NCBI GenBank assembly: GCA_947495035.1
Contig: CANLXI010000025.1
Location: forward strand, 1 to 64,000
Reading direction: 5' to 3'
Source: an uncultured Granulosicoccus sp.
Lineage (GTDB): Bacteria > Pseudomonadota > Gammaproteobacteria > Granulosicoccales > Granulosicoccaceae
Length of the DNA stretch: 64,000 bases
Position numbers and translations under genes: made by a program. How positions within the stretch are numbered: the stretch's first letter is position 1; every line of letters starts with the position of its first letter. Below, in pieces: positions 1 through 64,000 of this stretch. The notes beneath the pieces were generated by a model. That model was not told the origin of the DNA and did not search any database. It saw only the letters and a program-made list of their open reading frames with translations.

Positions 1-920
<920 letters not shown>

Positions 921-923
921 GCG

Positions 924-1457
924 CTACCCCGGACCCGGTTGCCGACCCTTGCCATCTCCTTCTGACCACTTCCTGCGCTTGCGTTTCGTGAACGCCTTCG
1001 GCTGATAATGCGCCAGCACGAACGATTCCATGTAACGGTAGAGTTCGGCCGGTATGGGGGCACTGAGTACCAGCTCGTCGGTTTCCGCACAGGCAGTCGC
1101 CTCGTCGTAATCAATGGTGACGATGACTGGCCGAATACGGCACTCGTCTTCCTCTTCGGAGTCTCGACACACCACATAGACCAGGGGCTTGTCCCCGATC
1201 AGCGCATGCCAATAGCGTTCACAGGCATCCTTGTACAGCGTCACCTGATAGCCGGACCAGGCGAACAGTTCGCCCTTGTCGGATTGGCCAGCCGAAAGCA
1301 CGGACTTGCTGGCCGATTCGGCAGCGGCGACGTTTTCCCCCACGGCAACCGAATACAGATACCACGACGGCATCGACCAGAATGACCGGCTGATCATTCT
1401 TCTTTCCAGCAACACGGTTACCGGCAGCTTCAATCGGGTAGGAATCTGCGTGCTCAT
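924..1457 (-). CDS. DUF3305 family protein, formate dehydrogenase accessory
   Basis: A 177-residue protein. It begins with a stretch like the DUF3305 family, LPVTVLLERRMISRSFW, followed by W-Y-L-Y-S-V and later L-Y-K-D-A-C-E-R-Y, L-V-Y-V-V-C and V-T-I-D-Y-D-E-A blocks. The tail is basic and gives way to the DUF3306 gene after 3 bp. DUF3305 and DUF3306 are known as neighbours of fdhD and formate dehydrogenase operons; the function is unassigned. The gene is divergent from fdhD across a 221-bp spacer (1458-1678) that probably holds both promoters, but I could not identify convincing promoter boxes there. Confidence 0.85.
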   Translation of the reverse strand: MSTQIPTRLKLPVTVLLERRMISRSFWSMPSWYLYSVAVGENVAAAESASKSVLSAGQSDKGELFAWSGYQVTLYKDACERYWHALIGDKPLVYVVCRDSEEEDECRIRPVIVTIDYDEATACAETDELVLSAPIPAELYRYMESFVLAHYQPKAFTKRKRRKWSEGDGKGRQPGPG

Positions 1458-1678
1458 GACCGGGAACTATTGCACGACTGTCAGCTGTGTTGAACCGTCA
1501 GCAAGTGCTGAAATCATCCGTTTTCTCCGCTCGACGAAAAATTCTGACCTTGGCCACGCAAAACCGAGACATTTTGTCTCAACATTTCATCGAATAGTAC
1601 GAAAAACTGGCGACATGACGTGACTTGACTCAAGCAGACTCTTAAAGTCAGGGCAGCAACCTTCGAGTTTGAACGATC

Positions 1679-2560
1679 ATGCACGCTACGGCCCAGCAAC
1701 TTCCCAGCCTGAGTAATGAATCCCTGATGCCCGCACATGGCATCACGGCGGTCAATGAATTCGGTGAATCCGTCGAAGCACATATCCCGGGAGAACTGCC
1801 ACTGACCATCCGCGTCGATGGCATGGAAGTGGTCACCCTGATGACGCTCGGAACCCAGCCCGAAGCATTGACCCTCGGTTACATACGCAACCAGAAGCTG
1901 ATCGACGATATCAGCCTGATCAAATCGGTCACGGTGGACTGGGATCGAGAGGTGGTGGATGTGGAAACTCATGCCGGTACCGGCATCGCGGACTGGCAGG
2001 AAAAGATGAAGCGCCGGATCGTGACCAGCGGCTGCGGCCAGGGCACGATCTTCAGCTGCACCGTCGACAAGCTGTACGAAGTCGATCTCACCACACCGGC
2101 ACTGAAGCAGTCGGAGATCTACACCCTGATCAAACACGTCAGTCAGCTCAATGATGTGTACCGTGTATCCGGCGCCGTGCACGGCTGCGGATTGTGCTCA
2201 CCGACCGAATCGCTGATGCATATCGAAGATGTCGGTCGCCACAATGCCGCCGATGCCATCGCCGGGCGCATGTGGCTCGAAGGCATCGAAGGCGCTGACA
2301 AGATCTTCTACACGACCGGTCGTCTGACCTCGGAAATCGTCATGAAAACGGCGTTCATGGGCATACCCACGCTGCTGTCCCGCTCCGGGGTGACGCAGAT
2401 GGGACTCGAACTGGCGCAAGAGATCGGCATGACCATGATCGCCCGAGCCAAGGGTCGCCATTTCCTGATCTACAACGGTCATGAACACATGACCTTCGAC
2501 GCCATTCCGGCAGAGCGACGCAGCCCGCCGCCGACCAAGGGCATGCGTGATCTTGGCTGA
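1679..2560 (+). CDS. fdhD: Formate dehydrogenase accessory sulfurtransferase FdhD (atypical cysteine pattern)
   Basis: This 293-residue protein belongs to the FdhD family, which moves sulfur from a cysteine desulfurase to the molybdenum cofactor of formate dehydrogenase. Family signatures seen are E-D-V-G-R-H-N-A at 183-190 and the Y-T-T-G-R-L-T-S-E-I-V block near 211. The usual CxxC sulfur-carrier motif of E. coli FdhD is not intact: the aligned place reads T-S-G-C-G-Q-G-T, keeping only Cys119, with another cysteine at Cys127. A separate C-G-L-C occurs at 170-173. Starts upstream of the ATG would not add recognisable family sequence. It is divergent from the DUF3305/3306 genes and 15 bp upstream of the next gene, so those two probably form an operon. 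Cytoplasmic. Confidence 0.92.
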   Translation: MHATAQQLPSLSNESLMPAHGITAVNEFGESVEAHIPGELPLTIRVDGMEVVTLMTLGTQPEALTLGYIRNQKLIDDISLIKSVTVDWDREVVDVETHAGTGIADWQEKMKRRIVTSGCGQGTIFSCTVDKLYEVDLTTPALKQSEIYTLIKHVSQLNDVYRVSGAVHGCGLCSPTESLMHIEDVGRHNAADAIAGRMWLEGIEGADKIFYTTGRLTSEIVMKTAFMGIPTLLSRSGVTQMGLELAQEIGMTMIARAKGRHFLIYNGHEHMTFDAIPAERRSPPPTKGMRDLG

Positions 2561-2575
2561 GCGAGCGATTGCCCC

Positions 2576-3547
2576 ATGACTAGTACGGCCGACCCACTGG
2601 TACAGAACGGTGCTGACAGAACGGGAATCCGCCAGCTCGATGGTTCCTCCTTCCTGACCGTGCCGCAACTGGCGCAGCTGCTGCACGTCAATGAAAAGAA
2701 GATCTATCAGCTGGCTGGTGTCGGCGAGATTCCCGGCACCAAGGTGACCGGAAAGTGGATCTTTCCACGCCAGCTGATCGAGGATTGGCTGCTGGAAAAC
2801 AGTCACGGCGGGGTCATGCATGATCGCCTGCTGATTGCCGGTAGCGACGATCGTCTGATACAGCAGCTGTGCAATACAGCCGCCAGCGATTGGCAGCAAC
2901 AGGCGCTGATCAGCTACAGTCCCACAGGTACACGCCATGGCCTGCGCATGCTCGATACCGGACGCGTTGATGCCTGTTTCATCAACTGGGGCGCCAGTGA
3001 AGCCAGCGGCCGCCGCCATCTGGGTCTGTTGCGACGTTACCGCAACCATCAGAGCTGGGTCATCGTGCGCTGCCTGCAACGCAATCAGGGTCTGTTGCAA
3101 ACGCAACCGGTAGCCGAGTCGCCGGCATCAACGCCGGCGGACACGATTGCGCGGCTGATCGGCAATACACAACTTCGCTGGGCCATGCGGCCGGACGACT
3201 CCGGCACCACTCGCCTGCTGGAAGATCTGTGCTCGGTACAGGGCAACAGCACCAATCACCTGCAGACCAGCATCTGGTGCGATAGCGAGACCACGGCCGC
3301 TGCTGCCCTGAATCGTGGTCAGGCCGATCTGTGCTGTGCCGGTCAGAGCATTGCGCGGGACTTCGGGTTGCATTACCTGCCGGTTGCCGATGTCTCTCTG
3401 GATCTGGTCATGAGCCGCAAGACCTACTTTCGCACCCTGGTCCAGGATTTCATTGCCCGTCTGCTCGATAGCGGTACACATCAACTTGCCGAGAATCTTG
3501 GCGGATACACGGTACTGCCTGCCAGTCAGCTGCTCACCATCGATTGA
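2576..3547 (+). CDS. Helix-turn-helix regulator with periplasmic-binding-protein-like ligand domain
   Basis: A 323-residue two-domain protein. Residues about 24-72 form an excisionase/MerR-like DNA-binding segment (F-L-T-V-P-Q-L-A-Q-L-L-H-V-N-E-K-K-I-Y, then G-K-W-I-F-P-R). Residues about 85-315 resemble the PBP-like domain fused to such HTHs in molybdate- and formate-related regulators. There is no signal peptide, so the ligand domain must act in the cytoplasm. It follows fdhD by 15 bp. From this context I infer that it senses molybdate or a cofactor-related ligand and controls formate dehydrogenase genes; the ligand is not shown by the sequence. Confidence 0.75.
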   Translation: MTSTADPLVQNGADRTGIRQLDGSSFLTVPQLAQLLHVNEKKIYQLAGVGEIPGTKVTGKWIFPRQLIEDWLLENSHGGVMHDRLLIAGSDDRLIQQLCNTAASDWQQQALISYSPTGTRHGLRMLDTGRVDACFINWGASEASGRRHLGLLRRYRNHQSWVIVRCLQRNQGLLQTQPVAESPASTPADTIARLIGNTQLRWAMRPDDSGTTRLLEDLCSVQGNSTNHLQTSIWCDSETTAAAALNRGQADLCCAGQSIARDFGLHYLPVADVSLDLVMSRKTYFRTLVQDFIARLLDSGTHQLAENLGGYTVLPASQLLTID

Positions 3548-3586
3548 ACCCGCCCGCCACGGATCCGGCGCCTGATACCGTTCAGC

Positions 3587-5812
3587 TTAACGGCCGGACG
3601 CCACCAGGCGTTGGTTGTCCTCGCCATGCTCACGATGGCCACTGCCGGTATCTGCCAGGGATGCGCTCCTGTTCTCGTCCAGCAGGTTCTTCTGCTTGTC
3701 ACGCTGACAGCTCAGAGTCCGGTCGAACATGCGCAATACCTGTTCCTGTCGCAGCGTCAAGGCCGTGAGTTTTTCGGCCGTGTCGATGGCCAGCTCCCGC
3801 CGGATCTCCTGACGTCGCAGAGCGCTGTTACGGTAGGCGATGAAGGTTTCTTCGTTTCGCGGTGACTCCAGCGTGGCGTCCTTGGCGTACAGGGTGGTGA
3901 AGCCGATGCAGGGCAATTCGCCCGCCTCGATATTGTCGAGCAGACGCTGGTCGTTCAGCAAGCCTTGCAGAACACGTTCGGAAAACTGCTCTGCATTGAC
4001 GTTGCGATCATTGAACAGACTGATCAGCGTTTCCCGCTCGACCGAATCGAGCCCGAATTCGTTCGCCAGAATGGCCAGATTCTGCGTAGCGTACATGTCC
4101 TGATACATGAGAATGGTCTCGACGATGGCCAGACCGGCTCGCAGACGCACGGCATTGACATGATGCGGGCGCGTGGAATATTTCGGATCTGCCTGGCTGG
4201 CTTTCAGTTCGATCAGCAGCCGCTCCACCAGTGGCGACACGATGGCCCCCCGGTCTCGCTCTGCCCAGTAGATGCGGGCACCACTGTGACGCCAGTGTCC
4301 GGACATGAGCTCCGGATCACGGATTCCCTCTTCCAGCGACACCACGGTATCGAGCAACTTGATGACGATGCCTGCCAGCGTATAAGGCACCTCGGCCTCG
4401 GTCGCCTTGACCGTCATGTCGGTGAATCGCCCGACGTTGTACTGCGCCTGGGGCAACAACAGATGCGGTTGCTTGAGGGTCAGGTTGGCCTTGTTCGCAC
4501 CGGCCGAATGAACCGAGGAATCGGTCAATTCGGAAACCATGGCGGCAATGGGTCCACCGAATCGGAACTGGATCTTGCGCAGGGAATGCCCGTAGCCAGT
4601 CACGCGCATGGAGCCATCCTCGACCACGTCGTGCAGCATGGCCAGCGTCACGATCAGTGGTTCCAGCGCCCGCCCCAGCACACGCTCGGCGATGGCCGAA
4701 ATGCGAAAGGCATGAGCCGCCATGCTGCTGAGTGACTTGCGTCGGCCCTTCTCCAGTGAGCGCATCATCTCCAGACTGGCGACATGCACCGCCTCGATGG
4801 AATTGGGCGCTTCGGACACCACGAAGTATTCCATGACAGGCAGATTGATATGCACTTCGTGAACGGCCTTGCCACGACGCCCCGACAGACGCTCGCGTTT
4901 GGCAGGATCGTCCAGGGCGTCCCGCACGGCCATCAGCAGTGTGTTACGCAAGGGCTCTCGCAACGCGTAATGGTCGACCCCCGGCAGCTTGAAGGCCTTG
5001 ACGGTCAGCTCGTAGTGTTTCTCGAGCAGTGGCCGCTCCGGGAAATCGGCATCGCAGTCAACGCCCACCGCTTCCAGTTCCTGTCGTTGTTCCCGATCCA
5101 TGAAACTGATGACCTGATCGCCAGCCGCACGGGCGACCAGTCGCAGACGGCTTGCCTGAATGGCCGCGATGGCCGTGCCGATCTCCGGGCTAGGCGGATC
5201 GGGAATGGGAATTCTGCTCTCCACGGCCTCGTTGAATGCGGCCAGGTATTCGGCGACGGTGACCACCAGCTTGCCGACCGAGTCACCGAACCAGGTGAAC
5301 ACATAGGTATCGTCAACCACTTCGTGATCGTGCGAAGAGAAGGCACTGTAGCGATGCAGCTTGCCGTAGGAATCCTGCAGCATGGTGGCAACGATGAGAT
5401 CGTGCGACATGCTGCGAGTGCCGCGACCGTGACTGCCATAGAGTCGCACCCCGAGGAGCATGTTGGCAGCCAGTACGGCCTGATGAATGATGGGTTCGAG
5501 CTTGGGCAGACGATTGGTATTGATCATTCGCCCGGATCCGGTGATGCGTGCATCGAGCGCTTCGGGCTTGATGGTTTCGGGATCGATGTCCTGCTTGGCG
5601 AACAGCTCGGCGGCGAGCAGGTCCCGGCCTCGTTGCGTGTCGAACAATCGACGCGGCAAGGATGAAAGCGGCACCAGTCGCTCGACTTCCTTGGCGATCC
5701 ATTCACGCGACAAGGTGCCGGCGATGACACGTTCCATATCGGAAGTGCCAGCCAGAACCCCATAGGCTCTGACGAGTTTGACTAGGTCAGTGAGCGGGTA
5801 TGCACGCGCCAC
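3587..5812 (-). CDS. Large HD-domain protein, RelA/SpoT-like HD region
   Basis: About 741 residues from a GTG at 5812. An in-frame GTG at 5887 would add 25 residues from AT-rich, promoter-like DNA with no clear ribosome site, so I prefer the shorter form; an ATG at 5737 is also possible. A central segment carries H-A-F-R-I-S-A-I-A followed about 20 residues later by L-A-M-L-H-D-V-V-E-D-G. This matches metal-dependent HD phosphohydrolases of the RelA/SpoT and guanosine-polyphosphate type. No synthetase, TGS or ACT domain is visible. The N-terminal 350 residues and the charged C-terminal 150 are unrecognised. It lies 218 bp downstream of the sensor kinase on the same strand. A nucleotide-hydrolase role is inference. 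Confidence 0.6.
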   Translation of the reverse strand: MARAYPLTDLVKLVRAYGVLAGTSDMERVIAGTLSREWIAKEVERLVPLSSLPRRLFDTQRGRDLLAAELFAKQDIDPETIKPEALDARITGSGRMINTNRLPKLEPIIHQAVLAANMLLGVRLYGSHGRGTRSMSHDLIVATMLQDSYGKLHRYSAFSSHDHEVVDDTYVFTWFGDSVGKLVVTVAEYLAAFNEAVESRIPIPDPPSPEIGTAIAAIQASRLRLVARAAGDQVISFMDREQRQELEAVGVDCDADFPERPLLEKHYELTVKAFKLPGVDHYALREPLRNTLLMAVRDALDDPAKRERLSGRRGKAVHEVHINLPVMEYFVVSEAPNSIEAVHVASLEMMRSLEKGRRKSLSSMAAHAFRISAIAERVLGRALEPLIVTLAMLHDVVEDGSMRVTGYGHSLRKIQFRFGGPIAAMVSELTDSSVHSAGANKANLTLKQPHLLLPQAQYNVGRFTDMTVKATEAEVPYTLAGIVIKLLDTVVSLEEGIRDPELMSGHWRHSGARIYWAERDRGAIVSPLVERLLIELKASQADPKYSTRPHHVNAVRLRAGLAIVETILMYQDMYATQNLAILANEFGLDSVERETLISLFNDRNVNAEQFSERVLQGLLNDQRLLDNIEAGELPCIGFTTLYAKDATLESPRNEETFIAYRNSALRRQEIRRELAIDTAEKLTALTLRQEQVLRMFDRTLSCQRDKQKNLLDENRSASLADTGSGHREHGEDNQRLVASGR

Positions 5813-6030
5813 GGTATTGTATTTCCAAAAAAGTACTGGCTTGGCTAAGAATAGCAATACCGCGCCAGTTTTAAACGGTAGTTGCACCGGCCAGCCGGAC
5901 GGTAATGTTCAGGATCTTGACGCAATAATCCCGCCGAAATCAGAAAAAGTCGACCAGCTCACTCTTCAATTGACGAGATTTAACATGAAGAGCAAAACCT
6001 GCCGAGTCGGTCATCATTCGGTACGGCTTG

Positions 6031-8151
6031 TCAGGTCTCCTGCAGCGTGTTGTCCGTCACACCTGGCAACACCACCTCGAAGACACTGCCGACACCGCGT
6101 TCGGAATACACCTGAATATCACCACCGAACCGTCTCACAATGCCATAACTGACAGACAGACCCAAGCCGGTACCGCTGGCCTTTCCGCTAGTGAAGAATG
6201 GGTCGAAGACACGCGGCAGATCATCAGGCTCGATACCACAGCCCGAATCGTGGATGGTGATGCCGACAACTTCATTGTCGCCATCCCGGGTTTCGATACG
6301 AATCTGCCCACCCTGCGCCATGGACTGTATGGCGTTGCTCAGCAGATTGACCAGGACCTGCTGCAACTCCTGTCGATCGATCAGGGCAGCCCGCGTGGTC
6401 TCATGCCGCTCTGCCACGACCACCTGTCGACCGTCCAGCTCATGCGCCAGCAGCGTGAGTGAATCCTCGATCACCTTCGGCAGGGAGACCGGTGTCAGCC
6501 CGCCCCCCTGCGGCTCGACGGGAGCCGACGACGATTGCTCCGGTGCCAGCTGGCCAGAGCGTGAATACTGCAGCAGGCGATCGGTGATCGAGCGAATACG
6601 GTAAACCTGCTCGAAGATGAGATCGATCTCCGTCTGTACCTGCTCGCAGCCTTCGCCCAGATCGGCCACCAGCACGTCCATGTTGCCGAGAATGACCGCC
6701 GTCGGATTGTTGATCTCGTGCGCGACACCGGCGGTCAGCTCTCCCAGAGCGGCCAGCTTCTCGGCATTGGCCAGTTGTCGCCGTGTCTGCTGCAGCAGGT
6801 CGATCGAGTCCTGCAGGCGCCGATTCTGTTTTTCCAGTTCCGCCGTACGCAGCTTCACCTTGTCTTCAAGCAAGGCGGCATCCTGTTCGATTCGCCGCCG
6901 GTGCAGTTCCAGCGTGTCAAGCATGACATCGAAATTCGAGGCCAGTTCACCGATTTCGCTACCCGGGGAAAGGGGCCCGATGCGGCGATGCTCTCCGGCG
7001 GCGGTGGCACGCACCACCGCGGTCATGGTTTCAATCGGTGCGAAGATGCTGCGAGCCCCCAGAATGGCGGCCAGCCCGGCCAGCAGGCTGCCGGCGATGA
7101 CCAGGACCGACAGCACCGCTATGGCCATCAGCATGCGAGCCCGGAAAGGGGCTTCAAGGTAGCCGGCGTACAGCATGCCAATCCGTTCGCCATTCACATC
7201 GATGACCGGTTCGTAGGCCGAGATGTACCAGTCCTTGACCACGAAGGCACGATCGATCCAGATATCCCCGCGCGACAGCACCGTGCGATAGACCTCCGAG
7301 GACACGCGGGTACCCAGCGCCCTCGTATCATCGAGCCAGGGCACATTGGTGCTGATGCGCACATCATCCAGAAACAGGGTCACCGTACCGCGACTGTCCG
7401 GCGCCAGGCTGCCGGGGCCATAGACCAGATCGCGTATCTCATCCACGAAGGCAAAGTTGCGGTTCAGCAGTACGCCGCCTTCGAGCAGGGCAACCAGCTG
7501 TCCCTTGACATCCCGCACTTCGTGCAGGGATCGGATGACCATGGCGCGATCCTCCACCTGCCTGTCGGTGGGCCTGGCTCTGGCGGTCGGCACCAGTGGC
7601 AGCACCACTCGAGAAGCATCGATGCCGGGGATCTCCTGCCAGTCTGCAGGCTCGTACAGCTCGATCCCTGCCACGCCCTGCTGCGTTACCTTCTCAGGTG
7701 TTGCACCGGATACCGCGGCAGCAAGAGGCCCGGCACGCAATCTGCCCGGTTGCCATCCCGCGCTGGTCAGAACCCGGCTTCCATCGACGGACCAGGCTCG
7801 CAGAAAATCGAATCCACGCACGCCCTGCTGATCGGCGAGCAGTTGCATGATGTCGTCGAAGGAAGCGTTCCGCAGCAGATGTACCAGTGATGCACTACCG
7901 GCTACCGCCGACAGCTCGCTCCGCGTGTCTTCCCGTATCCGGCGGAAGCTCTCGCCGGCAACCTGCAGATCGGCATTGACCTTGGCGAACAACTGCTCGT
8001 AGGTATAGTCACTCGACCACTTGGCGGCCAGCAGTATCACCGTACCGCTCAGCAACAGCAGTGGCACCAGCACCAGCGCCAGCAGTCGATATCGCAATGT
8101 GTGAAATCGCCTGCGCACGAAAGTAGGCAGCCGTGATCGGTCAGCGAACAT
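6031..8151 (-). CDS. Membrane sensor histidine kinase (cache-type sensor, HAMP, HisKA, HATPase)
   Basis: A 706-residue kinase. A transmembrane helix at about 23-43 is followed by a roughly 290-residue extracytoplasmic domain of double-cache type, then a second helix at about 340-362. A HAMP region (365-420) and coiled coil follow. The phosphoacceptor H-box is L-T-A-G-V-A-H-E-I-N-N-P with His478. The ATPase domain shows D-S-G-C-G-I-E and G-T-G-L-G-L-S motifs and ends near the stop. The H-box resembles NtrB/DctB-type kinases, which pair with sigma54 activators. The response-regulator gene ends 9 bp upstream, so they are a two-component pair. The signal is probably a small organic molecule outside the membrane, which the sequence does not identify. 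Confidence 0.88.
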   Translation of the reverse strand: MFADRSRLPTFVRRRFHTLRYRLLALVLVPLLLLSGTVILLAAKWSSDYTYEQLFAKVNADLQVAGESFRRIREDTRSELSAVAGSASLVHLLRNASFDDIMQLLADQQGVRGFDFLRAWSVDGSRVLTSAGWQPGRLRAGPLAAAVSGATPEKVTQQGVAGIELYEPADWQEIPGIDASRVVLPLVPTARARPTDRQVEDRAMVIRSLHEVRDVKGQLVALLEGGVLLNRNFAFVDEIRDLVYGPGSLAPDSRGTVTLFLDDVRISTNVPWLDDTRALGTRVSSEVYRTVLSRGDIWIDRAFVVKDWYISAYEPVIDVNGERIGMLYAGYLEAPFRARMLMAIAVLSVLVIAGSLLAGLAAILGARSIFAPIETMTAVVRATAAGEHRRIGPLSPGSEIGELASNFDVMLDTLELHRRRIEQDAALLEDKVKLRTAELEKQNRRLQDSIDLLQQTRRQLANAEKLAALGELTAGVAHEINNPTAVILGNMDVLVADLGEGCEQVQTEIDLIFEQVYRIRSITDRLLQYSRSGQLAPEQSSSAPVEPQGGGLTPVSLPKVIEDSLTLLAHELDGRQVVVAERHETTRAALIDRQELQQVLVNLLSNAIQSMAQGGQIRIETRDGDNEVVGITIHDSGCGIEPDDLPRVFDPFFTSGKASGTGLGLSVSYGIVRRFGGDIQVYSERGVGSVFEVVLPGVTDNTLQET

Positions 8152-8160
8152 GGCCGGGCA

Positions 8161-9573
8161 CTATTCGTTGCCTCCACTACTGCTCCACAAGGCCTGCTTG
8201 CGCTCCAACGTCTTGCGAGAAACACCGAGCTGCCGCGCTGCCGCCGACTTGTTGTTGCCCAGCGACTCCAGCACGGCCTCGATGTGCGCCCGCTCTACCT
8301 GCTCCATGCTCCAGTCCAGTGGATAGCCGGGCTCCAGCACAGGGGCCACCACCTCCCCCTTGCCCAGACTCTCGAGCGGCAACTCTCCCAGCAACAGCGT
8401 GCGTTCCACGACATTGCGCAGCTCTCTGACATTGCCCGGCCAGTGGTAGGCATGGAGTCTTTCCCAGTCCGCATGCAGCAGCTGCACCGGGGCCAGACGC
8501 AATTCCGAGGACAGCTGCTCCATGAAATGCTGCACCAGCAACTCGATATCACGACCCCTGTCGCGCAACGGCGGAACCTGCAGATGCAGGGAGTTCAGTC
8601 GGTAGAGCAGGTCCGAGCGAAACATGCCGCTGGCGCCCAACTGCTCGAGGTCGCTGGTAGTGGCCGCAACGAAACGCACATCAACGGGGAATTCTCGTGC
8701 GCTACCCAGCGGACGCAGTACGCCACGCTCCAGCACACCCAGCAGCTTGGTCTGCACCGATTCGGGCAGTCGCGCCACTTCATCCAGGAACAGTGTGCCC
8801 TTGTCCGCATGCGCGATCATTCCATCCCGTGTCTGGTTTGCACCTTCGAAGGCGCCCTTGACGTATCCGAACAGCTCGCTATCGATCTGCTCCGGATCCA
8901 CGGTGCCGCAGTTGAATGCGATGAAGGGCCCGCCGCGACGACTGAGCCGATGCAGTACCCTGGCTACCTGTGCCTTGCCTACACCGTTCTCTCCCTGCAC
9001 CAGAACCGTCGAGCGAGTGGCAGCAACGCGCTGAATCAGCGTCGACATGGCAAGCATCGCCTCGCTCTCACCCACCAGCCCATCATCTTCCCGCATCTGC
9101 TCGACCTGCAACCGCAGCAGAGAGTTTTCACGCAGAATCTGGCGGCGCATCAGCGTGCGACGCATGGACATGAAGATCTGCTCGGTGCGGAACGGCTTCA
9201 TGATGAAATCGTCCGCGCCATTACGCAAGGCCGACACCGCCATGTCCAGATCGGCATAGGCCGTCATGTAGATGACATGCGTTCTGACACCGCGCTCACG
9301 CAGCTTCTCCATCCAGTCCAGACCGGACAGTCCGGGCAGGCGGATATCGACAAGCAACAGATCGAAGTGGTAGCGCAGCCGCAATGCTTCCGCTTCCTCG
9401 GCGCTGCCGGCAACCTCCAGCAAGGCGCAGCGATCCTCGAAGGCGCGCTTCAGAAAATTGCGCATGCCCGGTTCGTCATCGACGACCAGTATGGCAGCGG
9501 AGCGCAGCAGACGATTGAACAGCAGCTCGATATCACCATCGTTCCTTGTTGCATTCATGACTGGCAGATTCAC
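8161..9573 (-). CDS. NtrC-family response regulator with variant GAFTGA loop
   Basis: A 470-residue three-domain regulator. The receiver domain has phosphoacceptor Asp76 in L-L-L-V-D-I-R-L-P and Lys126 in M-K-P-F. The AAA+ domain has Walker A G-E-N-G-V-G-K (194-200) and Walker B T-L-F-L-D-E (260-265). It has an arginine-finger region F-R-S-D-L-L-Y-R-L-N and a Fis-type helix-turn-helix at the C-terminus (N-N-K-S-A-A-A-R-Q-L-G-V-S-R). The sigma54-contact loop reads G-A-F-E-G-A at 240-245 where GAFTGA is near-invariant. The start ATG overlaps the nth stop by 4 bp, and the sensor kinase follows 9 bp after the stop, so nth, regulator and kinase share a transcript. Its targets are unknown. Confidence 0.9.
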   Translation of the reverse strand: MNLPVMNATRNDGDIELLFNRLLRSAAILVVDDEPGMRNFLKRAFEDRCALLEVAGSAEEAEALRLRYHFDLLLVDIRLPGLSGLDWMEKLRERGVRTHVIYMTAYADLDMAVSALRNGADDFIMKPFRTEQIFMSMRRTLMRRQILRENSLLRLQVEQMREDDGLVGESEAMLAMSTLIQRVAATRSTVLVQGENGVGKAQVARVLHRLSRRGGPFIAFNCGTVDPEQIDSELFGYVKGAFEGANQTRDGMIAHADKGTLFLDEVARLPESVQTKLLGVLERGVLRPLGSAREFPVDVRFVAATTSDLEQLGASGMFRSDLLYRLNSLHLQVPPLRDRGRDIELLVQHFMEQLSSELRLAPVQLLHADWERLHAYHWPGNVRELRNVVERTLLLGELPLESLGKGEVVAPVLEPGYPLDWSMEQVERAHIEAVLESLGNNKSAAARQLGVSRKTLERKQALWSSSGGNE

Positions 9574-10397
9574 CGGCTCTGCCGCTTGGCGGGGGTCGTC
9601 TTGCTCCCTGACTTGCCGGTGCCTGACTTGCTGGTGGTCTTGCGAGTGCTCTTGCTGGTGCTCTTGCTGGCGGTCTTGTCGCTCGTCTTGCTGCTTGACT
9701 TGCCAGCCCCTTGCCCGCTGTCGCTATCCTTGCGCTGACGCAGCTTGCCGACAACTGGCTGCTCCGCCTCGGTCTTCGGCCGGTAATCACAGATATCCCG
9801 TATCAGGCAATCCGGGCATCTGGGCTTTCTGGCCACACAGACATAACGACCGTGCAACAGCAACCAGTGGTGCGCATCGAGCAGGTAGTCGCGCGGCACC
9901 ATGCGCATCAACTTTCGCTCCACCTCCAGTACCGTCTTGCCCGGTGCGAGACCGGTGCGATTGGATACGCGGAAGATATGTGTATCCACGGCCATGGCCA
10001 GCTCGCCGAATGCCGTGTTGAGCACGACATTGGCCGTCTTGCGGCCGACTCCCGGCAAGGCCTCCAGCGCCTCCCGATCGGCAGGCACCTGCCCCTCGTG
10101 CTGTTTGCACAGAATGCGGCAGGTTTCGATGACATTGCGCGCCTTGGCATTGAACAGACCAATGGTGCGGATGTAGGGCGTGATGCCCTCAACGCCCAGC
10201 TGCAGCATGTCGGCGGCAGTGTTGGCAACCGGGAACAGTCTTGCGGTGGCCTTGTTGACACCCACGTCCGTGGCCTGCGCCGAGAGCATGACGGCGATCA
10301 GCAGTTCGAAGGGGGTGGTGTAGTCCAGTTCCGTCTGGGGGTTCGGGTTGGCCTCTTTGAAGCGCCGGAACATGTCGGCGCGTTTAACCTGGTTCAT
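9570..10397 (-). CDS. nth: Endonuclease III with long basic Ser/Thr/Lys tail
   Basis: DNA glycosylase/AP lyase that removes oxidised pyrimidines in base excision repair. Residues 1-210 align with the whole E. coli enzyme. They include the HhH motif L-P-G-V-G-R-K-T with catalytic Lys120, catalytic Asp138 in V-D-T-H, and the iron-sulfur cluster cysteines 187, 194, 197 and 203 in C-x6-C-x2-C-x5-C spacing. Residues 211-275 are an added tail rich in Lys, Ser, Thr and Gly, ending K-R-Q-S-R, resembling histone H1-like DNA-binding tails. The tail is absent in E. coli Nth (211 residues). First gene of a leftward transcript with the NtrC-type regulator and kinase. Confidence 0.95.
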   Translation of the reverse strand: MNQVKRADMFRRFKEANPNPQTELDYTTPFELLIAVMLSAQATDVGVNKATARLFPVANTAADMLQLGVEGITPYIRTIGLFNAKARNVIETCRILCKQHEGQVPADREALEALPGVGRKTANVVLNTAFGELAMAVDTHIFRVSNRTGLAPGKTVLEVERKLMRMVPRDYLLDAHHWLLLHGRYVCVARKPRCPDCLIRDICDYRPKTEAEQPVVGKLRQRKDSDSGQGAGKSSSKTSDKTASKSTSKSTRKTTSKSGTGKSGSKTTPAKRQSR

Positions 10398-10690
10398 TGA
10401 CTGACTGTTGGCTATTACTGTGCATTATCGATGGATAGGCTGCGAATGTAACCTATAATATGTTGAGTGCATTCATGACGAATCGACACCTATTATGCGG
10501 CTATGATGACGCATTAGCGCAGGAGGTGTTGGGCGTTGACATACAGGGAAGCGATTCGCGATCACGGAGAATGAATGTCGCACGTTGACTGCATCGGTAC
10601 AACCGTAGCGGTATCCCGGCAGGCGTCAGATCGCCAACCACCTGTTTCGTGCAGACGCATGTAGCAGATAAGCAAGGTAGCCCGTCCGTT
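10398..10690. other. Intergenic region between nth and the divergent membrane-protein gene
   Basis: A 293-bp gap between divergent genes. The plus strand has TATAAT at 10454-10459 with a poor -35 region, and TTGACA at 10536-10541 with no good -10 at normal spacing. The minus strand offers TATTAT-like sequence overlapping the same place, which could serve nth. I see no hairpin of note and no convincing small gene. Confidence 0.4.
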
Positions 10691-11878
10691 ATGCAAAAGC
10701 CGCCCTTCCCGTCAGGCAAACCTGACCCCGGATACGAGCGAATAATGCTTGCTCTCGAGGCCATACTCGCCTCGGAGAAGTTTGTGGCTGCGCCGCAGAT
10801 GTCAGCGTTCCTGCGCTACGTCGTGGAACAGGCAGCCAGCGGCAACAAGTTCAGAATCAAGGCCTATACCGTCGCTGTCGATGCGCTGGGCAAACCCGAT
10901 ACCTTCGACCCTCAGAACGATCCCGTGGTGCGTGTGCTGGCTGGCAGACTCCGCTCATCGCTGGCTGCCTATTACGAGATCCGGCCGGATGAGGATGTGG
11001 TCATCGAGATGAAGCCCGGCTCCTATGTGCCCGTCTTTGTACTAAAGGACACCCAGCAATCCGAGGCGCCAACCGAGGAGACGGATCACTCGGACGAGGA
11101 CGACATCGATCACTGCCTCACAGCAGCAAACAGCATCATCAGCGAGAGTGACCTTACCTCCAGCTCGCCGGAAGACGGGGAGCTGGCTGACGACAGCAAT
11201 GACCTGGCGACAGGAACACGCCGGGAAGCGGTTGCTCGTCAGTCATCACACGTACCGCAGCCGGGCATGGAGGCAGCCGATTCGCCTGCCGCCGGTCTTG
11301 CCGCTCACCGGGCATTTCTGCGCCTGCCCTACAGGTTCCCGAAATCGAGCGTGGCAGCCGCGGTGATATTGGCCTTTCTGGCCGGCACCTTCATGAATGG
11401 CAGGGACAGATCTACGGTCCCATCCATGCAGGCAGCTTCACCGGCTCGTTCACCTACCGGCTATCACCTGTCCTCCCCCCGTCAGCGGCCGGAGTCCTTG
11501 TCATTGTTCGTCAGCGCCATGGAGCAATCCGACTCTCTGGTCAGTCAGCTCAGCACGCTCATGAGTGATGTCTTCTCCGAGTCGGAGGACATCCGTGTGC
11601 ATCGGCTGTTCCGCTCGACACAGGGACAGCAGTACTGGCCTGAAGACTATCTGGTGTCCATCAATGTTCTGCCTCTGCCGGAAGAAACCCAGGTCAGTGT
11701 GCAACTGGTCGACGCTCAGACCGGCCGCATCACACACGTGGAGAATCTGCATCTGAGCACCAACGCCAGCAAGCGTCTCAGCGCAGAGGAGCTGCAGACG
11801 ATCATGGATTGTGCCCATTACCTGATCAGCGCCAGTGGTCCACTGCGAACCGACTATCAGGCCAAGATCCGCAGCTGA
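10691..11878 (+). CDS. Membrane-anchored protein with CadC/TolB-associated N-terminal domain
   Basis: A 395-residue protein from the ATG at 10691; a GTG at 10649 in frame would add 14 residues. Residues about 20-110 match the cytoplasmic N-terminal domain found on many TolB/TPR and adenylate-cyclase-like proteins. It shows F-L-R-Y-V-V-E-Q, I-K-A-Y-T-V-A-V-D, F-D-P-Q-N-D-P-V-V-R-V and P-G-S-Y-V-P-V-F. An acidic low-complexity linker follows. One transmembrane helix near 220-237 (A-A-V-I-L-A-F-L-A-G-T-F) leads to a periplasmic domain of about 140 residues that I do not recognise. This layout resembles one-component membrane sensors, but DNA binding is inferred, not shown. It stands alone, with the 41-bp repeat array just after its stop. 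Confidence 0.6.
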   Translation: MQKPPFPSGKPDPGYERIMLALEAILASEKFVAAPQMSAFLRYVVEQAASGNKFRIKAYTVAVDALGKPDTFDPQNDPVVRVLAGRLRSSLAAYYEIRPDEDVVIEMKPGSYVPVFVLKDTQQSEAPTEETDHSDEDDIDHCLTAANSIISESDLTSSSPEDGELADDSNDLATGTRREAVARQSSHVPQPGMEAADSPAAGLAAHRAFLRLPYRFPKSSVAAAVILAFLAGTFMNGRDRSTVPSMQAASPARSPTGYHLSSPRQRPESLSLFVSAMEQSDSLVSQLSTLMSDVFSESEDIRVHRLFRSTQGQQYWPEDYLVSINVLPLPEETQVSVQLVDAQTGRITHVENLHLSTNASKRLSAEELQTIMDCAHYLISASGPLRTDYQAKIRS

Positions 11879-11888
11879 TTCACAGACA

Positions 11889-12022
11889 GGCTGATTGTTC
11901 CGCTACACGAAATGGCTGATTCACTGACCGCCTGATCAACCTGCCACAAACGATGGCTGATTCACTGACCGCCTGATTGTTCTGCTACTAGCGATGGCTG
12001 ACTCACTGACCGCCTGATCGAT
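11889..12022. repeat. 41-bp tandem repeat, about 3.3 copies, intergenic
   Basis: Units begin ATGGCTGATTCACTGACCGC at 11912, 11953 and 11994, exactly 41 bp apart. A partial unit precedes them from 11889. The second halves of the units differ more than the first halves. The array fills the gap between the membrane-protein gene and the converging small gene, whose stop is at 12028. The units abut, so this is not a CRISPR. Confidence 0.9.
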
Positions 12023-12027
12023 CGGCG

Positions 12028-12432
12028 TCAGGCGAGAGCGGTTTCGGTAATGCCGCTGTTTGCACTGATCTTCAGTGGCACCGGTGCGGCGACAATCACG
12101 CCGGTGTCCTGACTGGCTGCCTGGGCGGCGAGTTCCAGCAAATGAGGATCGCCGATGAAATGCTCGAAACTGACGCAATCCGTCATCCTGCGACCGGCAT
12201 GTTCTGCGAGAAAACCCGTCGTCTCGCCAGGGCCGGTATCGATTTCATGCGCCAGGTAGGTTCGGTACAGGTCCATGAAGTTGACCAGGCGCATCAACCC
12301 CAGATCGGGCTCGTGCTCGCACGCCATGTCGACGATATTTGCTATGACAGCAACGACGGCCTGCATGCTGCCTTCCGAAATCGCTACCGTGCCGAGTGTA
12401 TCTGACGTTTCTATCTTCATGGCCAACAACAT
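12028..12432 (-). CDS. Hypothetical protein, 134 residues
   Basis: I do not recognise this family. The ATG at 12432 is chosen because AGGA lies 7 bp upstream; the open frame extends to a TTG at 12468 and an internal ATG at 12420 is possible. The protein is acidic. It has a likely helical stretch M-Q-A-V-V-A-V-I-A-N-I-V-D-M-A and an L-x-N-F-M-D-L-Y-R-T-Y segment, with no signal peptide or membrane helix. It converges on the membrane-protein gene across the 41-bp repeats. Coding is supported by length, absence of internal stops and a ribosome site, but not by homology I can name. Confidence 0.55.
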   Translation of the reverse strand: MLLAMKIETSDTLGTVAISEGSMQAVVAVIANIVDMACEHEPDLGLMRLVNFMDLYRTYLAHEIDTGPGETTGFLAEHAGRRMTDCVSFEHFIGDPHLLELAAQAASQDTGVIVAAPVPLKISANSGITETALA

Positions 12433-12861
12433 CCAATTGTCCTGGGGGCCTTCGTCAGGATAACGCAAAATTGCATTATCCTTCGAGGTCTACCGATTGC
12501 CGTGTAGCGCCGGTGACTCTGCATTCGAGGATAACCGGAAGGTTACCCGGACCAGACCCGTTTCAAATTTCCCTGATTCGACCTGCTCTCTGAGCAGGTG
12601 TTCAATTCATGTTACTTGCGAATGCTCCACGAGAGAAGCCCGAAATAAGTTCAGTGGGCAGAGCAACGCCGTAACTGAACAAAAGATCAGGTCAGTGCTG
12701 CATCAACAGTCGAAGCATACTCCGCAAATACCGTCAAGATCGTGCCTGACACCACGTTACCAACGATTGCACAGGTAACATTTGGCAGCCTGGTATCACT
12801 GCTGTGCAAGAAAAGTCAGGTTTTCGACAGACAAGCACCTGAATCCCGACGGTTCGTGCGT
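12433..12861. other. 429-bp intergenic region with one short hairpin
   Basis: No gene is supported here. The only structure I see is a perfect 8-bp inverted repeat with 3-base loop, ACCTGCTC-TCT-GAGCAGGT, at 12581-12599. It has no adjoining T-run in the direction of the flanking minus-strand genes, so a terminator role is uncertain. The rest looks like ordinary spacer, probably with the promoter of the 134-residue gene near its left end. Confidence 0.5.
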
Positions 12862-13080
12862 TCAGTAAGAAGAATTGTTGGCCTGATCGGGATGTATCTC
12901 ATCGGCGACTTCATCCGGATCGACATCATTCATCAACAGCACTTCCCGCACGGCTTCGATATCATCGATTATCTGCTGCACTCTGCCCGGATGATCGAAT
13001 TCGTTGACATCATTGATCCTTGGCATGTAACAAAATGCCGTTTTCAAGGCCGTCAGTGATTGTTCGTCCAGCTTGCTCAT
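12862..13080 (-). CDS. Small hypothetical protein, 72 residues
   Basis: An acidic small protein beginning M-S-K-L-D-E-Q-S-L with a helical region I-I-D-D-I-E-A-V-R-E-V-L-L-M. It contains the phrase V-N-E-F-D-H-P-G-R-V. It starts 5 bp after the stop of the DUF427 gene, which suggests one transcript. I do not recognise a family. Support rests on the tight spacing and plausible amino-acid composition. Confidence 0.5.
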   Translation of the reverse strand: MSKLDEQSLTALKTAFCYMPRINDVNEFDHPGRVQQIIDDIEAVREVLLMNDVDPDEVADEIHPDQANNSSY

Positions 13081-13085
13081 GATCG

Positions 13086-13478
13086 TCAGGATTTTTTCTT
13101 GAATTCTTCGGTGAAACGGGCCGTATCGAACGAGACCTGGGTGCGCAACAAGGCCAGTTCATCAGGTGCTGCGGGATAGGCCCAGGCGCCATCCGGAATG
13201 ACAGCGCCATCGGGCAGATGCACGTCGTAGTATCGGGCTTCTCCCTTCCAGCGGCAGGTGTATCGCGTATCGGTGGCTTGCAGAACGGCCCCGCGGACCT
13301 CTTCCAGCGGAACATAGGTAACCGGCTGACGCTCACCTTCCAGCAGCTGCAAGGCAAGATCGGTCGTGATCAGGGTGTGATTACCCTGCCTGACGGACAC
13401 CAGCTCTTCCAGGAAGCGGGTTTTCAGATAGCGATCGGGGACAACTACCCGATAACGCTCCTGCATCCTGATCTTCAT
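13086..13478 (-). CDS. DUF427-like protein
   Basis: A 130-residue protein from the ATG at 13478, preceded by a strong GGGGGAA ribosome site; the frame extends to 13535 without a better start. The core reads Y-T-C-R-W-K-G-E-A-R-Y-Y-D-V, then A-W-A-Y-P and V-S-F-D. This matches the DUF427 fold, a small single-domain beta protein found in many bacteria with no agreed biochemical role. It is followed after 5 bp by the 72-residue gene. The divergence from typical DUF427 lies in the N-terminal 50 residues. Confidence 0.7.
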   Translation of the reverse strand: MKIRMQERYRVVVPDRYLKTRFLEELVSVRQGNHTLITTDLALQLLEGERQPVTYVPLEEVRGAVLQATDTRYTCRWKGEARYYDVHLPDGAVIPDGAWAYPAAPDELALLRTQVSFDTARFTEEFKKKS

Positions 13479-13599
13479 CGTGCACTTCCCCCTGGTATTT
13501 CCGTGCTGCCCTGGCGTACTGACACACCAGGGCACACCTCATGACGGCTCGGTAGCCCACGATCCGGCTCGCCGCTGACGACAACCGTGGCCATGAACC

Positions 13600-14337
13600 C
13601 TAATAACTGCGCAGCTGCCCGACAAGTACACCCTGAAAACTGACGCGGCTGGCATCATACCGCATGGGTGACATGGTGCTGTTCTCCGGTATGAGCTCGA
13701 CGATGCCATTGCGAGTCTCTCCCAGACGCTTGAGCGTCGCTTCCTGGGAATCGATCAAGGCCACGACGATATCGCCGGTCTGCGCGGTGTCCTGCTTGCG
13801 CAGAATGACCGTGTCACCATCCAGTATGCCCACATCCATCATGGACTCCCCGGTAACCCGCAGAGCATAACGGTCCGGGCCGATGAAGAATGCCGCCAGG
13901 TCCAGATAATTGGCATCTTCGATGGCCTCGATGGGCTGCCCTGCGGCGATGCGCCCGAGCAGGGGGATGACCAGATCGTCGCGACCATGCTCGCCGACCT
14001 TGTCAGGCAGCCCCATGGGGTGTTCGACGTTGGAATCCGCGGACATGTGCGTCAGAGAACCGGCGCGGCGAGGTGGCGGCAGATGCTTTACATTGGATGG
14101 CTTCGAGGGCATTGCCAGACCGACGATACGCAGGCCGCGCCAACCGTTACCATGCCGTTCCAGACGTCCCTTGGCAATGAGTGACTGTACGTAACGATGA
14201 ACCGTCCCCTTGGATTTCAGGCGCAGATTGGCTGCCAGCTCGGCGATGGTCGGCGCAACGCCCTCGGCGCGTATATGGCGCTCGATGGCTGCAAGAACAC
14301 GCGCTTCCAGATGAGTGAGAGGATTGTCGGATTCCAT
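13600..14337 (-). CDS. lexA: LexA-type SOS repressor with atypical DNA-recognition helix
   Basis: A 245-residue S24-family repressor from the ATG at 14337, which has GGAG upstream; the frame extends to 14367. The winged-helix N-terminus has A-P-T-I-A-E-L-A and the recognition segment S-K-G-T-V-H-R-Y-V, unlike the S-P-N-A-A-E-E-H of E. coli. A linker about 40 residues longer than in E. coli follows. The self-cleavage site is Ala132-Gly133 in G-R-I-A-A-G-Q-P. The catalytic dyad is Ser165 (T-G-E-S-M-M-D) and Lys203 (A-T-L-K-R-L). RecA-triggered cleavage would derepress SOS genes. Paired inverted decamers over its start may be its own operator. A second LexA-like paralogue elsewhere cannot be excluded. 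Confidence 0.85.
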   Translation of the reverse strand: MESDNPLTHLEARVLAAIERHIRAEGVAPTIAELAANLRLKSKGTVHRYVQSLIAKGRLERHGNGWRGLRIVGLAMPSKPSNVKHLPPPRRAGSLTHMSADSNVEHPMGLPDKVGEHGRDDLVIPLLGRIAAGQPIEAIEDANYLDLAAFFIGPDRYALRVTGESMMDVGILDGDTVILRKQDTAQTGDIVVALIDSQEATLKRLGETRNGIVELIPENSTMSPMRYDASRVSFQGVLVGQLRSY

Positions 14338-14379
14338 GAACGTTCTCCAAATGTACTCAGCCAGCATAGAGAACGTTCA
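14337..14379. promoter_or_regulatory. Inverted decamer pair over the lexA start, candidate operator
   Basis: TGAACGTTCT lies at 14337-14346 and its exact reverse complement AGAACGTTCA at 14370-14379. Each has a GAACGTTC palindrome at its core, and the centres are 33 bp (about three helical turns) apart. The first copy sits between the ribosome site and the ATG. Binding by LexA itself is inferred from position. Confidence 0.5.
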
Positions 14380-14453
14380 GAGAAATTTCAACGGTTGGGC
14401 ATGGATTTCGCCGCTACATTATTGTATCCATCTCGGTCTGGTGCAAAGCCATC

Positions 14454-15266
14454 ATGAACAAGCAGCAAACATTCATCAACAGGCTCAAGCCCGGCCTGGA
14501 ATTACCCTGGTGGTTCACCTACGAAATGGCCGCCCTGAACGACGACTTCGACCAGCGTGTGGTAAGCCTGCCCGACGACGCGAAGTGGCACAGCACGCAG
14601 GTCGATGGTGTGGCCTTGCGTGTGCTGGAGTACATCCCCGGTGCCATACCCCGCCTCACAGGGCAGATTCGGCTGGACCCGGAGCACTCCCCGGCCCTGC
14701 TCGGCGACAATCCCGATCTGGAGATTCTGGTGCAACAGGGTGAGCTGGAATCCACCATGGGTGTGTACCCGGCCGGCCTCTATCTGCGTCTGCCGCTCAC
14801 CGGCGATCATCATCTGCAGGCTCTGACCCTTCGCTGCAGCGAAAGCGATACCGGGCAACCGCCCACGCTGTCGACAACCGATGAGACGGGCAGCGCCCTG
14901 TTGTATGTCGCGGCCGGACAGATGCTGACCAGTGATACCGAACAGCGACGTATCGACACCAATGATGCCTCTCGCTGGCTACCCGGCCCGGCCGAAGGTA
15001 CGGAAGTGCTGCCTTTGCATGGTCACGGCAGCGGTAACTCCATGCTGATCCGCTGGAACAGCCGAGTCGAGATCAAACCTCGCCTGGACCCGACCGGCGA
15101 GGAAATACTGGTACTGAGCGGAACACTGCAGGATGCGCTGGGGCGCTATCCCGCGGGTAGCTGGATACGCAACCCGGTAGAGGCCTGGCAGAACTGGGGC
15201 GCTGTCCCGGGTACCGTGGTGTATTACAAGAACGGCCACTTTGCACCACCCGATGAATCACAGTGA
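14454..15266 (+). CDS. ChrR-like bicupin protein
   Basis: A 270-residue protein of two cupin halves related to the cupin domain of the anti-sigma factor ChrR. The N-terminal half has G-V-A-L-R-V-L-E-Y-I-P-G and L-V-Q-Q-G-E-L. The C-terminal half has the clearer family pattern G-E-E-I-L-V-L-S-G-T-L, G-R-Y-P-A-G-S-W-I-R-N-P. No zinc-binding anti-sigma N-terminus is present, so it is not ChrR itself. A sensory or dioxygenase-like role in oxidative stress is possible but not shown. Its stop overlaps the GTG start of queG by 3 bp, so the two are translationally coupled. It diverges from lexA. Confidence 0.75.
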   Translation: MNKQQTFINRLKPGLELPWWFTYEMAALNDDFDQRVVSLPDDAKWHSTQVDGVALRVLEYIPGAIPRLTGQIRLDPEHSPALLGDNPDLEILVQQGELESTMGVYPAGLYLRLPLTGDHHLQALTLRCSESDTGQPPTLSTTDETGSALLYVAAGQMLTSDTEQRRIDTNDASRWLPGPAEGTEVLPLHGHGSGNSMLIRWNSRVEIKPRLDPTGEEILVLSGTLQDALGRYPAGSWIRNPVEAWQNWGAVPGTVVYYKNGHFAPPDESQ

Positions 15267-16336
15267 CAGACACCGACCTCATTGACGACCCGTCCACACT
15301 GACGCGCTTTGTCAAACAGGCTGCCGCAGAACTTGGCCTGCAGCACTGCGCAATCACCGATACCGACCTGGGCGAGCACGAAACTCATCTGCTGAATTGG
15401 CTGGCCGCCGGTTTTCACGGGGAAATGGACTACATGCAGCGCCATGGCACGCGACGCTCGCGTCCCGCCGAGCTGTTGCCCGGCACCATTCGCATCATCT
15501 CGGTCCGCATGGACTACTACCCGCCGCACAGCGCCGATGCCGAGAGCGTGCTGGGCTCGCCCTCTCTGGGTTATGTCTCGCGCTATGCCATGGGCCGTGA
15601 TTATCACAAGGTGTTGCGCAACCGCCTGCAGAAACTGGCCAAACGCATTCAGCAGCACTTTGGCGAGTTCGGCTACCGAGCCTTTGTCGACAGTGCCCCG
15701 GTACTGGAAAAGGCCATCGCACAAAAGGCTGGGCTGGGCTGGATCGGCAAGCACAGCAATCTGCTGAGCACCGATGCCGGCAGCTGGTTCTTTCTCGGCG
15801 AACTCTATACCGACCTGCCACTGGCAGTCGACGCCCCATTGCCGAAATCTCATTGCGGCAGCTGTACCGCCTGTCTGCAAGCCTGTCCCACCGAGGCCAT
15901 CGTGGCACCGTTCAAGGTGGATGCCCGCCGCTGCATCTCCTACCTGACCATCGAACTGAAGGGCTCGATCCCGGTCGAGTTTCGCTCGGCCATGGGCAAT
16001 CGCATCTATGGCTGTGACGACTGCCAGCTGGTCTGTCCATTCAACAAGTTCAGCAATGACACGCAGGAAGATGACTTCAGCGTTCGCAACGACCTGGACA
16101 GCCCGCAGTTGATCAGCCTGTTTCGCTGGAACGAAGAAGATTTCAAGGCGCGCATGGCGGGCAGCCCGATCCATCGAATCGGCCATGAAAGCTGGATACG
16201 CAACATTGCGGTAGCGCTGGGCAACGCCCCCGGCACGCAGGAGATCATCGCCGCACTGCGCGAACGGCAGGATGACCCCTCAGCCGTTATTCGCGAGCAT
16301 GTTGCCTGGGCACTGGAACAGCACGACGCCTCATAG
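15263..16336 (+). CDS. queG: Epoxyqueuosine reductase
   Basis: Catalyses the last step of queuosine synthesis, reducing epoxyqueuosine in tRNA to queuosine with cobalamin and two [4Fe-4S] clusters. The 357-residue protein shows the catalytic-region phrase F-V-D-S-A-P-V-L-E-K (Asp143) and G-W-I-G-K-H-S-N. Cluster motifs are C-G-S-C-T-A-C-L-Q-A-C-P (Cys198, 201, 204, 208) and C-D-D-C-Q-L-V-C-P (Cys251, 254, 258), with Cys224. The start is GTG within the bicupin stop. The end overlaps the converging acetyltransferase gene by 6 bp. queF, an earlier step of the same pathway, lies at 35.9 kb. Confidence 0.95.
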   Translation: MTDTDLIDDPSTLTRFVKQAAAELGLQHCAITDTDLGEHETHLLNWLAAGFHGEMDYMQRHGTRRSRPAELLPGTIRIISVRMDYYPPHSADAESVLGSPSLGYVSRYAMGRDYHKVLRNRLQKLAKRIQQHFGEFGYRAFVDSAPVLEKAIAQKAGLGWIGKHSNLLSTDAGSWFFLGELYTDLPLAVDAPLPKSHCGSCTACLQACPTEAIVAPFKVDARRCISYLTIELKGSIPVEFRSAMGNRIYGCDDCQLVCPFNKFSNDTQEDDFSVRNDLDSPQLISLFRWNEEDFKARMAGSPIHRIGHESWIRNIAVALGNAPGTQEIIAALRERQDDPSAVIREHVAWALEQHDAS

Positions 16337-16837
16337 CATCTTCTGCAACAACACGGCATGCCCGGTGGACTCATCCAGGGTGTAGGCCGTGAAGCCGAAA
16401 CGCTCATAGGAACGTCGCGCCCGCGCGTTGCCTGTCAGTACCTCCAGCGTCACCTTGCAACAGCCACGCTGTTTCGCTTCTGCCTCGATGAAGGCCAGCA
16501 ACTTCTGACCGACTCCACCCCCTCGCGCATCGGCAATCACCGCAAGGTCATGGATGTTGATCAGCGGCTTGCAGGCAAAGGTGGAGAGCGTGGTGAAACA
16601 GTTGGCCAGGGCCACTGGCTTGTCGTCGATACGACCGATGACCGAGAAGGCGCCCGGCATGGCAGCCATGGCCTGCGGCAGATTGTCATGCGCATGCTGG
16701 CTCAGCGGTGTCCCGCCGCCCATGGGATCGCGGGCGTAGTCATCCAGCAGGTGGAGTACGGCGGCACAATCTTCCGGCTCATCCCACCGGGCCAGTGCAA
16801 ATTTCACATTGCCGACTTGCAGATCGTAATTGGACAT
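16331..16837 (-). CDS. GNAT family N-acetyltransferase
   Basis: A 168-residue acetyltransferase. The acetyl-CoA binding signature is V-I-A-D-A-R-G-G-G-V-G-Q-K-L-L. The motif B region N-A-R-A-R-R-S-Y-E-R-F-G-F ends the domain, as usual for small-molecule GNATs. The acceptor is not predictable. It converges with queG, sharing 6 bp at the 3' ends, and is upstream of rarA by 71 bp in reverse order, so it may be a separate unit. Confidence 0.85.
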   Translation of the reverse strand: MSNYDLQVGNVKFALARWDEPEDCAAVLHLLDDYARDPMGGGTPLSQHAHDNLPQAMAAMPGAFSVIGRIDDKPVALANCFTTLSTFACKPLINIHDLAVIADARGGGVGQKLLAFIEAEAKQRGCCKVTLEVLTGNARARRSYERFGFTAYTLDESTGHAVLLQKML

Positions 16838-16908
16838 GGCTGTTGATCACCCCTGCGTTGATGCGAATCAGTGGTTCATCAACCTGATACCTCAGGGTTG
16901 ACGGACCT

Positions 16909-18246
16909 CTAGCGCTTGCCCGCCTGCCGATTGCGTTCGCGCAAGTCCCGAAGACGCTCAGCGATGCGAATCTCCAGACCGCGCTCCACCGGCTCGTAGA
17001 AGCGCACGGCCTCCAGTGTATCCGGAAAATAATGTGCACCGGCAGCGAATCCATCCACTTCATCGTGCGCATAGCGATAACCCTCTCCATGACCCAGTTC
17101 ACTCATCAGTTTGGTCGGTGCATTGCGCAGGCTCATCGGCACCGGCTGATTGCCGTTCTGCCTGACGAAGGCCATCGCCTCCTTGAACGCACGGTAGACC
17201 GCATTGCTCTTCGGTGCACAACTCATGAACACGATGGCGTGAGCAATGGCCAGCTCACCTTCGGGACTGCCCAGACGCGTATAGGCATCCCAGGCGTACT
17301 GGGCATGCTGGAAGGCGCGTGGATCGGCGTTGCCGATATCTTCCGACGCAAAGCGCAGGACACGCCTGGCGATATAGGCCGGGTCGCAACCGCCATCGAG
17401 CATGCGACAGAACCAGTACAGCGCCGCATCCGGATCCGAACCGCGCATGGACTTGTGCAGAGCCGAGATCTGATCGTAGAAATGGTCGCCGCCCTTGTCG
17501 AACTGGCGAAAGGAATCCCGCGTCACTTCCCGAATGACTGCCTCATCGATGATGCGGGTCGCACCATCCATGCGGGCGCAATCCGAGGCCAGTTCCAGCA
17601 GTACCAGCGCATGCCTGGCGTCGCCATCGGCCGTTGCTGCCAGCAGGTCCCGATACTCATCGTCCATCCGGATGGCCAGACCGCCGAGGCCGCGCTCCGG
17701 ATCCACCAGAGCACGATCGATCACCGCGCGAATGTCACTTCTTTCCAGATGCTTGAGTACATAGACCCGCACCCGCGACAGCAGTGCATTGTTGAGTTCG
17801 AACGAGGGATTTTCGGTGGTGGCACCCACAAAATACAAGGTGCCATCCTCGATATGCGGCAGGAAGGCATCCTGCTGAGACTTGTTGAAGCGATGAACCT
17901 CATCGACAAACAACACGCTGCGCCGCCCTTCGGTATCGAGCCTTGCGCGTGCCTCGGCCACCTTCTCGCGGATATCCTTCACACCCGACAGAACGGCCGA
18001 CAGGCTCATGAAATGGGCGTCACAATGGCTGGCGATCATGCGTGCCAGCGTTGTCTTTCCCGTGCCGGGCGGCCCCCAGAACACCATGGAATGCAGGCGA
18101 TTGCGTTCCAGGGCCTGGCGCAATGTACTGTCGGCACCGAGCAGATGCGTCTGGCCGAAGAATTCGTTCAGCGACTCCGGCCGCAGCCGGTCGGCCAGAG
18201 GGCGCACCGAGTCATCGGCACCGAACAGCTGACCGCTAGTTGTCAT
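16909..18246 (-). CDS. rarA: Replication-associated recombination protein A (AAA+ ATPase)
   Basis: A 445-residue RarA/MgsA protein, homologous to eukaryotic WRNIP1, that acts at stalled replication forks. Walker A is G-P-P-G-T-G-K-T at 58-65 and Walker B reads V-L-F-V-D-E-V-H-R-F. The sensor region G-A-T-T-E-N-P-S-F is present. The C-terminal tetramerisation part shows H-K-S-M-R-G-S-D-P-D-A-A-L-Y-W and is full length. The gene start overlaps the lolA stop by 11 bp, and the ftsK-lolA-rarA order is widely conserved in gammaproteobacteria. Confidence 0.95.
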   Translation of the reverse strand: MTTSGQLFGADDSVRPLADRLRPESLNEFFGQTHLLGADSTLRQALERNRLHSMVFWGPPGTGKTTLARMIASHCDAHFMSLSAVLSGVKDIREKVAEARARLDTEGRRSVLFVDEVHRFNKSQQDAFLPHIEDGTLYFVGATTENPSFELNNALLSRVRVYVLKHLERSDIRAVIDRALVDPERGLGGLAIRMDDEYRDLLAATADGDARHALVLLELASDCARMDGATRIIDEAVIREVTRDSFRQFDKGGDHFYDQISALHKSMRGSDPDAALYWFCRMLDGGCDPAYIARRVLRFASEDIGNADPRAFQHAQYAWDAYTRLGSPEGELAIAHAIVFMSCAPKSNAVYRAFKEAMAFVRQNGNQPVPMSLRNAPTKLMSELGHGEGYRYAHDEVDGFAAGAHYFPDTLEAVRFYEPVERGLEIRIAERLRDLRERNRQAGKR

Positions 18247-18919
18247 CGAGCCCGATCACATCGACGCCTTCGGGTACCTCGAAGACGAACAGGGAGTCGT
18301 CCAGTTCCACATCGGCCTCGAAGTCACTGAAGCGGATCTGCGTCGCCTGACCGAAATTGTCTCGCAGTTCCATGGCAGCCAGTCCGGCATCGTTCATTCC
18401 CAGAAAGACCATCTCGAAATCCGAGTTCTCGCTGATGGGGGTGAGTTCGAGCCAGTTGATGCCTTCGGCCTCTCCCAGTTCGACGATGTCGAAGGACTCT
18501 TCCAGTGGCGCCGAGCGCATCAGCAGGACCAGCGGGGTGCCGGCGATACGCTCGTTGATGGCGTTGACGGTCACCTGGTCCAGCCCCTTGTCGTACAACC
18601 AGATGCGCTCTCCATCGGCGACGATTTCCTGGGAATCGGCTCCGTCATAGGACCACACGAAACGTCCGGGGCGCTTGAGCCTGATGGAGCCAGTGGTGGT
18701 CTGCAACGGCTGGGAGTCGGCGTCATACAGCGTCTGTTCGAAGTCCGCCTGAAAGGTCTCGACCCCCTGGACGAAGCGATCCAGCTGATCCAGTGCCGTT
18801 GACCCCATCGCCATCTGCGAGGCCAGCAACAACACGGCAGCCAGCGAGGCCGGTAGCCAGTGCAATGAGCGCTGCGCGTGGGCACGCGCGCGTCGGAACA
18901 TCGGTGATACGCAATACAT
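18236..18919 (-). CDS. lolA: Outer-membrane lipoprotein carrier protein
   Basis: Periplasmic chaperone that carries lipoproteins from LolCDE to LolB. From the ATG at 18919 (AGGA 9 bp upstream) it is 227 residues with a signal peptide, L-P-A-S-L-A-A-V-L-L-L-A-S-Q-M-A-M-G. The mature part has V-E-T-F-Q-A-D-F-E-Q-T and G-R-F-V-W-S-Y, both typical of LolA. The open frame reaches 19009 without a better start. It lies 138 bp after ftsK and overlaps rarA by 11 bp. The mature lipoproteins in this window (Ggt and GH10 xylanase) could be carried by this route if sorted to the outer membrane. Confidence 0.93.
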   Translation of the reverse strand: MYCVSPMFRRARAHAQRSLHWLPASLAAVLLLASQMAMGSTALDQLDRFVQGVETFQADFEQTLYDADSQPLQTTTGSIRLKRPGRFVWSYDGADSQEIVADGERIWLYDKGLDQVTVNAINERIAGTPLVLLMRSAPLEESFDIVELGEAEGINWLELTPISENSDFEMVFLGMNDAGLAAMELRDNFGQATQIRFSDFEADVELDDSLFVFEVPEGVDVIGLDDN

Positions 18920-19057
18920 GCTGGGAAATCCTGTACGGTCTTGCCGAATCGAGCGGGTCAGTCTACCTTGATGGCAGCCGAGAACGGTAGTTCCGCTCTC
19001 CAGAGGCAAACTATGCCCTCTTGAGCGGAACGCAAGCCATGCGCGGATTGTGCGACC

Positions 19058-22000
19058 TCAGTGGTGCCCGTGGGTCGGCGGCGGCGCCAGCACCTCACGT
19101 GTGCCACTGGATGTCACCTGACTGACGACACCGGCCGCCTCCATCTCCTCCACCATGCGCGCTGCCCGGTTATAACCGATCTTCAGACGTCGCTGTACAT
19201 AGGAAATGGACGCTTTGCGAGATTCCAGCACGATCTCCACGGCCTGATCGTACAGGGCATCGGATTCGGTTCCGCCGCCCTCGGGTTCTCCCCCGGACAG
19301 ACCGGGAATGGCCGTTGTGTTCTCCTGCAGGATTTCGTCGATGTAATTCGGTTCGCCCGTCTGCTTGATGTGGGAGACGACGTTCTGCACTTCATGATCA
19401 TCCACGAAGGCGCCGTGCACCCGCACTGGCAGCGCCGTACCCGGCGGCAGATAGAGCATGTCACCGTGACCCAGCAGGGATTCCGCCCCACCCTGATCCA
19501 GAATGGTGCGTGAATCGATCTTCGATGACACCTGAAACGCGATCCGGGTAGGGACATTGGCCTTGATCAGACCGGTAATGACATCCACCGAGGGTCGCTG
19601 GGTGGCTAGAATCAGATGAATACCTGCGGCACGCGCTTTCTGCGCAATTCGCGCGATGAGCTCTTCGGCCTTCTTGCCCACCTGCATCATCATGTCGGCA
19701 AATTCATCGACCACCACCACGATGAACGGCATGGGCTCCAGCGTCGGCGGGGCTGCCGCCGGCGTCAGCGACAGCTGCGGATCGTACAGCGGATCGACAA
19801 TCGGCGTACCCGCCTTGATGCCGTCATTGACCTTCTTGTTGTAACCGGCAATGTTGCGCACCTTGAGCGCCGCCATGACCGTATAGCGTCGTTCCATCTC
19901 GCCGACACACCAGCGCAATGCATTGGCCGCCTCCTTCATGTCCGTGACCACCGGTGACAGCAGGTGCGGGATACCGTCGTAGACATTGAGTTCCAGCATC
20001 TTCGGATCGATCAGGATCAGGCGCACATCCTTGGCCGTGGCCTTGTACAGCAGACTGATCAGCATGGCATTGACGGCCACCGACTTGCCCGAGCCGGTCG
20101 TTCCTGCCACCAGCAGATGCGGCATGCGGCCCAGATCGGCGGTGACCGACTCACCGCTGATGTCCTTGCCCAGTGCCAGCGTCAGCGGAGACTTCTTCTC
20201 GATGTACTGTGATGATTGCAGCATTTCGCTCAGCTGCACGATCTCGCGATGATCGTTCGGCACCTCGATGCCGATCGTCGACTTGCCGGCAATGACCTCT
20301 ACCACCCGCACACTCACCAGGGACATGGAGCGAGCAATGTCCTGCGACAGACCGGTGATTCGGCTGGCCTTGATACCGGGAGCGAGTTGCATCTCGAAAC
20401 GGGTGATGACCGGCCCCGGGTGTACGGCGACCACTTCCACGGTAATGCGAAACTCCGCCAGCTTCTGTTCAAGCAGCCGAGACAGCGCTTCCAGGTCCTC
20501 ATCCGAGAAACCGGGTCGTTGGGGTTCCGGCGCATCCAGCAACGATAATGGCGGCAAATCGGAATCCGGCACATCCAGGAACAACTTGGCCTGCTTCTGC
20601 TCGGTTACCCGCGGCTTGATCGCGATCTTCTTCTTGCGGGCCGGATCCATCACCGGCAGCACGGTTTCGTGCTCGGGCGCCTCACTGGTCACCGCCGGTA
20701 CGACAGGCGCCGGTGGACGTACCTTCTGCTTGCTCTTCGCAGCCTTGGGTGGCGCCTCATCGAATGCTTCATCGATGAGGGGATCATCACCGTCAAACGG
20801 GTCGGCAACCGCCGTATTGACCGGCGGACGTACCGTGACATTGTCGTTGAGCAGTGGGTCGGTCTCGTTCAGCAAGGGGTCTGCCTCGCCCAGAGAACGT
20901 TCCAGCGCATCCATCCTGGCACCGTGAAAGTCCGGCGTCATGTTCCTGGCCGCCGATTTGGCGACACCACTGGCTGCCTGAGTGCCGGCCATCGCCTTTT
21001 CGCGTGCCATGGCCAGCGCAGCAGCCAGCCCCGTGCGAGGTGGGTTGTCGGCATCGATATCGAGCAAGGGGTCCAGCTCCGGCACCTTTGCCACGGAACG
21101 CTTGCGAGGTGTAGCCTTCGGCGCACTCTCGCGACGTTTGCCAGCAGCCTTCGCCTCCTTCTCCCGGGCCATGGCAGCAACTTCCCGCTCACGCTGGCGC
21201 AGATGCAGTTCACGCGCCCGATCCGCTTCCCGAATGCGAGCCAGCTCGGCATGCGATTCCGACATCGAGCTCACCCGGCCCTTCATGCGTTCGAACAGCC
21301 CGACCACGGCCCCGCCGATGGCTTCGATCAACTGCAACCAGGAAGTACCGAATGCCAGCGTCAGGCTGCTGAAGAACACCGCCAGCAGCAAAAGGGTGGT
21401 ACCCAGATGGTGCAGCACACCCACCAGTCGCCAGGCCACGGCCGTTCCCAGAATGCCGCCGCCGAAGATGTTGTGCGGCAAGGCACCGTCAGGTACCCCG
21501 AAATGCAGATCGGCCAGGCCACTGGCACTGGCCAGCATCAGAATGACGCCGATGAGTCGCACAAAGACAAACGGCCGGTAGGCATTGATGACCCGCCGTT
21601 CGTCACGAAACAGCAGCCAGCCACCGACCCCCATCACCAGCGGTAACAGATAAGCCATGTAGCCGAACAGTGACAGGGTCACATCGGCAAACCATGCCCC
21701 CACTCGTCCGACACTGTTCTGGATGGGTTCGCCCAGCCCCGTATGAGACCAGCCCGGATCGCTGGCATCGAAACTGGTCAGTGCCAGCAACGCAATCAGC
21801 GCGGCAAATCCACAGACAATCCCGCCGACTTCCCGGAAAAGTCGCCCCATCTGCCCCAGAGCCCGCGCATTCGACAATTGAGCGCTGGCCGCCGCCCGCG
21901 TATCAGCCGCCGATGCCCGTCCCTTGCGAGACGTTGTGGCGGCGCTGCGGCGCGTCGCGGTCGCACGGCGACTGGCCACGCGGCCGGCACTCTTGGCACT

Positions 22001-22072
22001 GCTGGCCTTGCGAGCCGCTGGTGCCTTCTTGCGGCGTGCGACAGCCGCGCGCTTTTTGGTAGCTTGAGCCAA
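19058..22072 (-). CDS. ftsK: DNA translocase FtsK with histone-like basic N-terminus
   Basis: A 1004-residue septal DNA pump that clears chromosome termini and activates XerCD recombination. Residues 1-60 are very rich in Lys, Arg, Ala and Ser. Four transmembrane helices lie between about 83 and 260. A long linker (265-530) contains repeated D-P-L-L-[DN] motifs at about 334, 398 and 405, plus D-P-L-I-D. The RecA-like motor has Walker A G-T-T-G-S-G-K-S at 657-664 and Walker B V-V-V-D-E-F-A-D. The C-terminal gamma winged helix (935-1000), which reads KOPS DNA sites, has [13 protein letters not shown]. The basic N-terminal extension is longer than in E. coli. Confidence 0.96.
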
Positions 22073-22154
22073 AAAAACTGTCCTGCCCTATTAGCATGAG
22101 TAGAGGCGTTGTGTTATCGGGATCCAATACCACATTGTTGCTCGCCGGAAATAA

Positions 22155-23216
<1,062 letters not shown>

Positions 23217-23285
23217 CCCTCTGCCCTGTCGTGCCGCCATCATGAGTCGCAGGTTCGTGATGCCGACTCGACAGGTGCAGGCGCG

Positions 23286-24620
23286 ATGCTCCTTACACGG
23301 CCACAGATTCGGCAGATGAAGCAGCAACTACAACTGGAAGTACGAGATTCTCTGGAAGCGGTACCGGCAGCACACTGGAATGCCCTGTGTGATGACGGCA
23401 ACCCGTTTCTGCGCCATGAATTTCTGCACACTCTCGACCAGACCGGCTGTCTGGGCGAATCCACCGGCTGGTATCCACGTTACTTTCTGCTGTGGGACGG
23501 CGATGAGGACTCGCGCGAACTGATCGGCGGCGTGCCCGCGTATGTCAAGACCAACTCGTATGGCGAGTTCGTGTTCGACTGGGCCTGGGCCGAAGCCTAC
23601 GAGCGACACCAGATGGAGTACTACCCGAAGCTGGTATCGAGCATTCCCTTCACTCCGGCAACCGGTCAGCGGCTGTTGGTCAGAGCCGATCAGCCTTATG
23701 AGCAGACGGTCAGTCTGATGGCCCGGGCGGTCCGTCAGTTTGCCGACTCCCAGGGTTATTCCAGCGTGCACTACCTGTTCCTGACCGAGCGCGAGAGCGC
23801 CATACTGTCGGCGGTGGAGCCGGTGGCAACCGATCAACAGGCCGAGTCGGCTTCCGAGGATGGCACCGCCCCGGCTACCAGCGGTGACGACGCTGCGCAA
23901 ACGGCCGGGGAAAGTGAACAGCCCCCGCAGGCCAATGACCACCTGAAACGCATTGATTGTCAGTATCACTGGCAGAACGACAACTACAGCGACTTCGACG
24001 ACTTTCTCGCCCTTTGCACCTCCCGGCGACGCAAGACCCTGCGACGCGAGCGGCGCCATGTCAGCGACGCTGGCCTGCGCCTGGAACAGCGACTCGGCAG
24101 CAGCCTGTCTCAGACAGAGTGGCGCTGGGTACATCGCTTCTACGAGTCCACCTTTGATCGCAAATGGGGCAATCCGTCCCTGACACTGGCGTTTTTCGAA
24201 ACCATCGGCAAGAAGATGGGCGACCAGGTGCTGATCGTCTTCGCCTTTGATGACGAGGACGAACAACCGGAATGGCCAGTGGCCTGTTCGGTCATGTTCA
24301 TTGGAGACAGCACCCTCTACGGCCGATACTGGGGTTGTCGGCGCGACTACCACTCTCTGCATTTCGAGGCCTGCTACTACCAGGGCATCGAATACTGCAT
24401 TGCCAATGGCATCGCCCGTTTCGAACCCGGCGCTCAAGGAGAACACAAGATCACCCGCGGCTTCCTGCCGACCATCACCCGCTCGGCTCATTATGTTGCG
24501 CACCCCGGTTTCCGCGATGCCATTGCCGATTTCCTGTCGCAGGAAAGGCCTTACATCGAACAGAGGTGCAGTGGACTCGCCGATTTGTTACCTTTCAAGG
24601 CTGAAACACTTTCCCTGTAG
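23286..24620 (+). CDS. COG3146-type GNAT-fold acyltransferase
   Basis: A 444-residue protein of the family once called 'peptidogalycan biosynthesis', with two GNAT-like halves. Signatures include N-P-F-L-R-H-E-F-L near 37, Y-V-K-T-N-S-Y-G-E-F-V-F-D-W-A-W, and the C-terminal block F-E-P-G-A-Q-G-E-H-K-I-T-R-G-F. Residues about 185-218 are an acidic Ala/Ser/Glu/Asp-rich insertion that is unlike the flanking sequence. The gene lies 7 bp upstream of aat, a pairing known in many proteobacteria. Its substrate is unknown. An ATG 12 codons inside (23322) is an alternative start. Confidence 0.85.
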   Translation: MLLTRPQIRQMKQQLQLEVRDSLEAVPAAHWNALCDDGNPFLRHEFLHTLDQTGCLGESTGWYPRYFLLWDGDEDSRELIGGVPAYVKTNSYGEFVFDWAWAEAYERHQMEYYPKLVSSIPFTPATGQRLLVRADQPYEQTVSLMARAVRQFADSQGYSSVHYLFLTERESAILSAVEPVATDQQAESASEDGTAPATSGDDAAQTAGESEQPPQANDHLKRIDCQYHWQNDNYSDFDDFLALCTSRRRKTLRRERRHVSDAGLRLEQRLGSSLSQTEWRWVHRFYESTFDRKWGNPSLTLAFFETIGKKMGDQVLIVFAFDDEDEQPEWPVACSVMFIGDSTLYGRYWGCRRDYHSLHFEACYYQGIEYCIANGIARFEPGAQGEHKITRGFLPTITRSAHYVAHPGFRDAIADFLSQERPYIEQRCSGLADLLPFKAETLSL

Positions 24621-24627
24621 GCCCACT

Positions 24628-25323
24628 ATGCCGATTCCGTTTCTGGCCCCGGATGACGATGTGACCCCGTTCCCATCAACCTGTACGGCTTTGTCGGAGC
24701 CGAACGGGTTGTTGATGGCCGGTGGCAATCTCAGCCCCAGGCGCCTGCAAGCGGCCTATCGGGCGGGGATCTTTCCCTGGTATGAAGCAGGCGAACCGAT
24801 TCTCTGGTGGTCACCGGACCCGCGATGCGTGATATGGCCGGAGGACATTCGTGTGTCCCGCAGTCTGCGCAAGACCCTGCGCAACGCCGGCCTGGAAGTC
24901 ACGGAAAACCTGGCCTATCGGGAAGTCATGAAACAATGTGGTGCACCTCGCCCCGGCAGCAGTGGCACCTGGATCACGCAGGAGATGATCGAGGCCTATT
25001 GCCTGCTGAATACGCTGGGCGTTGCCCACTCTCTGGAAGTGTGGAACGGTCACCGACTGGTTGGCGGACTCTATGGCATTCGCATGGGACGCGTGTTCGT
25101 CGGAGAATCCATGTTCTCGCTGGAACGCGATGCCTCGAAGGTGGCACTGGTGCACCTGGCACAATCCGGCCAGTACAAGCTGATCGATTGCCAGCTGGAG
25201 ACGCCCCACCTGGCCAGCATGGGTGCCAGCACCATCAAGCGCGAGCATTACCTGCACCTGCTGAGCGAGTATGGCGACTTTCCCGTGGAGTCCCCAGCTG
25301 CGCTGCAGACCCACACGGCCTGA
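24628..25323 (+). CDS. aat: Leucyl/phenylalanyl-tRNA-protein transferase
   Basis: Adds Leu or Phe to N-terminal Arg or Lys of proteins, marking them for ClpS/ClpAP degradation (N-degron pathway). The 231-residue protein begins near the family motif G-L-L-M-A-G-G-N-L-S. It carries Y-R-A-G-I-F-P-W-Y, W-W-S-P-D-P-R, T-W-I-T and G-G-L-Y-G-I, all conserved. The open frame extends far upstream inside the preceding gene, but homology begins at this ATG. It follows the COG3146 gene by 7 bp, so they are likely co-transcribed. Confidence 0.96.
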   Translation: MPIPFLAPDDDVTPFPSTCTALSEPNGLLMAGGNLSPRRLQAAYRAGIFPWYEAGEPILWWSPDPRCVIWPEDIRVSRSLRKTLRNAGLEVTENLAYREVMKQCGAPRPGSSGTWITQEMIEAYCLLNTLGVAHSLEVWNGHRLVGGLYGIRMGRVFVGESMFSLERDASKVALVHLAQSGQYKLIDCQLETPHLASMGASTIKREHYLHLLSEYGDFPVESPAALQTHTA

Positions 25324-25399
25324 CACGATTTCCCTGCACCAGGCAGGCCAGGCACGCAGGCATCAACCGGCCATCAGAAAGTCCGCCGATGTCAACTTG

Positions 25400-25437
25400 C
25401 TGCACCTGGTCGCCATGCTGACAGCGGCCAGGTGCAG
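25400..25437. terminator. Inverted repeat between aat and thrC
   Basis: A perfect 10-bp stem, CTGCACCTGG and CCAGGTGCAG, with an 18-base loop. It lies between the convergent ends of aat and thrC. It has no T-run, so it is a candidate bidirectional transcription stop by position only. Confidence 0.45.
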
Positions 25438-25443
25438 GGTCGA

Positions 25444-26586
25444 TCAGATGTTGCGCAGAATGGCGTCCTTCACGGCACCGAGTTCGGCCTGCACGGTTTC
25501 CACCGCTTCGCGGCCCCGGATAGCGATATCCGGATCCTTCAGGCCATGCCCGGTCAGAGTGCAGGTGATCAGGCTGCCGGCGGGTATCTTGCCGGACTGC
25601 AGATCGCGCAGAGTGCCACACAGGGATACCGCCGAGGCCGGTTCGCAGAACACGCCTTCGCGACGAGCCAGCATGGCCTGCGTTGCCAGCAGTTCCTCAT
25701 CGCTGACCTCATCGAACCAGCCACCGGATTCATTGACTGCGGCATGTGCCAGATCCCAGCTTTGCGGGTTGCCGATGCGGATGGCCGTCGCCAGGGTCTC
25801 GGGGCTGGTAACCGGTTCATTGCGCAGAAATGGCGCCGCACCGTCGGCCTGGTAACCCACCATGACAGGGCGCTTGTCGGTCATTGCCTCCAGCAGGTAC
25901 GGGCAGTTTTCAGCCCCTTCGTAGAGAGTGCATGATGCCGTGGTCTGACCCACCGCTTCGCTGAAGCCGATCCAGTAACCGGAAATGTTGCCGGCATTGC
26001 CCACCGGGATGCAGTGATAGTCCGGCGCACGTCCCAGCGCTTCGACGATTTCGAAGGCCGCTGTCTTCTGACCCTGCAGACGATAGGGGTTGATGGAGTT
26101 GACGATGGATACCGGCGCCTCGCCAGCCACTTCCTTGACCAGACGCATGCCGTCATCGAAGTTGCCCTTGATCTGCAGCACCACGGCACCGTGAGCGATG
26201 GCCTGCGCCAGCTTGCCCATGGCAATCTTGCCCTCGGGAATCAGCACGAAGGCGGTCATGCCGGCACGCGCGGCATAGGCTGCAGCCGCCGCCGAGGTAT
26301 TGCCGGTGGAGGCGCAGACAATGGCCCTGGAGCCTTCTTCGGCGGCCTTGCTGACGGCCATGGTCATGCCGCGGTCCTTGAAGGAGGCGGTCGGGTTGAG
26401 GCCTTCGTACTTGACGTAGATCTCGGCGTCGATATCCAGCTCACGAGGAATGTTGTTGAGTCGGATCAAGGGTGTATCTCCTTCGCAAAGGGAGATCACG
26501 GGGGTGCTGTCACTGACCGGCAGACGATCCCGGTAGCGATCAATCAGACCGGTGTAGAGGGCGGCTCGCTTGGATGATGCAGACAT
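25444..26586 (-). CDS. thrC: Threonine synthase
   Basis: PLP enzyme converting O-phosphohomoserine to threonine. The 380-residue protein has the PLP lysine in P-T-A-S-F-K-D-R-G (Lys70). The cofactor phosphate loop reads G-N-A-G-N-I-S-G-Y. The S-T-G-N-T-S-A-A-A-A-A-Y block is typical of the short thermophile/Bacillus-type enzyme rather than the long E. coli type. It lies 103 bp downstream of hom on the same strand. No thrB homologue is visible in the window, so homoserine kinase must be elsewhere. Confidence 0.95.
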   Translation of the reverse strand: MSASSKRAALYTGLIDRYRDRLPVSDSTPVISLCEGDTPLIRLNNIPRELDIDAEIYVKYEGLNPTASFKDRGMTMAVSKAAEEGSRAIVCASTGNTSAAAAAYAARAGMTAFVLIPEGKIAMGKLAQAIAHGAVVLQIKGNFDDGMRLVKEVAGEAPVSIVNSINPYRLQGQKTAAFEIVEALGRAPDYHCIPVGNAGNISGYWIGFSEAVGQTTASCTLYEGAENCPYLLEAMTDKRPVMVGYQADGAAPFLRNEPVTSPETLATAIRIGNPQSWDLAHAAVNESGGWFDEVSDEELLATQAMLARREGVFCEPASAVSLCGTLRDLQSGKIPAGSLITCTLTGHGLKDPDIAIRGREAVETVQAELGAVKDAILRNI

Positions 26587-26689
26587 GTTGGAAGACTCTG
26601 GTGCCGGAGCGACTCCGGCAATGTTGCGTAAAGGATGACTCTGCCGGTCGTGTGACTATCGACGGGCAGAATGATTCGCTGAACCGTGA

Positions 26690-28027
26690 TTACAGTGACT
26701 CCACTCGGATGCGGGTCACTGGCTGCGTGATGGTGGTCAGGGCCTGAATGCGGTCAATGGCCTGCTCGATCAACCCTTCGCGAACTCGTCGTGTCAGCAG
26801 GATGATGGGCACGATCGGTACCTCGCCGGACTCATCAGCAGCCTCACCTGAATCGGCCATCGCCGGCTCCTTCTGCATGATGGCTTCTATACTGATCCCC
26901 AGCTTGCCGAAGATGTCGGTAACCGTCGCCAGCACACCGGGCTGATCCAGGGCATGCAGACGCAGATAGTAGGCCGACAGATAGTCGGGGGTGTCGAGCA
27001 TGACGTGCGAGCTCAGGGCGTCGTCCTGGAATGCCAGCATCGGCACCCTGTGTGCAGGCTCTGCATGCAGACAGCGCACGGCATCGATGATGTCCGCCAC
27101 CATGGCCGAGCCTGTCGGTTCCGAACCGGCACCGGCACCATAATACAGAGTGGGTCCGACCGCATCGCCATGAACCAGCACCGCGTTCATCACGCCATTG
27201 ACATTGGCCAACAGGCGTTTTTCGGGTATCAGCGTCGGATGCACGCGCAGTTCCACACCATCCTGACGCTTTCGGGCCAGTCCAAGGTGCTTGATGCGAT
27301 AGCCCAGCTCATCGGCAAACTCGACATCCTCGCGGGTGACGTGACTGATCCCCTCGGTGTAGACGGCATCGAACTGCAGCGGCATGCCAAAGGCTACCGA
27401 GGCCATGATGGCCAGTTTATGGGCGGCATCGATGCCTTCCACATCGAAGGTGGGATCGGCTTCGGCGTAACCCAGTGCCTGCGCTTCTGCCAGTACATCG
27501 GCAAAGCTGCGTCCCTTCTCGGCCATCTCGCTGAGAATGAAATTGCCGGTGCCATTGATGATGCCGGCGAGCCACTGGATGCGATTGGCTGCCAGGCCTT
27601 CGCGCAATGCCTTGATGATCGGAATACCACCGGCAACGGCAGACTCGTAGGAGACGCTGACATTACTGTCGCGCGCGGCTTCCAGCAGTTCGTTACCGTG
27701 CACGGCAATCAGCGCCTTGTTGGCCGTGACGACATGCTTGCCATTGGCGATGGCCTTGTGCAGCAGCTGCAGCGCTGGCTCCTCGCCTCCCATGGCTTCA
27801 CAGACAATGTCGATATCCGGGTCGCTGACGATGCTGTCGGCGTCGGTGGTGATATCGATATCCAGCGCCAGAGCCTCGGCCTTGGCCTGATTGCGTACCG
27901 CAGCCCGCGTCACGCGAATGGGACGGCCGGTCCGGCGTTCGATTTCAGCGGAATTGCGAAGCAGAATGTTGGCCACACCCTGCCCGACCGTGCCAAGCCC
28001 CAAGAGGCCTATGGATACCGGTTTCAA
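26690..28027 (-). CDS. hom: Homoserine dehydrogenase
   Basis: Reduces aspartate semialdehyde to homoserine, the branch point toward threonine and methionine. This is the monofunctional form: 445 residues without an aspartokinase domain. The NAD(P) site is G-L-L-G-L-G-T-V-G-Q-G-V near the N-terminus. The catalytic domain has G-G-I-P-I-I-K-A-L-R-E-G-L and G-T-G-N-F-I-L-S-E-M. A C-terminal ACT domain (about 355-440) is expected to give feedback inhibition by threonine. thrC follows on the same strand. Confidence 0.95.
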   Translation of the reverse strand: MKPVSIGLLGLGTVGQGVANILLRNSAEIERRTGRPIRVTRAAVRNQAKAEALALDIDITTDADSIVSDPDIDIVCEAMGGEEPALQLLHKAIANGKHVVTANKALIAVHGNELLEAARDSNVSVSYESAVAGGIPIIKALREGLAANRIQWLAGIINGTGNFILSEMAEKGRSFADVLAEAQALGYAEADPTFDVEGIDAAHKLAIMASVAFGMPLQFDAVYTEGISHVTREDVEFADELGYRIKHLGLARKRQDGVELRVHPTLIPEKRLLANVNGVMNAVLVHGDAVGPTLYYGAGAGSEPTGSAMVADIIDAVRCLHAEPAHRVPMLAFQDDALSSHVMLDTPDYLSAYYLRLHALDQPGVLATVTDIFGKLGISIEAIMQKEPAMADSGEAADESGEVPIVPIILLTRRVREGLIEQAIDRIQALTTITQPVTRIRVESL

Positions 28028-28095
28028 GAAAATCTCCTGCCTGTGATTGAGCTCTTCAGGTGTTCACCCGGGCCCGGGGCGCTTATTATACAGAG

Positions 28096-28482
28096 ATGAA
28101 AATGCATCTAGAGACTTCTGATCAAAACCTGATCAGCAATTACGGCAAGGGCGTGCTTGGCGTCAACGGACAGGATTACACCGGCAATATCATCATAACC
28201 CGCACTCGCGTGGTGCAAGACTGGTTCGACGGGGAAGTAAAGAGCCTGACACTGGCGCATTTCGATCCGATTTTCGATGAAGCGGAGGCAGACAGACCGG
28301 AGATTCTTCTGCTCGGTTCAGGCCATCAACACATCTTCCCCGATTTTTCACTAATGGCCGAATTGCGGCAGCGCGGCGTCTCGCTGGAAGTCATGAACAC
28401 ACGAGCAGCCTGTCGAACCTACAGTGTGCTGGTAAACGAATACCGGCCGGTGGCCGCGGCCCTGCTGCAGATTCGGGAATGA
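28096..28482 (+). CDS. Mth938-like (DUF498) small protein
   Basis: A 128-residue protein from the ATG at 28096 (28102 is an alternative). It has the family phrases G-V-N-G-Q-D-Y-T-G-N-I-I, L-L-L-G-S-G and V-M-N-T-R-A-A-C-R-T-Y-S-V-L. These match the Mth938/NDUFAF3-like fold. Homologues in eukaryotes assist complex I assembly, but the bacterial role is unsettled. It diverges from hom and is followed, about 40 bp later, by the ThrE-like exporter. Confidence 0.85.
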   Translation: MKMHLETSDQNLISNYGKGVLGVNGQDYTGNIIITRTRVVQDWFDGEVKSLTLAHFDPIFDEAEADRPEILLLGSGHQHIFPDFSLMAELRQRGVSLEVMNTRAACRTYSVLVNEYRPVAAALLQIRE

Positions 28483-28525
28483 TTATTGATTGACCGAATT
28501 CTCGACTCAGGCGAATCACTGCCCC

Positions 28526-29752
28526 ATGGCCCTCACATTCAAACAGCAGTGCTCGTTTGTCATCAAGCTTGGCGAAATGCTGCACAGGTACGGCACTCCG
28601 GCCTTCCGGCTGGAAGCCCATCTGAAAACCGTGGCCGCCCATCTGAATCTTGATGGTTATTTTCTGGTCAGTCCGACAACACTCACCTACTGTCTGTGGG
28701 TGCAGGGCGCGCCGGATGATGACGTCTACAACTACTCCATGCGGGTGAAGCCCGGCGATCTGGATCTGGCGTCTCTGGCGCGTACCGACATCCTGGTCAA
28801 TGAACTGGTGGCCGGAAAATCCACGCTCGAAGAGGCCAGAACAGGCCTGAAGGAGATCGAGAATGCCGGCTCCCCCTACCCTGAGCTGGTGACCCTGTTT
28901 GCCTACATCGTGCTGGGCAGTGCCTTTTCCATGCTGATGCGCGGCAGCTGGAATGATGTCATGTGGGCGGCCATTCTCTCCATGCTGGTTTATGCCTTCG
29001 TCGCCTGGTCAGGCCGGTCACGAAGCGTGTCCAGCATGCTGGAACCGCTGTCGGCCACCGTGGTTGCCATCATTGCCGTCGGTCTCACTCGGCTGGATCC
29101 CGGCATCAACCAGCCTCTGGTCGTGCTCTCCAGCATCATCATCTTCATTCCGGGACTGTCGTTGGCCATGGGCTTTCGTGAGCTGGCCGCCCGCGAGCTG
29201 ATTTCCGGCACCGCCCGCATCATGGATTCGCTGATGGTGCTGTTCAAGCTGTACTTCGGCACCGTTCTGGGGGTGGCCATCGGGGTGTTGATCTGGGGCG
29301 AAACCCTCCCCGTCGATGATTTCCATGTCCCCCTGTGGACGGCCTGGCCTGCCGTGCTTCTGCTGGCCAGCGGCCTGTCGGTAGTCTTCAAGGCACGCCT
29401 GGTCGACGCTCCCTGGGGCGTTGCCGCAGGCGTGCTCGCCTATGCCGTCAGCACCCTGGCCACGACGGCATGGGGCACCACTCTGGGGGCATTTCTTGGT
29501 GCATTTGCCGTGGGTGCCTATGCCAATCTGTTTGCACGCTGGCGCAACCTGCCTGCAGCATTGGTGACGCTGCCCGGTATCGTGGTACTGGTGCCCGGCA
29601 GCAAGGTCTACGTCGGTCTGGATGATGCCGTTACCAGCAAGCAGTTCCTGACGGTGGACAACATCGGCGTGCAGTCCTTTCTGCTGTTCATGTCGCTGAT
29701 AGCAGGGCTGGTATTTGCCAGCGCGGTGGTCGAGCCGAGAAAATCCCTGTAG
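28526..29752 (+). CDS. ThrE-like threonine/serine exporter family protein
   Basis: A 408-residue integral membrane protein from the ATG at 28526; a TTG at 28490 would add 12 residues. The N-terminal soluble half (family DUF1212) has L-G-E-M-L-H-R-Y-G-T-P-A-F-R-L-E. The C-terminal half has about ten hydrophobic helices, with repeated I-P-G-L-S-L-A-M-G-F-R-E-L and L-P-G-I-V-V-L-V-P-G-S turns typical of ThrE. Known ThrE proteins export threonine and serine. Position beside hom and thrC fits threonine export, but substrate is inferred. Confidence 0.82.
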   Translation: MALTFKQQCSFVIKLGEMLHRYGTPAFRLEAHLKTVAAHLNLDGYFLVSPTTLTYCLWVQGAPDDDVYNYSMRVKPGDLDLASLARTDILVNELVAGKSTLEEARTGLKEIENAGSPYPELVTLFAYIVLGSAFSMLMRGSWNDVMWAAILSMLVYAFVAWSGRSRSVSSMLEPLSATVVAIIAVGLTRLDPGINQPLVVLSSIIIFIPGLSLAMGFRELAARELISGTARIMDSLMVLFKLYFGTVLGVAIGVLIWGETLPVDDFHVPLWTAWPAVLLLASGLSVVFKARLVDAPWGVAAGVLAYAVSTLATTAWGTTLGAFLGAFAVGAYANLFARWRNLPAALVTLPGIVVLVPGSKVYVGLDDAVTSKQFLTVDNIGVQSFLLFMSLIAGLVFASAVVEPRKSL

Positions 29753-29830
29753 GCCCACACCGACAATCCTGCAGAGCGCCTGCCAGCTCCGACTGGCCGA
29801 TGACACGAGCAGCACGGGAATACCGCACCG

Positions 29831-29859
29831 GGCAAGGCAAGGCAAGGCAAGGCAAGGCA
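29831..29859. repeat. 5-bp tandem repeat, nearly 6 copies, intergenic
   Basis: GGCAA repeats five times from 29831 and ends with a partial copy. It lies immediately before the stop codon side of the converging SDR gene (stop at 29864-29866). Confidence 0.95.
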
Positions 29860-29863
29860 GTTT

Positions 29864-30592
29864 CTACAAGTCGAAACTCGATGGCATGATGATCATGTCG
29901 CGAATGGTCACCCCGCGACGTCGGGTCAGCATGTACAGCACGGCATCGGCCACCTCGGCAGGTTCGATCAGGCTGCCGGCGTCCTTCAGTTCCTGCAGTT
30001 TTTCCTCCGGCCAGTCGGCCAGCAGCGCGCTGATCACCGGTCCGGGGGATACCGATCCCACGCGGATGCCGTGCTTGAACACCTGGCGGCGCACGGTCTG
30101 CACGAAACAGTCCACAGCCCATTTGGATGAAGCATAGACCGGTTCCCAGGGCGTGGGAAAATGGGCTGCCAGCGAACTGGTCACCACGATATCGCCCTCG
30201 CCACGTTCGATCATGTGCGGCAGCACATCGCGCACATTCTTCATCACCACATTGATGTTCAGGTTGAGCATCCGGTCGATGGCATCGTTATCGGCATCGA
30301 CCAGATCGCCACCGACGTAGAGGCCGGCATTGGCGTGCAGGATATCCAGTCGGCCGGCCGCATCGAGTACACGCGGCAGCAGGGTGGCACAACTGCCTGG
30401 GTCAAGCAGGTCGATGACCAGCGGTATCACGGCATCTCCGTGAATGTCGTGCAGGGTGTCCAGGGCGGCCCTATCCCGGTCGATCAGGGCCACTTTCGCT
30501 CCCGACTCCAGCATTGCCTCGGCACAGGCCAGCCCGATCCCCGATGCCGCTCCCGTGATGGCTGCAACCTTGCCTTGCAGATGTCCTTGCAT
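29864..30592 (-). CDS. Short-chain dehydrogenase/reductase
   Basis: A 242-residue classical SDR. The nucleotide site is T-G-A-A-S-G-I-G, followed by N-A-G. The catalytic tetrad is visible: Ser in V-T-S-S-L and Tyr/Lys in Y-A-S-S-K. The arginine after the second strand (A-L-I-D-R-D-R) suggests Asp-directed NAD use, but this is weak evidence. The substrate is unknown; ribitol/sorbitol-type dehydrogenases have similar length and pattern. It is a single gene between the ThrE-like gene (convergent) and the LysR gene. Confidence 0.9.
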   Translation of the reverse strand: MQGHLQGKVAAITGAASGIGLACAEAMLESGAKVALIDRDRAALDTLHDIHGDAVIPLVIDLLDPGSCATLLPRVLDAAGRLDILHANAGLYVGGDLVDADNDAIDRMLNLNINVVMKNVRDVLPHMIERGEGDIVVTSSLAAHFPTPWEPVYASSKWAVDCFVQTVRRQVFKHGIRVGSVSPGPVISALLADWPEEKLQELKDAGSLIEPAEVADAVLYMLTRRRGVTIRDMIIMPSSFDL

Positions 30593-30676
30593 GTCAACCC
30601 CGGCTATTGTTCATGAGAATCGCCAACCTCCGTTCTATCACACTGATCCGGTCCGGCGACAGTCGTTTCATGCGCC

Positions 30677-31621
30677 TCAGCCTCGGGACAGGGTTCGCGA
30701 CGGGTTCATTTCCTGACGAATCTGTTTGCGAGCGGCCTTGACCAGGTCAATGAAGGCCGAGGTGGTCGCCTCAGTGCCGGGTGACTGGAAGTGCATCTGG
30801 AACGGAATGGAAACCGTCCTGTCTTGCAGGCGAAGACTCCCGCAACCGGTCATGTCCAGCTTGCGGATACAGGCAGGCGCGATGGCGACGCCCAGGCATG
30901 ACGCCACACTGGTGAGTACGGCCTGCATGGTGTTCGCTTGCTGAATGATCTCGGGAGAAAAGCCTGCCTTGTGGCAGGCACTGATGGTCTGATCGAACAG
31001 GGTCGCGGAGCCGGAGCGGTTGTAGAGCACGAAACGCTCATCAGCCAGCTCATCCAGCGAGATGCTCGCACGCGATGCCAGCGCATGATTGAGCGGAACG
31101 AATGCCATCAGCTGGTCCGTATACAGATCCAGACTGGTGATGCTGTCCGGGGCTGACGGCGACAGCCCTCTCGACAGCGATATGTCCAGACGCCCCTCGC
31201 TCAGGGCTTGCGTCTGCTCGAAGGCTCGCATCTCCAGCAGGCTGACCTGCACCTCGGGAAAGGCTTCGGAATAGCGGAGAATCAACCGCGGAAGAAAGGA
31301 CTGGCAGGCCGACCCGAGAAAGCCGACTCGCAGGCGTCCGATCTGGCCCTGCCCGGCACGCTGCACCTGTTGGCGAGCACGCTCCTCATGAGCAATGATC
31401 TGCTCTGCTTCCTTCAACAGCATGTCACCCGCAGCCGTGATGTGGACTTCACGAGTGCTGCGCCTGAACAGGCTGACGCCCAGTTCCGCTTCCAGATCGG
31501 AGATCTGGCGACTGACGGCAGGCTGCACGGTATTGAGCGCGCGCGCAGCCGCGGAGAAACCCTGCAGCCGAGCCACTGCGACAAAGGTCTTGAGAACACG
31601 AATCTCCATTGGCTCATTCAT
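30677..31621 (-). CDS. LysR family transcriptional regulator
   Basis: A 314-residue LysR-type regulator. The N-terminal helix-turn-helix reads A-L-N-T-V-Q-P-A-V-S-R-Q-I-S-D-L-E followed by F-R-R-S-T-R. The rest is the usual effector-binding domain. It is divergent from an MFS transporter gene across 187 bp, the standard arrangement in which the regulator controls its neighbour. The effector is unknown. Confidence 0.92.
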   Translation of the reverse strand: MNEPMEIRVLKTFVAVARLQGFSAAARALNTVQPAVSRQISDLEAELGVSLFRRSTREVHITAAGDMLLKEAEQIIAHEERARQQVQRAGQGQIGRLRVGFLGSACQSFLPRLILRYSEAFPEVQVSLLEMRAFEQTQALSEGRLDISLSRGLSPSAPDSITSLDLYTDQLMAFVPLNHALASRASISLDELADERFVLYNRSGSATLFDQTISACHKAGFSPEIIQQANTMQAVLTSVASCLGVAIAPACIRKLDMTGCGSLRLQDRTVSIPFQMHFQSPGTEATTSAFIDLVKAARKQIRQEMNPSRTLSRG

Positions 31622-31629
31622 ACCTGAAA

Positions 31630-31641
31630 CGTATCAATACG
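31630..31641. promoter_or_regulatory. Small dyad upstream of the LysR gene, candidate operator
   Basis: CGTATCAATACG is a 5-bp inverted repeat with two central bases, 9 bp upstream of the LysR start and within the divergent spacer. Autoregulatory LysR sites commonly lie here, but the match to the T-N11-A pattern is loose. Confidence 0.3.
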
Positions 31642-31808
31642 ATCAGATAATAACATTTCTCTTATTTCCCAATCCTCCCTATCTTGCAAGCACAGCAGAC
31701 GCAGTTGGTCACGGAATGCCGACCGAGGCCCTGCGCCAACCCGCATGAACACTCACGGAAAAACCGGCAGTGTCCATTGCCGACACCCCGGACAACACCG
31801 ATAGCGAC

Positions 31809-33020
31809 ATGACTGACTCCACGCATACCAACCCCTTGTCAGCGTCCATGGTCCTGTTGATGGCCACCGCCATCTCGGCCACGGCTGCCAACATGTTCTA
31901 CAACCAGCCGCTGCTACCCTCAATGGGTGAGAGTTTCGGGCTGAGTGAGGGCACCATGGGACTGATTCCCTCTGCCACGCAGCTGGGCTACGCCATCTCG
32001 ATTCTGCTCATCTCGCCACTGGGCGACAGCATGAGCCGGCGCAATCTGATCAGCAGCCTGTCCATTCTCCTGACCCTGGCCCTGATGAGCGTGTGGATCT
32101 CACCGAACTTCGGCGTCTTGCTGGTGGCTTCGTTGGCGGTGGGCATCGGTGCGAACATCACCCAGCAGCTGATCCCGCTGGGAGCGGCCTTGTCACCGCC
32201 GGAAAGCCGCGGCAGGATCATGGGTAATCTGATGACCGGTCTGACGATCGGCATCCTGCTGTCGCGTACCGTCAGTGGCACGATTGCCGAGTATTTCGGC
32301 TGGCGCGCCGTGTTCCTGTTTGCCGCGCTGCTGGCAGCGATATTCGGCATTCTGCTGCGATGGCGGCTGCCAGCAAACAAGCCAAGGGTGACCATGCCCT
32401 ATCCAGCACTGATAATGTCACTGTTCACGCTACTGCGCCAGCACAGCCTGTTGCGCGAGTGCGCCCTGACCGGCGCTCTCTGGTTTGCTGCATTCAACGC
32501 CCTGTGGTCGACACTGGCCATTCATGTCACCGGTGAACCAATGAACTACACCGTGCAACAGGCAGGCCTGTTCGGCCTGGTGGGGCTTGCCGGAATCTTC
32601 GGCGCCAAGCTCGCCGGACGCCTGGTGGATCGCCTCGGAGCTACCCGCATCATCAGTGCATCCCTGTCCCTGGTGGCCGCCGCCTTCGTGGTTCTGCTGG
32701 TCTGGGGCGACAATCTTGCCGGTCTTGTCGTGGGCATCATCCTGCTGGACCTGGGTGTATTCGGTGCACAGATTCCCAATCAGGTCAGGGTATTTTCCAT
32801 CGACCCTGACGCACAGAGCCGCATGAATGCCGTGTACATGCTGGCGTACTACATTGCCGCCGCCATCGGCTCTGCAGCCAGCGTCAAGATCATGAGTCTG
32901 GCCGGTTGGCATGGAGTCGCCCTGTTCGGCCTGTCTCTGGCGGCAGCCGCCATACTGCATCACCTGTGGTGCAACATGCGCGCAGTGCGCCTGTCCGTTG
33001 GCGCAGCCTCAAGCGATTGA
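31809..33020 (+). CDS. MFS transporter, DHA1-like drug/metabolite efflux
   Basis: A 403-residue protein from the ATG at 31809; a GTG at 31770 would add 13 residues. It has about 12 hydrophobic helices. After helix 2 comes the conserved loop P-L-G-D-S-M-S-R-R-N-L, the family's G-x-x-x-D-R-x-G-R-R counterpart. Helix 1 ends with Y-N-Q-P-L-L-P, a phrase typical of a subset of sugar-efflux and drug-efflux DHA1 proteins. The divergent LysR regulator probably controls it. Substrate unknown. Confidence 0.88.
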   Translation: MTDSTHTNPLSASMVLLMATAISATAANMFYNQPLLPSMGESFGLSEGTMGLIPSATQLGYAISILLISPLGDSMSRRNLISSLSILLTLALMSVWISPNFGVLLVASLAVGIGANITQQLIPLGAALSPPESRGRIMGNLMTGLTIGILLSRTVSGTIAEYFGWRAVFLFAALLAAIFGILLRWRLPANKPRVTMPYPALIMSLFTLLRQHSLLRECALTGALWFAAFNALWSTLAIHVTGEPMNYTVQQAGLFGLVGLAGIFGAKLAGRLVDRLGATRIISASLSLVAAAFVVLLVWGDNLAGLVVGIILLDLGVFGAQIPNQVRVFSIDPDAQSRMNAVYMLAYYIAAAIGSAASVKIMSLAGWHGVALFGLSLAAAAILHHLWCNMRAVRLSVGAASSD

Positions 33021-33067
33021 CCCGGCAGCCTCGCTTATCCGGCATCCCAGCCCCGGCGTACTCGGCA

Positions 33068-34063
33068 TCATGCTTCTTCCAGAGGCATGCAGATCAGGGT
33101 TTCAAGCTCGGCGGGTGGCGTGTTGTACGGCGTATTCAGATAGGCCTCGTAACAAGGCTCATCGCGCGCATCCTGAGCAGCGTCACGCAACCATTCGCGA
33201 TACAGCCAGCGATAGCTGCGTGGCAACATGGCGTAGGGACCGACATGCAGACAGCTGGCATGCAGACCACCGGGCACATTCTGCGTCTCGTAGCCATCAG
33301 GCGTTCTGAAGTCCTCGGGTACGGGAATACCTGCAAAGGATCGACATCGCTCCTCCGGGATGACGTCCGGATCGTCGAAATAGACCCCCACGGTAAAGGT
33401 TTCACTGCGAGGCCAGGACTCGATCTCGGCTGCGGCCATGATCTTTTCGAACACACGCCCTATGTCGTGATAGTCACCCTGGTGCCAGAGTCCGATGAGC
33501 CTCAAGGGGGCTCTCTCGGCAATAGTGACCGACCGGGCATCAGATGATTCGTCGACTACCGGCCCAACGGTCTCGCTTTCCGGTGCATCACCAGCGGAAC
33601 CGGATCGATCTGCGGCCGCGCCGATCCTCGCATTGCTGGATGACGACGGCTGCGGTTGAATGCCACTCTTGCCGCCATGGCGAAACCTGCCCGGTGGCAT
33701 CCCATAGGTCCGTGAGAACAATCGCGTGAACGCCTGCAGATTATCGAACCCACACTCTGCCGCTATCTCGGCCACCGGACGATCGTCACGAAGCAATTCG
33801 GTCGCTGTTCTCTGCAGCCGAACCCGGCGCAAGGTGGCCACAGCACTTTCACCGGTCACCGCAACGTAGATGCGGTGCCAGTGATAGGCTGACAGATGTG
33901 CCACCTCGGCGACGGTGGCACTGTCGATATCCTCGGCCAGATGATCGTGAATATGGTCGATGACGCGCTGGATTCGCTGCGCGTGTCGCTGCTGCGTGGT
34001 CTTCATGAGGCACATGCTCTTGGCACAATCCGGCTTGCTCCGACAGTTCGCCACATCGAGCAT
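33068..34063 (-). CDS. AraC-family regulator with GyrI-like ligand domain
   Basis: About 331 residues from an ATG at 34063 with AGGG 7 bp upstream; an ATG at 34006 is possible. The N-terminal 110 residues hold two helix-turn-helix units (V-A-E-V-A-H-L-S-A-Y-H-W-H-R-I-Y and A-A-E-C-G-F-D-N-L-Q-A-F-T-R). A low-complexity linker leads to a C-terminal GyrI-like domain (about 185-330), which in Rob and BmrR relatives binds small hydrophobic compounds. It is a cytoplasmic one-component regulator. It converges with the MFS transporter gene; a control relationship is possible but not shown. Confidence 0.88.
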   Translation of the reverse strand: MLDVANCRSKPDCAKSMCLMKTTQQRHAQRIQRVIDHIHDHLAEDIDSATVAEVAHLSAYHWHRIYVAVTGESAVATLRRVRLQRTATELLRDDRPVAEIAAECGFDNLQAFTRLFSRTYGMPPGRFRHGGKSGIQPQPSSSSNARIGAAADRSGSAGDAPESETVGPVVDESSDARSVTIAERAPLRLIGLWHQGDYHDIGRVFEKIMAAAEIESWPRSETFTVGVYFDDPDVIPEERCRSFAGIPVPEDFRTPDGYETQNVPGGLHASCLHVGPYAMLPRSYRWLYREWLRDAAQDARDEPCYEAYLNTPYNTPPAELETLICMPLEEA

Positions 34064-34088
34064 TGGCAACCCTGCCCCCTTTGCCTTC

Positions 34089-34523
34089 TCAGGTTGGAAT
34101 ACCGAGGCTCTGCAGGAATTCCTGTTCAGTCATTCGATTCCGTGAATCGGCATTATCGAAACGATACCAGCCGGGCTGGGAATCGATATATATTTCGTTG
34201 TCGAAGACTGTATCATCGGGCAGGTCCAGCATGCCGGCGGCAAACATGTACGCTCCGTCGGCACTGAATTCCCCGGGGATCAGGTGGTAGAACAAGGTCG
34301 TGCCACACTGCTTGCAGAATCCGCGCTCCGCGAAATCGGACGAACGGTAGCGAGTGATCGACTCTTCACCTCTGATGTCCGGTTGTCCCTCGGCATGCAG
34401 CGCGAACATCGGCCCTCCACACCAGCGTCGACACACGGAACAATGACAACTGCCGACATTCCCCCTGGCCTGTGCCGTGATCTGGACAGCACCGCAGAGA
34501 CATTTACCGTGGTATTCGTTCAT
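34089..34523 (-). CDS. GFA/CENP-V family zinc protein
   Basis: A 144-residue protein from the ATG at 34523, which has a strong GAGGAAG ribosome site; the open frame continues upstream without family sequence. Zinc-ligand cysteines are C-L-C-G near residue 8, C-H-C-S-V-C-R near 27 and C-K-Q-C-G near 70. These match the glutathione-dependent formaldehyde-activating (Gfa) fold. Most members of this fold have no proven formaldehyde activity, so the name describes family only. It precedes the AraC-GyrI gene on the same strand. Confidence 0.88.
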   Translation of the reverse strand: MNEYHGKCLCGAVQITAQARGNVGSCHCSVCRRWCGGPMFALHAEGQPDIRGEESITRYRSSDFAERGFCKQCGTTLFYHLIPGEFSADGAYMFAAGMLDLPDDTVFDNEIYIDSQPGWYRFDNADSRNRMTEQEFLQSLGIPT

Positions 34524-34674
34524 AGCAACTTCCTCGTCGGTTGACAGTATCAGTAGCGGACAAGCCGGAGGGCTGGCGGACACTACCCGGGCCATGCGCC
34601 AACTGCCTTGCCTCACCACTATCTGAACACACTGGCGTTTGACAAATCCTGCGAAAATTGCAGTCAGTTGGTCA

Positions 34675-35628
34675 TCAATCCATGTATACCGAGCTGACCG
34701 ACTCATCGTGATGGATACGACGTATCGTCTCTGCCAGCAAGCTGGCGACCGACAGGCGTCGAATCTTGTGACAGTTCTCGGCTCGCTGGCTCAGTGGAAT
34801 GGTATCGGTGACCACGAGTTCATCCAGCTCCGACGCTTCGATATTGTCCAGTGCAGGCCCCGACAGAACCGCATGCGTTGCCAGGGCGACGACCTTTCCG
34901 GCACCGTGTTCCTTCAGTGCGCCAGCCGCCTTGCACAGGGTACCGGCCGTATCGACCATATCGTCGATGACCACGCAAGTCTTGCCCACGACATCTCCGA
35001 TGATGTGCATGACCTGAGCCTCGTTTGCCTGTGGACGGCGTTTGTCGATGATGGCCAACTCGGCGTCATCAAGCTGTTTGGCCACGGAGCGCGCTCGAAC
35101 TACCCCACCCACATCCGGTGATACCACGATCAGATCCGGGTACTTGTTTCGGTAGATATCGAGCAGCAGCAGCGGTGAAGCATAGACATTGTCGACGGGA
35201 ATATCGAAGAATCCCTGGATCTGCTCCGAGTGCACATCCACCGTCAATACGCGATCAACACCGGCCGTGCTCAGCATGTTGGCAACCAGCTTTGCGGTAA
35301 TGGGGACTCTGACGGAGCGCACACGGCGATCCTGCCTCGCATACCCGTAATAGGGTATGACAGCGGTGATGCGTCCTGCCGATGCGCGCTTGAATGCATC
35401 AACCATGATCAGCAGGTCCATCAGATTGTCATTGGTGGGTGCACACACCGACTGCACGACAAAGACATCACAACCGCGCACGCCCTCCCGAATCTCGAGC
35501 GAGGTTTCACCATCACTGAACCGCGACAATGACAGCTTGCCAACGGGTTGCTGGAGATAGGCTGCAATCTCCCCAGTCAATTGCGTATTGGCGTTTCCGC
35601 CGAAGATCATCATTTTCTTGAATGACAT
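34675..35628 (-). CDS. prs: Ribose-phosphate pyrophosphokinase
   Basis: Makes PRPP from ribose-5-phosphate and ATP for nucleotide, histidine and tryptophan synthesis. From the ATG at 35628 it is 317 residues, close to the E. coli length (315). Motifs include [15 protein letters not shown] (ATP loop) and the PRPP-binding [12 protein letters not shown]. The frame extends to 35658 without family sequence. It is divergent from queF. Confidence 0.95.
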
Positions 35629-35902
35629 GAACAAGCTCTGTCTCGATTGATGGCACACGCTATCGCCAGACCAGTACCCATCGACCTAGCCTAACCGTTT
35701 TCGCAAGCCGTCGAAACAGCCTGACGTTTCAGGAATCACCGACGAGTGAAACCCGGTGTCGACTTCCATCATTGACAACCAGTCACCGACCAATCACGAA
35801 TCCGGGCAATGCTGCAGCTGTGACTCTCCGCCACTTCCCGCCGCTCTGCGGTACAGTAGGACCCGATTTCTGCCGCAGCGCTCGAAGCCCCCCCGACAGA
35901 CC

Positions 35903-36718
35903 ATGAACGACTATCTGAAAGACGCCCCACTGGGACAGAGCACGCCGTATGTGTGCCATTACGATCCCGATCAGCTGTTCGCGATTCCGCGCAGCAACAG
36001 CTGGCAGACTCGGGGGCATGCAACAGCCCCGTTTCAAGGCTGTGATATCTGGAATGCCTACGAACTTTCCTGGCTCAACCCCAGGGGTCTGCCTCAGGTG
36101 GCCATGGCAGAAATACGGGTACCCTGCGAATCGCCCTTCATCATCGAATCGAAGTCATTCAAGCTGTACCTGAACTCCTTCAATCTGAGCCGCTTCGATA
36201 CCATCGAGACGGTACACCAGCACATGGTGGAAGATCTGAGTCAGGTTGCCGGTGCGCCGGTCAGCGTATCGATGCGATCGGTCGATGAACAGGCTTGCAT
36301 TGCGCAGCTTGATGGAGAGTGTCTGGACCAGCTGGATGTCGCCATCGAGCATTACGAACCAGCGCCTCGTCTGTTGCAGACAACGCCTGGCGATGTGATT
36401 CGGCAGACGCTCTACAGTCACTTGCTCAAGTCCAACTGCCCGGTTACCGGCCAACCCGACTGGGCCAGCATCCGGATCGATTGCCTGAGCGCCCCCCTCG
36501 ACAGGGAAGGCCTGCTGAAATACCTGGTGTCCTACCGCGAGCATGGCGACTTCCACGAGCAGTGCGTCGAGCAGATCTTTCTCGATATCCTCGAGAACTG
36601 CCAACCTCGCCAACTGAGCGTGCATGCGCGCTATGTGCGTCGGGGCGGGCTGGACATCAACCCCTATCGCAGCACAACTGCAGAATCAGCTGTCAACAGC
36701 CGCCTGTCCAGGCAGTGA
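35903..36718 (+). CDS. queF: NADPH-dependent preQ0 reductase (7-cyano-7-deazaguanine reductase)
   Basis: Reduces the nitrile preQ0 to the amine preQ1 in queuosine synthesis. From the ATG at 35903 it is 271 residues, the bimodular YqcD-type length; the frame extends to 35756 without homology. The substrate/NADPH motif E-S-K-S-F-K-L-Y-L-N-S-F lies in the N-terminal half. The catalytic Cys179 and Asp186 lie in S-N-C-P-V-T-G-Q-P-D-W. queG for the final step lies 20 kb to the left, so the pathway is not clustered. Confidence 0.95.
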   Translation: MNDYLKDAPLGQSTPYVCHYDPDQLFAIPRSNSWQTRGHATAPFQGCDIWNAYELSWLNPRGLPQVAMAEIRVPCESPFIIESKSFKLYLNSFNLSRFDTIETVHQHMVEDLSQVAGAPVSVSMRSVDEQACIAQLDGECLDQLDVAIEHYEPAPRLLQTTPGDVIRQTLYSHLLKSNCPVTGQPDWASIRIDCLSAPLDREGLLKYLVSYREHGDFHEQCVEQIFLDILENCQPRQLSVHARYVRRGGLDINPYRSTTAESAVNSRLSRQ

Positions 36719-36806
36719 CAAACACCATGACTCTATTGCAACGGCAACCATTCCGGCTCCTTGCGCTCCACTATGGTGATTCGAGTGACATTCACAGGAG
36801 CCACCC

Positions 36807-38000
36807 ATGACCCCGACCCGCCTGATGCTGGCCTTTGCCTTTATCCTGCCCCCTGCGCTTGCAACCGCTCAGGATTTCAACCGAACACCCCCGAACTCAC
36901 CGGATCAACGGCCGGCATTCGACGGTCAGACTCGAGCCCCCATCATTGATCAGGACGTGGAACTGCAACAGGAAACCATCGCGCAGGGGCTGAGCAGTCC
37001 CTGGGGTATCGATCAGTTGCCGAACGGTGACTGGCTGGTCACGGAACGAGGTGGAGCCCTGCGGCTGGTATCTGTCGACGGCACCCTTTCCGCGCCCATC
37101 AAGGGTGTGCCCGAGGTCGATGCGCGCGGCCAGGGTGGCTTGCTGGATGTCCTGGTCGCCGATGACTTTGCACAGACGCGGCGTGTCTGGTGGAGCTATG
37201 CCGAACCACGTGGCAAGGGTGAGAACGCTACTGCCGTGGCCACCGGCGTACTCTCGGCTGACAATAGCCAGCTCGATGATGTCGACGTGATCTTTCAGCA
37301 GCAGCCTGCCTGGGCCTCTACCGCGCATTATGGCTCGCGGCTGGTGTTCGGCAGGGACGGAGCCCTGTACGTGACGACCGGTGAGCGCTCTCAGCGTGAA
37401 CCTCGACAACTGGCACAGGATGTCACCACTCATCTGGGCAAGGTATTGCGCATCGACCCTCTGGGCGGCGCCGCATCCGGTAACCCGACGATAGCGGGTG
37501 GGCAACCGGAGATCTGGTCGTATGGTCATCGTAACATCCAGTCGGCGGCCCTCGGCCCCGATGGAGCGCTGTGGACCGTGGAGCACGGGCCACGTGGCGG
37601 GGATGAACTGAACCGACCGGAGGCCGGACGCAACTACGGCTGGCCCGTCGTGACCTACGGCGAGGAATACTCGGGCCGACCGATTGGCGAAGGCATCACC
37701 GCAGATGAGACGTTCGAGCAGCCCCTGTATTATTGGGACCCCGTGATCGCACCCAGCGGCATGGCCTTCTATGACGGTGAGCTGTTTGCGGATTGGCAGG
37801 ACAGCGTTCTGATCGGCGGTCTGGCCAGTCAGGCCCTGGTCCGGCTGGAGCTGGATGGGACGCGAGTCACCGGCGAAGCACGGTACCTGCAAGGACAAGG
37901 TCGGGTTCGTGATGTGGATGTTGCGCAGGATGGTTCCGTGGTCATCGTGACGGATTCCGGAAACGGTGCGATGATACGCTTGACGCCATGCTGCCGATGA
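36807..38000 (+). CDS. PQQ-dependent aldose sugar dehydrogenase, periplasmic
   Basis: A 397-residue six-bladed beta-propeller of the glucose/sorbosone dehydrogenase family (soluble Asd/YliI type). The signal peptide is F-A-F-I-L-P-P-A-L-A-T-A-Q-D. Conserved phrases include L-S-S-P-W-G-I, Y-G-S-R-L-V-F-G, L-A-Q-D-V-T-T-H-L-G-K-V-L-R-I and Y-G-H-R-N-I-Q-S, and E-H-G-P-R-G-G-D-E-L-N near the PQQ site. It oxidises sugars in the periplasm and passes electrons to an acceptor. PQQ synthesis genes are not in the window. The nucleosidase gene starts 54 bp after it. Confidence 0.9.
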   Translation: MTPTRLMLAFAFILPPALATAQDFNRTPPNSPDQRPAFDGQTRAPIIDQDVELQQETIAQGLSSPWGIDQLPNGDWLVTERGGALRLVSVDGTLSAPIKGVPEVDARGQGGLLDVLVADDFAQTRRVWWSYAEPRGKGENATAVATGVLSADNSQLDDVDVIFQQQPAWASTAHYGSRLVFGRDGALYVTTGERSQREPRQLAQDVTTHLGKVLRIDPLGGAASGNPTIAGGQPEIWSYGHRNIQSAALGPDGALWTVEHGPRGGDELNRPEAGRNYGWPVVTYGEEYSGRPIGEGITADETFEQPLYYWDPVIAPSGMAFYDGELFADWQDSVLIGGLASQALVRLELDGTRVTGEARYLQGQGRVRDVDVAQDGSVVIVTDSGNGAMIRLTPCCR

Positions 38001-38054
38001 TGGAAGACCACGGCCTGCAGCCTGCCTCCCACCCAACAGACGATTCCCGATGCC

Positions 38055-38609
38055 ATGATTTACGTACTGGTCGCTCTGGAGAGCGAATTGCCCGATGAAT
38101 TGCCACCAGGCTACAAGCTGGTCTACACCGGCATCGGCAAGATCAATGCAGGCTACGCAGCACTGAAGACCGCGCTGCAGGATGATTGCGAGGGCATCAT
38201 CAATTACGGCACAGCCGGGGCGTTCGATTCCACCCACGTGGGAGAATTGCTGGAGATCGGTACGCTGCATCAGCGGGACATGGATGCCAGACCCCTGGCG
38301 GCTCTGGGAGAAACACCACTCGAAACACGACTTCCCGCCAGTGAAATCCGCCTGCCCCGTGGGAATTACAGCCTTGGCACCGGCGACAGTTTCGTCATGG
38401 CGCCTCCGGAAATCGCATCGGATGCTGTCGACATGGAAGCCTACGCCATTGCCAAGGTCTGCGCACTGGAGAACCTGCCCTTCTCCTGTTTCAAGTTCAT
38501 CACGGACCTGGCTGACGAGAATGCCGCCGAGCACTGGCAGGCAAACGTCAGCCGGGGAGCACAGCTGTTTCTGACCTCGCTGGCACAGAATTCTGCCAGG
38601 CAAGGCTGA
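38055..38609 (+). CDS. Short MTA/SAH nucleosidase-like (phosphorylase superfamily) protein
   Basis: A 184-residue member of the PNP/UDP phosphorylase superfamily. The N-terminus has L-V-A-L-E-S-E and the substrate region Y-T-G-I-G-K-I-N-A-G-Y-A. The nucleoside-binding V-D-M-E-A-Y-A-I-A-K-V and D-L-A-D-E-N segments follow. It is about 45 residues shorter than E. coli MtnN (232), mainly in the middle. The family splits methylthioadenosine, S-adenosylhomocysteine or similar nucleosides; which one is unclear. Possibly co-transcribed with the sugar dehydrogenase gene. Confidence 0.8.
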   Translation: MIYVLVALESELPDELPPGYKLVYTGIGKINAGYAALKTALQDDCEGIINYGTAGAFDSTHVGELLEIGTLHQRDMDARPLAALGETPLETRLPASEIRLPRGNYSLGTGDSFVMAPPEIASDAVDMEAYAIAKVCALENLPFSCFKFITDLADENAAEHWQANVSRGAQLFLTSLAQNSARQG

Positions 38610-38670
38610 TCACTCGAACGACTGCCTGAACATCAGCGTATCCTGCTACGGCATCGTCTGACAAGCGGTA

Positions 38671-39420
38671 TCAGGCATTGCGCCATTGCAGATTGGCCTC
38701 ATGCGTCTGTTGATAGAAAGGCGTCATGCTTGCAGGCAGCTCGAACGGGTCGCCGCGCAACAAACGCTGCAGGTATTCAATGGTCTGACTGATCAGTTCA
38801 CGACCGCCCATGGGGCCGTGACAGGGAATGACCCGTGTCAGCGCGACGTCCCTTTCCCATCTCTTCAATTGCTCGATCCAGAGCGGGAGGTCACTGCCTG
38901 CCGGGACGACTGGAAACGGCGTTTCGATGGTGTCGCCCATCAGTGCGAAACCGTGTTCCGGCAGCAGTGCTATCAGGCAGTCGTCCGTATGGCCGGGCAA
39001 ATGATGCAACTCCAGAACCAGATTGCCGAGATCCAGCTGGCATGACTGCTCGATCATCAGATTGGGAGGCACCAGCTGCACATCATCCCACTTGCCCGGC
39101 TCTTCCGCCCGCATGCGGGCCAATCGCTCGGGTACATCGGTCTCGAAGCGATGCGCACAGATTGCATGACTGATGACCGTGGCCGGCAACCGAGGCAGGC
39201 CTGCAGTACCCCAGACATGATCCCAGTCAGCGTGGCTGTAGACGACCGTGACCGCACGGTCTCCGATCAGAGGCAGATAGGCCTGCATATCACGCGGATG
39301 GGACAGCGAATCCCAGACCACCGCACGCTCTTCGCCCAGGATCAGACTGCCACGCACGTCGAAGATCCCCAGATCCAGCTCCTGAACCCAGAGCACATCG
39401 GATAGTTGTATCAACCCCAC
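38671..39420 (-). CDS. Metallo-beta-lactamase fold hydrolase
   Basis: About 249 residues from a GTG at 39420 with GAGGG just upstream; the frame extends to a TTG at 39450. The metal motif S-H-A-D-W-D-H is the H-x-H-x-D-H signature with Ala in its usual place. Further ligands lie in L-P-G-H-T-D-D and M-G-D-T. The C-terminal C-H-G-P-M-G supplies the last His. Such proteins hydrolyse thioesters, lactones or phosphoesters. The substrate is not indicated by neighbours. It converges with the nucleosidase gene. Confidence 0.88.
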   Translation of the reverse strand: MGLIQLSDVLWVQELDLGIFDVRGSLILGEERAVVWDSLSHPRDMQAYLPLIGDRAVTVVYSHADWDHVWGTAGLPRLPATVISHAICAHRFETDVPERLARMRAEEPGKWDDVQLVPPNLMIEQSCQLDLGNLVLELHHLPGHTDDCLIALLPEHGFALMGDTIETPFPVVPAGSDLPLWIEQLKRWERDVALTRVIPCHGPMGGRELISQTIEYLQRLLRGDPFELPASMTPFYQQTHEANLQWRNA

Positions 39421-39624
39421 TCTGACCCTCGTTCGTGTATTCCAGCACAAGCGCCTGGAACCTGAGCGTAGCAGAGTCTCGCAGTGGCAACATCGGGGCG
39501 CATTGACAGGCCCGGGGACACAGGATGGCCAGGACGCAAAAAGTGAAGCAATGGACAGGCACTATCAGGCATACTGATTTGGCAAGTCTGATCGTTTTCA
39601 ATGAAAAAGACAGGAGACATTCTA

Positions 39625-41547
39625 GTGTTACCACAAACCGAACCCGATGCGCTGCAGCGCATCAGTAGCCGGCAGAGATTCACCCGGACCCGGCGGTACA
39701 GCAAACTGGCACTGGCTCTGGGACTTTCCCTGACCCTGCTGGCCTGTAGCGATGACAACGACGATGATCCGGTCATAGACCCCAATGACCCGGGTGACTT
39801 CATCCCACCCGAACCGCCATCCGGCTATACGGTCAAGGAGATCAGTTTCGCCGACAACGACATGGTGGCTGCCGCCAACCCGGTTGCTGTTCAGGCCGGT
39901 GTTGATGTGCTTGCCAATGGCGGCAAGGCAATCGATGCTGCCATTGCCGTACAGGCAGTCCTCAATCTGGTCGAGCCGCAATCCTCCGGCATCGGCGGTG
40001 GCGCATTCATCGTGTACTACGATGCGGCCACGCAATCCCTGACAACCTACGACGCTCGCGAAACAGCACCGGCAGCAACCAACCCCGAACGCTTTCTGGA
40101 TGACGAAGGCAATACCCTGGGCTTCAGAGAAGCGGTTGATGGCGGACTGTCTGTCGGCACTCCCGGACTGCTGCGTGGCCTGGAAATGGCGCATGACGCA
40201 CATGGTGCCCTGCCATGGTCCGAGCTGTTCGACAGAGCCATCGAGCTCAGTGAAGACGGCTTCGAGATCTCCCCTCGCATGAGTACCAGCGTCGAAGGTG
40301 CCGCTGAACGTCTGGCCGCGCAGCCCGCCGCCGCAGCCTACTTCCTGCAGGAAGACGGCACTGCCAAACCTGCCGGCACCATCCAGACCAACCCGGAATT
40401 TGCCGCATCCCTGCGCACCATCGCCGAAAACGGTGCGGATGCCTTCTACAACGGTGCTCTGGCCGAGGCCATGGTTGCCGCGGTCAACAACCATCCGACC
40501 AATCCGGGCGATCTGTCATTGAGCGACCTGGCGAACTACCAGGCCATCGAGCGTGATCCTGTCTGTGTGGTCTATCGCACCGACTACCGTGTCTGCGGCA
40601 TGGGTCCGCCAAGCTCGGGCGCTCTGACTGTCGGCATGACGTTGAAGATGCTGGAACGCTTCGACCTGGCAGCACTCGGCCCGAACAGCGTCGATGGCAA
40701 TCATCTGATCCTCGAAGCCTACAAACTGGCCTATGCCGATCGTGGCGCCTACATGGCCGACAGCGACTTTGTCGACGTACCGGTCGACGGGCTGATCGAC
40801 ACCACTTATCTTGATACACGCTCAGCACTGATCGAAGCCACTGCCGCCATGCCCAACCCGGATGCCGGCTTCCCTCCTGGTGTCACCGTTGCCATGGGTC
40901 AGGACAATTCACTGGAACTGCCTTCAACCAGCCATATCTCGATTGTCGACTCTGAAGGCAACTCGGTATCCATGACCACAACCATCGAAAGCGGTTTTGG
41001 CAGTCTGCAATTCGTCAACGGCTACCTGCTGAACAACGAACTGACCGATTTCTCGTTCAGCCCGACAGATGCCGACGGCAATCCGATTGCCAACCGTGTC
41101 GAGGCCGGCAAGCGACCGCGCAGTTCCATGGCTCCCACCATCGTGCTGAACGACAGCACCGAAGAAATCGAAATGGTCATCGGGTCTCCGGGCGGCAGTG
41201 CCATCATCCAGTACGTCACCAAGACATTGATCGGTGTCATCGACTGGGATCTGGATATCCAGCAGGCGATCAATCTGCCCAACTTCGGTGCTGGCAACTC
41301 GACCAATGTCCGGCTTGAAGCGGGCGGTGTCGACGTCGATCAGATCAGAGCCGGTCTGGAAGCACTCGGACACACGGTAGACGACCCCCGCGCTGCCACC
41401 AGCGGACTGCAGGGATTCGTTTTCAACGGCACGCGTGAAGATGGTACTGACGGTTTGCTGGCCAGCCATCCCGGCGAGGGAACCTGGGCTGGCGGTGCCG
41501 ACCCACGTCGTGAAGGTGTCGCACTGGGAACCGACTCCCTGCAGTAA
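39625..41547 (+). CDS. ggt: Gamma-glutamyltransferase, lipoprotein form
   Basis: Hydrolyses or transfers the gamma-glutamyl group of glutathione and related peptides. I choose the GTG at 39625 because AGGAGA lies 8 bp upstream; the ATG at 39601 adds 8 residues without a ribosome site. Numbering from the GTG (640 residues), a lipobox L-L-A-C puts the lipid on Cys41, followed by an Asp-rich stretch. Family motifs are S-G-I-G-G-G-A-F and G-P-P-S-S-G-A. The autoprocessing nucleophile is Thr435 in P-S-T-S-H-I-S. The usual periplasmic enzyme is soluble; here it appears membrane-anchored. A strong terminator follows. Confidence 0.92.
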   Translation: MLPQTEPDALQRISSRQRFTRTRRYSKLALALGLSLTLLACSDDNDDDPVIDPNDPGDFIPPEPPSGYTVKEISFADNDMVAAANPVAVQAGVDVLANGGKAIDAAIAVQAVLNLVEPQSSGIGGGAFIVYYDAATQSLTTYDARETAPAATNPERFLDDEGNTLGFREAVDGGLSVGTPGLLRGLEMAHDAHGALPWSELFDRAIELSEDGFEISPRMSTSVEGAAERLAAQPAAAAYFLQEDGTAKPAGTIQTNPEFAASLRTIAENGADAFYNGALAEAMVAAVNNHPTNPGDLSLSDLANYQAIERDPVCVVYRTDYRVCGMGPPSSGALTVGMTLKMLERFDLAALGPNSVDGNHLILEAYKLAYADRGAYMADSDFVDVPVDGLIDTTYLDTRSALIEATAAMPNPDAGFPPGVTVAMGQDNSLELPSTSHISIVDSEGNSVSMTTTIESGFGSLQFVNGYLLNNELTDFSFSPTDADGNPIANRVEAGKRPRSSMAPTIVLNDSTEEIEMVIGSPGGSAIIQYVTKTLIGVIDWDLDIQQAINLPNFGAGNSTNVRLEAGGVDVDQIRAGLEALGHTVDDPRAATSGLQGFVFNGTREDGTDGLLASHPGEGTWAGGADPRREGVALGTDSLQ

Positions 41548-41582
41548 ACGCTGATGCAGGACAAGCCCTGACAAGGGAACTG

Positions 41583-41604
41583 GACGGGGCCTTCAGGCCC
41601 CGTC
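41583..41604 (+). terminator. Intrinsic terminator after ggt
   Basis: GACGGGGCC, a TTCA loop and GGCCCCGTC form a perfect 9-bp stem, followed by TTGCGTTT. It lies 36 bp after the ggt stop and 19 bp before the stop of the converging metallopeptidase-like gene, so it could serve both directions. Confidence 0.8.
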
Positions 41605-41622
41605 TTGCGTTTCAGCAGCGCC

Positions 41623-42582
41623 TCAGTCAGACCGGTGGATGGCCTCGTGCAGGAAAACGAGCTTGTCGCGTACCGGTTTGGTCAGCACAAAGGGATACAG
41701 ATCCCGGTGACCCATGCTGCGATTGAGTTGATTCAGTCGCACGCTCAGCGGAATCCACGCCTCGACCATGCTCTTCCCGTCCAGCTGCTGTCTGGGCATG
41801 AAACCGATTTCCTGAGCGGTCGTCAATGTGTCGTGAATATGCAGATAGTGGGCAAAGGTCTCTGCCCAATCCTCATGCGGATGAGCCGATGCATAGGCAC
41901 TGATGAAACGGGATTGCCAGTTGGCTTCCGGCCCCTTGTCATAGTGTCTTCTCAGTGCCTCACCATAATCCTGCCTCTCGTCACCGAAGACTGCTCGAAA
42001 GTCATCGTGGCCACCGACACTGTCCACCAGCAGCAGCCAGAAATAGTGCCCGGTCTCATGTCGCAAATGCCCCAGCGGCGTTCGATAATCCTCACCCAAA
42101 GCATTGCGCCGACGTTCGCGTTCCGCATCCTCAGCCTCGGCAATATCGATGGTGATCAATCCATCCTCATGCCCCGTAGTCACCGGCTTGTCGGCCGTGG
42201 CCCCGAGAAACCGGAAACGCAGTGGCGGTACGCGTTGCGGGAAGGGTTGACTGCTGACCGTCGCCAGTCCCAGCTCGCATAATGAATAGAACAGGCGTCG
42301 CTTCGCCGCTTCCATGGCACGCCACTGATCCAGATGACCCGGCGCAGACAAGTCAGGAATGGTTTCATTGGCGTTGCAGGCCAGACAGAATGCCTTGTCG
42401 GGCAAAGCGGTCCAGTTGCAGGCATCGTGATTGGACGCATTTCTGCACAGCGTGGCATCGACACCGGCTCTGACCATGGAGCGAGACGCCGGATCGAATG
42501 CCAGCCTGGTGCCACAGCCCAGGCAGACAGCATTGTCGAAATAGACGACCCGGGCGCATTGAGGGCAGTTGATGATTTCCAT
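41623..42582 (-). CDS. Zinc-ribbon putative zinc-binding metallopeptidase family protein
   Basis: A 319-residue protein. The N-terminus is a zinc ribbon with C-P-Q-C (6-9) and C-L-G-C-G (20-24), and a second cysteine set lies near 46-70. The central motif L-R-H-E-T-G-H-Y-F-W contains H-E-x-x-H, with a later D-W-A-E-T-F-A-H-Y that may give the third ligand and a Met-turn-like region. This matches the DUF2248/'putative zinc-binding metallopeptidase' family. Proteolytic activity is unproven for the family. There is no signal peptide, so it is cytoplasmic. It converges with ggt. Confidence 0.8.
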   Translation of the reverse strand: MEIINCPQCARVVYFDNAVCLGCGTRLAFDPASRSMVRAGVDATLCRNASNHDACNWTALPDKAFCLACNANETIPDLSAPGHLDQWRAMEAAKRRLFYSLCELGLATVSSQPFPQRVPPLRFRFLGATADKPVTTGHEDGLITIDIAEAEDAERERRRNALGEDYRTPLGHLRHETGHYFWLLLVDSVGGHDDFRAVFGDERQDYGEALRRHYDKGPEANWQSRFISAYASAHPHEDWAETFAHYLHIHDTLTTAQEIGFMPRQQLDGKSMVEAWIPLSVRLNQLNRSMGHRDLYPFVLTKPVRDKLVFLHEAIHRSD

Positions 42583-43098
42583 GACTCTTCACAGGCAACA
42601 GCTCGAGCTCTTGCCATACGTTCGGTTGATGATGATACAGATAGCGACGAACCGTTGACTCAACCGGGCCGGCCCTCGAATGAGGGTCTGCAGGCCAGGC
42701 GCCGCCATACTGCCACACCAGCAATAGAGTCTCATGACGCGGAAAAACATGCACCTCCCGGTCGCAGCCGCACCCGCAGCCGCACCCGCACCCGCACCCG
42801 CACCCGCACCCGCACCCGCACCCGCACCCGCAACCGCAACCGCAACCGCAACCGCATCATAAGGGAGATCATTCTTGCCTGGCGAGTGACTGGGGTCAGC
42901 GCACGATCCATGGTCCGACCTACCTCGCCCGGGCCAGCGGACTCGGCATTGTTCAGCCCCTCCGCGACAGCCCAACGGTGCAACGAGGGGGCTGAAACCC
43001 GGAACCTTATCGCGTTCTTGCCAACTGACAATACAAGCGCCACAACCCCTTACCGGTGTTCCGCTACAATGCCCGATCGCAACTGAACGCGCCTGCAA
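42583..43098. other. 516-bp intergenic region holding a hexamer array
   Basis: The region lies between the divergent metallopeptidase-like and xylanase genes. Its main content is the CGCACC/CGCAAC hexamer array at 42763-42852. Open frames across the array on both strands are repeat artefacts without ribosome sites. I see no clear promoter boxes. Sequence near 43050-43090 directly precedes the xylanase ATG. Confidence 0.6.
42763..42852. repeat. 6-bp tandem repeat, 15 copies, intergenic
   Basis: Fifteen contiguous hexamers: CGCAGC/CGCACC alternating at the left, a run of eight pure CGCACC, then four CGCAAC. The pure centre with variant edges fits growth by slippage. It lies about 180 bp upstream of the metallopeptidase-like start and about 250 bp upstream of the xylanase start, where copy-number change might affect promoter spacing. 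Confidence 0.95.
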
Positions 43099-45021
43099 AT
43101 GTCCCCTGTATACACCTCTTCCGGCCGTCCTCACCGACGTCCGGCACTATTGATCAGCCTTCTGGTTGGTGTGCTTTCCAGCTGCAGCAGCGGTGGAGAC
43201 AATAATGAGCCAGACGCCGGTGGGCCGGATGGCTCGGATGTTCCTGTCGTGCTGGAACCGCTCCCCAACCCGCCGTTGACGGAAGCACCATCTTCCGATG
43301 ACGAACCGGTGGCGTTCGATCCGGTATTTCATACGGTCACGGACTATGCCCTGGTGCGCGACACCGGGCCACGAATCGAGAATGAAGTTGTCGCTGAGCT
43401 GACGGAAGCGGATTTTGCCGCCGGCTTGCCCGAGCCGGACATCACCGTTCCCGCCGGCGTGGATCCTGCCAGTAATGGCGCCCCGTTTTTCGAAGGTCTG
43501 TCCAATGTGCGGGTAGAAGCGGGCCAGCTGCTGGAAATTCGCTATGTACCGCGGGATCCCGAAGGCGAATTGCCTGGCATGTTCTCGCAGGGCCTGCCGG
43601 AGGGCGCGACCTTCGATGACAATTTCGATGGCACCAAGAGTCTGCGGTGGCAAACCTACCAGGCCGATATCGGCATCACGAAATTTGTCGTGGTGGCCGT
43701 TGACCCGCAGGACAGTGAGTATCGCAGTTCGCAGGCGATTCTGATTGCCGTCGATCCGCCTTCGGACCCTGCCAGCGTGCCGAATATCGCCCCATCGATT
43801 CAGCCCATCGCCCGCTATACCGTCCGAGCCGGCGATCCGGTGTCGGTTTTCATCATCGGCACCGATCGCAACGGCACAACGCCGAGTATCGAACTGGTGG
43901 ATCCGCCGGCAAACGCGATTCTTACACCGGATGCACGGACGCCGGAATGGCAGATATTGCATGCCGTACCGGAATCCGCTGGCACGCTCACCATCGATGT
44001 CTTGACTCGTGATGCCGAGGACCCCTCCCTGACCGGGCTCGACCAGATCGTACTGGATGTGCTCGACCCTGCCGAATTCGAACGCAGTGGCGAGCGGCTG
44101 GACACGATTGCCGCGGGTTCCGGTATCCAGTTCGGCAGCGCCATCTCTCCCGTGTTCTACATGCAGGCCGATGGCGCGCTCTATGAATCCATTGCGGGCA
44201 GCGAGTTCGGTGTGATGACACCGGAGAGCTCCATGAAATGGGTCGCCATCAACCCCCTGCCGGGGCGATTCGAATTCGCCGACATGGACAATCTCGTCAG
44301 TTTTGCCCAGGCAAACGGCATGCAAGTGCGTGGTCATCCTCTGGTCTGGCATCGCAGCCTGCCTGATTGGGTCGAAGAGACAGAATTGGCGGACCGCGAG
44401 GTGCACATGCGCGAATTCATCACCCGCGTCATGAATCGCTACAGCGATGCGGTTACCTACTGGGATGTGATCAACGAACCCATTTCCGATGACGGTGGGC
44501 TGCGAGACTCGCTGTGGCTGAAGGCGATGGGAGAACAATACATGGATATCGCCTTCGCCCAGGCTCGCGAGCTGGACCCGACGGCAGTACTGGTACTCAA
44601 CGAATACGACATCGGTTTTTCCGGACAGAAGTTCGACGACCTGTTGAGCCTGCTGGACAGACTGCAGGCGCGCGATGTGCCCGTGGATGCTGTCGGTTTC
44701 CAGCTGCATGTCTTCTCGAGCTACGACCAGTTCGACGAGCTTGCGGCCAACATGGCGGCAATTGCAGAACGCGGTCTCGATGTTCATGTCACCGAGCTGG
44801 ATGTTGCCATTGTCGACGACCACAGTGAACAGAGGCAGGCCGATGTCTACAAGGGCATTGTGGACGTCTGTCTGGCACAGCCACGCTGCACGGTCGTGCA
44901 GACCTGGGGATTCACCGATCGCTATTCATTCAGAACCCTGCAATCACCGCTTTACCTTGACCGTGACTATGCGATCAAGCCTGCCTATCAGTCATTGCAG
45001 CAAGCCCTCGGCGGTAACTGA
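43099..45021 (+). CDS. GH10 endo-1,4-beta-xylanase, lipoprotein with N-terminal Ig-like repeats
   Basis: A 640-residue surface or periplasmic glycoside hydrolase. The lipobox L-S-S-C places the lipid on Cys29, followed by a Gly/Asp/Pro-rich tether. Residues about 125-330 hold two beta-rich Ig/cadherin-like repeats (for example N-V-R-V-E-A-G-Q-L-L-E-I and I-A-R-Y-T-V-R-A-G-D-P-V-S). The GH10 barrel (345-637) has the acid/base Glu460 in W-D-V-I-N-E-P and the nucleophile Glu566 in H-V-T-E-L-D-V. H-P-L-V-W-H also fits GH10. It would cut xylan backbone. A hairpin terminator follows. Confidence 0.93.
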   Translation: MSPVYTSSGRPHRRPALLISLLVGVLSSCSSGGDNNEPDAGGPDGSDVPVVLEPLPNPPLTEAPSSDDEPVAFDPVFHTVTDYALVRDTGPRIENEVVAELTEADFAAGLPEPDITVPAGVDPASNGAPFFEGLSNVRVEAGQLLEIRYVPRDPEGELPGMFSQGLPEGATFDDNFDGTKSLRWQTYQADIGITKFVVVAVDPQDSEYRSSQAILIAVDPPSDPASVPNIAPSIQPIARYTVRAGDPVSVFIIGTDRNGTTPSIELVDPPANAILTPDARTPEWQILHAVPESAGTLTIDVLTRDAEDPSLTGLDQIVLDVLDPAEFERSGERLDTIAAGSGIQFGSAISPVFYMQADGALYESIAGSEFGVMTPESSMKWVAINPLPGRFEFADMDNLVSFAQANGMQVRGHPLVWHRSLPDWVEETELADREVHMREFITRVMNRYSDAVTYWDVINEPISDDGGLRDSLWLKAMGEQYMDIAFAQARELDPTAVLVLNEYDIGFSGQKFDDLLSLLDRLQARDVPVDAVGFQLHVFSSYDQFDELAANMAAIAERGLDVHVTELDVAIVDDHSEQRQADVYKGIVDVCLAQPRCTVVQTWGFTDRYSFRTLQSPLYLDRDYAIKPAYQSLQQALGGN

Positions 45022-45041
45022 GAGGTATCCCAGCCCCTGAC

Positions 45042-45067
45042 GAGAACTGCTCCGACGGGCAGTTCTC
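45042..45067. terminator. Hairpin between convergent xylanase and HAD genes
   Basis: GAGAACTGC and GCAGTTCTC form a perfect 9-bp stem with an 8-base loop, 20 bp after the xylanase stop and directly next to the HAD stop codon (45068-45070). A bidirectional terminator is likely. There is no long T-run. Confidence 0.6.
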
Positions 45068-45847
45068 TCAGACATGGTCAACGATGTCCGCAATGGAATC
45101 GACCACATGTCGGGGACGGAAGGGAAAGCGTGCGATTTCGGACTCCCGAGTGGAGCCGGTCAGGACCAGAAAGGTCTCGAGACCGGCTTCGATGCCGGCA
45201 ATGACGTCCGTGTCCATGCGATCACCAATCATCGCAGTGGCTTCGGAATGAGCTTCGATCTTGTTCATCGCGCTGCGAAACATCATGGGATTGGGCTTGC
45301 CCACGAAGTAGGGACTGACCCCGGTCGCCTTGGTGATGAGTGCGGCCACCGAGCCCGTTGCCGGCAAGGGACCTTCCGGTGATGGACCGGTTACATCGGG
45401 ATTGGTGGCAATGAAACGGGCCCCTTTCTCCACCAGACGAATGGCAGTGGTGATCGACTCGAACGAATAGGTTCTCGTCTCACCCAGCACGACAAAATCG
45501 GGCTGGGTGCTGGTCATGGTATAACCGATTTCATGCAGTGCAGTGGTCAGCCCGGCTTCACCGATGACAAAGGCCGATGCATTCGGCGCCTGATCGTCAA
45601 GAAACTGCGCGGTGGCAATGGCCGATGTCCAGATGCGATCCTCCGGCACCTCCAGACCTGAATTGGCCAATCTGGCAGCAAGATCCCGAGGCGTGAAGAT
45701 CGAATTGTTGGTCAGCACCAGAAACTTGCGCTTCTTCTCTATCAGGCGAGCAAGAAATTGCGCGGCGCCAGGTATGGCATCGCCTTCTCTGACCAGAACA
45801 CCGTCCATATCGGTCAGCCATGCATCGATCTTGATGTCGGGGGACAT
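45068..45847 (-). CDS. HAD-superfamily class IIA phosphatase (NagD-like)
   Basis: A 259-residue HAD protein. The nucleophile motif is L-T-D-M-D-G-V-L, followed by motif II in V-L-T-N-N-S and the cap region of class IIA. The C-terminal G-K-P-N-P-M-M-F and G-D-R-M-D-T-D motifs supply Lys and the metal ligands. Such enzymes dephosphorylate nucleotides or sugar phosphates. The exact substrate cannot be read from the sequence. It is a single gene, 159 bp from gltA. Confidence 0.9.
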
Positions 45848-45954
45848 GCTCGCATTCTCCAGTTACCGGGCTCTGAGGCCACTGCCGTGATGGTAGCGTG
45901 AAACCACCGCTTCATCCAGACTGGTTGCACCCAGACTGATCGCAGCCAGGCCTG

Positions 45955-45997
45955 TGACTGGCGTTCTGCACAGGACGCGAGTGCAGAACGCCAGTCA
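45955..45997 (-). terminator. 17-bp perfect stem downstream of gltA
   Basis: TGACTGGCGTTCTGCAC pairs perfectly with GTGCAGAACGCCAGTCA across a 9-base loop. It begins 8 bp after the gltA stop in the direction of transcription. The stem is unusually long and lacks a following U-run, so besides termination it may stabilise the gltA mRNA 3' end. Confidence 0.7.
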
Positions 45998-46005
45998 GTG
46001 CGTGT

Positions 46006-47352
46006 TCAGAGATCGAAGGTAGGACGTGGACGACCCGGAATGATATCGGCCGCGGAATCGGATACCCAGCCGCGCTGAACCCGGGGAACATAGTCGTTCA
46101 TTTCGGGGCCGGTGTAGATCTGACGGGGTCGACCGATACGTGACCCCTGCAGATTCTGTTCGCGCCAGTGGGCGATCCAGCCCGGCATGCGCCCCATGGC
46201 AAAGACCACGGTGAACATGTTGGTGGGAATGCCCAGTGCTCGCAGAATGATGCCACTGTAGAAATCCACATTCGGATAGAGCTTGCGTTCAACGAAATAC
46301 GAATCGTTGAGTGCTATTTCTTCCAGGCGTCTGCCGATCTCCAGTAGCGGATCATTGATGTTCAGGTGCGCTAGCAGTTTCTCGGCAACCCGTTGCAGCA
46401 TCTGCGCACGTGGATCGAAACTCTTGTAAACGCGATGCCCGAATCCCATCAGGCGGATTCCGCTGTTCTTGTCCTTGGCCTGACGCATGTACTCCTCGAC
46501 GGACAGATCTCCCTTGTGAATCTGTTCCAGCATTTCCAGCACCGCCACGTTAGCTCCACCATGCAGTGGTCCCCACAAGGCACACACACCGGCAGCACAG
46601 GAGGCAAACAGATTGGCACCACTGCTACCTACCAGACGCACCGTCGAGGTACTGCAGTTCTGCTCGTGATCGGCGTGCAGAATCAGCACCAGATTGAATG
46701 CCAGACGCACGATATCGTCTGTCTCATGCGGGGCATGCGGCTCCGAGAACAGCATGTGCATGAAGTTCTCGACATAGAGCAGATTGGGGTTGGGATAGTT
46801 GTAGGTTCTGCCGATGGAACTGCGATGGGCGAAGGCAGCGATGGTTCTGATCTTGCTGATCAGTCTGGCCGCGGCGGTGATGAAACGATCATCGCTGTCC
46901 ATCTCGATCATGTCGGGATGAAAACAGGACAGGGCATTGATCATGGCCGACAGGATGGCCATTGGCGGTGCCTGGTTGGGAAACCCCTGAAAGTGATATT
47001 TCATGGATTCATTCAGCATGGCATGCTTGGTCAGACGCTCGCTGAAGTCGCCGTATTCCTCGGCGGAAGGCAGATTGCCGAATATCAGCAGCCAGCAGAC
47101 TTCAATGAAGTTGGGCGCCTCTTCGAACTGCTCGATGGGAATTCCCCGATAGCGCAATATGCCCGCATCGCCATCGATATAGGTAATGGCGCTGGTGCAG
47201 CTACCGGTATTGCCATAGCCCTGATCGAGCGTAATGTAACCGGTGGCATCACGCAACTTGCTGATGTCCAGTGCCTTTTCATCTTCACTGCCGGTTACGA
47301 CGGGCAGCTCGATGGTCTTGCCGTCAATGGTCAAGGGTACGCTTTCACTCAT
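46006..47352 (-). CDS. gltA: Type II citrate synthase
   Basis: Condenses oxaloacetate and acetyl-CoA, the entry step of the TCA cycle. From the ATG at 47352 it is 448 residues; the frame extends to 47439 through an upstream palindrome, so the longer form is unlikely. Catalytic histidines lie in H-A-D-H-E-Q-N and W-G-P-L-H-G-G-A-N, and the Asp in F-D-P-R-A-Q. G-F-G-H-R-V-Y-K is conserved. The length and phrases fit the NADH-sensitive hexameric gammaproteobacterial type. A 17-bp stem follows the stop. Confidence 0.95.
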   Translation of the reverse strand: MSESVPLTIDGKTIELPVVTGSEDEKALDISKLRDATGYITLDQGYGNTGSCTSAITYIDGDAGILRYRGIPIEQFEEAPNFIEVCWLLIFGNLPSAEEYGDFSERLTKHAMLNESMKYHFQGFPNQAPPMAILSAMINALSCFHPDMIEMDSDDRFITAAARLISKIRTIAAFAHRSSIGRTYNYPNPNLLYVENFMHMLFSEPHAPHETDDIVRLAFNLVLILHADHEQNCSTSTVRLVGSSGANLFASCAAGVCALWGPLHGGANVAVLEMLEQIHKGDLSVEEYMRQAKDKNSGIRLMGFGHRVYKSFDPRAQMLQRVAEKLLAHLNINDPLLEIGRRLEEIALNDSYFVERKLYPNVDFYSGIILRALGIPTNMFTVVFAMGRMPGWIAHWREQNLQGSRIGRPRQIYTGPEMNDYVPRVQRGWVSDSAADIIPGRPRPTFDL

Positions 47353-47406
47353 GGCAACTCGCTCAACTTGTGGTGGAATCAAGGCTGCTAGTTTAGACCT
47401 GCTCTG

Positions 47407-47422
47407 CCCCCTGTACAGGGGG
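47407..47422. promoter_or_regulatory. 16-bp perfect palindrome upstream of gltA
   Basis: CCCCCTGTACAGGGGG is perfectly self-complementary. It is centred about 62 bp upstream of the gltA ATG, where a repressor or activator would act. It does not match an operator I know. The core CTGTACAG with GC arms suggests a dimeric regulator site. Confidence 0.5.
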
Positions 47423-47590
47423 TAAACACGGGCATCCATTACATCCGCTTGGTCACAGCACTAATCCGGAGGTGGCTGGGCCAGTCCCAGTGCGCTTGTC
47501 AGGTCGGTTGGCCATCCCGTCACTGATGTCGTGCTCAAGATGAGACCTACCGACGTCGTTACAGCCGATGACATTTCCAGGAGCCCTTGA

Positions 47591-47902
47591 ATGACCGTAA
47601 GTCTCTACGCTGATCTGACATCTGCCAGCCTGTCGCAGACTCAGTCCCAATCACGCCCACTGCCACCTCCAGGTGTCGGAGGAGATAGTCCTCCCTCGCC
47701 TGCTTCTGCCGTTGACAACCCTGGCAGCGCTCTGCCACCCGAAACACGGGACTCTCTGTTCGCAGCCGTTGGGGAACTGCAGGAAGCAGGAGCTACATCC
47801 GATGAAATCAAGTCCTTTGTGGATAGCGAGCTGGAAGCCAACGGGGTTGATTTCACTGCCGGCCAGAATCGATCCGGACAACTCATCAACATCATGAGCT
47901 GA
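47591..47902 (+). CDS. Small hypothetical protein, 103 residues
   Basis: An ATG preceded by AGGAG at good spacing opens this frame. The N-terminal half is low-complexity, rich in Ser, Gln and Pro (L-S-Q-T-Q-S-Q-S-R-P-L-P-P-P). The C-terminal half is amphipathic: L-F-A-A-V-G-E-L-Q-E-A-G-A, then I-K-S-F-V-D-S-E-L-E-A-N-G-V. It has no cysteine, signal peptide or membrane helix. I do not recognise the family. It diverges from gltA. Whether it relates to the protease operon 750 bp downstream is unknown. Confidence 0.6.
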   Translation: MTVSLYADLTSASLSQTQSQSRPLPPPGVGGDSPPSPASAVDNPGSALPPETRDSLFAAVGELQEAGATSDEIKSFVDSELEANGVDFTAGQNRSGQLINIMS

Positions 47903-48651
47903 GCTGTCCGGGTTCAAGCCTGATCGAAGCTGCCCGGGCCGCCCTTGCCATGCAATGGGGCAACTGCCTGCTGACAAGGACGCAGCACCCGGGCAGCAGC
48001 TGCCCCTACCCACCAGGTAAGCCCCCTCTTTCGAACGACAGCATCACCACCGATCTGGCACATCAGGACTTCCTGACACTGCTCATGTGCACCAGGCTTT
48101 CGCGGGCTCGGCACTCAGATGCAACGAGAACAACTCCTCAGCATCCGACACGCCCCGCACGCCCCGCACGCCCCGCACGCCCCGCACGCCCCGCACGCCC
48201 CGCACGCTGCACGGCTGCACGCTGCACGGCTGCACGCTGCACGGCTGCACGTCATACGTTCAGTAGTTGCATTATCAGAGATACAGACTGACTTCCAGCG
48301 CACTTGCAGCATACTGGTCCTTGTCTGTCGGAAAGCACCCACTGCGGCGAAGAACAGTTACAGGCTACCGACAGCGCCCTGCCCTTTTGGCTGAAATGCA
48401 GGCACTATTCATGCGTTTGTATAGCGCATTGCACCCTGCCTGCCTGCACTCGACTAAAGTCAAGTGGAATTCAAAAGCCGCCTCGTCAATCCTGTTGCCA
48501 CTGCAAGCCCAGCACGGGTCTTAACAGTAACAGAGAAACTCGCAATCGGCGCCCATACTGCATGAATACCGCGCAATCTACAGGTTGCAACGACTGATTG
48601 AATGCAGGCATGTCACCGAATGGCATTCCAGTGAAAACAAGGAGAGTATTG
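47903..48651. other. 749-bp region without a supported gene, with two adjacent tandem arrays
   Basis: Short open frames here lack ribosome sites and are driven by the repeat arrays at 48151-48249. The segment 48250-48650 is spacer that should contain the promoter of the protease operon. I see no clear -35/-10 pair and no strong hairpin. Confidence 0.55.
48151..48249. repeat. 9-bp (6 copies) then 15-bp (3 copies) tandem repeats, intergenic
   Basis: CGCCCCGCA repeats six times from 48151 to 48204. It is followed without a gap by three copies of CGCTGCACGGCTGCA to 48249. Both units are perfect. The junction shares CGC...GCA ends, suggesting the second unit arose from a variant of the first. Confidence 0.95.
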
Positions 48652-50163
48652 ATGAAACGTCAACAAGCAACATCCGGACTTACCCACACGCGAAGTCGTC
48701 TGTCGGTTCTGGTAGCCGGCGTCCTGGCTGCCGCCAACGTCGCGGCGGACGATGTCGACAAGATGATTTCGAGTCTCGAGGAGACACTGCAACCGGCCAA
48801 GCCAACCAAGGCAACGCCCAGAGCGCTGGACCAGGCCGTGGCGGCAAGAGAGGGCCTTGGCTTCAGAAGTGATCGTCGCTATGTGGCACAGCTACTGGAA
48901 AACCCCGAGCGATTCAATGCGCTGGCAGGACCGTTGACCGGCGGTCATCATGCCACCCCCGAAGAAGTGGAAGCCTTGAAAATCCGACTGGTACTCCAGG
49001 AAGACGCGATAGCGCTGGCACCAGCATTGAGTGAAGATCCGGATTTTGCCGGCATCTACATCAGTACCCGAAACATCATCAACATCGGTTTTACCTTCAA
49101 CGCCGAGAAAAAAGTCGAGGAGTTGCGACAGAAAGTCCGGCTTCCGGATCGCGTGCAGGCATTCCAGGCAAAGCGTTCCATGGGCGAGCTGGAGAATGAC
49201 AAGAATCGTGTGGTCGACATGAGCGGCGAACTCACCAGCAAAGGCATCGTGGTGTCGCAGGTTGCCATCGATATCATCAGCAACCGCCTCAAGATCGGTG
49301 TCGTCAAACTCGACCCCAACAAGCTCGAGACCATACAGCAGCTGTTTGGCGATGTGGACATCGTCGACAAGCCACTCAATGAAGTGGAAAATCGCAGTGA
49401 TACGGCGACCCCCATGCGAGCCGGTGTACGCATCACCAATGCTGCCGGAGGTAGCTGTACATCGAACTGGAAAGCACAGGATCGAACCACCGGTGAAATG
49501 GTGACCATCACGGCTGGACACTGTGTTTCCGATGTCAACGGCACATTCGGTGGACCGGGTGCAGACTTCTTTCAAGGCAGCACCAGCACCGGTGCGTCTC
49601 GCCTGATCGGAACCTCGGATCAAACCACCTGGGTGTTTCCCGTCCTCAATCTGTTCACGGGTGCTCGCACAGGCTCGGGTGAAGTCGATGCGCTTCGCGC
49701 CCCGTTGGAAAGCAACATCTTTTCCATGCCTTCGCTGTATGCCTACGATAACGCCAATGCCGGTGTCTTCACCGATGCTGAACAGGCGCGCGTTGGCGCA
49801 GTGGATGGCACGGTCGTCATCGGCAGTGTGGTGTGCAGCGGAGGACAGTTCAGCCCGGGCAATCAGGTGGGCGGCAGCGGCTGGAAGAACTGCGGCTCTG
49901 TCAATGCCGTCAACGTTGCCAATGCTTTCACCCGTCAGTCAGGTTCCGCAGATGTATTCACGGTTCTGAATACCAATGAAGCAACCTACACGGCCATCGG
50001 TGGTGACAGCGGCGCCCCCACCTGGCGTATTGGCTACAACTCGACGCAGGGCTGGCATGGTATTGCCGTTGGTCATCATTCCGGCGGACCAGCCGGCGCG
50101 GAGATCTTCAATGATATCGAGCGCGTCGAGGATGCGCTCAATGTCGACGTCAGATTCTACTGA
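48652..50163 (+). CDS. Secreted trypsin-like (S1 family) serine protease with propeptide
   Basis: A 503-residue protein from the ATG at 48652, which has AAGGAG upstream. The signal peptide is L-S-V-L-V-A-G-V-L-A-A-A-N-V-A-A. Residues about 33-255 look like a long pro-region of the streptogrisin/alpha-lytic type, which usually acts as folding chaperone. The protease domain (about 258-503) has His290 in T-A-G-H-C, Asp346 in E-V-D-A-L as probable acid, and Ser453 in G-G-D-S-G-A-P. Cys269/Cys291 and Cys395/Cys414 are placed for two disulfides. It is the first gene of a tight operon with ACP, GNAT and FAAL genes (11-bp gap to the ACP). Cleavage preference is unclear. Confidence 0.85.
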   Translation: MKRQQATSGLTHTRSRLSVLVAGVLAAANVAADDVDKMISSLEETLQPAKPTKATPRALDQAVAAREGLGFRSDRRYVAQLLENPERFNALAGPLTGGHHATPEEVEALKIRLVLQEDAIALAPALSEDPDFAGIYISTRNIINIGFTFNAEKKVEELRQKVRLPDRVQAFQAKRSMGELENDKNRVVDMSGELTSKGIVVSQVAIDIISNRLKIGVVKLDPNKLETIQQLFGDVDIVDKPLNEVENRSDTATPMRAGVRITNAAGGSCTSNWKAQDRTTGEMVTITAGHCVSDVNGTFGGPGADFFQGSTSTGASRLIGTSDQTTWVFPVLNLFTGARTGSGEVDALRAPLESNIFSMPSLYAYDNANAGVFTDAEQARVGAVDGTVVIGSVVCSGGQFSPGNQVGGSGWKNCGSVNAVNVANAFTRQSGSADVFTVLNTNEATYTAIGGDSGAPTWRIGYNSTQGWHGIAVGHHSGGPAGAEIFNDIERVEDALNVDVRFY

Positions 50164-50174
50164 GAGACTCTGCC

Positions 50175-50465
50175 ATGACACCGAATCAGACCATCAATGC
50201 CATCGAGTCGCTGGACAGCTTCTGCGCCAGAATCTCACAGGCAATCTCGAGTGACGGGTTCGATGTCAGAGTTCAACCCGGCGATCATCTGGTTGATGAC
50301 GCCGGGGCGGATTCTCTGACCGTGCTCAGGTACGTGTCCCATCTGCAAGCCTCAGGGCTGCCAATCGACCTGAACGAATTCGATACCACATTGCTTGACA
50401 CTCGCGTCGCCTATCAGAAGTGGTTACAGAACGTCGCTGTGAACAATCAGGGAGAACGAACATGA
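50175..50465 (+). CDS. Acyl carrier protein
   Basis: A 96-residue carrier protein. The phosphopantetheine attachment serine is Ser47 in G-A-D-S-L-T-V, preceded by acidic residues as in most ACPs. A further helix reads L-R-Y-V-S-H-L-Q. It lies between the protease and a GNAT gene and overlaps the latter by 4 bp (ATGA). With the FAAL downstream it is the expected acceptor of an activated fatty acid. It is distinct in sequence from AcpP of fatty acid synthesis. Confidence 0.82.
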   Translation: MTPNQTINAIESLDSFCARISQAISSDGFDVRVQPGDHLVDDAGADSLTVLRYVSHLQASGLPIDLNEFDTTLLDTRVAYQKWLQNVAVNNQGERT

Positions 50466-51094
50466 CCGGACAAGCACCGAACCTTCACCTGGCTTCCAGC
50501 AAGAATCACACGGTACAACTGGACAATGATCCGCAGGGCGTCATTCTGCAGGGAAAATACGCACGGCTACGGCCACTTGCCCAGAATGACTACGGGTATT
50601 TCTACAATCTGAGCCTGTCAGCCGAGAACAACGCACGCTGGCGCTACCGGGGTACCACCCCCAGTCCGGAGCGTTTCGTCACGGATCTGTGGAATGGCGT
50701 ACAGGCTCAGTTCGTCATTGAAACTCCTGAGCCGCGACAACGCGCCGGTCTGGTCGTGGCCTACAATGCCGATATGGCCAATGGCACTGTCTATCTGGCT
50801 GCCCTGGTCGACAATGACTATCACCGCAAGGTGTGGCCGATGGAAGGCATACTGCTGTTCGTTGACTATCTGCTGCAGAACTGGAACTTTCGCAAGGTCT
50901 ACGCCGAGACACCAGAGTTCTGTGCAGCACAGTTTTCCTCGGGTGCAGGTACCTACTTCGAGGAAGAGGGCCGCTTGACGCAGCACCAGTTCTTTCAGGG
51001 AAAATACTGGGATTACATCACCTACGCCCTGACCCGGGAGCGATGGGAGACCCATGGCAAGGCAGCACTGCATCGTTTTTCGGAAATGAGCTAG
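50462..51094 (+). CDS. GNAT-family acyl/acetyltransferase in FAAL operon
   Basis: A 210-residue GNAT-fold protein from the ATG at 50462, overlapping the ACP stop. Family features are L-R-P-L-A-Q-N-D-Y near residue 38, a W-R-Y-R-G-T motif, and the region V-D-N-D-Y-H-R-K-V-W-P-M-E-G-I-L-L. The cofactor-loop sequence is atypical: there is no clear R/Q-x-x-G-x-G/A signature. This fits an enzyme that may take acyl groups from ACP rather than acetyl-CoA, but that is inference. The FAAL gene follows in 9 bp. Confidence 0.75.
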   Translation: MTGQAPNLHLASSKNHTVQLDNDPQGVILQGKYARLRPLAQNDYGYFYNLSLSAENNARWRYRGTTPSPERFVTDLWNGVQAQFVIETPEPRQRAGLVVAYNADMANGTVYLAALVDNDYHRKVWPMEGILLFVDYLLQNWNFRKVYAETPEFCAAQFSSGAGTYFEEEGRLTQHQFFQGKYWDYITYALTRERWETHGKAALHRFSEMS

Positions 51095-51103
51095 GAGATG
51101 CCG

Positions 51104-52750
51104 ATGGATACCCTGGCCGATGCCATCGACGCCCTGTGCGAAGCCGAACGCGGATTCCATTTCACCTCACGTTCGCAGCCAGATTCGACGATCAGCCACC
51201 TGGCGCTGCGCTCGGATGTCAGACGTCTTGCTCGCAAACTTCGCTTGCCGGAAGATGCACCAGGTGACAGACTTGTCATTGCCGTACCGGACCAGAGAAC
51301 CTTCCTGCTACTGTTCCTGGCAGTGATTCGTGCGGGTCTGGTGGCTGTACCGGTGCCTCCGCCTGGCCTGACGGCAGATCTGACGGCCTACAGTACCGAC
51401 ATTGAACGCATACGCAGAGTCTGCGGCGCCAGACGCATACTGACCACAGATTCCCTGCACCAGCGTCTGCAGGCCAACCACCCACCGGGAAGCCTTGTCC
51501 CCTGGTCGGAGCTACAGGCCGGTGAAGAAACCGGGGAACTGGGCAGACCAACCACCTCCAGTACGGCACTGATCCAGTTCACCTCTGGCAGTACCGGCTC
51601 TCCGAAGGGGGTCGAGCTGACTCATGGCAACGTCATCAGCAATGCACGGGCCATCGAGCAGGCACTGGCGATCGATCCAGTGCATGATCGTGGCTTGAGC
51701 TGGCTGCCCTTTCATCATGACATGGGCTTGATGGGGTTTCTGATCGCCCCCGTGCTGATTCAGGCATCCACCTGGTATCTGCCTCCCATGGAATTCGCAA
51801 GGCAACCGCGACGCTGGCTGGAGTTGATGAGTCAGACTGAAGCGACGATCTCCTATGCACCCAACTTCGCCTATGAGATGGCGGCGAGATCTGTGAAGAA
51901 AGCGCAATGCCGGGACTGGAACCTGTCTGCATGGCGAGTGGCCGGGTGTGGGGGCGAACCTGTCTTGCCGGAGGTGCTGGAACATTTTGCGCGACAACTG
52001 GAACCGGCAGGCTTCAACAGGAAGGCCTTTGTACCAAGCTATGGATTGGCCGAGGCCACCGTGGCAGTTGCCATATCAGCGCCACAGCGTGGAGTCATTC
52101 TGCAGCGCGCCCGTTCTGCCAATGGTGACGGCACCACGGCGGTTTCCTCGGGACGAGCGATCAAGGATACCGCTATCCGTATCGTCTCCTCCGACAACAC
52201 CGAGCTGGCGGATGGCAAGGAGGGCGATATACAGGTGAGAGGACCAGGCGTTGCCCGACGCCTCTGGTGTGAAGACGGTCCACAGCCATCAACCCGTCAC
52301 GATGGTTGGCTGAGCACCGGAGACAATGGATTCCTGTATCAGGGAGAGCTGCATGTCACAGGGAGAAACAAGGAAACCATCGTGATCAACGGTCGAAACT
52401 ACCATGCACATGACATTGAGGAGTGCGTGCAAGATCTGGAGGGAATACGTCGTGGTGGAATCGTCGCCTTTGGCAGACCGCAGGACGGCAGCGAGCAACT
52501 CGTGCTGGTTGCAGAAAACCGATCGGTGCTTGCCATGGACACGATTCAACACCAGCTACGAGCAGCGATACGCCAACGACTTGGACTGGCAGTTGCTGAT
52601 ATCGTCATCGTCGAGCGTGGCATCATATCCAGAACCACCAGCGGCAAGATCAGGCGTCATGCGCTCAAACAGGCCTATCTCGCCGGCGAATTTACACGAT
52701 TGTCATCAGACTCTCTGGAATCCGCCAGACCCGCTGTTGCCTGTACCTGA
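51104..52750 (+). CDS. Fatty acyl-AMP ligase (FAAL)
   Basis: Activates a fatty acid as acyl-AMP and delivers it to a carrier protein. From the ATG at 51104 (AGGAG 7 bp upstream) it is 548 residues. The ATP loop is F-T-S-G-S-T-G-S-P-K-G-V. The FAAL-type W-L-P-F-H-H-D-M-G-L-M-G motif, Y-G-L-A-E-A-T and S-T-G-D-N-G-F are present. The catalytic-lysine region near the C-terminus reads R-T-T-S-G-K-I-R-R. No condensation, ketosynthase or thioesterase domain is fused. It is the last gene of the protease-ACP-GNAT-FAAL operon. Confidence 0.9.
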   Translation: MDTLADAIDALCEAERGFHFTSRSQPDSTISHLALRSDVRRLARKLRLPEDAPGDRLVIAVPDQRTFLLLFLAVIRAGLVAVPVPPPGLTADLTAYSTDIERIRRVCGARRILTTDSLHQRLQANHPPGSLVPWSELQAGEETGELGRPTTSSTALIQFTSGSTGSPKGVELTHGNVISNARAIEQALAIDPVHDRGLSWLPFHHDMGLMGFLIAPVLIQASTWYLPPMEFARQPRRWLELMSQTEATISYAPNFAYEMAARSVKKAQCRDWNLSAWRVAGCGGEPVLPEVLEHFARQLEPAGFNRKAFVPSYGLAEATVAVAISAPQRGVILQRARSANGDGTTAVSSGRAIKDTAIRIVSSDNTELADGKEGDIQVRGPGVARRLWCEDGPQPSTRHDGWLSTGDNGFLYQGELHVTGRNKETIVINGRNYHAHDIEECVQDLEGIRRGGIVAFGRPQDGSEQLVLVAENRSVLAMDTIQHQLRAAIRQRLGLAVADIVIVERGIISRTTSGKIRRHALKQAYLAGEFTRLSSDSLESARPAVACT

Positions 52751-52805
52751 AGTGTCGTTTTACTGCGCGCGCAGGCCTGTCTGACACAGTGTTCATCAAC
52801 TATTA

Positions 52806-52834
52806 TTGACCATTGATAATAGGCTTTGTAATAT
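52806..52834 (+). promoter_or_regulatory. Likely sigma70 promoter of the hybrid kinase gene
   Basis: TTGACC (52806-52811) and TAATAT (52829-52834) are separated by exactly 17 bp, in the only AT-rich part of the 123-bp spacer before the kinase. A 7-bp inverted repeat CTATTAT/ATAATAG overlaps the -35 box, a possible operator. This supports separate transcription of the kinase from the FAAL operon. Confidence 0.5.
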
Positions 52835-52873
52835 CGAATAAAGTCGGCCTGATGCCGTCTGTCATGGCCTCTC

Positions 52874-55800
52874 ATGGTGCATGTGGTGGTCGTCGGATCA
52901 CTTGGGATGCTGCGCACCGTGTGTAGTCACGCTGTATTGAAACGACAGGGATCAACCTTGGATCACGATAAACGCGAGCGACAGCCCGGCTTTCTCCGGG
53001 GAGGCGGCGAAATGGGCTCGCGCATGCGATCGCTCGACTGGAGCCTTACCCCACTGGGTGATGCTCATGACTGGCCTGTGCCTCTGCAGATCACCTTGCG
53101 CACCATGCTGACCACCCGCCACCCGATGTTCATTTTCTGGGGCCCCGAGCACTATTGTTTCTACAACGATGCCTACTCTGAATGTATCGGTCCGGAAAAA
53201 CACCCCTCGATACTCGGTAGCCCGGGGCGCGAGTCCTGGAAGGAGATCTGGCCGATCATCGGCCCACAGATCGAACAGGTCATGGCCGGTGGTGAATCCA
53301 CCTGGCATGAAAATCAACTTGTACCGATCATCCGCTACGGTCGACTCGAAGAGGTGTACTGGACCTACAGTTACGGCCCCGTCTACGATCCTGATTCGCC
53401 ATTCAAGGTAGGCGGAGTACTGGTTGTCTGCACCGAGACCACGCAGCAGGTTCGGGCCCAACAGGAACTGCAACAGGCCGATGCGCGCTGGCGCACCCTG
53501 TTCGAGCAGGCCCCCGGCTTCATCTGCGTACTGGAAGGACCCGATCACCGCTTCACCTACGCCAACACGCGCTTTCGTGAGGTGGTGCATCGAAAGGTGG
53601 CAGTGGGCGACACTGTTGGCGAACTGTTCCCCGATCTGCGGGACCAAGGCTTCAAGGAACTGCTCGACGAGGTCTATCAGTCCGGCGAGGCCTATGTGGC
53701 AGCGTCAGCCCCCATCGACCTTGCCGTCGACGCTACCGGCAAGACTGAAAGACGTTATCTGGATTTCGTGTACCAGCCCATTCGCGATGTTGCCGGCAGA
53801 GTAACCGGTATCTTCGTCGAGGGCGCTGATGTGAGCGAGCGTGTCAATCAGGAGCGCCTGATTCGTCTGAGTCAGGAGCGCCTGAACCTGGCGATAGAGG
53901 CAGCTGGTCTGGCCCTGATTCATGTCGACCTGGAAAAGAACCAGATCATGTACTCGAATGAATTTCGGGCACTGGTCGGCTGGGAGGACGAACCCGAACC
54001 TTCCTGTGACCAGGTACCCGACCTGTTTCATCCGGACGATCAACAGCGACTCAGAGCACTCTATCAGCAAGCGATTCAGGACGATGGCAGCATCCGTATC
54101 GACACCACCGCCAGGCTCCTGTGTCGCAATGGTGTCTGTCGCTGGGTAAGATTGCAAAGCCGAACCATCGTGACCAGGCAGGGAACGACATCGGTCCCCT
54201 CCGAGTTCATCGGCACTTTCACCGACATTTCAGCGGAACGCGAAGTGCAGGAGGCCTTGCACGAAGCACGACGTCAGGCAGAAGTCGCAAACGAGACAAA
54301 GAGTGCTTTCCTTGCCCACATGAGTCACGAGATTCGCACGCCGATGAGTGCTGTGCTGGGTTATGCCGATCTGCTGGCCATGCGAACCGATGATGCAGAA
54401 CAAACAGAATACCTGCACATCATCAAGCGCAATGGTCAGTTTCTGCTGGACATCATCAACGACATTCTCGATATTTCGAAGATAGAATCCGGCAAACTCG
54501 ACATCCAGCAGATCGACTTCTCCATCCAGGAGTTCATCGATGATGTTCGCTCGATGATGGCGGTACGCGCATCCGAAAAAGGCATCGACTTCGAAGTGAT
54601 TTTTCTGAGTGCCGTCCCCGGAGTCATCCGAAGTGATCCGCAACGACTCAAACAGATTCTGGTGAATCTGATCGGCAATGCAATCAAGTTTACCGAAACC
54701 GGTTCTGTTCAACTGTCGGTGCGATTCATTCGCGGCACGAACTCGCAATTGAAATGCGCCATCGTGGATACCGGTACCGGCATGTCCAGTGAACAACTGG
54801 GCCGTCTGTTTCAGCCCTTCAGTCAGGGAGATGGATCAATCAATCAGCAATTCGGAGGCACCGGTCTGGGTCTTGCCATCAGTCAGCGACTGGCGGCCTA
54901 TCTGGGCGGCAAGATCACCGTCGAGAGTACACCTGGCAAAGGCAGCTGTTTTTCCTTTTCGATCGATTGCGATATTCTGGAAGAAAGGCCTTCGGTGGAA
55001 GCGAGTCCTGGAAGTACAGAGCAGAGCAAGCCTGTCGGACCGGTTTCACTGCGGCAGGGGGCACGGGTTCTGGTGGTTGACGATCACGTCGATATTCGTC
55101 AGCTGATCGCACAATACCTGCAGGATGCCGGTGCCAGCGTGGTGACCAGTCAGGACGGTGTCGAGGCAATCAACCACATAGAAAGGATCATGAGCGGAAC
55201 GGAACCCGCTGTCGATCTCGTTCTGCTGGACATGCACATGCCACGACTCGATGGCTACCAGTGTGCACAGCGACTACGCGCACTGGGGTTCGACAAGCCA
55301 ATCATCGCACTGACCGCCAACGTCATGCCGAACGACGTGAAGCGCTGTATCGACAGCGGCTGCTGTGCCTTCCTGAGCAAACCCATCGACGCTCAGTCCA
55401 TTCTTGACGCCGTCGCCCCTTTCCTGCCCGTTGCAGAGGCCGTGGCCCCCTCTGACTTGACGGTAGTACCTGAGAACATTCAGCCCGAGACAGAGTCAAC
55501 TGTCGCAATGTCATCCGCAGCAACTCGGGTATTGGTGGTGGATGACGCTTCCGATCTGACCCGTCTCTATCAGCGACTGCTCAATCAGAAGGGCTTTGAC
55601 ACGTCAACCGCCGGCGATGGCAAGACCGCTTTGCAACTGGCAAAAACGACTCGTCCGGAAATCGTGATGCTGGACATCAACCTGCCGGACATGAGCGGAC
55701 TCGATCTGATAAAAGCCATGAAGTCGGTGCCCGGCCTGCAGCATTCTCGCTATATCGCCCTTTCCGGCCACGCGGCATCCGCAGACGAGCGTGCCTCAAT

Positions 55801-55897
55801 GGCTGCAGGATTCGATCATCATCTGGTCAAACCGGTTTCGCTGGGTGATCTGCTGAGAGTGATCGGCCAGACGGACCCTATCATTAGCGAAGCCTGA
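52874..55897 (+). CDS. Hybrid histidine kinase with PAS domains and two receiver domains
   Basis: A 1007-residue soluble kinase. The N-terminus contains the family phrase G-E-M-G-S-R-M-R-S-L-D-W-S and three PAS-like segments (about 75-190, 200-320, 330-455). The HisKA domain has F-L-A-H-M-S-H-E-I-R-T-P with phosphoacceptor His485. The ATPase domain has D-T-G-T-G-M-S and G-T-G-L-G-L-A-I-S. Two receiver domains follow with Asp786 (V-L-L-D-M-H-M-P) and Asp934 (V-M-L-D-I-N-L-P). There is no output domain or transmembrane helix. Starts downstream of 52874 (for example 52907) are possible. Signalling input and partners are unknown. Confidence 0.9.
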   Translation: MVHVVVVGSLGMLRTVCSHAVLKRQGSTLDHDKRERQPGFLRGGGEMGSRMRSLDWSLTPLGDAHDWPVPLQITLRTMLTTRHPMFIFWGPEHYCFYNDAYSECIGPEKHPSILGSPGRESWKEIWPIIGPQIEQVMAGGESTWHENQLVPIIRYGRLEEVYWTYSYGPVYDPDSPFKVGGVLVVCTETTQQVRAQQELQQADARWRTLFEQAPGFICVLEGPDHRFTYANTRFREVVHRKVAVGDTVGELFPDLRDQGFKELLDEVYQSGEAYVAASAPIDLAVDATGKTERRYLDFVYQPIRDVAGRVTGIFVEGADVSERVNQERLIRLSQERLNLAIEAAGLALIHVDLEKNQIMYSNEFRALVGWEDEPEPSCDQVPDLFHPDDQQRLRALYQQAIQDDGSIRIDTTARLLCRNGVCRWVRLQSRTIVTRQGTTSVPSEFIGTFTDISAEREVQEALHEARRQAEVANETKSAFLAHMSHEIRTPMSAVLGYADLLAMRTDDAEQTEYLHIIKRNGQFLLDIINDILDISKIESGKLDIQQIDFSIQEFIDDVRSMMAVRASEKGIDFEVIFLSAVPGVIRSDPQRLKQILVNLIGNAIKFTETGSVQLSVRFIRGTNSQLKCAIVDTGTGMSSEQLGRLFQPFSQGDGSINQQFGGTGLGLAISQRLAAYLGGKITVESTPGKGSCFSFSIDCDILEERPSVEASPGSTEQSKPVGPVSLRQGARVLVVDDHVDIRQLIAQYLQDAGASVVTSQDGVEAINHIERIMSGTEPAVDLVLLDMHMPRLDGYQCAQRLRALGFDKPIIALTANVMPNDVKRCIDSGCCAFLSKPIDAQSILDAVAPFLPVAEAVAPSDLTVVPENIQPETESTVAMSSAATRVLVVDDASDLTRLYQRLLNQKGFDTSTAGDGKTALQLAKTTRPEIVMLDINLPDMSGLDLIKAMKSVPGLQHSRYIALSGHAASADERASMAAGFDHHLVKPVSLGDLLRVIGQTDPIISEA

Positions 55898-55942
55898 AGC
55901 GGAAAAAAAGCCCGCTATGCCACATCAATATGTGCGACCCAG

Positions 55943-56245
55943 TCAGTCCTCCCAGCGATAGCCATTGTCCGGTTCAGGTGTCTCGTCAGGAGACACCTCG
56001 GATTTCCTGCCTCCCCGCTTTTCCCAGTAATCATCGTTCGGATAGGCACTTTCACTGTGCTTGCCCTGATCCTTTTCATCATCCGGGTGCTCATTCTCGG
56101 CACTCTTGATGTCGGATCTGCCGGACTTGGCTGTTCCATCCACGCTGTTCGCGTTATCGGCGTTATCGGCGTTGTCGGCGTTGTCGGCGTTGTCCGTCAA
56201 TCTGCTGCGCTTGTCATCTCGAGCCTTGTTGTCAGGAATACTCAT
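55943..56245 (-). CDS. Small acidic repeat-containing hypothetical protein
   Basis: About 100 residues from the ATG at 56245, which has an AAGAGG ribosome site; an ATG three codons upstream is possible. Residues about 17-31 are perfect Asn-Ala-Asp repeats from 9-bp DNA units. The rest is highly charged, with a Y-W-E-K-R-G-G-R-K-S cluster and a C-terminal Y-R-W-E-D. It has no signal peptide and is probably disordered. I do not recognise a family. It converges with the hybrid kinase. Confidence 0.5.
   Translation of the reverse strand: MSIPDNKARDDKRSRLTDNADNADNADNADNANSVDGTAKSGRSDIKSAENEHPDDEKDQGKHSESAYPNDDYWEKRGGRKSEVSPDETPEPDNGYRWED
56151..56194. repeat. 9-bp tandem repeat, 5 copies, coding
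   Basis: GCGTTATCG (two copies) followed by GCGTTGTCG (nearly three). On the minus strand it encodes Asn-Ala-Asp repeats in the small acidic protein. The unit is a multiple of three. Confidence 0.9.
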
Positions 56246-56343
56246 CGTCTTCATGCCTCTTGCGTCGACGTCAAACTATCCTGATTCGATGGCAACCACT
56301 CCAGAATCTGACATTTCTGCAGATATTACAATCCAACGTTTCA

Positions 56344-56459
56344 CCCAACCGCACTACCCAACCGCACTACCCAACCGCACTACCCAACCGCACTACCCAA
56401 CCGCACTACCCAACCGCACTACCCAACTGCACTACCTGTCTGCACTACCCGTTCGCACG
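56344..56459. repeat. 13-bp tandem repeat, 9 copies, intergenic
   Basis: CCCAACCGCACTA repeats perfectly six times (56344-56421), followed by three increasingly diverged copies. It ends 15 bp before the stop of the PLD-like gene, thus in its 3' untranslated region. The 13-bp unit is not a multiple of three, in keeping with a non-coding place. Confidence 0.95.
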
Positions 56460-56474
56460 ACGCCCCCTGCTCCC

Positions 56475-59400
56475 TCAACGAATCGCATCGGATATCCCCG
56501 CGGCATCTCCGCTATCGATCAGATCATTGAAAAATCCGAACCAGGTGGAGAATGCGCCCGGTCGACCATCGGGATTCCAGATCGAGCGTTCCAGCAAGTC
56601 CCTGTCGTTGGCTGCGGGCGAGAAGATATTGGGCTTGATACGTCCCAGCCCCGAACCGGACGCCAGTTGTTGCAATGCCTCGAGACAGTCTTCCGGATCA
56701 TCCGGCACCAGATTCACCGCCAGTCCCAGCGAGTTGGCCAGAAGTTGCAGGCGGGTGGCACGCACGGCTGTGGGTCGCCCCATGGTGACATTCTCGTCAA
56801 ACAGCGTGGCAGCCAGTGAACTGTCAAACGTCAGGCCACGTCGCCAGAAGTGAGTAGATCCCAATGCCATCCAGACGTCATCCACGACAATGGCAGACGC
56901 CGCCAGATGCCAGGGCCGCCCGGGACCGGCAATCGGTGTCACCCATGCCAATCGCGAGGCATTGGCATCGGCGAGCTCTTTCAGCGCGGCATTGATGCCA
57001 GCCTTGCGGATATCCTTCAGCCGATCTGGTCTGTCGGGCAGAAAATTCTCCGGTACGATCAGCATGACGCACAAGCCCGGTCGCTCCGCCCAGCGATTCC
57101 TGATCGCCTGAATCCAGTCAAGATCATCACCGTCCACATCGTTATCGATGCAAGGCGTCTGGATGTAGACAAAGTCCTCTGCCCGTTCGATGGCAGTGGT
57201 CACGGCACGCGCAAATTCGTTCACGCCGTCAGCGGTTTTCCGTATCAAGCGATCGACACCGGCGGCCGCGGCATCATCATCGAATGTCGCCGTATCGATC
57301 AAGGGATCCAGGTTCTGCCCCGTGGCAGCTTCAATGGCATTTTTCAGATCCACCCAGCTTTGTCCCGGTGTATGACTGGCCATGGCTGCGGTGACATAGG
57401 CACGCACGATCGCATCGCCCGTGACTCCGTGTGCAATGGTTTCCAGTACGGCAGACCACTGTGTGGTGCCGGTGACAGCGGGTGCCACGGGCATCGGGGT
57501 AGACACCGCCGTGAGGTACTCACCCAGACCTGTCGAACGCCGCTCATCCATCAAGGGGATCAAGGCTGTGGCAGCAGGCCCTGCCAGAGACAGGCCCAGT
57601 GAGCCGATCTCCGGTGCTGCGGGCAACCCGGCGTGCGCCAGCCGAGGCGGCGCTGCTTCGTGATAGTGCTCACGCAATTCTCCGGCACCCACCGTAGCAA
57701 TCAGGTTCGCTGCATCATTGGCAACGAGTTCGAATCGCTCCATGGAAGGCGCAGCGGCTCCCAGGGTACCGGGATCAGTCAGATGACTGCGTGCTCGATG
57801 CACACGCGTTGCCGTACCACCGACTTCCGCCAGAGTACCTGCAGGGGTATCGGTAAACGCAGGCGACGTCGTGATCAAGGTGTCATCCGCCATTGCCGCA
57901 TTGCTCAAGGTCGCGGCAATCCTGTCCGCTGCCGCCAGTGTCTGTGTATCCAGCAATGCATGCGGTGTCGTGTCGGGATCGCCGGACACCACCATGACAT
58001 GATCACCCGGCTGCCAGCTGGCACTGCCGGTCGTGAAAGTCGCAGCACGTTCGCACACGAACAGACTTTCGCTTCCGTCCAGTGCGGAGGCGTCGAGACG
58101 AGAACCACCCGCTACCGCAGGCCGAATGACCCGCTGGTCCATGAACATGGCCGATGAGCCGCCGGATATCACCATGGCATCGAAACTGATGAACACGGGG
58201 TCACCGCCCGGATCGGTCGGGCCGCTCGTTCCATCGGGTATCGGCACGATCACCCGCGCAAGTCCAGCGCCATCGAACGCAGCAGCCCCGCCGTCAAGAC
58301 GTTTTCGCTTGCCGGTAAGTTCATCCCGCGCATGCGTATAGAGCCTGACCCATCCATCGCTGCTGACATCCGGCGTTCTGACATCGATCAGCACAGTCTG
58401 GCCCTCGCTGGTGTCACCGCTGACCGAGCCCTCCCCCGCCAGTGGGAACACCTCGTATTCCAGTCTGAGTGGCAGCACAGCGCTACCGGACGCTACCGGC
58501 GACGAGGCACCACCATGTGTATCCATGACGGGTGCCATGGCTGTCGCCGCACCGCCCGCCAGCGTCGTCATGACAGCACCCGCCATTGCATCCATGGACA
58601 GCAGCACGGGGTTGCCGGCGCTGTTCTGCAACGGGGCAAGCCGGGTCATCGGATTGGCCTGCGCGCTGTCGTCCCGCCCTGCTCCCACTGCCAGACTCTC
58701 CACATCCAGCATGGCGATGCGTAGATAGTCTCGTGCCAGAGCAAAGACCGGACTTGCAGTTGTCCAGCCGGAAAACAGAGCCCCGGAAGCCGCAACCGGT
58801 GCGACAGGAACAGGCACATAGGGACCATTGGGCAACGGCGCCATCCGGGGAATCGGCACCAGATCGGTTGCCGGGGCCGTACTCAACTGCAAGCCGGGGC
58901 TGGTACCGATCGTGAACAGTGAGTTACTGCTGTCAATCGCCGTCAGGCCCGATGTGGCGAGACGAGCCGCAATGGCAGAATCCAGCGGCCCTTCACTGGG
59001 CGAGACCAGGTGCGCGATTCGTCCAGCCGCCGTCGCTGCCGTTCGCGACAGACTGGCATCGGTTTCGGTGGCCAGATTGGTCCAGACTGCTGCGTTGGCA
59101 GGGTCTGACATGAAGGACCACATGGAGGCAACGGCTCCGGGGTCGACCGCTCTTCCACGGTGATCGAAACACCAGAGCCTGGCACTGTTGAGAGGAATAC
59201 CGGTGCGGTTCTGTACAAGGATGGCACTGTCATGATCCGGCCGACACAGCTCCGTCACCGGCGTACCATTACCCAGCGTGCCGGCAAGAGACAGACCCAG
59301 GAATTCGGCGCGCTTCGCGTCGGTATCGAATTCACTGGCCAGATCGGTTTCACGCAGATTGTTCATGTCGGTGGGGGGATCGGGTATTTCCAGGGCAAAG

Positions 59401-59792
59401 GATCGTATCCGCAACCGACTCGGTGTATTGGCAGCCGTCAGGGCCGAACCATCCGGCTGTGGCACCACCTGCGTCAAAGTCCAGAGTCGCAGCTCCACTT
59501 CGGGCAGCAATGTGTGCAGAACGACCAGACTGTCATCACTGAACGCTGCATCGCCGTTTGCATCACGCAGGGTCTGCAGTATCGCTGGACGCGTGCTGGT
59601 GGCCACGGCATAGGAACGCGTCCCTCCGGCCGGGGCACGCCATTCCATGTCCACCACCAGGGGTACCGTTACGGACAAGTCGGCATTCGGTAGAGCCAGG
59701 ACCGGCAAGGTTGCGCTGTCGTGGCGAAACCACGGCCCAAGTGCCGGTGAAGCAAGACCCAGAGTATCCGGTGTGGGGTTCAGCGCAGGCAT
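56475..59792 (-). CDS. Large protein with degenerate phospholipase-D-like C-terminal domain
   Basis: An 1105-residue protein with no signal peptide or membrane helix. Residues 1-850 are Ala/Gly/Asp/Pro-rich and probably beta-structured, and I do not recognise them. The C-terminal part (about 850-1015) resembles half of the PLD superfamily: D-F-V-Y-I-Q-T-P near 870, then W-H-L-A-A-S-A-I-V-V-D-D-V-W-M-A-L-G-S-T-H, then R-R-G-L-T-F-D. Against H-x-K-x4-D the lysine is missing and the histidine is displaced by two. The domain may therefore be inactive or use other residues. Last gene of the three-gene operon, 22 bp after its neighbour. Confidence 0.65.
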   Translation of the reverse strand: MPALNPTPDTLGLASPALGPWFRHDSATLPVLALPNADLSVTVPLVVDMEWRAPAGGTRSYAVATSTRPAILQTLRDANGDAAFSDDSLVVLHTLLPEVELRLWTLTQVVPQPDGSALTAANTPSRLRIRSFALEIPDPPTDMNNLRETDLASEFDTDAKRAEFLGLSLAGTLGNGTPVTELCRPDHDSAILVQNRTGIPLNSARLWCFDHRGRAVDPGAVASMWSFMSDPANAAVWTNLATETDASLSRTAATAAGRIAHLVSPSEGPLDSAIAARLATSGLTAIDSSNSLFTIGTSPGLQLSTAPATDLVPIPRMAPLPNGPYVPVPVAPVAASGALFSGWTTASPVFALARDYLRIAMLDVESLAVGAGRDDSAQANPMTRLAPLQNSAGNPVLLSMDAMAGAVMTTLAGGAATAMAPVMDTHGGASSPVASGSAVLPLRLEYEVFPLAGEGSVSGDTSEGQTVLIDVRTPDVSSDGWVRLYTHARDELTGKRKRLDGGAAAFDGAGLARVIVPIPDGTSGPTDPGGDPVFISFDAMVISGGSSAMFMDQRVIRPAVAGGSRLDASALDGSESLFVCERAATFTTGSASWQPGDHVMVVSGDPDTTPHALLDTQTLAAADRIAATLSNAAMADDTLITTSPAFTDTPAGTLAEVGGTATRVHRARSHLTDPGTLGAAAPSMERFELVANDAANLIATVGAGELREHYHEAAPPRLAHAGLPAAPEIGSLGLSLAGPAATALIPLMDERRSTGLGEYLTAVSTPMPVAPAVTGTTQWSAVLETIAHGVTGDAIVRAYVTAAMASHTPGQSWVDLKNAIEAATGQNLDPLIDTATFDDDAAAAGVDRLIRKTADGVNEFARAVTTAIERAEDFVYIQTPCIDNDVDGDDLDWIQAIRNRWAERPGLCVMLIVPENFLPDRPDRLKDIRKAGINAALKELADANASRLAWVTPIAGPGRPWHLAASAIVVDDVWMALGSTHFWRRGLTFDSSLAATLFDENVTMGRPTAVRATRLQLLANSLGLAVNLVPDDPEDCLEALQQLASGSGLGRIKPNIFSPAANDRDLLERSIWNPDGRPGAFSTWFGFFNDLIDSGDAAGISDAIR

Positions 59793-59814
59793 GGGTGCAT
59801 CTCCTTTGTCGGCA

Positions 59815-62800
59815 TCAGCTCAATGTCGCATGCAGCGACTCGGCACTGCGGCCCAGAGGGTCACTGAGGGTCACGACATACAGTGTTCCCAGGGGCACGA
59901 CTTCGCCACCGGGCACGTCCTTCACCCCGGAGAAGCTGAGTGGCTCGTCCGGTTGCACGATGTCATGACTGCCCAGTGATTCCAGTACGCCTTCCGGAAA
60001 ACGCCTGTCCACGCGCACCGAGTAGTACCCGCTGATGCCACCAGAGAGCCGTTGCGGGTGTGACAAGGTCAACACGACATTCGTCATGCCGCCAGCCACT
60101 GCCGTACCGGACAGATTGACCAGCGCCGGTGTATCCGGTGGAGCGCCCGGAATCAGGACCAGCGAGACCGGTTCGGAGGCGACACTCCAGCGTCCCGGAA
60201 CCGGTGGCGAGGAGCCGTCTTCGGGCGCACCTTGCACTTCCACCCGATAGACATAGCGCGTCCAGGGTGTCAGCTGCGCGGTCCTCGCCACGAGCACCGG
60301 GCCGGTATCGCGGTATTCGGCACTCTGCCGACCCGTCTCGGCATCGGCAGCCGCAATGCTGCCGCTGGCAACGATGGGCATGTTGGCAAGCAGCTTCGTG
60401 TCAGTACGGGTTCGTCGCAGTCGCCAGGTTCTGGCCGGCGTGACACCAGCCAGAACCGTGATGTTCGCTTGCACGACGTAATCCGGCTCAGCGGGCAACG
60501 ATTCAACCGGCCGTACCGTCAGCGTGGGTTGTTGGGGTGGATCGCTGTTGGGCACGCCATACAGGATGATCGGCAGCTCACTCAGGTCCGGTTTGCCTCC
60601 GGATTCGGATTCCGCCGCAATCTTGTAGGCACTCAATATGCGCAGCGAACCGGACACGGCATGACGAAAGCCAGTCTCACTACCGGCGAAATCCACCATG
60701 ACATCATCGAGTCGTTCGAACAGATGATCCGGGAAAGCCGCCGCATTGTCACGATAGACGCCGGCACGAACCGCCGCATCAGGCGCATTATCGATCTGTG
60801 CCAGCAGTGCCGTCTCATTCTCCTGCTCCAGGTGAAGGCGCAGGCGATTCTCGTCGCAATGGTAGATGGCGTAATTCACCCCGGACTGTCCGCTCCAGCG
60901 ATGCTCGATCCAGGCAAGCCCGGTGACATCCGGACGTGCGGAATAGAGAAGAAACGGCGGTACGCTCAACTGCAGGGGCGGACGCGGATCCACCAGATTC
61001 AGACGGATGTCTTCTGACAGCACGGATTGTCGATTGGCCGTGTCAAACCACCTTGCATTGATGGTAAGGCGGCGCTGTTCGAGCAGGGCCAGCACCGGCC
61101 CCTCCATACGCAGCTCGACCCGAAAGGAACCTGGCTGTCCGGGAACGGCAACCTTGTCTGCCTCGGCCAGATCATGCTGCGTCGATGGCGCCAGAGGATC
61201 GCTGATGAACAGGCGAACGTGGCTCAGTTCCAGACTGCCGGGTGCCAGATCCGCAGCGTCCGGCACCGCCACGAATACCGTGATCCGACCGCCGCTGCTG
61301 GCTGCGTCGGCAATATCCGGCTGCCGATAATAACCCTGCAGGATGGGACGCGGAGGTCTGGGTCGCTGCCCTGCCCCGGCAGTCGTTCGTGTCCACTCGG
61401 ACCAGCGCCCGAAGCGATCCTGCTGGGCGACGGCATAGTCAATGGCGGGCGCTGCCGCCTTGCGATCGGCAATGAATCCGGTACCCGGCTCATCGACGGG
61501 TTGTCCGGTTTCATCATCGACATTGCTGGCCAGTACGATCGGCAGATGAAAGCCCTTGTCATTCTTGCGGTTCAAGCCTTCGACAACACCACTGCCAGCA
61601 GGTGTGCGTTTGGCGGCAGCCAGCAAACCGGCAACCCGGACGCCCGACAGTTGCAGTTCCACTTCTCGCCTGGCATCCGGTGGCTGACCGGGCAACCAGG
61701 CCTTGTGCAGCGTCCCGGTGATGTTCACCGACTCAGGCTGCTCCAGCGGTGCCAGCCGATCCACCACCGCATGCGTTTGCAGCATGACAAAGGTGCGGGG
61801 TCTGCTGATGATGGGCTCTGTCAAGGTGGCGACAGGCTTGCCGATGGGCAGTTTTTCCACCAGCGCTGAATAGCGCTTGAAAACAAGATCTCCCCGCAGA
61901 TTGCGATCAGCTGCCTGTACCTGGCCCAAAGCTGCATCGAAGACCTGCCGAAGCGGATCCATGCCGACATCATCACTGGCGCCCGAGGCAACATCCTCGA
62001 AGAAGCCATAGACCCGATAGAAGATGACGCGATCCTCGACTTCGACGAAGGTATCGTCGCGCATCTTGTACCCGAATCCGGTGGCGGTGCCCGGATCGGC
62101 CAGCGCACCGAACACACGCTGCAGCCGACGGGTCGTGCTGGAACCAGCCGGGTTGCCATCGGCATCCAACAGCACATTGCCATCGGCATCGGTCACCCGT
62201 TCGGTCACCGTCTGCTCGATCTGTGGCACCGAGACATCATCGATCAGCGCATCCAGATCTTCATCGAGCTTGCCGGACAAGGAAGCGACACGCTGCAGTT
62301 CCTGGGCAATGGTGGCAACAGGCGCGGCATCGGGCGCGGGAATGCCAGATGCTTCCTGCAAGGGCAGGCGTTTGGGCGCTTGTGCCGAAGTATGCGCAGC
62401 AGCCAGCGCAATTGGCGCCTGGATTGGCAGATAGCGCGCACCGCCCTTGTGTGGCAGACACATCACGGTGTAGGGCTCGTACTCCAGATGCTGAGTATCG
62501 TGCGCTTCTATCCACTCGACACCGAAGACCGTGCCTGCTCCGGATACGCGAAGCTGAACGACATTCGGTGCAGAGAACGTGAAGGGTAGCTCGCTGCGAC
62601 GACCAATGATTGCCGGTCCACGTCCCGTGCTCGAGGCCATGAACGCATCCACATGAAATCCGGATCGTGACCCGTCTCTGTCATTACCGGGTCGGATGAT
62701 CACTGGACGACCATCATCACGGGACTCCCCCTTTTCGGCTTGCGCGAACAGGTTGACCCAGAGGCACTGTTCGTTCTGCCCCAGTGACAGATACACGCTC

Positions 62801-63060
62801 ACCGACTGGCCGACTTGCACATTGAACGGAGGAAACAAGGCCTGTCCACTGGCGTCATCGATATAGGCTGCCGTACGTCGCCGGGTCAACGTCTTGCGAT
62901 TGTTGACCACGGCCCGGTACACCACAAAGGGTGTTATCGGCAAACCCAGCAGCGGGTGCGTCGATACCCGTATGTGATTGCCCGCCTGTGCGTGGGGCTC
63001 CCGGATATCCACCGGCAAGGCGTGGGCATTCATCAACAGTGGATTGACATGATGCTGCAT
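59815..63060 (-). CDS. Large multi-domain beta-rich protein, function unknown
   Basis: A 1081-residue protein, acidic, without signal peptide or transmembrane helix. The first 200 residues are beta-rich (V-Q-V-G-Q-S-V-S-V-Y-L-S-L). A helical part near 250-290 (A-Q-E-L-Q-R-V-A-S-L-S-G-K-L-D-E-D-L) is followed by V-T-D-A-D-G-N-V-L-L-D-A-D-G-N. The last 350 residues look like fibronectin-type-III or related sandwiches (Y-V-Y-R-V-E-V-Q-G, W-S-V-A-S-E-P-V-S-L). It starts with an ATG that overlaps the upstream gene's stop by one base (TGATG), so the two are translationally coupled. Not recognised as any named system. Confidence 0.65.
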   Translation of the reverse strand: MQHHVNPLLMNAHALPVDIREPHAQAGNHIRVSTHPLLGLPITPFVVYRAVVNNRKTLTRRRTAAYIDDASGQALFPPFNVQVGQSVSVYLSLGQNEQCLWVNLFAQAEKGESRDDGRPVIIRPGNDRDGSRSGFHVDAFMASSTGRGPAIIGRRSELPFTFSAPNVVQLRVSGAGTVFGVEWIEAHDTQHLEYEPYTVMCLPHKGGARYLPIQAPIALAAAHTSAQAPKRLPLQEASGIPAPDAAPVATIAQELQRVASLSGKLDEDLDALIDDVSVPQIEQTVTERVTDADGNVLLDADGNPAGSSTTRRLQRVFGALADPGTATGFGYKMRDDTFVEVEDRVIFYRVYGFFEDVASGASDDVGMDPLRQVFDAALGQVQAADRNLRGDLVFKRYSALVEKLPIGKPVATLTEPIISRPRTFVMLQTHAVVDRLAPLEQPESVNITGTLHKAWLPGQPPDARREVELQLSGVRVAGLLAAAKRTPAGSGVVEGLNRKNDKGFHLPIVLASNVDDETGQPVDEPGTGFIADRKAAAPAIDYAVAQQDRFGRWSEWTRTTAGAGQRPRPPRPILQGYYRQPDIADAASSGGRITVFVAVPDAADLAPGSLELSHVRLFISDPLAPSTQHDLAEADKVAVPGQPGSFRVELRMEGPVLALLEQRRLTINARWFDTANRQSVLSEDIRLNLVDPRPPLQLSVPPFLLYSARPDVTGLAWIEHRWSGQSGVNYAIYHCDENRLRLHLEQENETALLAQIDNAPDAAVRAGVYRDNAAAFPDHLFERLDDVMVDFAGSETGFRHAVSGSLRILSAYKIAAESESGGKPDLSELPIILYGVPNSDPPQQPTLTVRPVESLPAEPDYVVQANITVLAGVTPARTWRLRRTRTDTKLLANMPIVASGSIAAADAETGRQSAEYRDTGPVLVARTAQLTPWTRYVYRVEVQGAPEDGSSPPVPGRWSVASEPVSLVLIPGAPPDTPALVNLSGTAVAGGMTNVVLTLSHPQRLSGGISGYYSVRVDRRFPEGVLESLGSHDIVQPDEPLSFSGVKDVPGGEVVPLGTLYVVTLSDPLGRSAESLHATLS

Positions 63061-64000
63061 CAGACCAGACCCTCCAGCGCCAGCATTCGCGGCACGGTAC
63101 CCAGCAGCCGAGCACCACTGATGTCCCCGTCCGGTGTCGAGAAGGTGAGTTCGAGTCGTGTCTCACCCGATGGCTTGATCGCCGTGGTCGGTGCCAGAAA
63201 GACACGGGTCCACTGCGTATTGGCACGGTATACCTGCAAGGTCTCCACACCAATGACGCCCCCGCTGAGTTGCAGGCGCGACACGATCTCCGAACCGCCA
63301 GCGGTAATCACTGCCCCTTCGCGTTTCATCGGCTCCAGTGCATCCACGAGAACACCATCGATGACCCAATCGCTGCCATCGAACCGCCAGAAGACGTAGC
63401 TGTTGGGGCGATCGGCAGGCAATGGCAAGGTATCGGCGTCCAGCTCTGCCAACAGCACACCCAGCGCGGCATCCGATTCTTCCATGGCCCCACTCAGAGA
63501 GGGTGCCGCACCTGTAATGATGATTTCTTCGGCAGGGAACGGTGCATCGCTGCCAGCATCGTAACCCATGTCCGCGAGCATCTGCCCGGGTCCGCTGTAG
63601 CGCGACGTGGTGAAGCGGGTGCCGGAGACGAGAATCGACAGACCACTGCTGTCCCTGGCAACCAGATTCAGGTCGTACATGGCCCGAGGTTCGAGTTCCA
63701 CCTGTGCTGCCATCGAAGCGCCACCGGTGGCCGCCCCCTCCGGCAGGCAAGGTGCCGCCACCAGTGCATCATTGATGCGATTGGCTCCAGTGCTGTTGAA
63801 TGTGGTGGGTCCGTTGTGCCAGCTCACGATCACTGGCAGCGGCGCCATCTTCTCGGCCAGAAGCGCAGGCGTGGTCTGAGGCGGCGGATCGGTTCTACGC
63901 ACCTCGAGCGCCAGTTCGTAGCCGTATATTTCTGCCAGTTGCGAGACATGACCTTCATTGAAGTGCACCCAGAGTGGATCATCAGTGAAGTGAACGACAC
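63060..64000 (-). CDS. Beta-rich protein of unknown function (N-terminus cut by window edge)
   Basis: At least 313 residues. The frame is open through the right edge; a GTG at 63968 is an internal valine candidate rather than a clear start, since upstream codons (H-F-T-D-D-P-L-W) continue the same style of sequence. It is rich in Ala, Gly, Leu and Glu, with phrases V-E-L-E-P-R-A-M-Y-D-L-N-L-V-A-R-D and E-T-R-L-E-L-T-F-S-T-P-D-G-D that suggest beta sandwiches. The stop shares one base with the start of the 1081-residue gene. The family is unknown. The operon clearly begins outside the window. Confidence 0.6.
   Translation of the reverse strand, partial: VVHFTDDPLWVHFNEGHVSQLAEIYGYELALEVRRTDPPPQTTPALLAEKMAPLPVIVSWHNGPTTFNSTGANRINDALVAAPCLPEGAATGGASMAAQVELEPRAMYDLNLVARDSSGLSILVSGTRFTTSRYSGPGQMLADMGYDAGSDAPFPAEEIIITGAAPSLSGAMEESDAALGVLLAELDADTLPLPADRPNSYVFWRFDGSDWVIDGVLVDALEPMKREGAVITAGGSEIVSRLQLSGGVIGVETLQVYRANTQWTRVFLAPTTAIKPSGETRLELTFSTPDGDISGARLLGTVPRMLALEGLV

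Follow-up and report, generated by a model that had tools for sequence, protein, structure and literature searches.

Most of what is known of bacterial protein lipidation comes from the Lgt/Lsp/Lnt lipoprotein pathway, with a small number of dedicated cases besides. The RtxC/HlyC acyltransferases are marked by a conserved catalytic His/Ser and an RTX toxin partner, and the goadvionin acyltransferase, a GNAT enzyme, reportedly places a fatty acyl chain onto the amine of a ribosomal peptide. According to the passages cited from PMC8339906, RtxC/HlyC enzymes have a GNAT-like fold without the usual CoA contacts, use acyl-ACP as donor, and acylate lysines of the exported toxin encoded beside them. 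FeeM-type N-acyl amino acid synthases are GNAT-like acyltransferases with an ACP, and parts of PMC7293339 (and Craig 2011 as cited there) link their genes to the exported-protein genes of PEP-CTERM/exosortase loci. In the selidamides (PMC9505594), ribosomal peptides are fatty-acylated at amines by GNAT enzymes. Two further systems, as described in their abstracts, acylate one particular exported protein: in IacP-SipB the ACP (IacP) is dedicated and exported SipB is acylated at a cysteine (PMC5279801), and in AatD-CexE the acyl group is placed by AatD on an N-terminal glycine while the protein is being secreted (PMC7943197); these abstracts mention neither a GNAT nor a fatty acyl-AMP ligase (FAAL).

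Here, we analyze an operon in a 64,000-nt stretch of DNA from an uncultured Granulosicoccus sp. (the window), which encodes a putative S1-type protease, an ACP, a GNAT acyltransferase, and an FAAL. Its likeness to RtxC/HlyC is one of how the system would work and not of membership: the window GNAT alone has no Pfam or NCBIfam match at 1e-3, is SpeG/RimL-like by sequence, and belongs to another GNAT branch, whose members often come with an ACP and a ligase of their own. The partners are of the Sec- or Tat-type exported kind and often proteases, not RTX toxins, and their acylation is proposed here. Unlike the FeeM-type synthases, the window GNAT matches no NAS/exosortase acyltransferase (FeeM-type) model of NCBIfam or Pfam at 1e-3, and the partners seen so far do not make up a sorted PEP-CTERM set. 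Unlike the selidamide and goadvionin systems, no precursor peptide or RiPP maturases were noticed, and an exported protein of 190-500 aa is found instead. No title or abstract in the open-access literature searched describes a protease-ACP-GNAT-FAAL gene set.

Organization of the operon

The initial annotation described a tightly spaced four-gene operon, and rechecking of the coordinates gave the same arrangement (Table 1). All four genes lie on the same strand, with an 11-bp gap between the protease and ACP genes, a 4-bp overlap between the ACP and GNAT genes (-4 bp), and a 9-bp gap before the FAAL gene. An in-frame ATG is present at 51098 upstream of the FAAL start, and a GGAG immediately abuts that ATG. 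In consensus scans of the operon, 3 promoter-like sites are seen where shuffled sequence averages 2.1, and 5 terminator-like sites where it averages 3.6; a promoter-like site at 49364 falls within the protease gene, and a terminator-like hairpin at 50920-50932 on the + strand falls within the GNAT gene. Since no clear separate promoter or terminator appears in these scans, for the protease or otherwise, the four genes are likely to form one transcript. No Rfam family reaches its gathering score in the window.

Table 1. Genes of the operon and regions of the predicted protease, in window positions unless given as residues
Feature	Position	Strand	Remark
Exported S1-type protease precursor (putative), 503 aa	48652..50163	+	
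Protease signal peptide	residues about 1-32		by eye
Protease pro-region, long	to about residue 245		catalytic domain follows
Stand-alone ACP, 96 aa	50175..50465	+	
GNAT acyltransferase, 210 aa	50462..51094	+	
Fatty acyl-AMP ligase (FAAL), 548 aa	51104..52750	+	550 aa if the start is 51098

Features of the encoded proteins

The protease appears to be of the S1 (chymotrypsin-like) type by its triad, His290, Asp346, and Ser453, which lies in TAGHC and GDSG contexts and is conserved in set A3. Four cysteines (269, 291, 395, and 414) are conserved as well. It has no Pfam or NCBIfam match, and its profile matches none of the PDB sequences. In Foldseek searches with the predicted model, the pro-region resembles that of alpha-lytic protease (3pro_C, TMt 0.61, E 1.7e-3). 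The catalytic domain is mostly modeled at pLDDT <60, and this low-pLDDT model matches NAL1 (E 3.5e-5, TM 0.26) and S1 proteases such as 2sfa (E 3.6e-3, TMt 0.52).

The window ACP alone has no Pfam or NCBIfam match. In alignment with the family's other ACPs, it retains the serine of the DSL motif, the predicted phosphopantetheine site Ser47 in ADSL (about 50313-50315). FAALs are distinguished, in the passages cited from PMC8460268, by a FAAL-specific insertion/helix and a blocked CoA pocket. The window ligase matches Pfam AMP-binding (4.4e-54), and its best NCBIfam model is fatty acyl-AMP ligase at 402.7 bits, under the 600-bit cut-off. The three top solved-structure rows (7r7f/e/g) carry no label beyond polyketide synthase; among labelled solved structures, FAALs come closest (3pbk, E 3.1e-78; FadD23, E 2e-64), compared with 2e-27 for CoA synthetases. 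By these comparisons, the ligase is related to FAALs rather than to CoA ligases.

The usual acetyl-CoA loop motif of GNAT enzymes is Q/RxxGxG/A. The predicted model of the window acyltransferase shows a GNAT fold, and profile comparison together with the model places it as SpeG/RimL-like; its nearest solved relatives are spermidine/polyamine acetyltransferases, which act on small molecules. The family carries the signature RGxTPSPE. The Q/RxxGxG/A loop is absent from the window GNAT, and in this protein and its gammaproteobacterial relatives HRKVWP (about residues 121-126) occupies the place of the SpeG CoA loop. The absence of the loop noted in the initial annotation therefore holds for the gammaproteobacterial branch but not family-wide: a loose loop-like pattern is found in 7 of the 29 core members (defined below) versus 4 of 14 lower-scoring comparison rows, so that loss of the loop is a weak mark, which we do not take to define the family as a whole.

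Distribution of the gene set

The four genes occur in the same order at L012, L013, and L014, which belong to two other Granulosicoccus genomes and Candidatus Thiodiazotropha, and the 11-bp and -4-bp spacings are kept in L012 and L013 of the gammaproteobacterial branch. In the protein database, contigs of the same length carry homologues of the protease, the GNAT, and the FAAL together; of the database matches, 34 of 57 GNATs, 33 of 33 proteases, and 34 of 64 FAALs entered this count. On these grounds, the operon set recurs more than chance would give. Remoter GNAT relatives, mostly actinobacterial, make up one family. The core comprises 28 of the 41 fetched loci, or 29 with the window; the other 13 (15 match rows) score below 140 bits, a limit that we chose. 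L084, L085, and L086, below this limit, look like true members with the GNAT split over two frames, and L084 and L086 adjoin exported-looking or lipoprotein-like genes by eye. A pattern scan of genome contigs for the GNAT gave 58 matches, 8 of which were confirmed.

An ACP is fused to the GNAT or lies near it (same strand, within 6 kb) in 22 of the 29 core loci, that is, in 21 of 28 plus the window, with a profile built partly from the counted loci (14 of the 21 contributed to it and 7 are independent); no ACP was detected in 7 of the 28. ACP-GNAT fusions are found in 11 core loci, with the ACP C-terminal in 7 and N-terminal in 4. GNAT- and ACP-type NCBIfam models match the fusions L016 and L071, and L075 weakly, all under cut-off. 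An AMP ligase lies within 5 kb of the GNAT in 11 of the 29 core loci, and none is found in that range in 18. The initial annotation took persistence of the set in distant species as support for a functional unit, and such persistence is seen for the ACP, the GNAT, and less often the AMP ligase, but not for the same protease. The 28 core loci (431,560 bases, with flanks that extend no more than about 10 kb and some contigs much shorter) contain no KS or condensation motif by pattern search, and their largest called gene encodes 1184 aa. The lack of a condensing enzyme noted earlier extends across these loci, which within their flanks give no sign of routine embedding in NRPS/PKS clusters, and we set that context aside.

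Exported neighbours

Exported-looking genes account for 15 of 36 flanks versus 10 of 151 control genes from the same loci (Fisher p 1.0e-6), with a crude export rule and crude gene calls; 14 of the 29 core loci have no exported-looking flank by our rule. The neighbour is an S1 protease in the window, L012, L013, and L014, an S1-like protease in L075, a peptidase A4 in L077 and L076 (over cut-off), and a matrixin-like protease in L070 and L019 (under cut-off), and some core neighbours are unrelated exported proteins that are not proteases. In the gene calls, the A4 fragment of L016 and the matrixin-like neighbours are truncated or lack a clear signal-peptide start, so their export is assumed from the family. 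A pro-kumamolisin domain is present in L077. The genome G133 carries five core GNAT copies, 37-51% identical except for one 92% pair, and their neighbours differ. The partners have no obvious common acceptor motif. Among the matches listed for 14 genomes, 3 of 4 peptidase A4 and 7 of 11 matrixin-like matches are not near a GNAT; the genome searches scored part of the first-look candidates (for example, 10 of up to 45 per genome) and the genome-wide listing misses the L076 peptidase A4 protein that passes in Pfam, so these counts are lower bounds. Because neighbours vary across the core loci, we rejected a protease-specific unit: of the functional unit of protease, ACP, GNAT, and FAAL proposed earlier, the unit stands and its tie to the protease does not.

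Discussion

Relatives of the module often adjoin an exported-protein gene, and the exported protein may therefore receive the fatty acid. We propose, with a probability of about 0.45, that the locus encodes a portable module which, on the precedent of HlyC/RtxC, N-acylates the co-encoded exported protein as its dedicated target, with acyl-ACP as donor. A cytoplasmic FAAL would convert a fatty acid to acyl-AMP and load it onto the phosphopantetheine arm of the ACP, and the GNAT would move the acyl chain from the ACP to an amine of the still unfolded partner, either on a lysine side chain or at the N-terminus. The acceptor here would be the S1 protease precursor, acylated before export, and the lipid would help keep the protease at the membrane or cell surface. 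The ACP-GNAT fusions in both orders lend support to the earlier suggestion that the GNAT passes an ACP-bound acyl chain to an amine, with acyl-ACP as the putative donor; the transfer itself is what we infer. The initial annotation offered two roles for the protease. Since the neighbour elsewhere is a different exported protein, processing of an N-acylated peptide or protein by the protease is disfavoured, and the exported protein itself becomes the better candidate acceptor.

The chief rival, which we consider unlikely but still serious, is that the GNAT is a FeeM-like N-acyl amino acid (or polyamine) synthase supplied with its chain by the ACP and FAAL, and that the exported proteins act with the secreted lipid, by analogy with the PEP-CTERM/exosortase linkage of N-acyl amino acid synthase genes. 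The spermidine acetyltransferases among the nearest solved relatives fit this reading, and a small amine acceptor would account for partners without a common motif. The G133 copies beside different exported proteins are harder to reconcile with one diffusible product. It is improbable that the module acts elsewhere and adjoins exported neighbours by chance or genome habits: the varied partners, the loci without an exported-looking flank, the further secreted proteases in genomes such as G133, and the position of most A4 and matrixin-like matches away from GNATs are consistent with this, but the excess of exported-looking flanks over same-locus controls and the gene order and spacing kept in the gammaproteobacterial branch argue against it. 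Equally doubtful is N-acylation of a small peptide or RiPP-like precursor that the exported protease trims or releases, which has a precedent in the selidamides and a lower-scoring relative (L099) that, by eye, has a short ORF and an ATP-grasp-like gene next to it, but the protease type varies, inspection of the core loci by eye turned up no short precursor gene that recurs, and a 103-aa ORF upstream of the window operon matches L012 by BLAST, has a partial look-alike in L013, and has no match in L014.

The dedicated N-acylation module may tentatively be extended, with the odds somewhat against it, to a general bacterial protein-lipidation route in which a GNAT-ACP(-FAAL) system acylates a co-encoded partner before export and has repeatedly taken on new partners, among them proteases of various catalytic types as well as other exported proteins. 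If the product is instead a small molecule, these loci, linked to secreted proteins, would make N-acyl amides and would so far have gone unrecognised. If the proposal is true, a portable module that is fed by an ACP and accompanies exported proteins across distant phyla would represent a further lipidation route, and it might be useful for lipidating chosen proteins.

The operon and its close relatives

The four genes at 48652-52750 lie on one strand, and the spacings of 11, -4 and 9 bp reported in the initial annotation match the gene coordinates in the window. The same order is found in two fetched Granulosicoccus loci (L012 and L013) and in one of Candidatus Thiodiazotropha (L014). With equal contig size as the proxy for contig identity, homologues in the protein database fall on equal-sized longest contigs for GNAT and protease in 13 of the 21 GNAT entries with 4 kb or more, for GNAT and FAAL (fatty acyl-AMP ligase) in 13 of 21, and for protease and FAAL in 13 of 26; all three coincide for 8 contigs. 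This comparison used all 33 protease hits, 34 of the 57 for GNAT and 34 of the 64 for FAAL. The GNAT is rare, being found in 3/48 genomes of the window's order, 1/369 sampled genomes of its class (the window's own, of 7.16 Mb) and 1/146 genomes from the family of the Thiodiazotropha genome.

The gap 5' of the operon spans about 750 bp and contains tandem repeats. The 103-aa ORF upstream has a match in L012 (68% identity) and a shorter look-alike in L013, and no counterpart of it was found in L014. On the 3' side, a predicted hybrid histidine kinase-like protein follows, about 260 bp to the start called by the gene finder.

Features of the operon and its surroundings in the window
Feature	Position	Strand	Context
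S/Q/P-rich ORF, 103 aa	47591-47902	+	Upstream of operon
Tandem repeats, 9-bp CACGCCCCG and 15-bp units	48149-48251		Inside the gap before the operon
Exported serine protease precursor			First gene of operon 48652-52750
Stand-alone ACP			Second gene of operon 48652-52750
GNAT			Third gene of operon 48652-52750
Fatty acyl-AMP ligase			Fourth gene of operon 48652-52750
Tandem array, 9-bp units	56151-56194		Within short minus-strand ORF
Tandem array, 13-bp units	56343-56450		

Linkage of the GNAT to ACP and AMP ligase

GNAT matches were obtained in 17 of 296 sampled genomes from the class of an Acidimicrobiales genome, 3 of 299 from that of a Solirubrobacterales genome, 4 of 200 from the family of Nonomuraea and 2 of 66 from the class of a Nitriliruptorales genome, all but one being low-scoring in each of the last two groups. 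Of the 41 loci surveyed, the 28 that score 140 bits or higher against the profile form the core set (29 with the window). At L099:8422-12478, a lower-scoring relative has a short ORF and a gene of ATP-grasp-like type next to it, an arrangement that by eye resembles a graspetide locus.

We searched the same strand within 6 kb of each GNAT with a profile built from 15 ACPs of surveyed loci. An ACP was detected in 21 of the 28 core loci, or 22/29 with the window; 14 of the 21 contributed to the profile, and seven (L012, L063, L065, L066, L069, L074 and L078) are independent of it. The profile found no ACP in L018, L072, L073, L076, L077, L079 and L098, and L073 apparently retains a broken remnant. 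Among the 13 loci left out of the core, only L086 gave a match. ACP and GNAT are fused in 11 core loci, with the ACP C-terminal in L015, L016, L063, L065, L066, L069 and L078 and N-terminal in L071, L074, L075 and L080. That the fusions occur in both orders makes it likely that the ACP supplies the acyl group. NCBIfam models of GNAT and ACP type match L016 and L071, and weakly L075, all below cut-off, and the L019 ACP has a Pfam match barely above cut-off. The GNAT at L083:9693-10517 has an ACP-like N-terminal stretch seemingly lacking the serine, and adjoins an exported-looking protein made of three near-identical repeats.

An AMP ligase similar to the window's FAAL lies within 5 kb in 10 of the 29 loci, and Pfam adds L070, giving 11/29; the ligase is on the opposite strand in L067, L068 and L097. 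A ring-hydroxylating-oxygenase-type protein (L064:8496-9431; KshA_C, 1.2e-16) lies between GNAT and AMP ligase. An SCP-2-type lipid-binding protein also occurs near the GNAT at L068:4729-5100 (PF02036, 4.6e-8), and L018:8656-9036 holds a look-alike without Pfam match.

Exported proteins beside the module

The initial annotation took conservation of all four genes in distant species as the mark of a functional unit. The neighbourhoods bear this out for ACP and GNAT and, less so, for the AMP ligase; the tie to the S1 protease did not hold, since the partners differ. By a crude signal-peptide rule that errs in both directions, 15/36 genes that flank the module on its strand at a distance of up to 450 bp look exported, against 10/151 control genes, which were taken from the same loci, have 80 aa or more and lie over 4 kb off (Fisher p 1.0e-6). 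Such a flank is present in 23 of the 29 loci, and an exported-looking one in 15. The L012 and L013 proteases scored negative because the gene finder placed their starts too late.

The partner is an S1 protease in the window and L012-L014, and in L075 a distant S1-like protease (hhalign probability 88%, E 3e-6 against the window's protease family; Pfam Trypsin 0.02). Peptidase A4 is the partner in L077 (Pfam 3.7e-17) and L076 (5.4e-5), with a fragment below cut-off in L016 (0.0026). L070 and L019 have matrixin-like proteases, both below cut-off (0.0019 and 0.003) with HExxHxxGxxH seen by eye. As called, the L016 fragment and both matrixin-like proteins are either truncated or have no clear signal peptide. 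The exported-looking partners in L065, L069 and L098 gave no Pfam match, and lipoprotein-like genes, by lipobox, lie in or beside L015, L019, L064, L065 and L070. The A4 or A4-like neighbours at L076:4743-6104, L077:10301-11569 and L079:10830-12062, the last without Pfam match, share a signal region beginning K-x-W-K-x-A. At L018:7579-10185 (Nonomuraea), the genes around the GNAT encode a cysteine-rich protein with Tat export, a protein that by eye resembles thioredoxin, and a MauE protein (Pfam 3e-11), a setting similar to that of methylamine dehydrogenase maturation.

Across 14 genomes, the four peptidase A4 matches listed comprise one adjoining a GNAT (genome G133) and three away from it (two in G071, one in G357), in a search that is incomplete, as the A4 protein of L076 is absent. 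The same genomes gave 11 matrixin-like matches, mostly below cut-off. Four are near a GNAT, namely two on one contig of G219 (about 2.5 and 8.5 kb away) and the sole matches of G074 and of G289; the other 7, in six other genomes, are away from it. G133 carries multiple GNAT copies (L072-L075 and L077) with mutual identities of 37-51%, except L073 and L075, which are 92% identical.

Discussion

A serious rival is that the module makes a small-molecule product, as N-acyl amino acid synthases do; according to PMC7293339, these are linked to PEP-CTERM/exosortase loci. The reading that we prefer is acylation of the exported partner by the GNAT. HlyC/RtxC, as described in PMC8339906, are GNAT-like and use acyl-ACP as donor without CoA contacts, and the likeness we draw lies in an exported partner as predicted acceptor. 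The acyl donor and acceptor of the module, each likely, and its modified residue all remain predictions. Because diverged GNAT copies within G133 adjoin different exported proteins, the exported partner is likely to act as the acceptor, by analogy with HlyC/RtxC.
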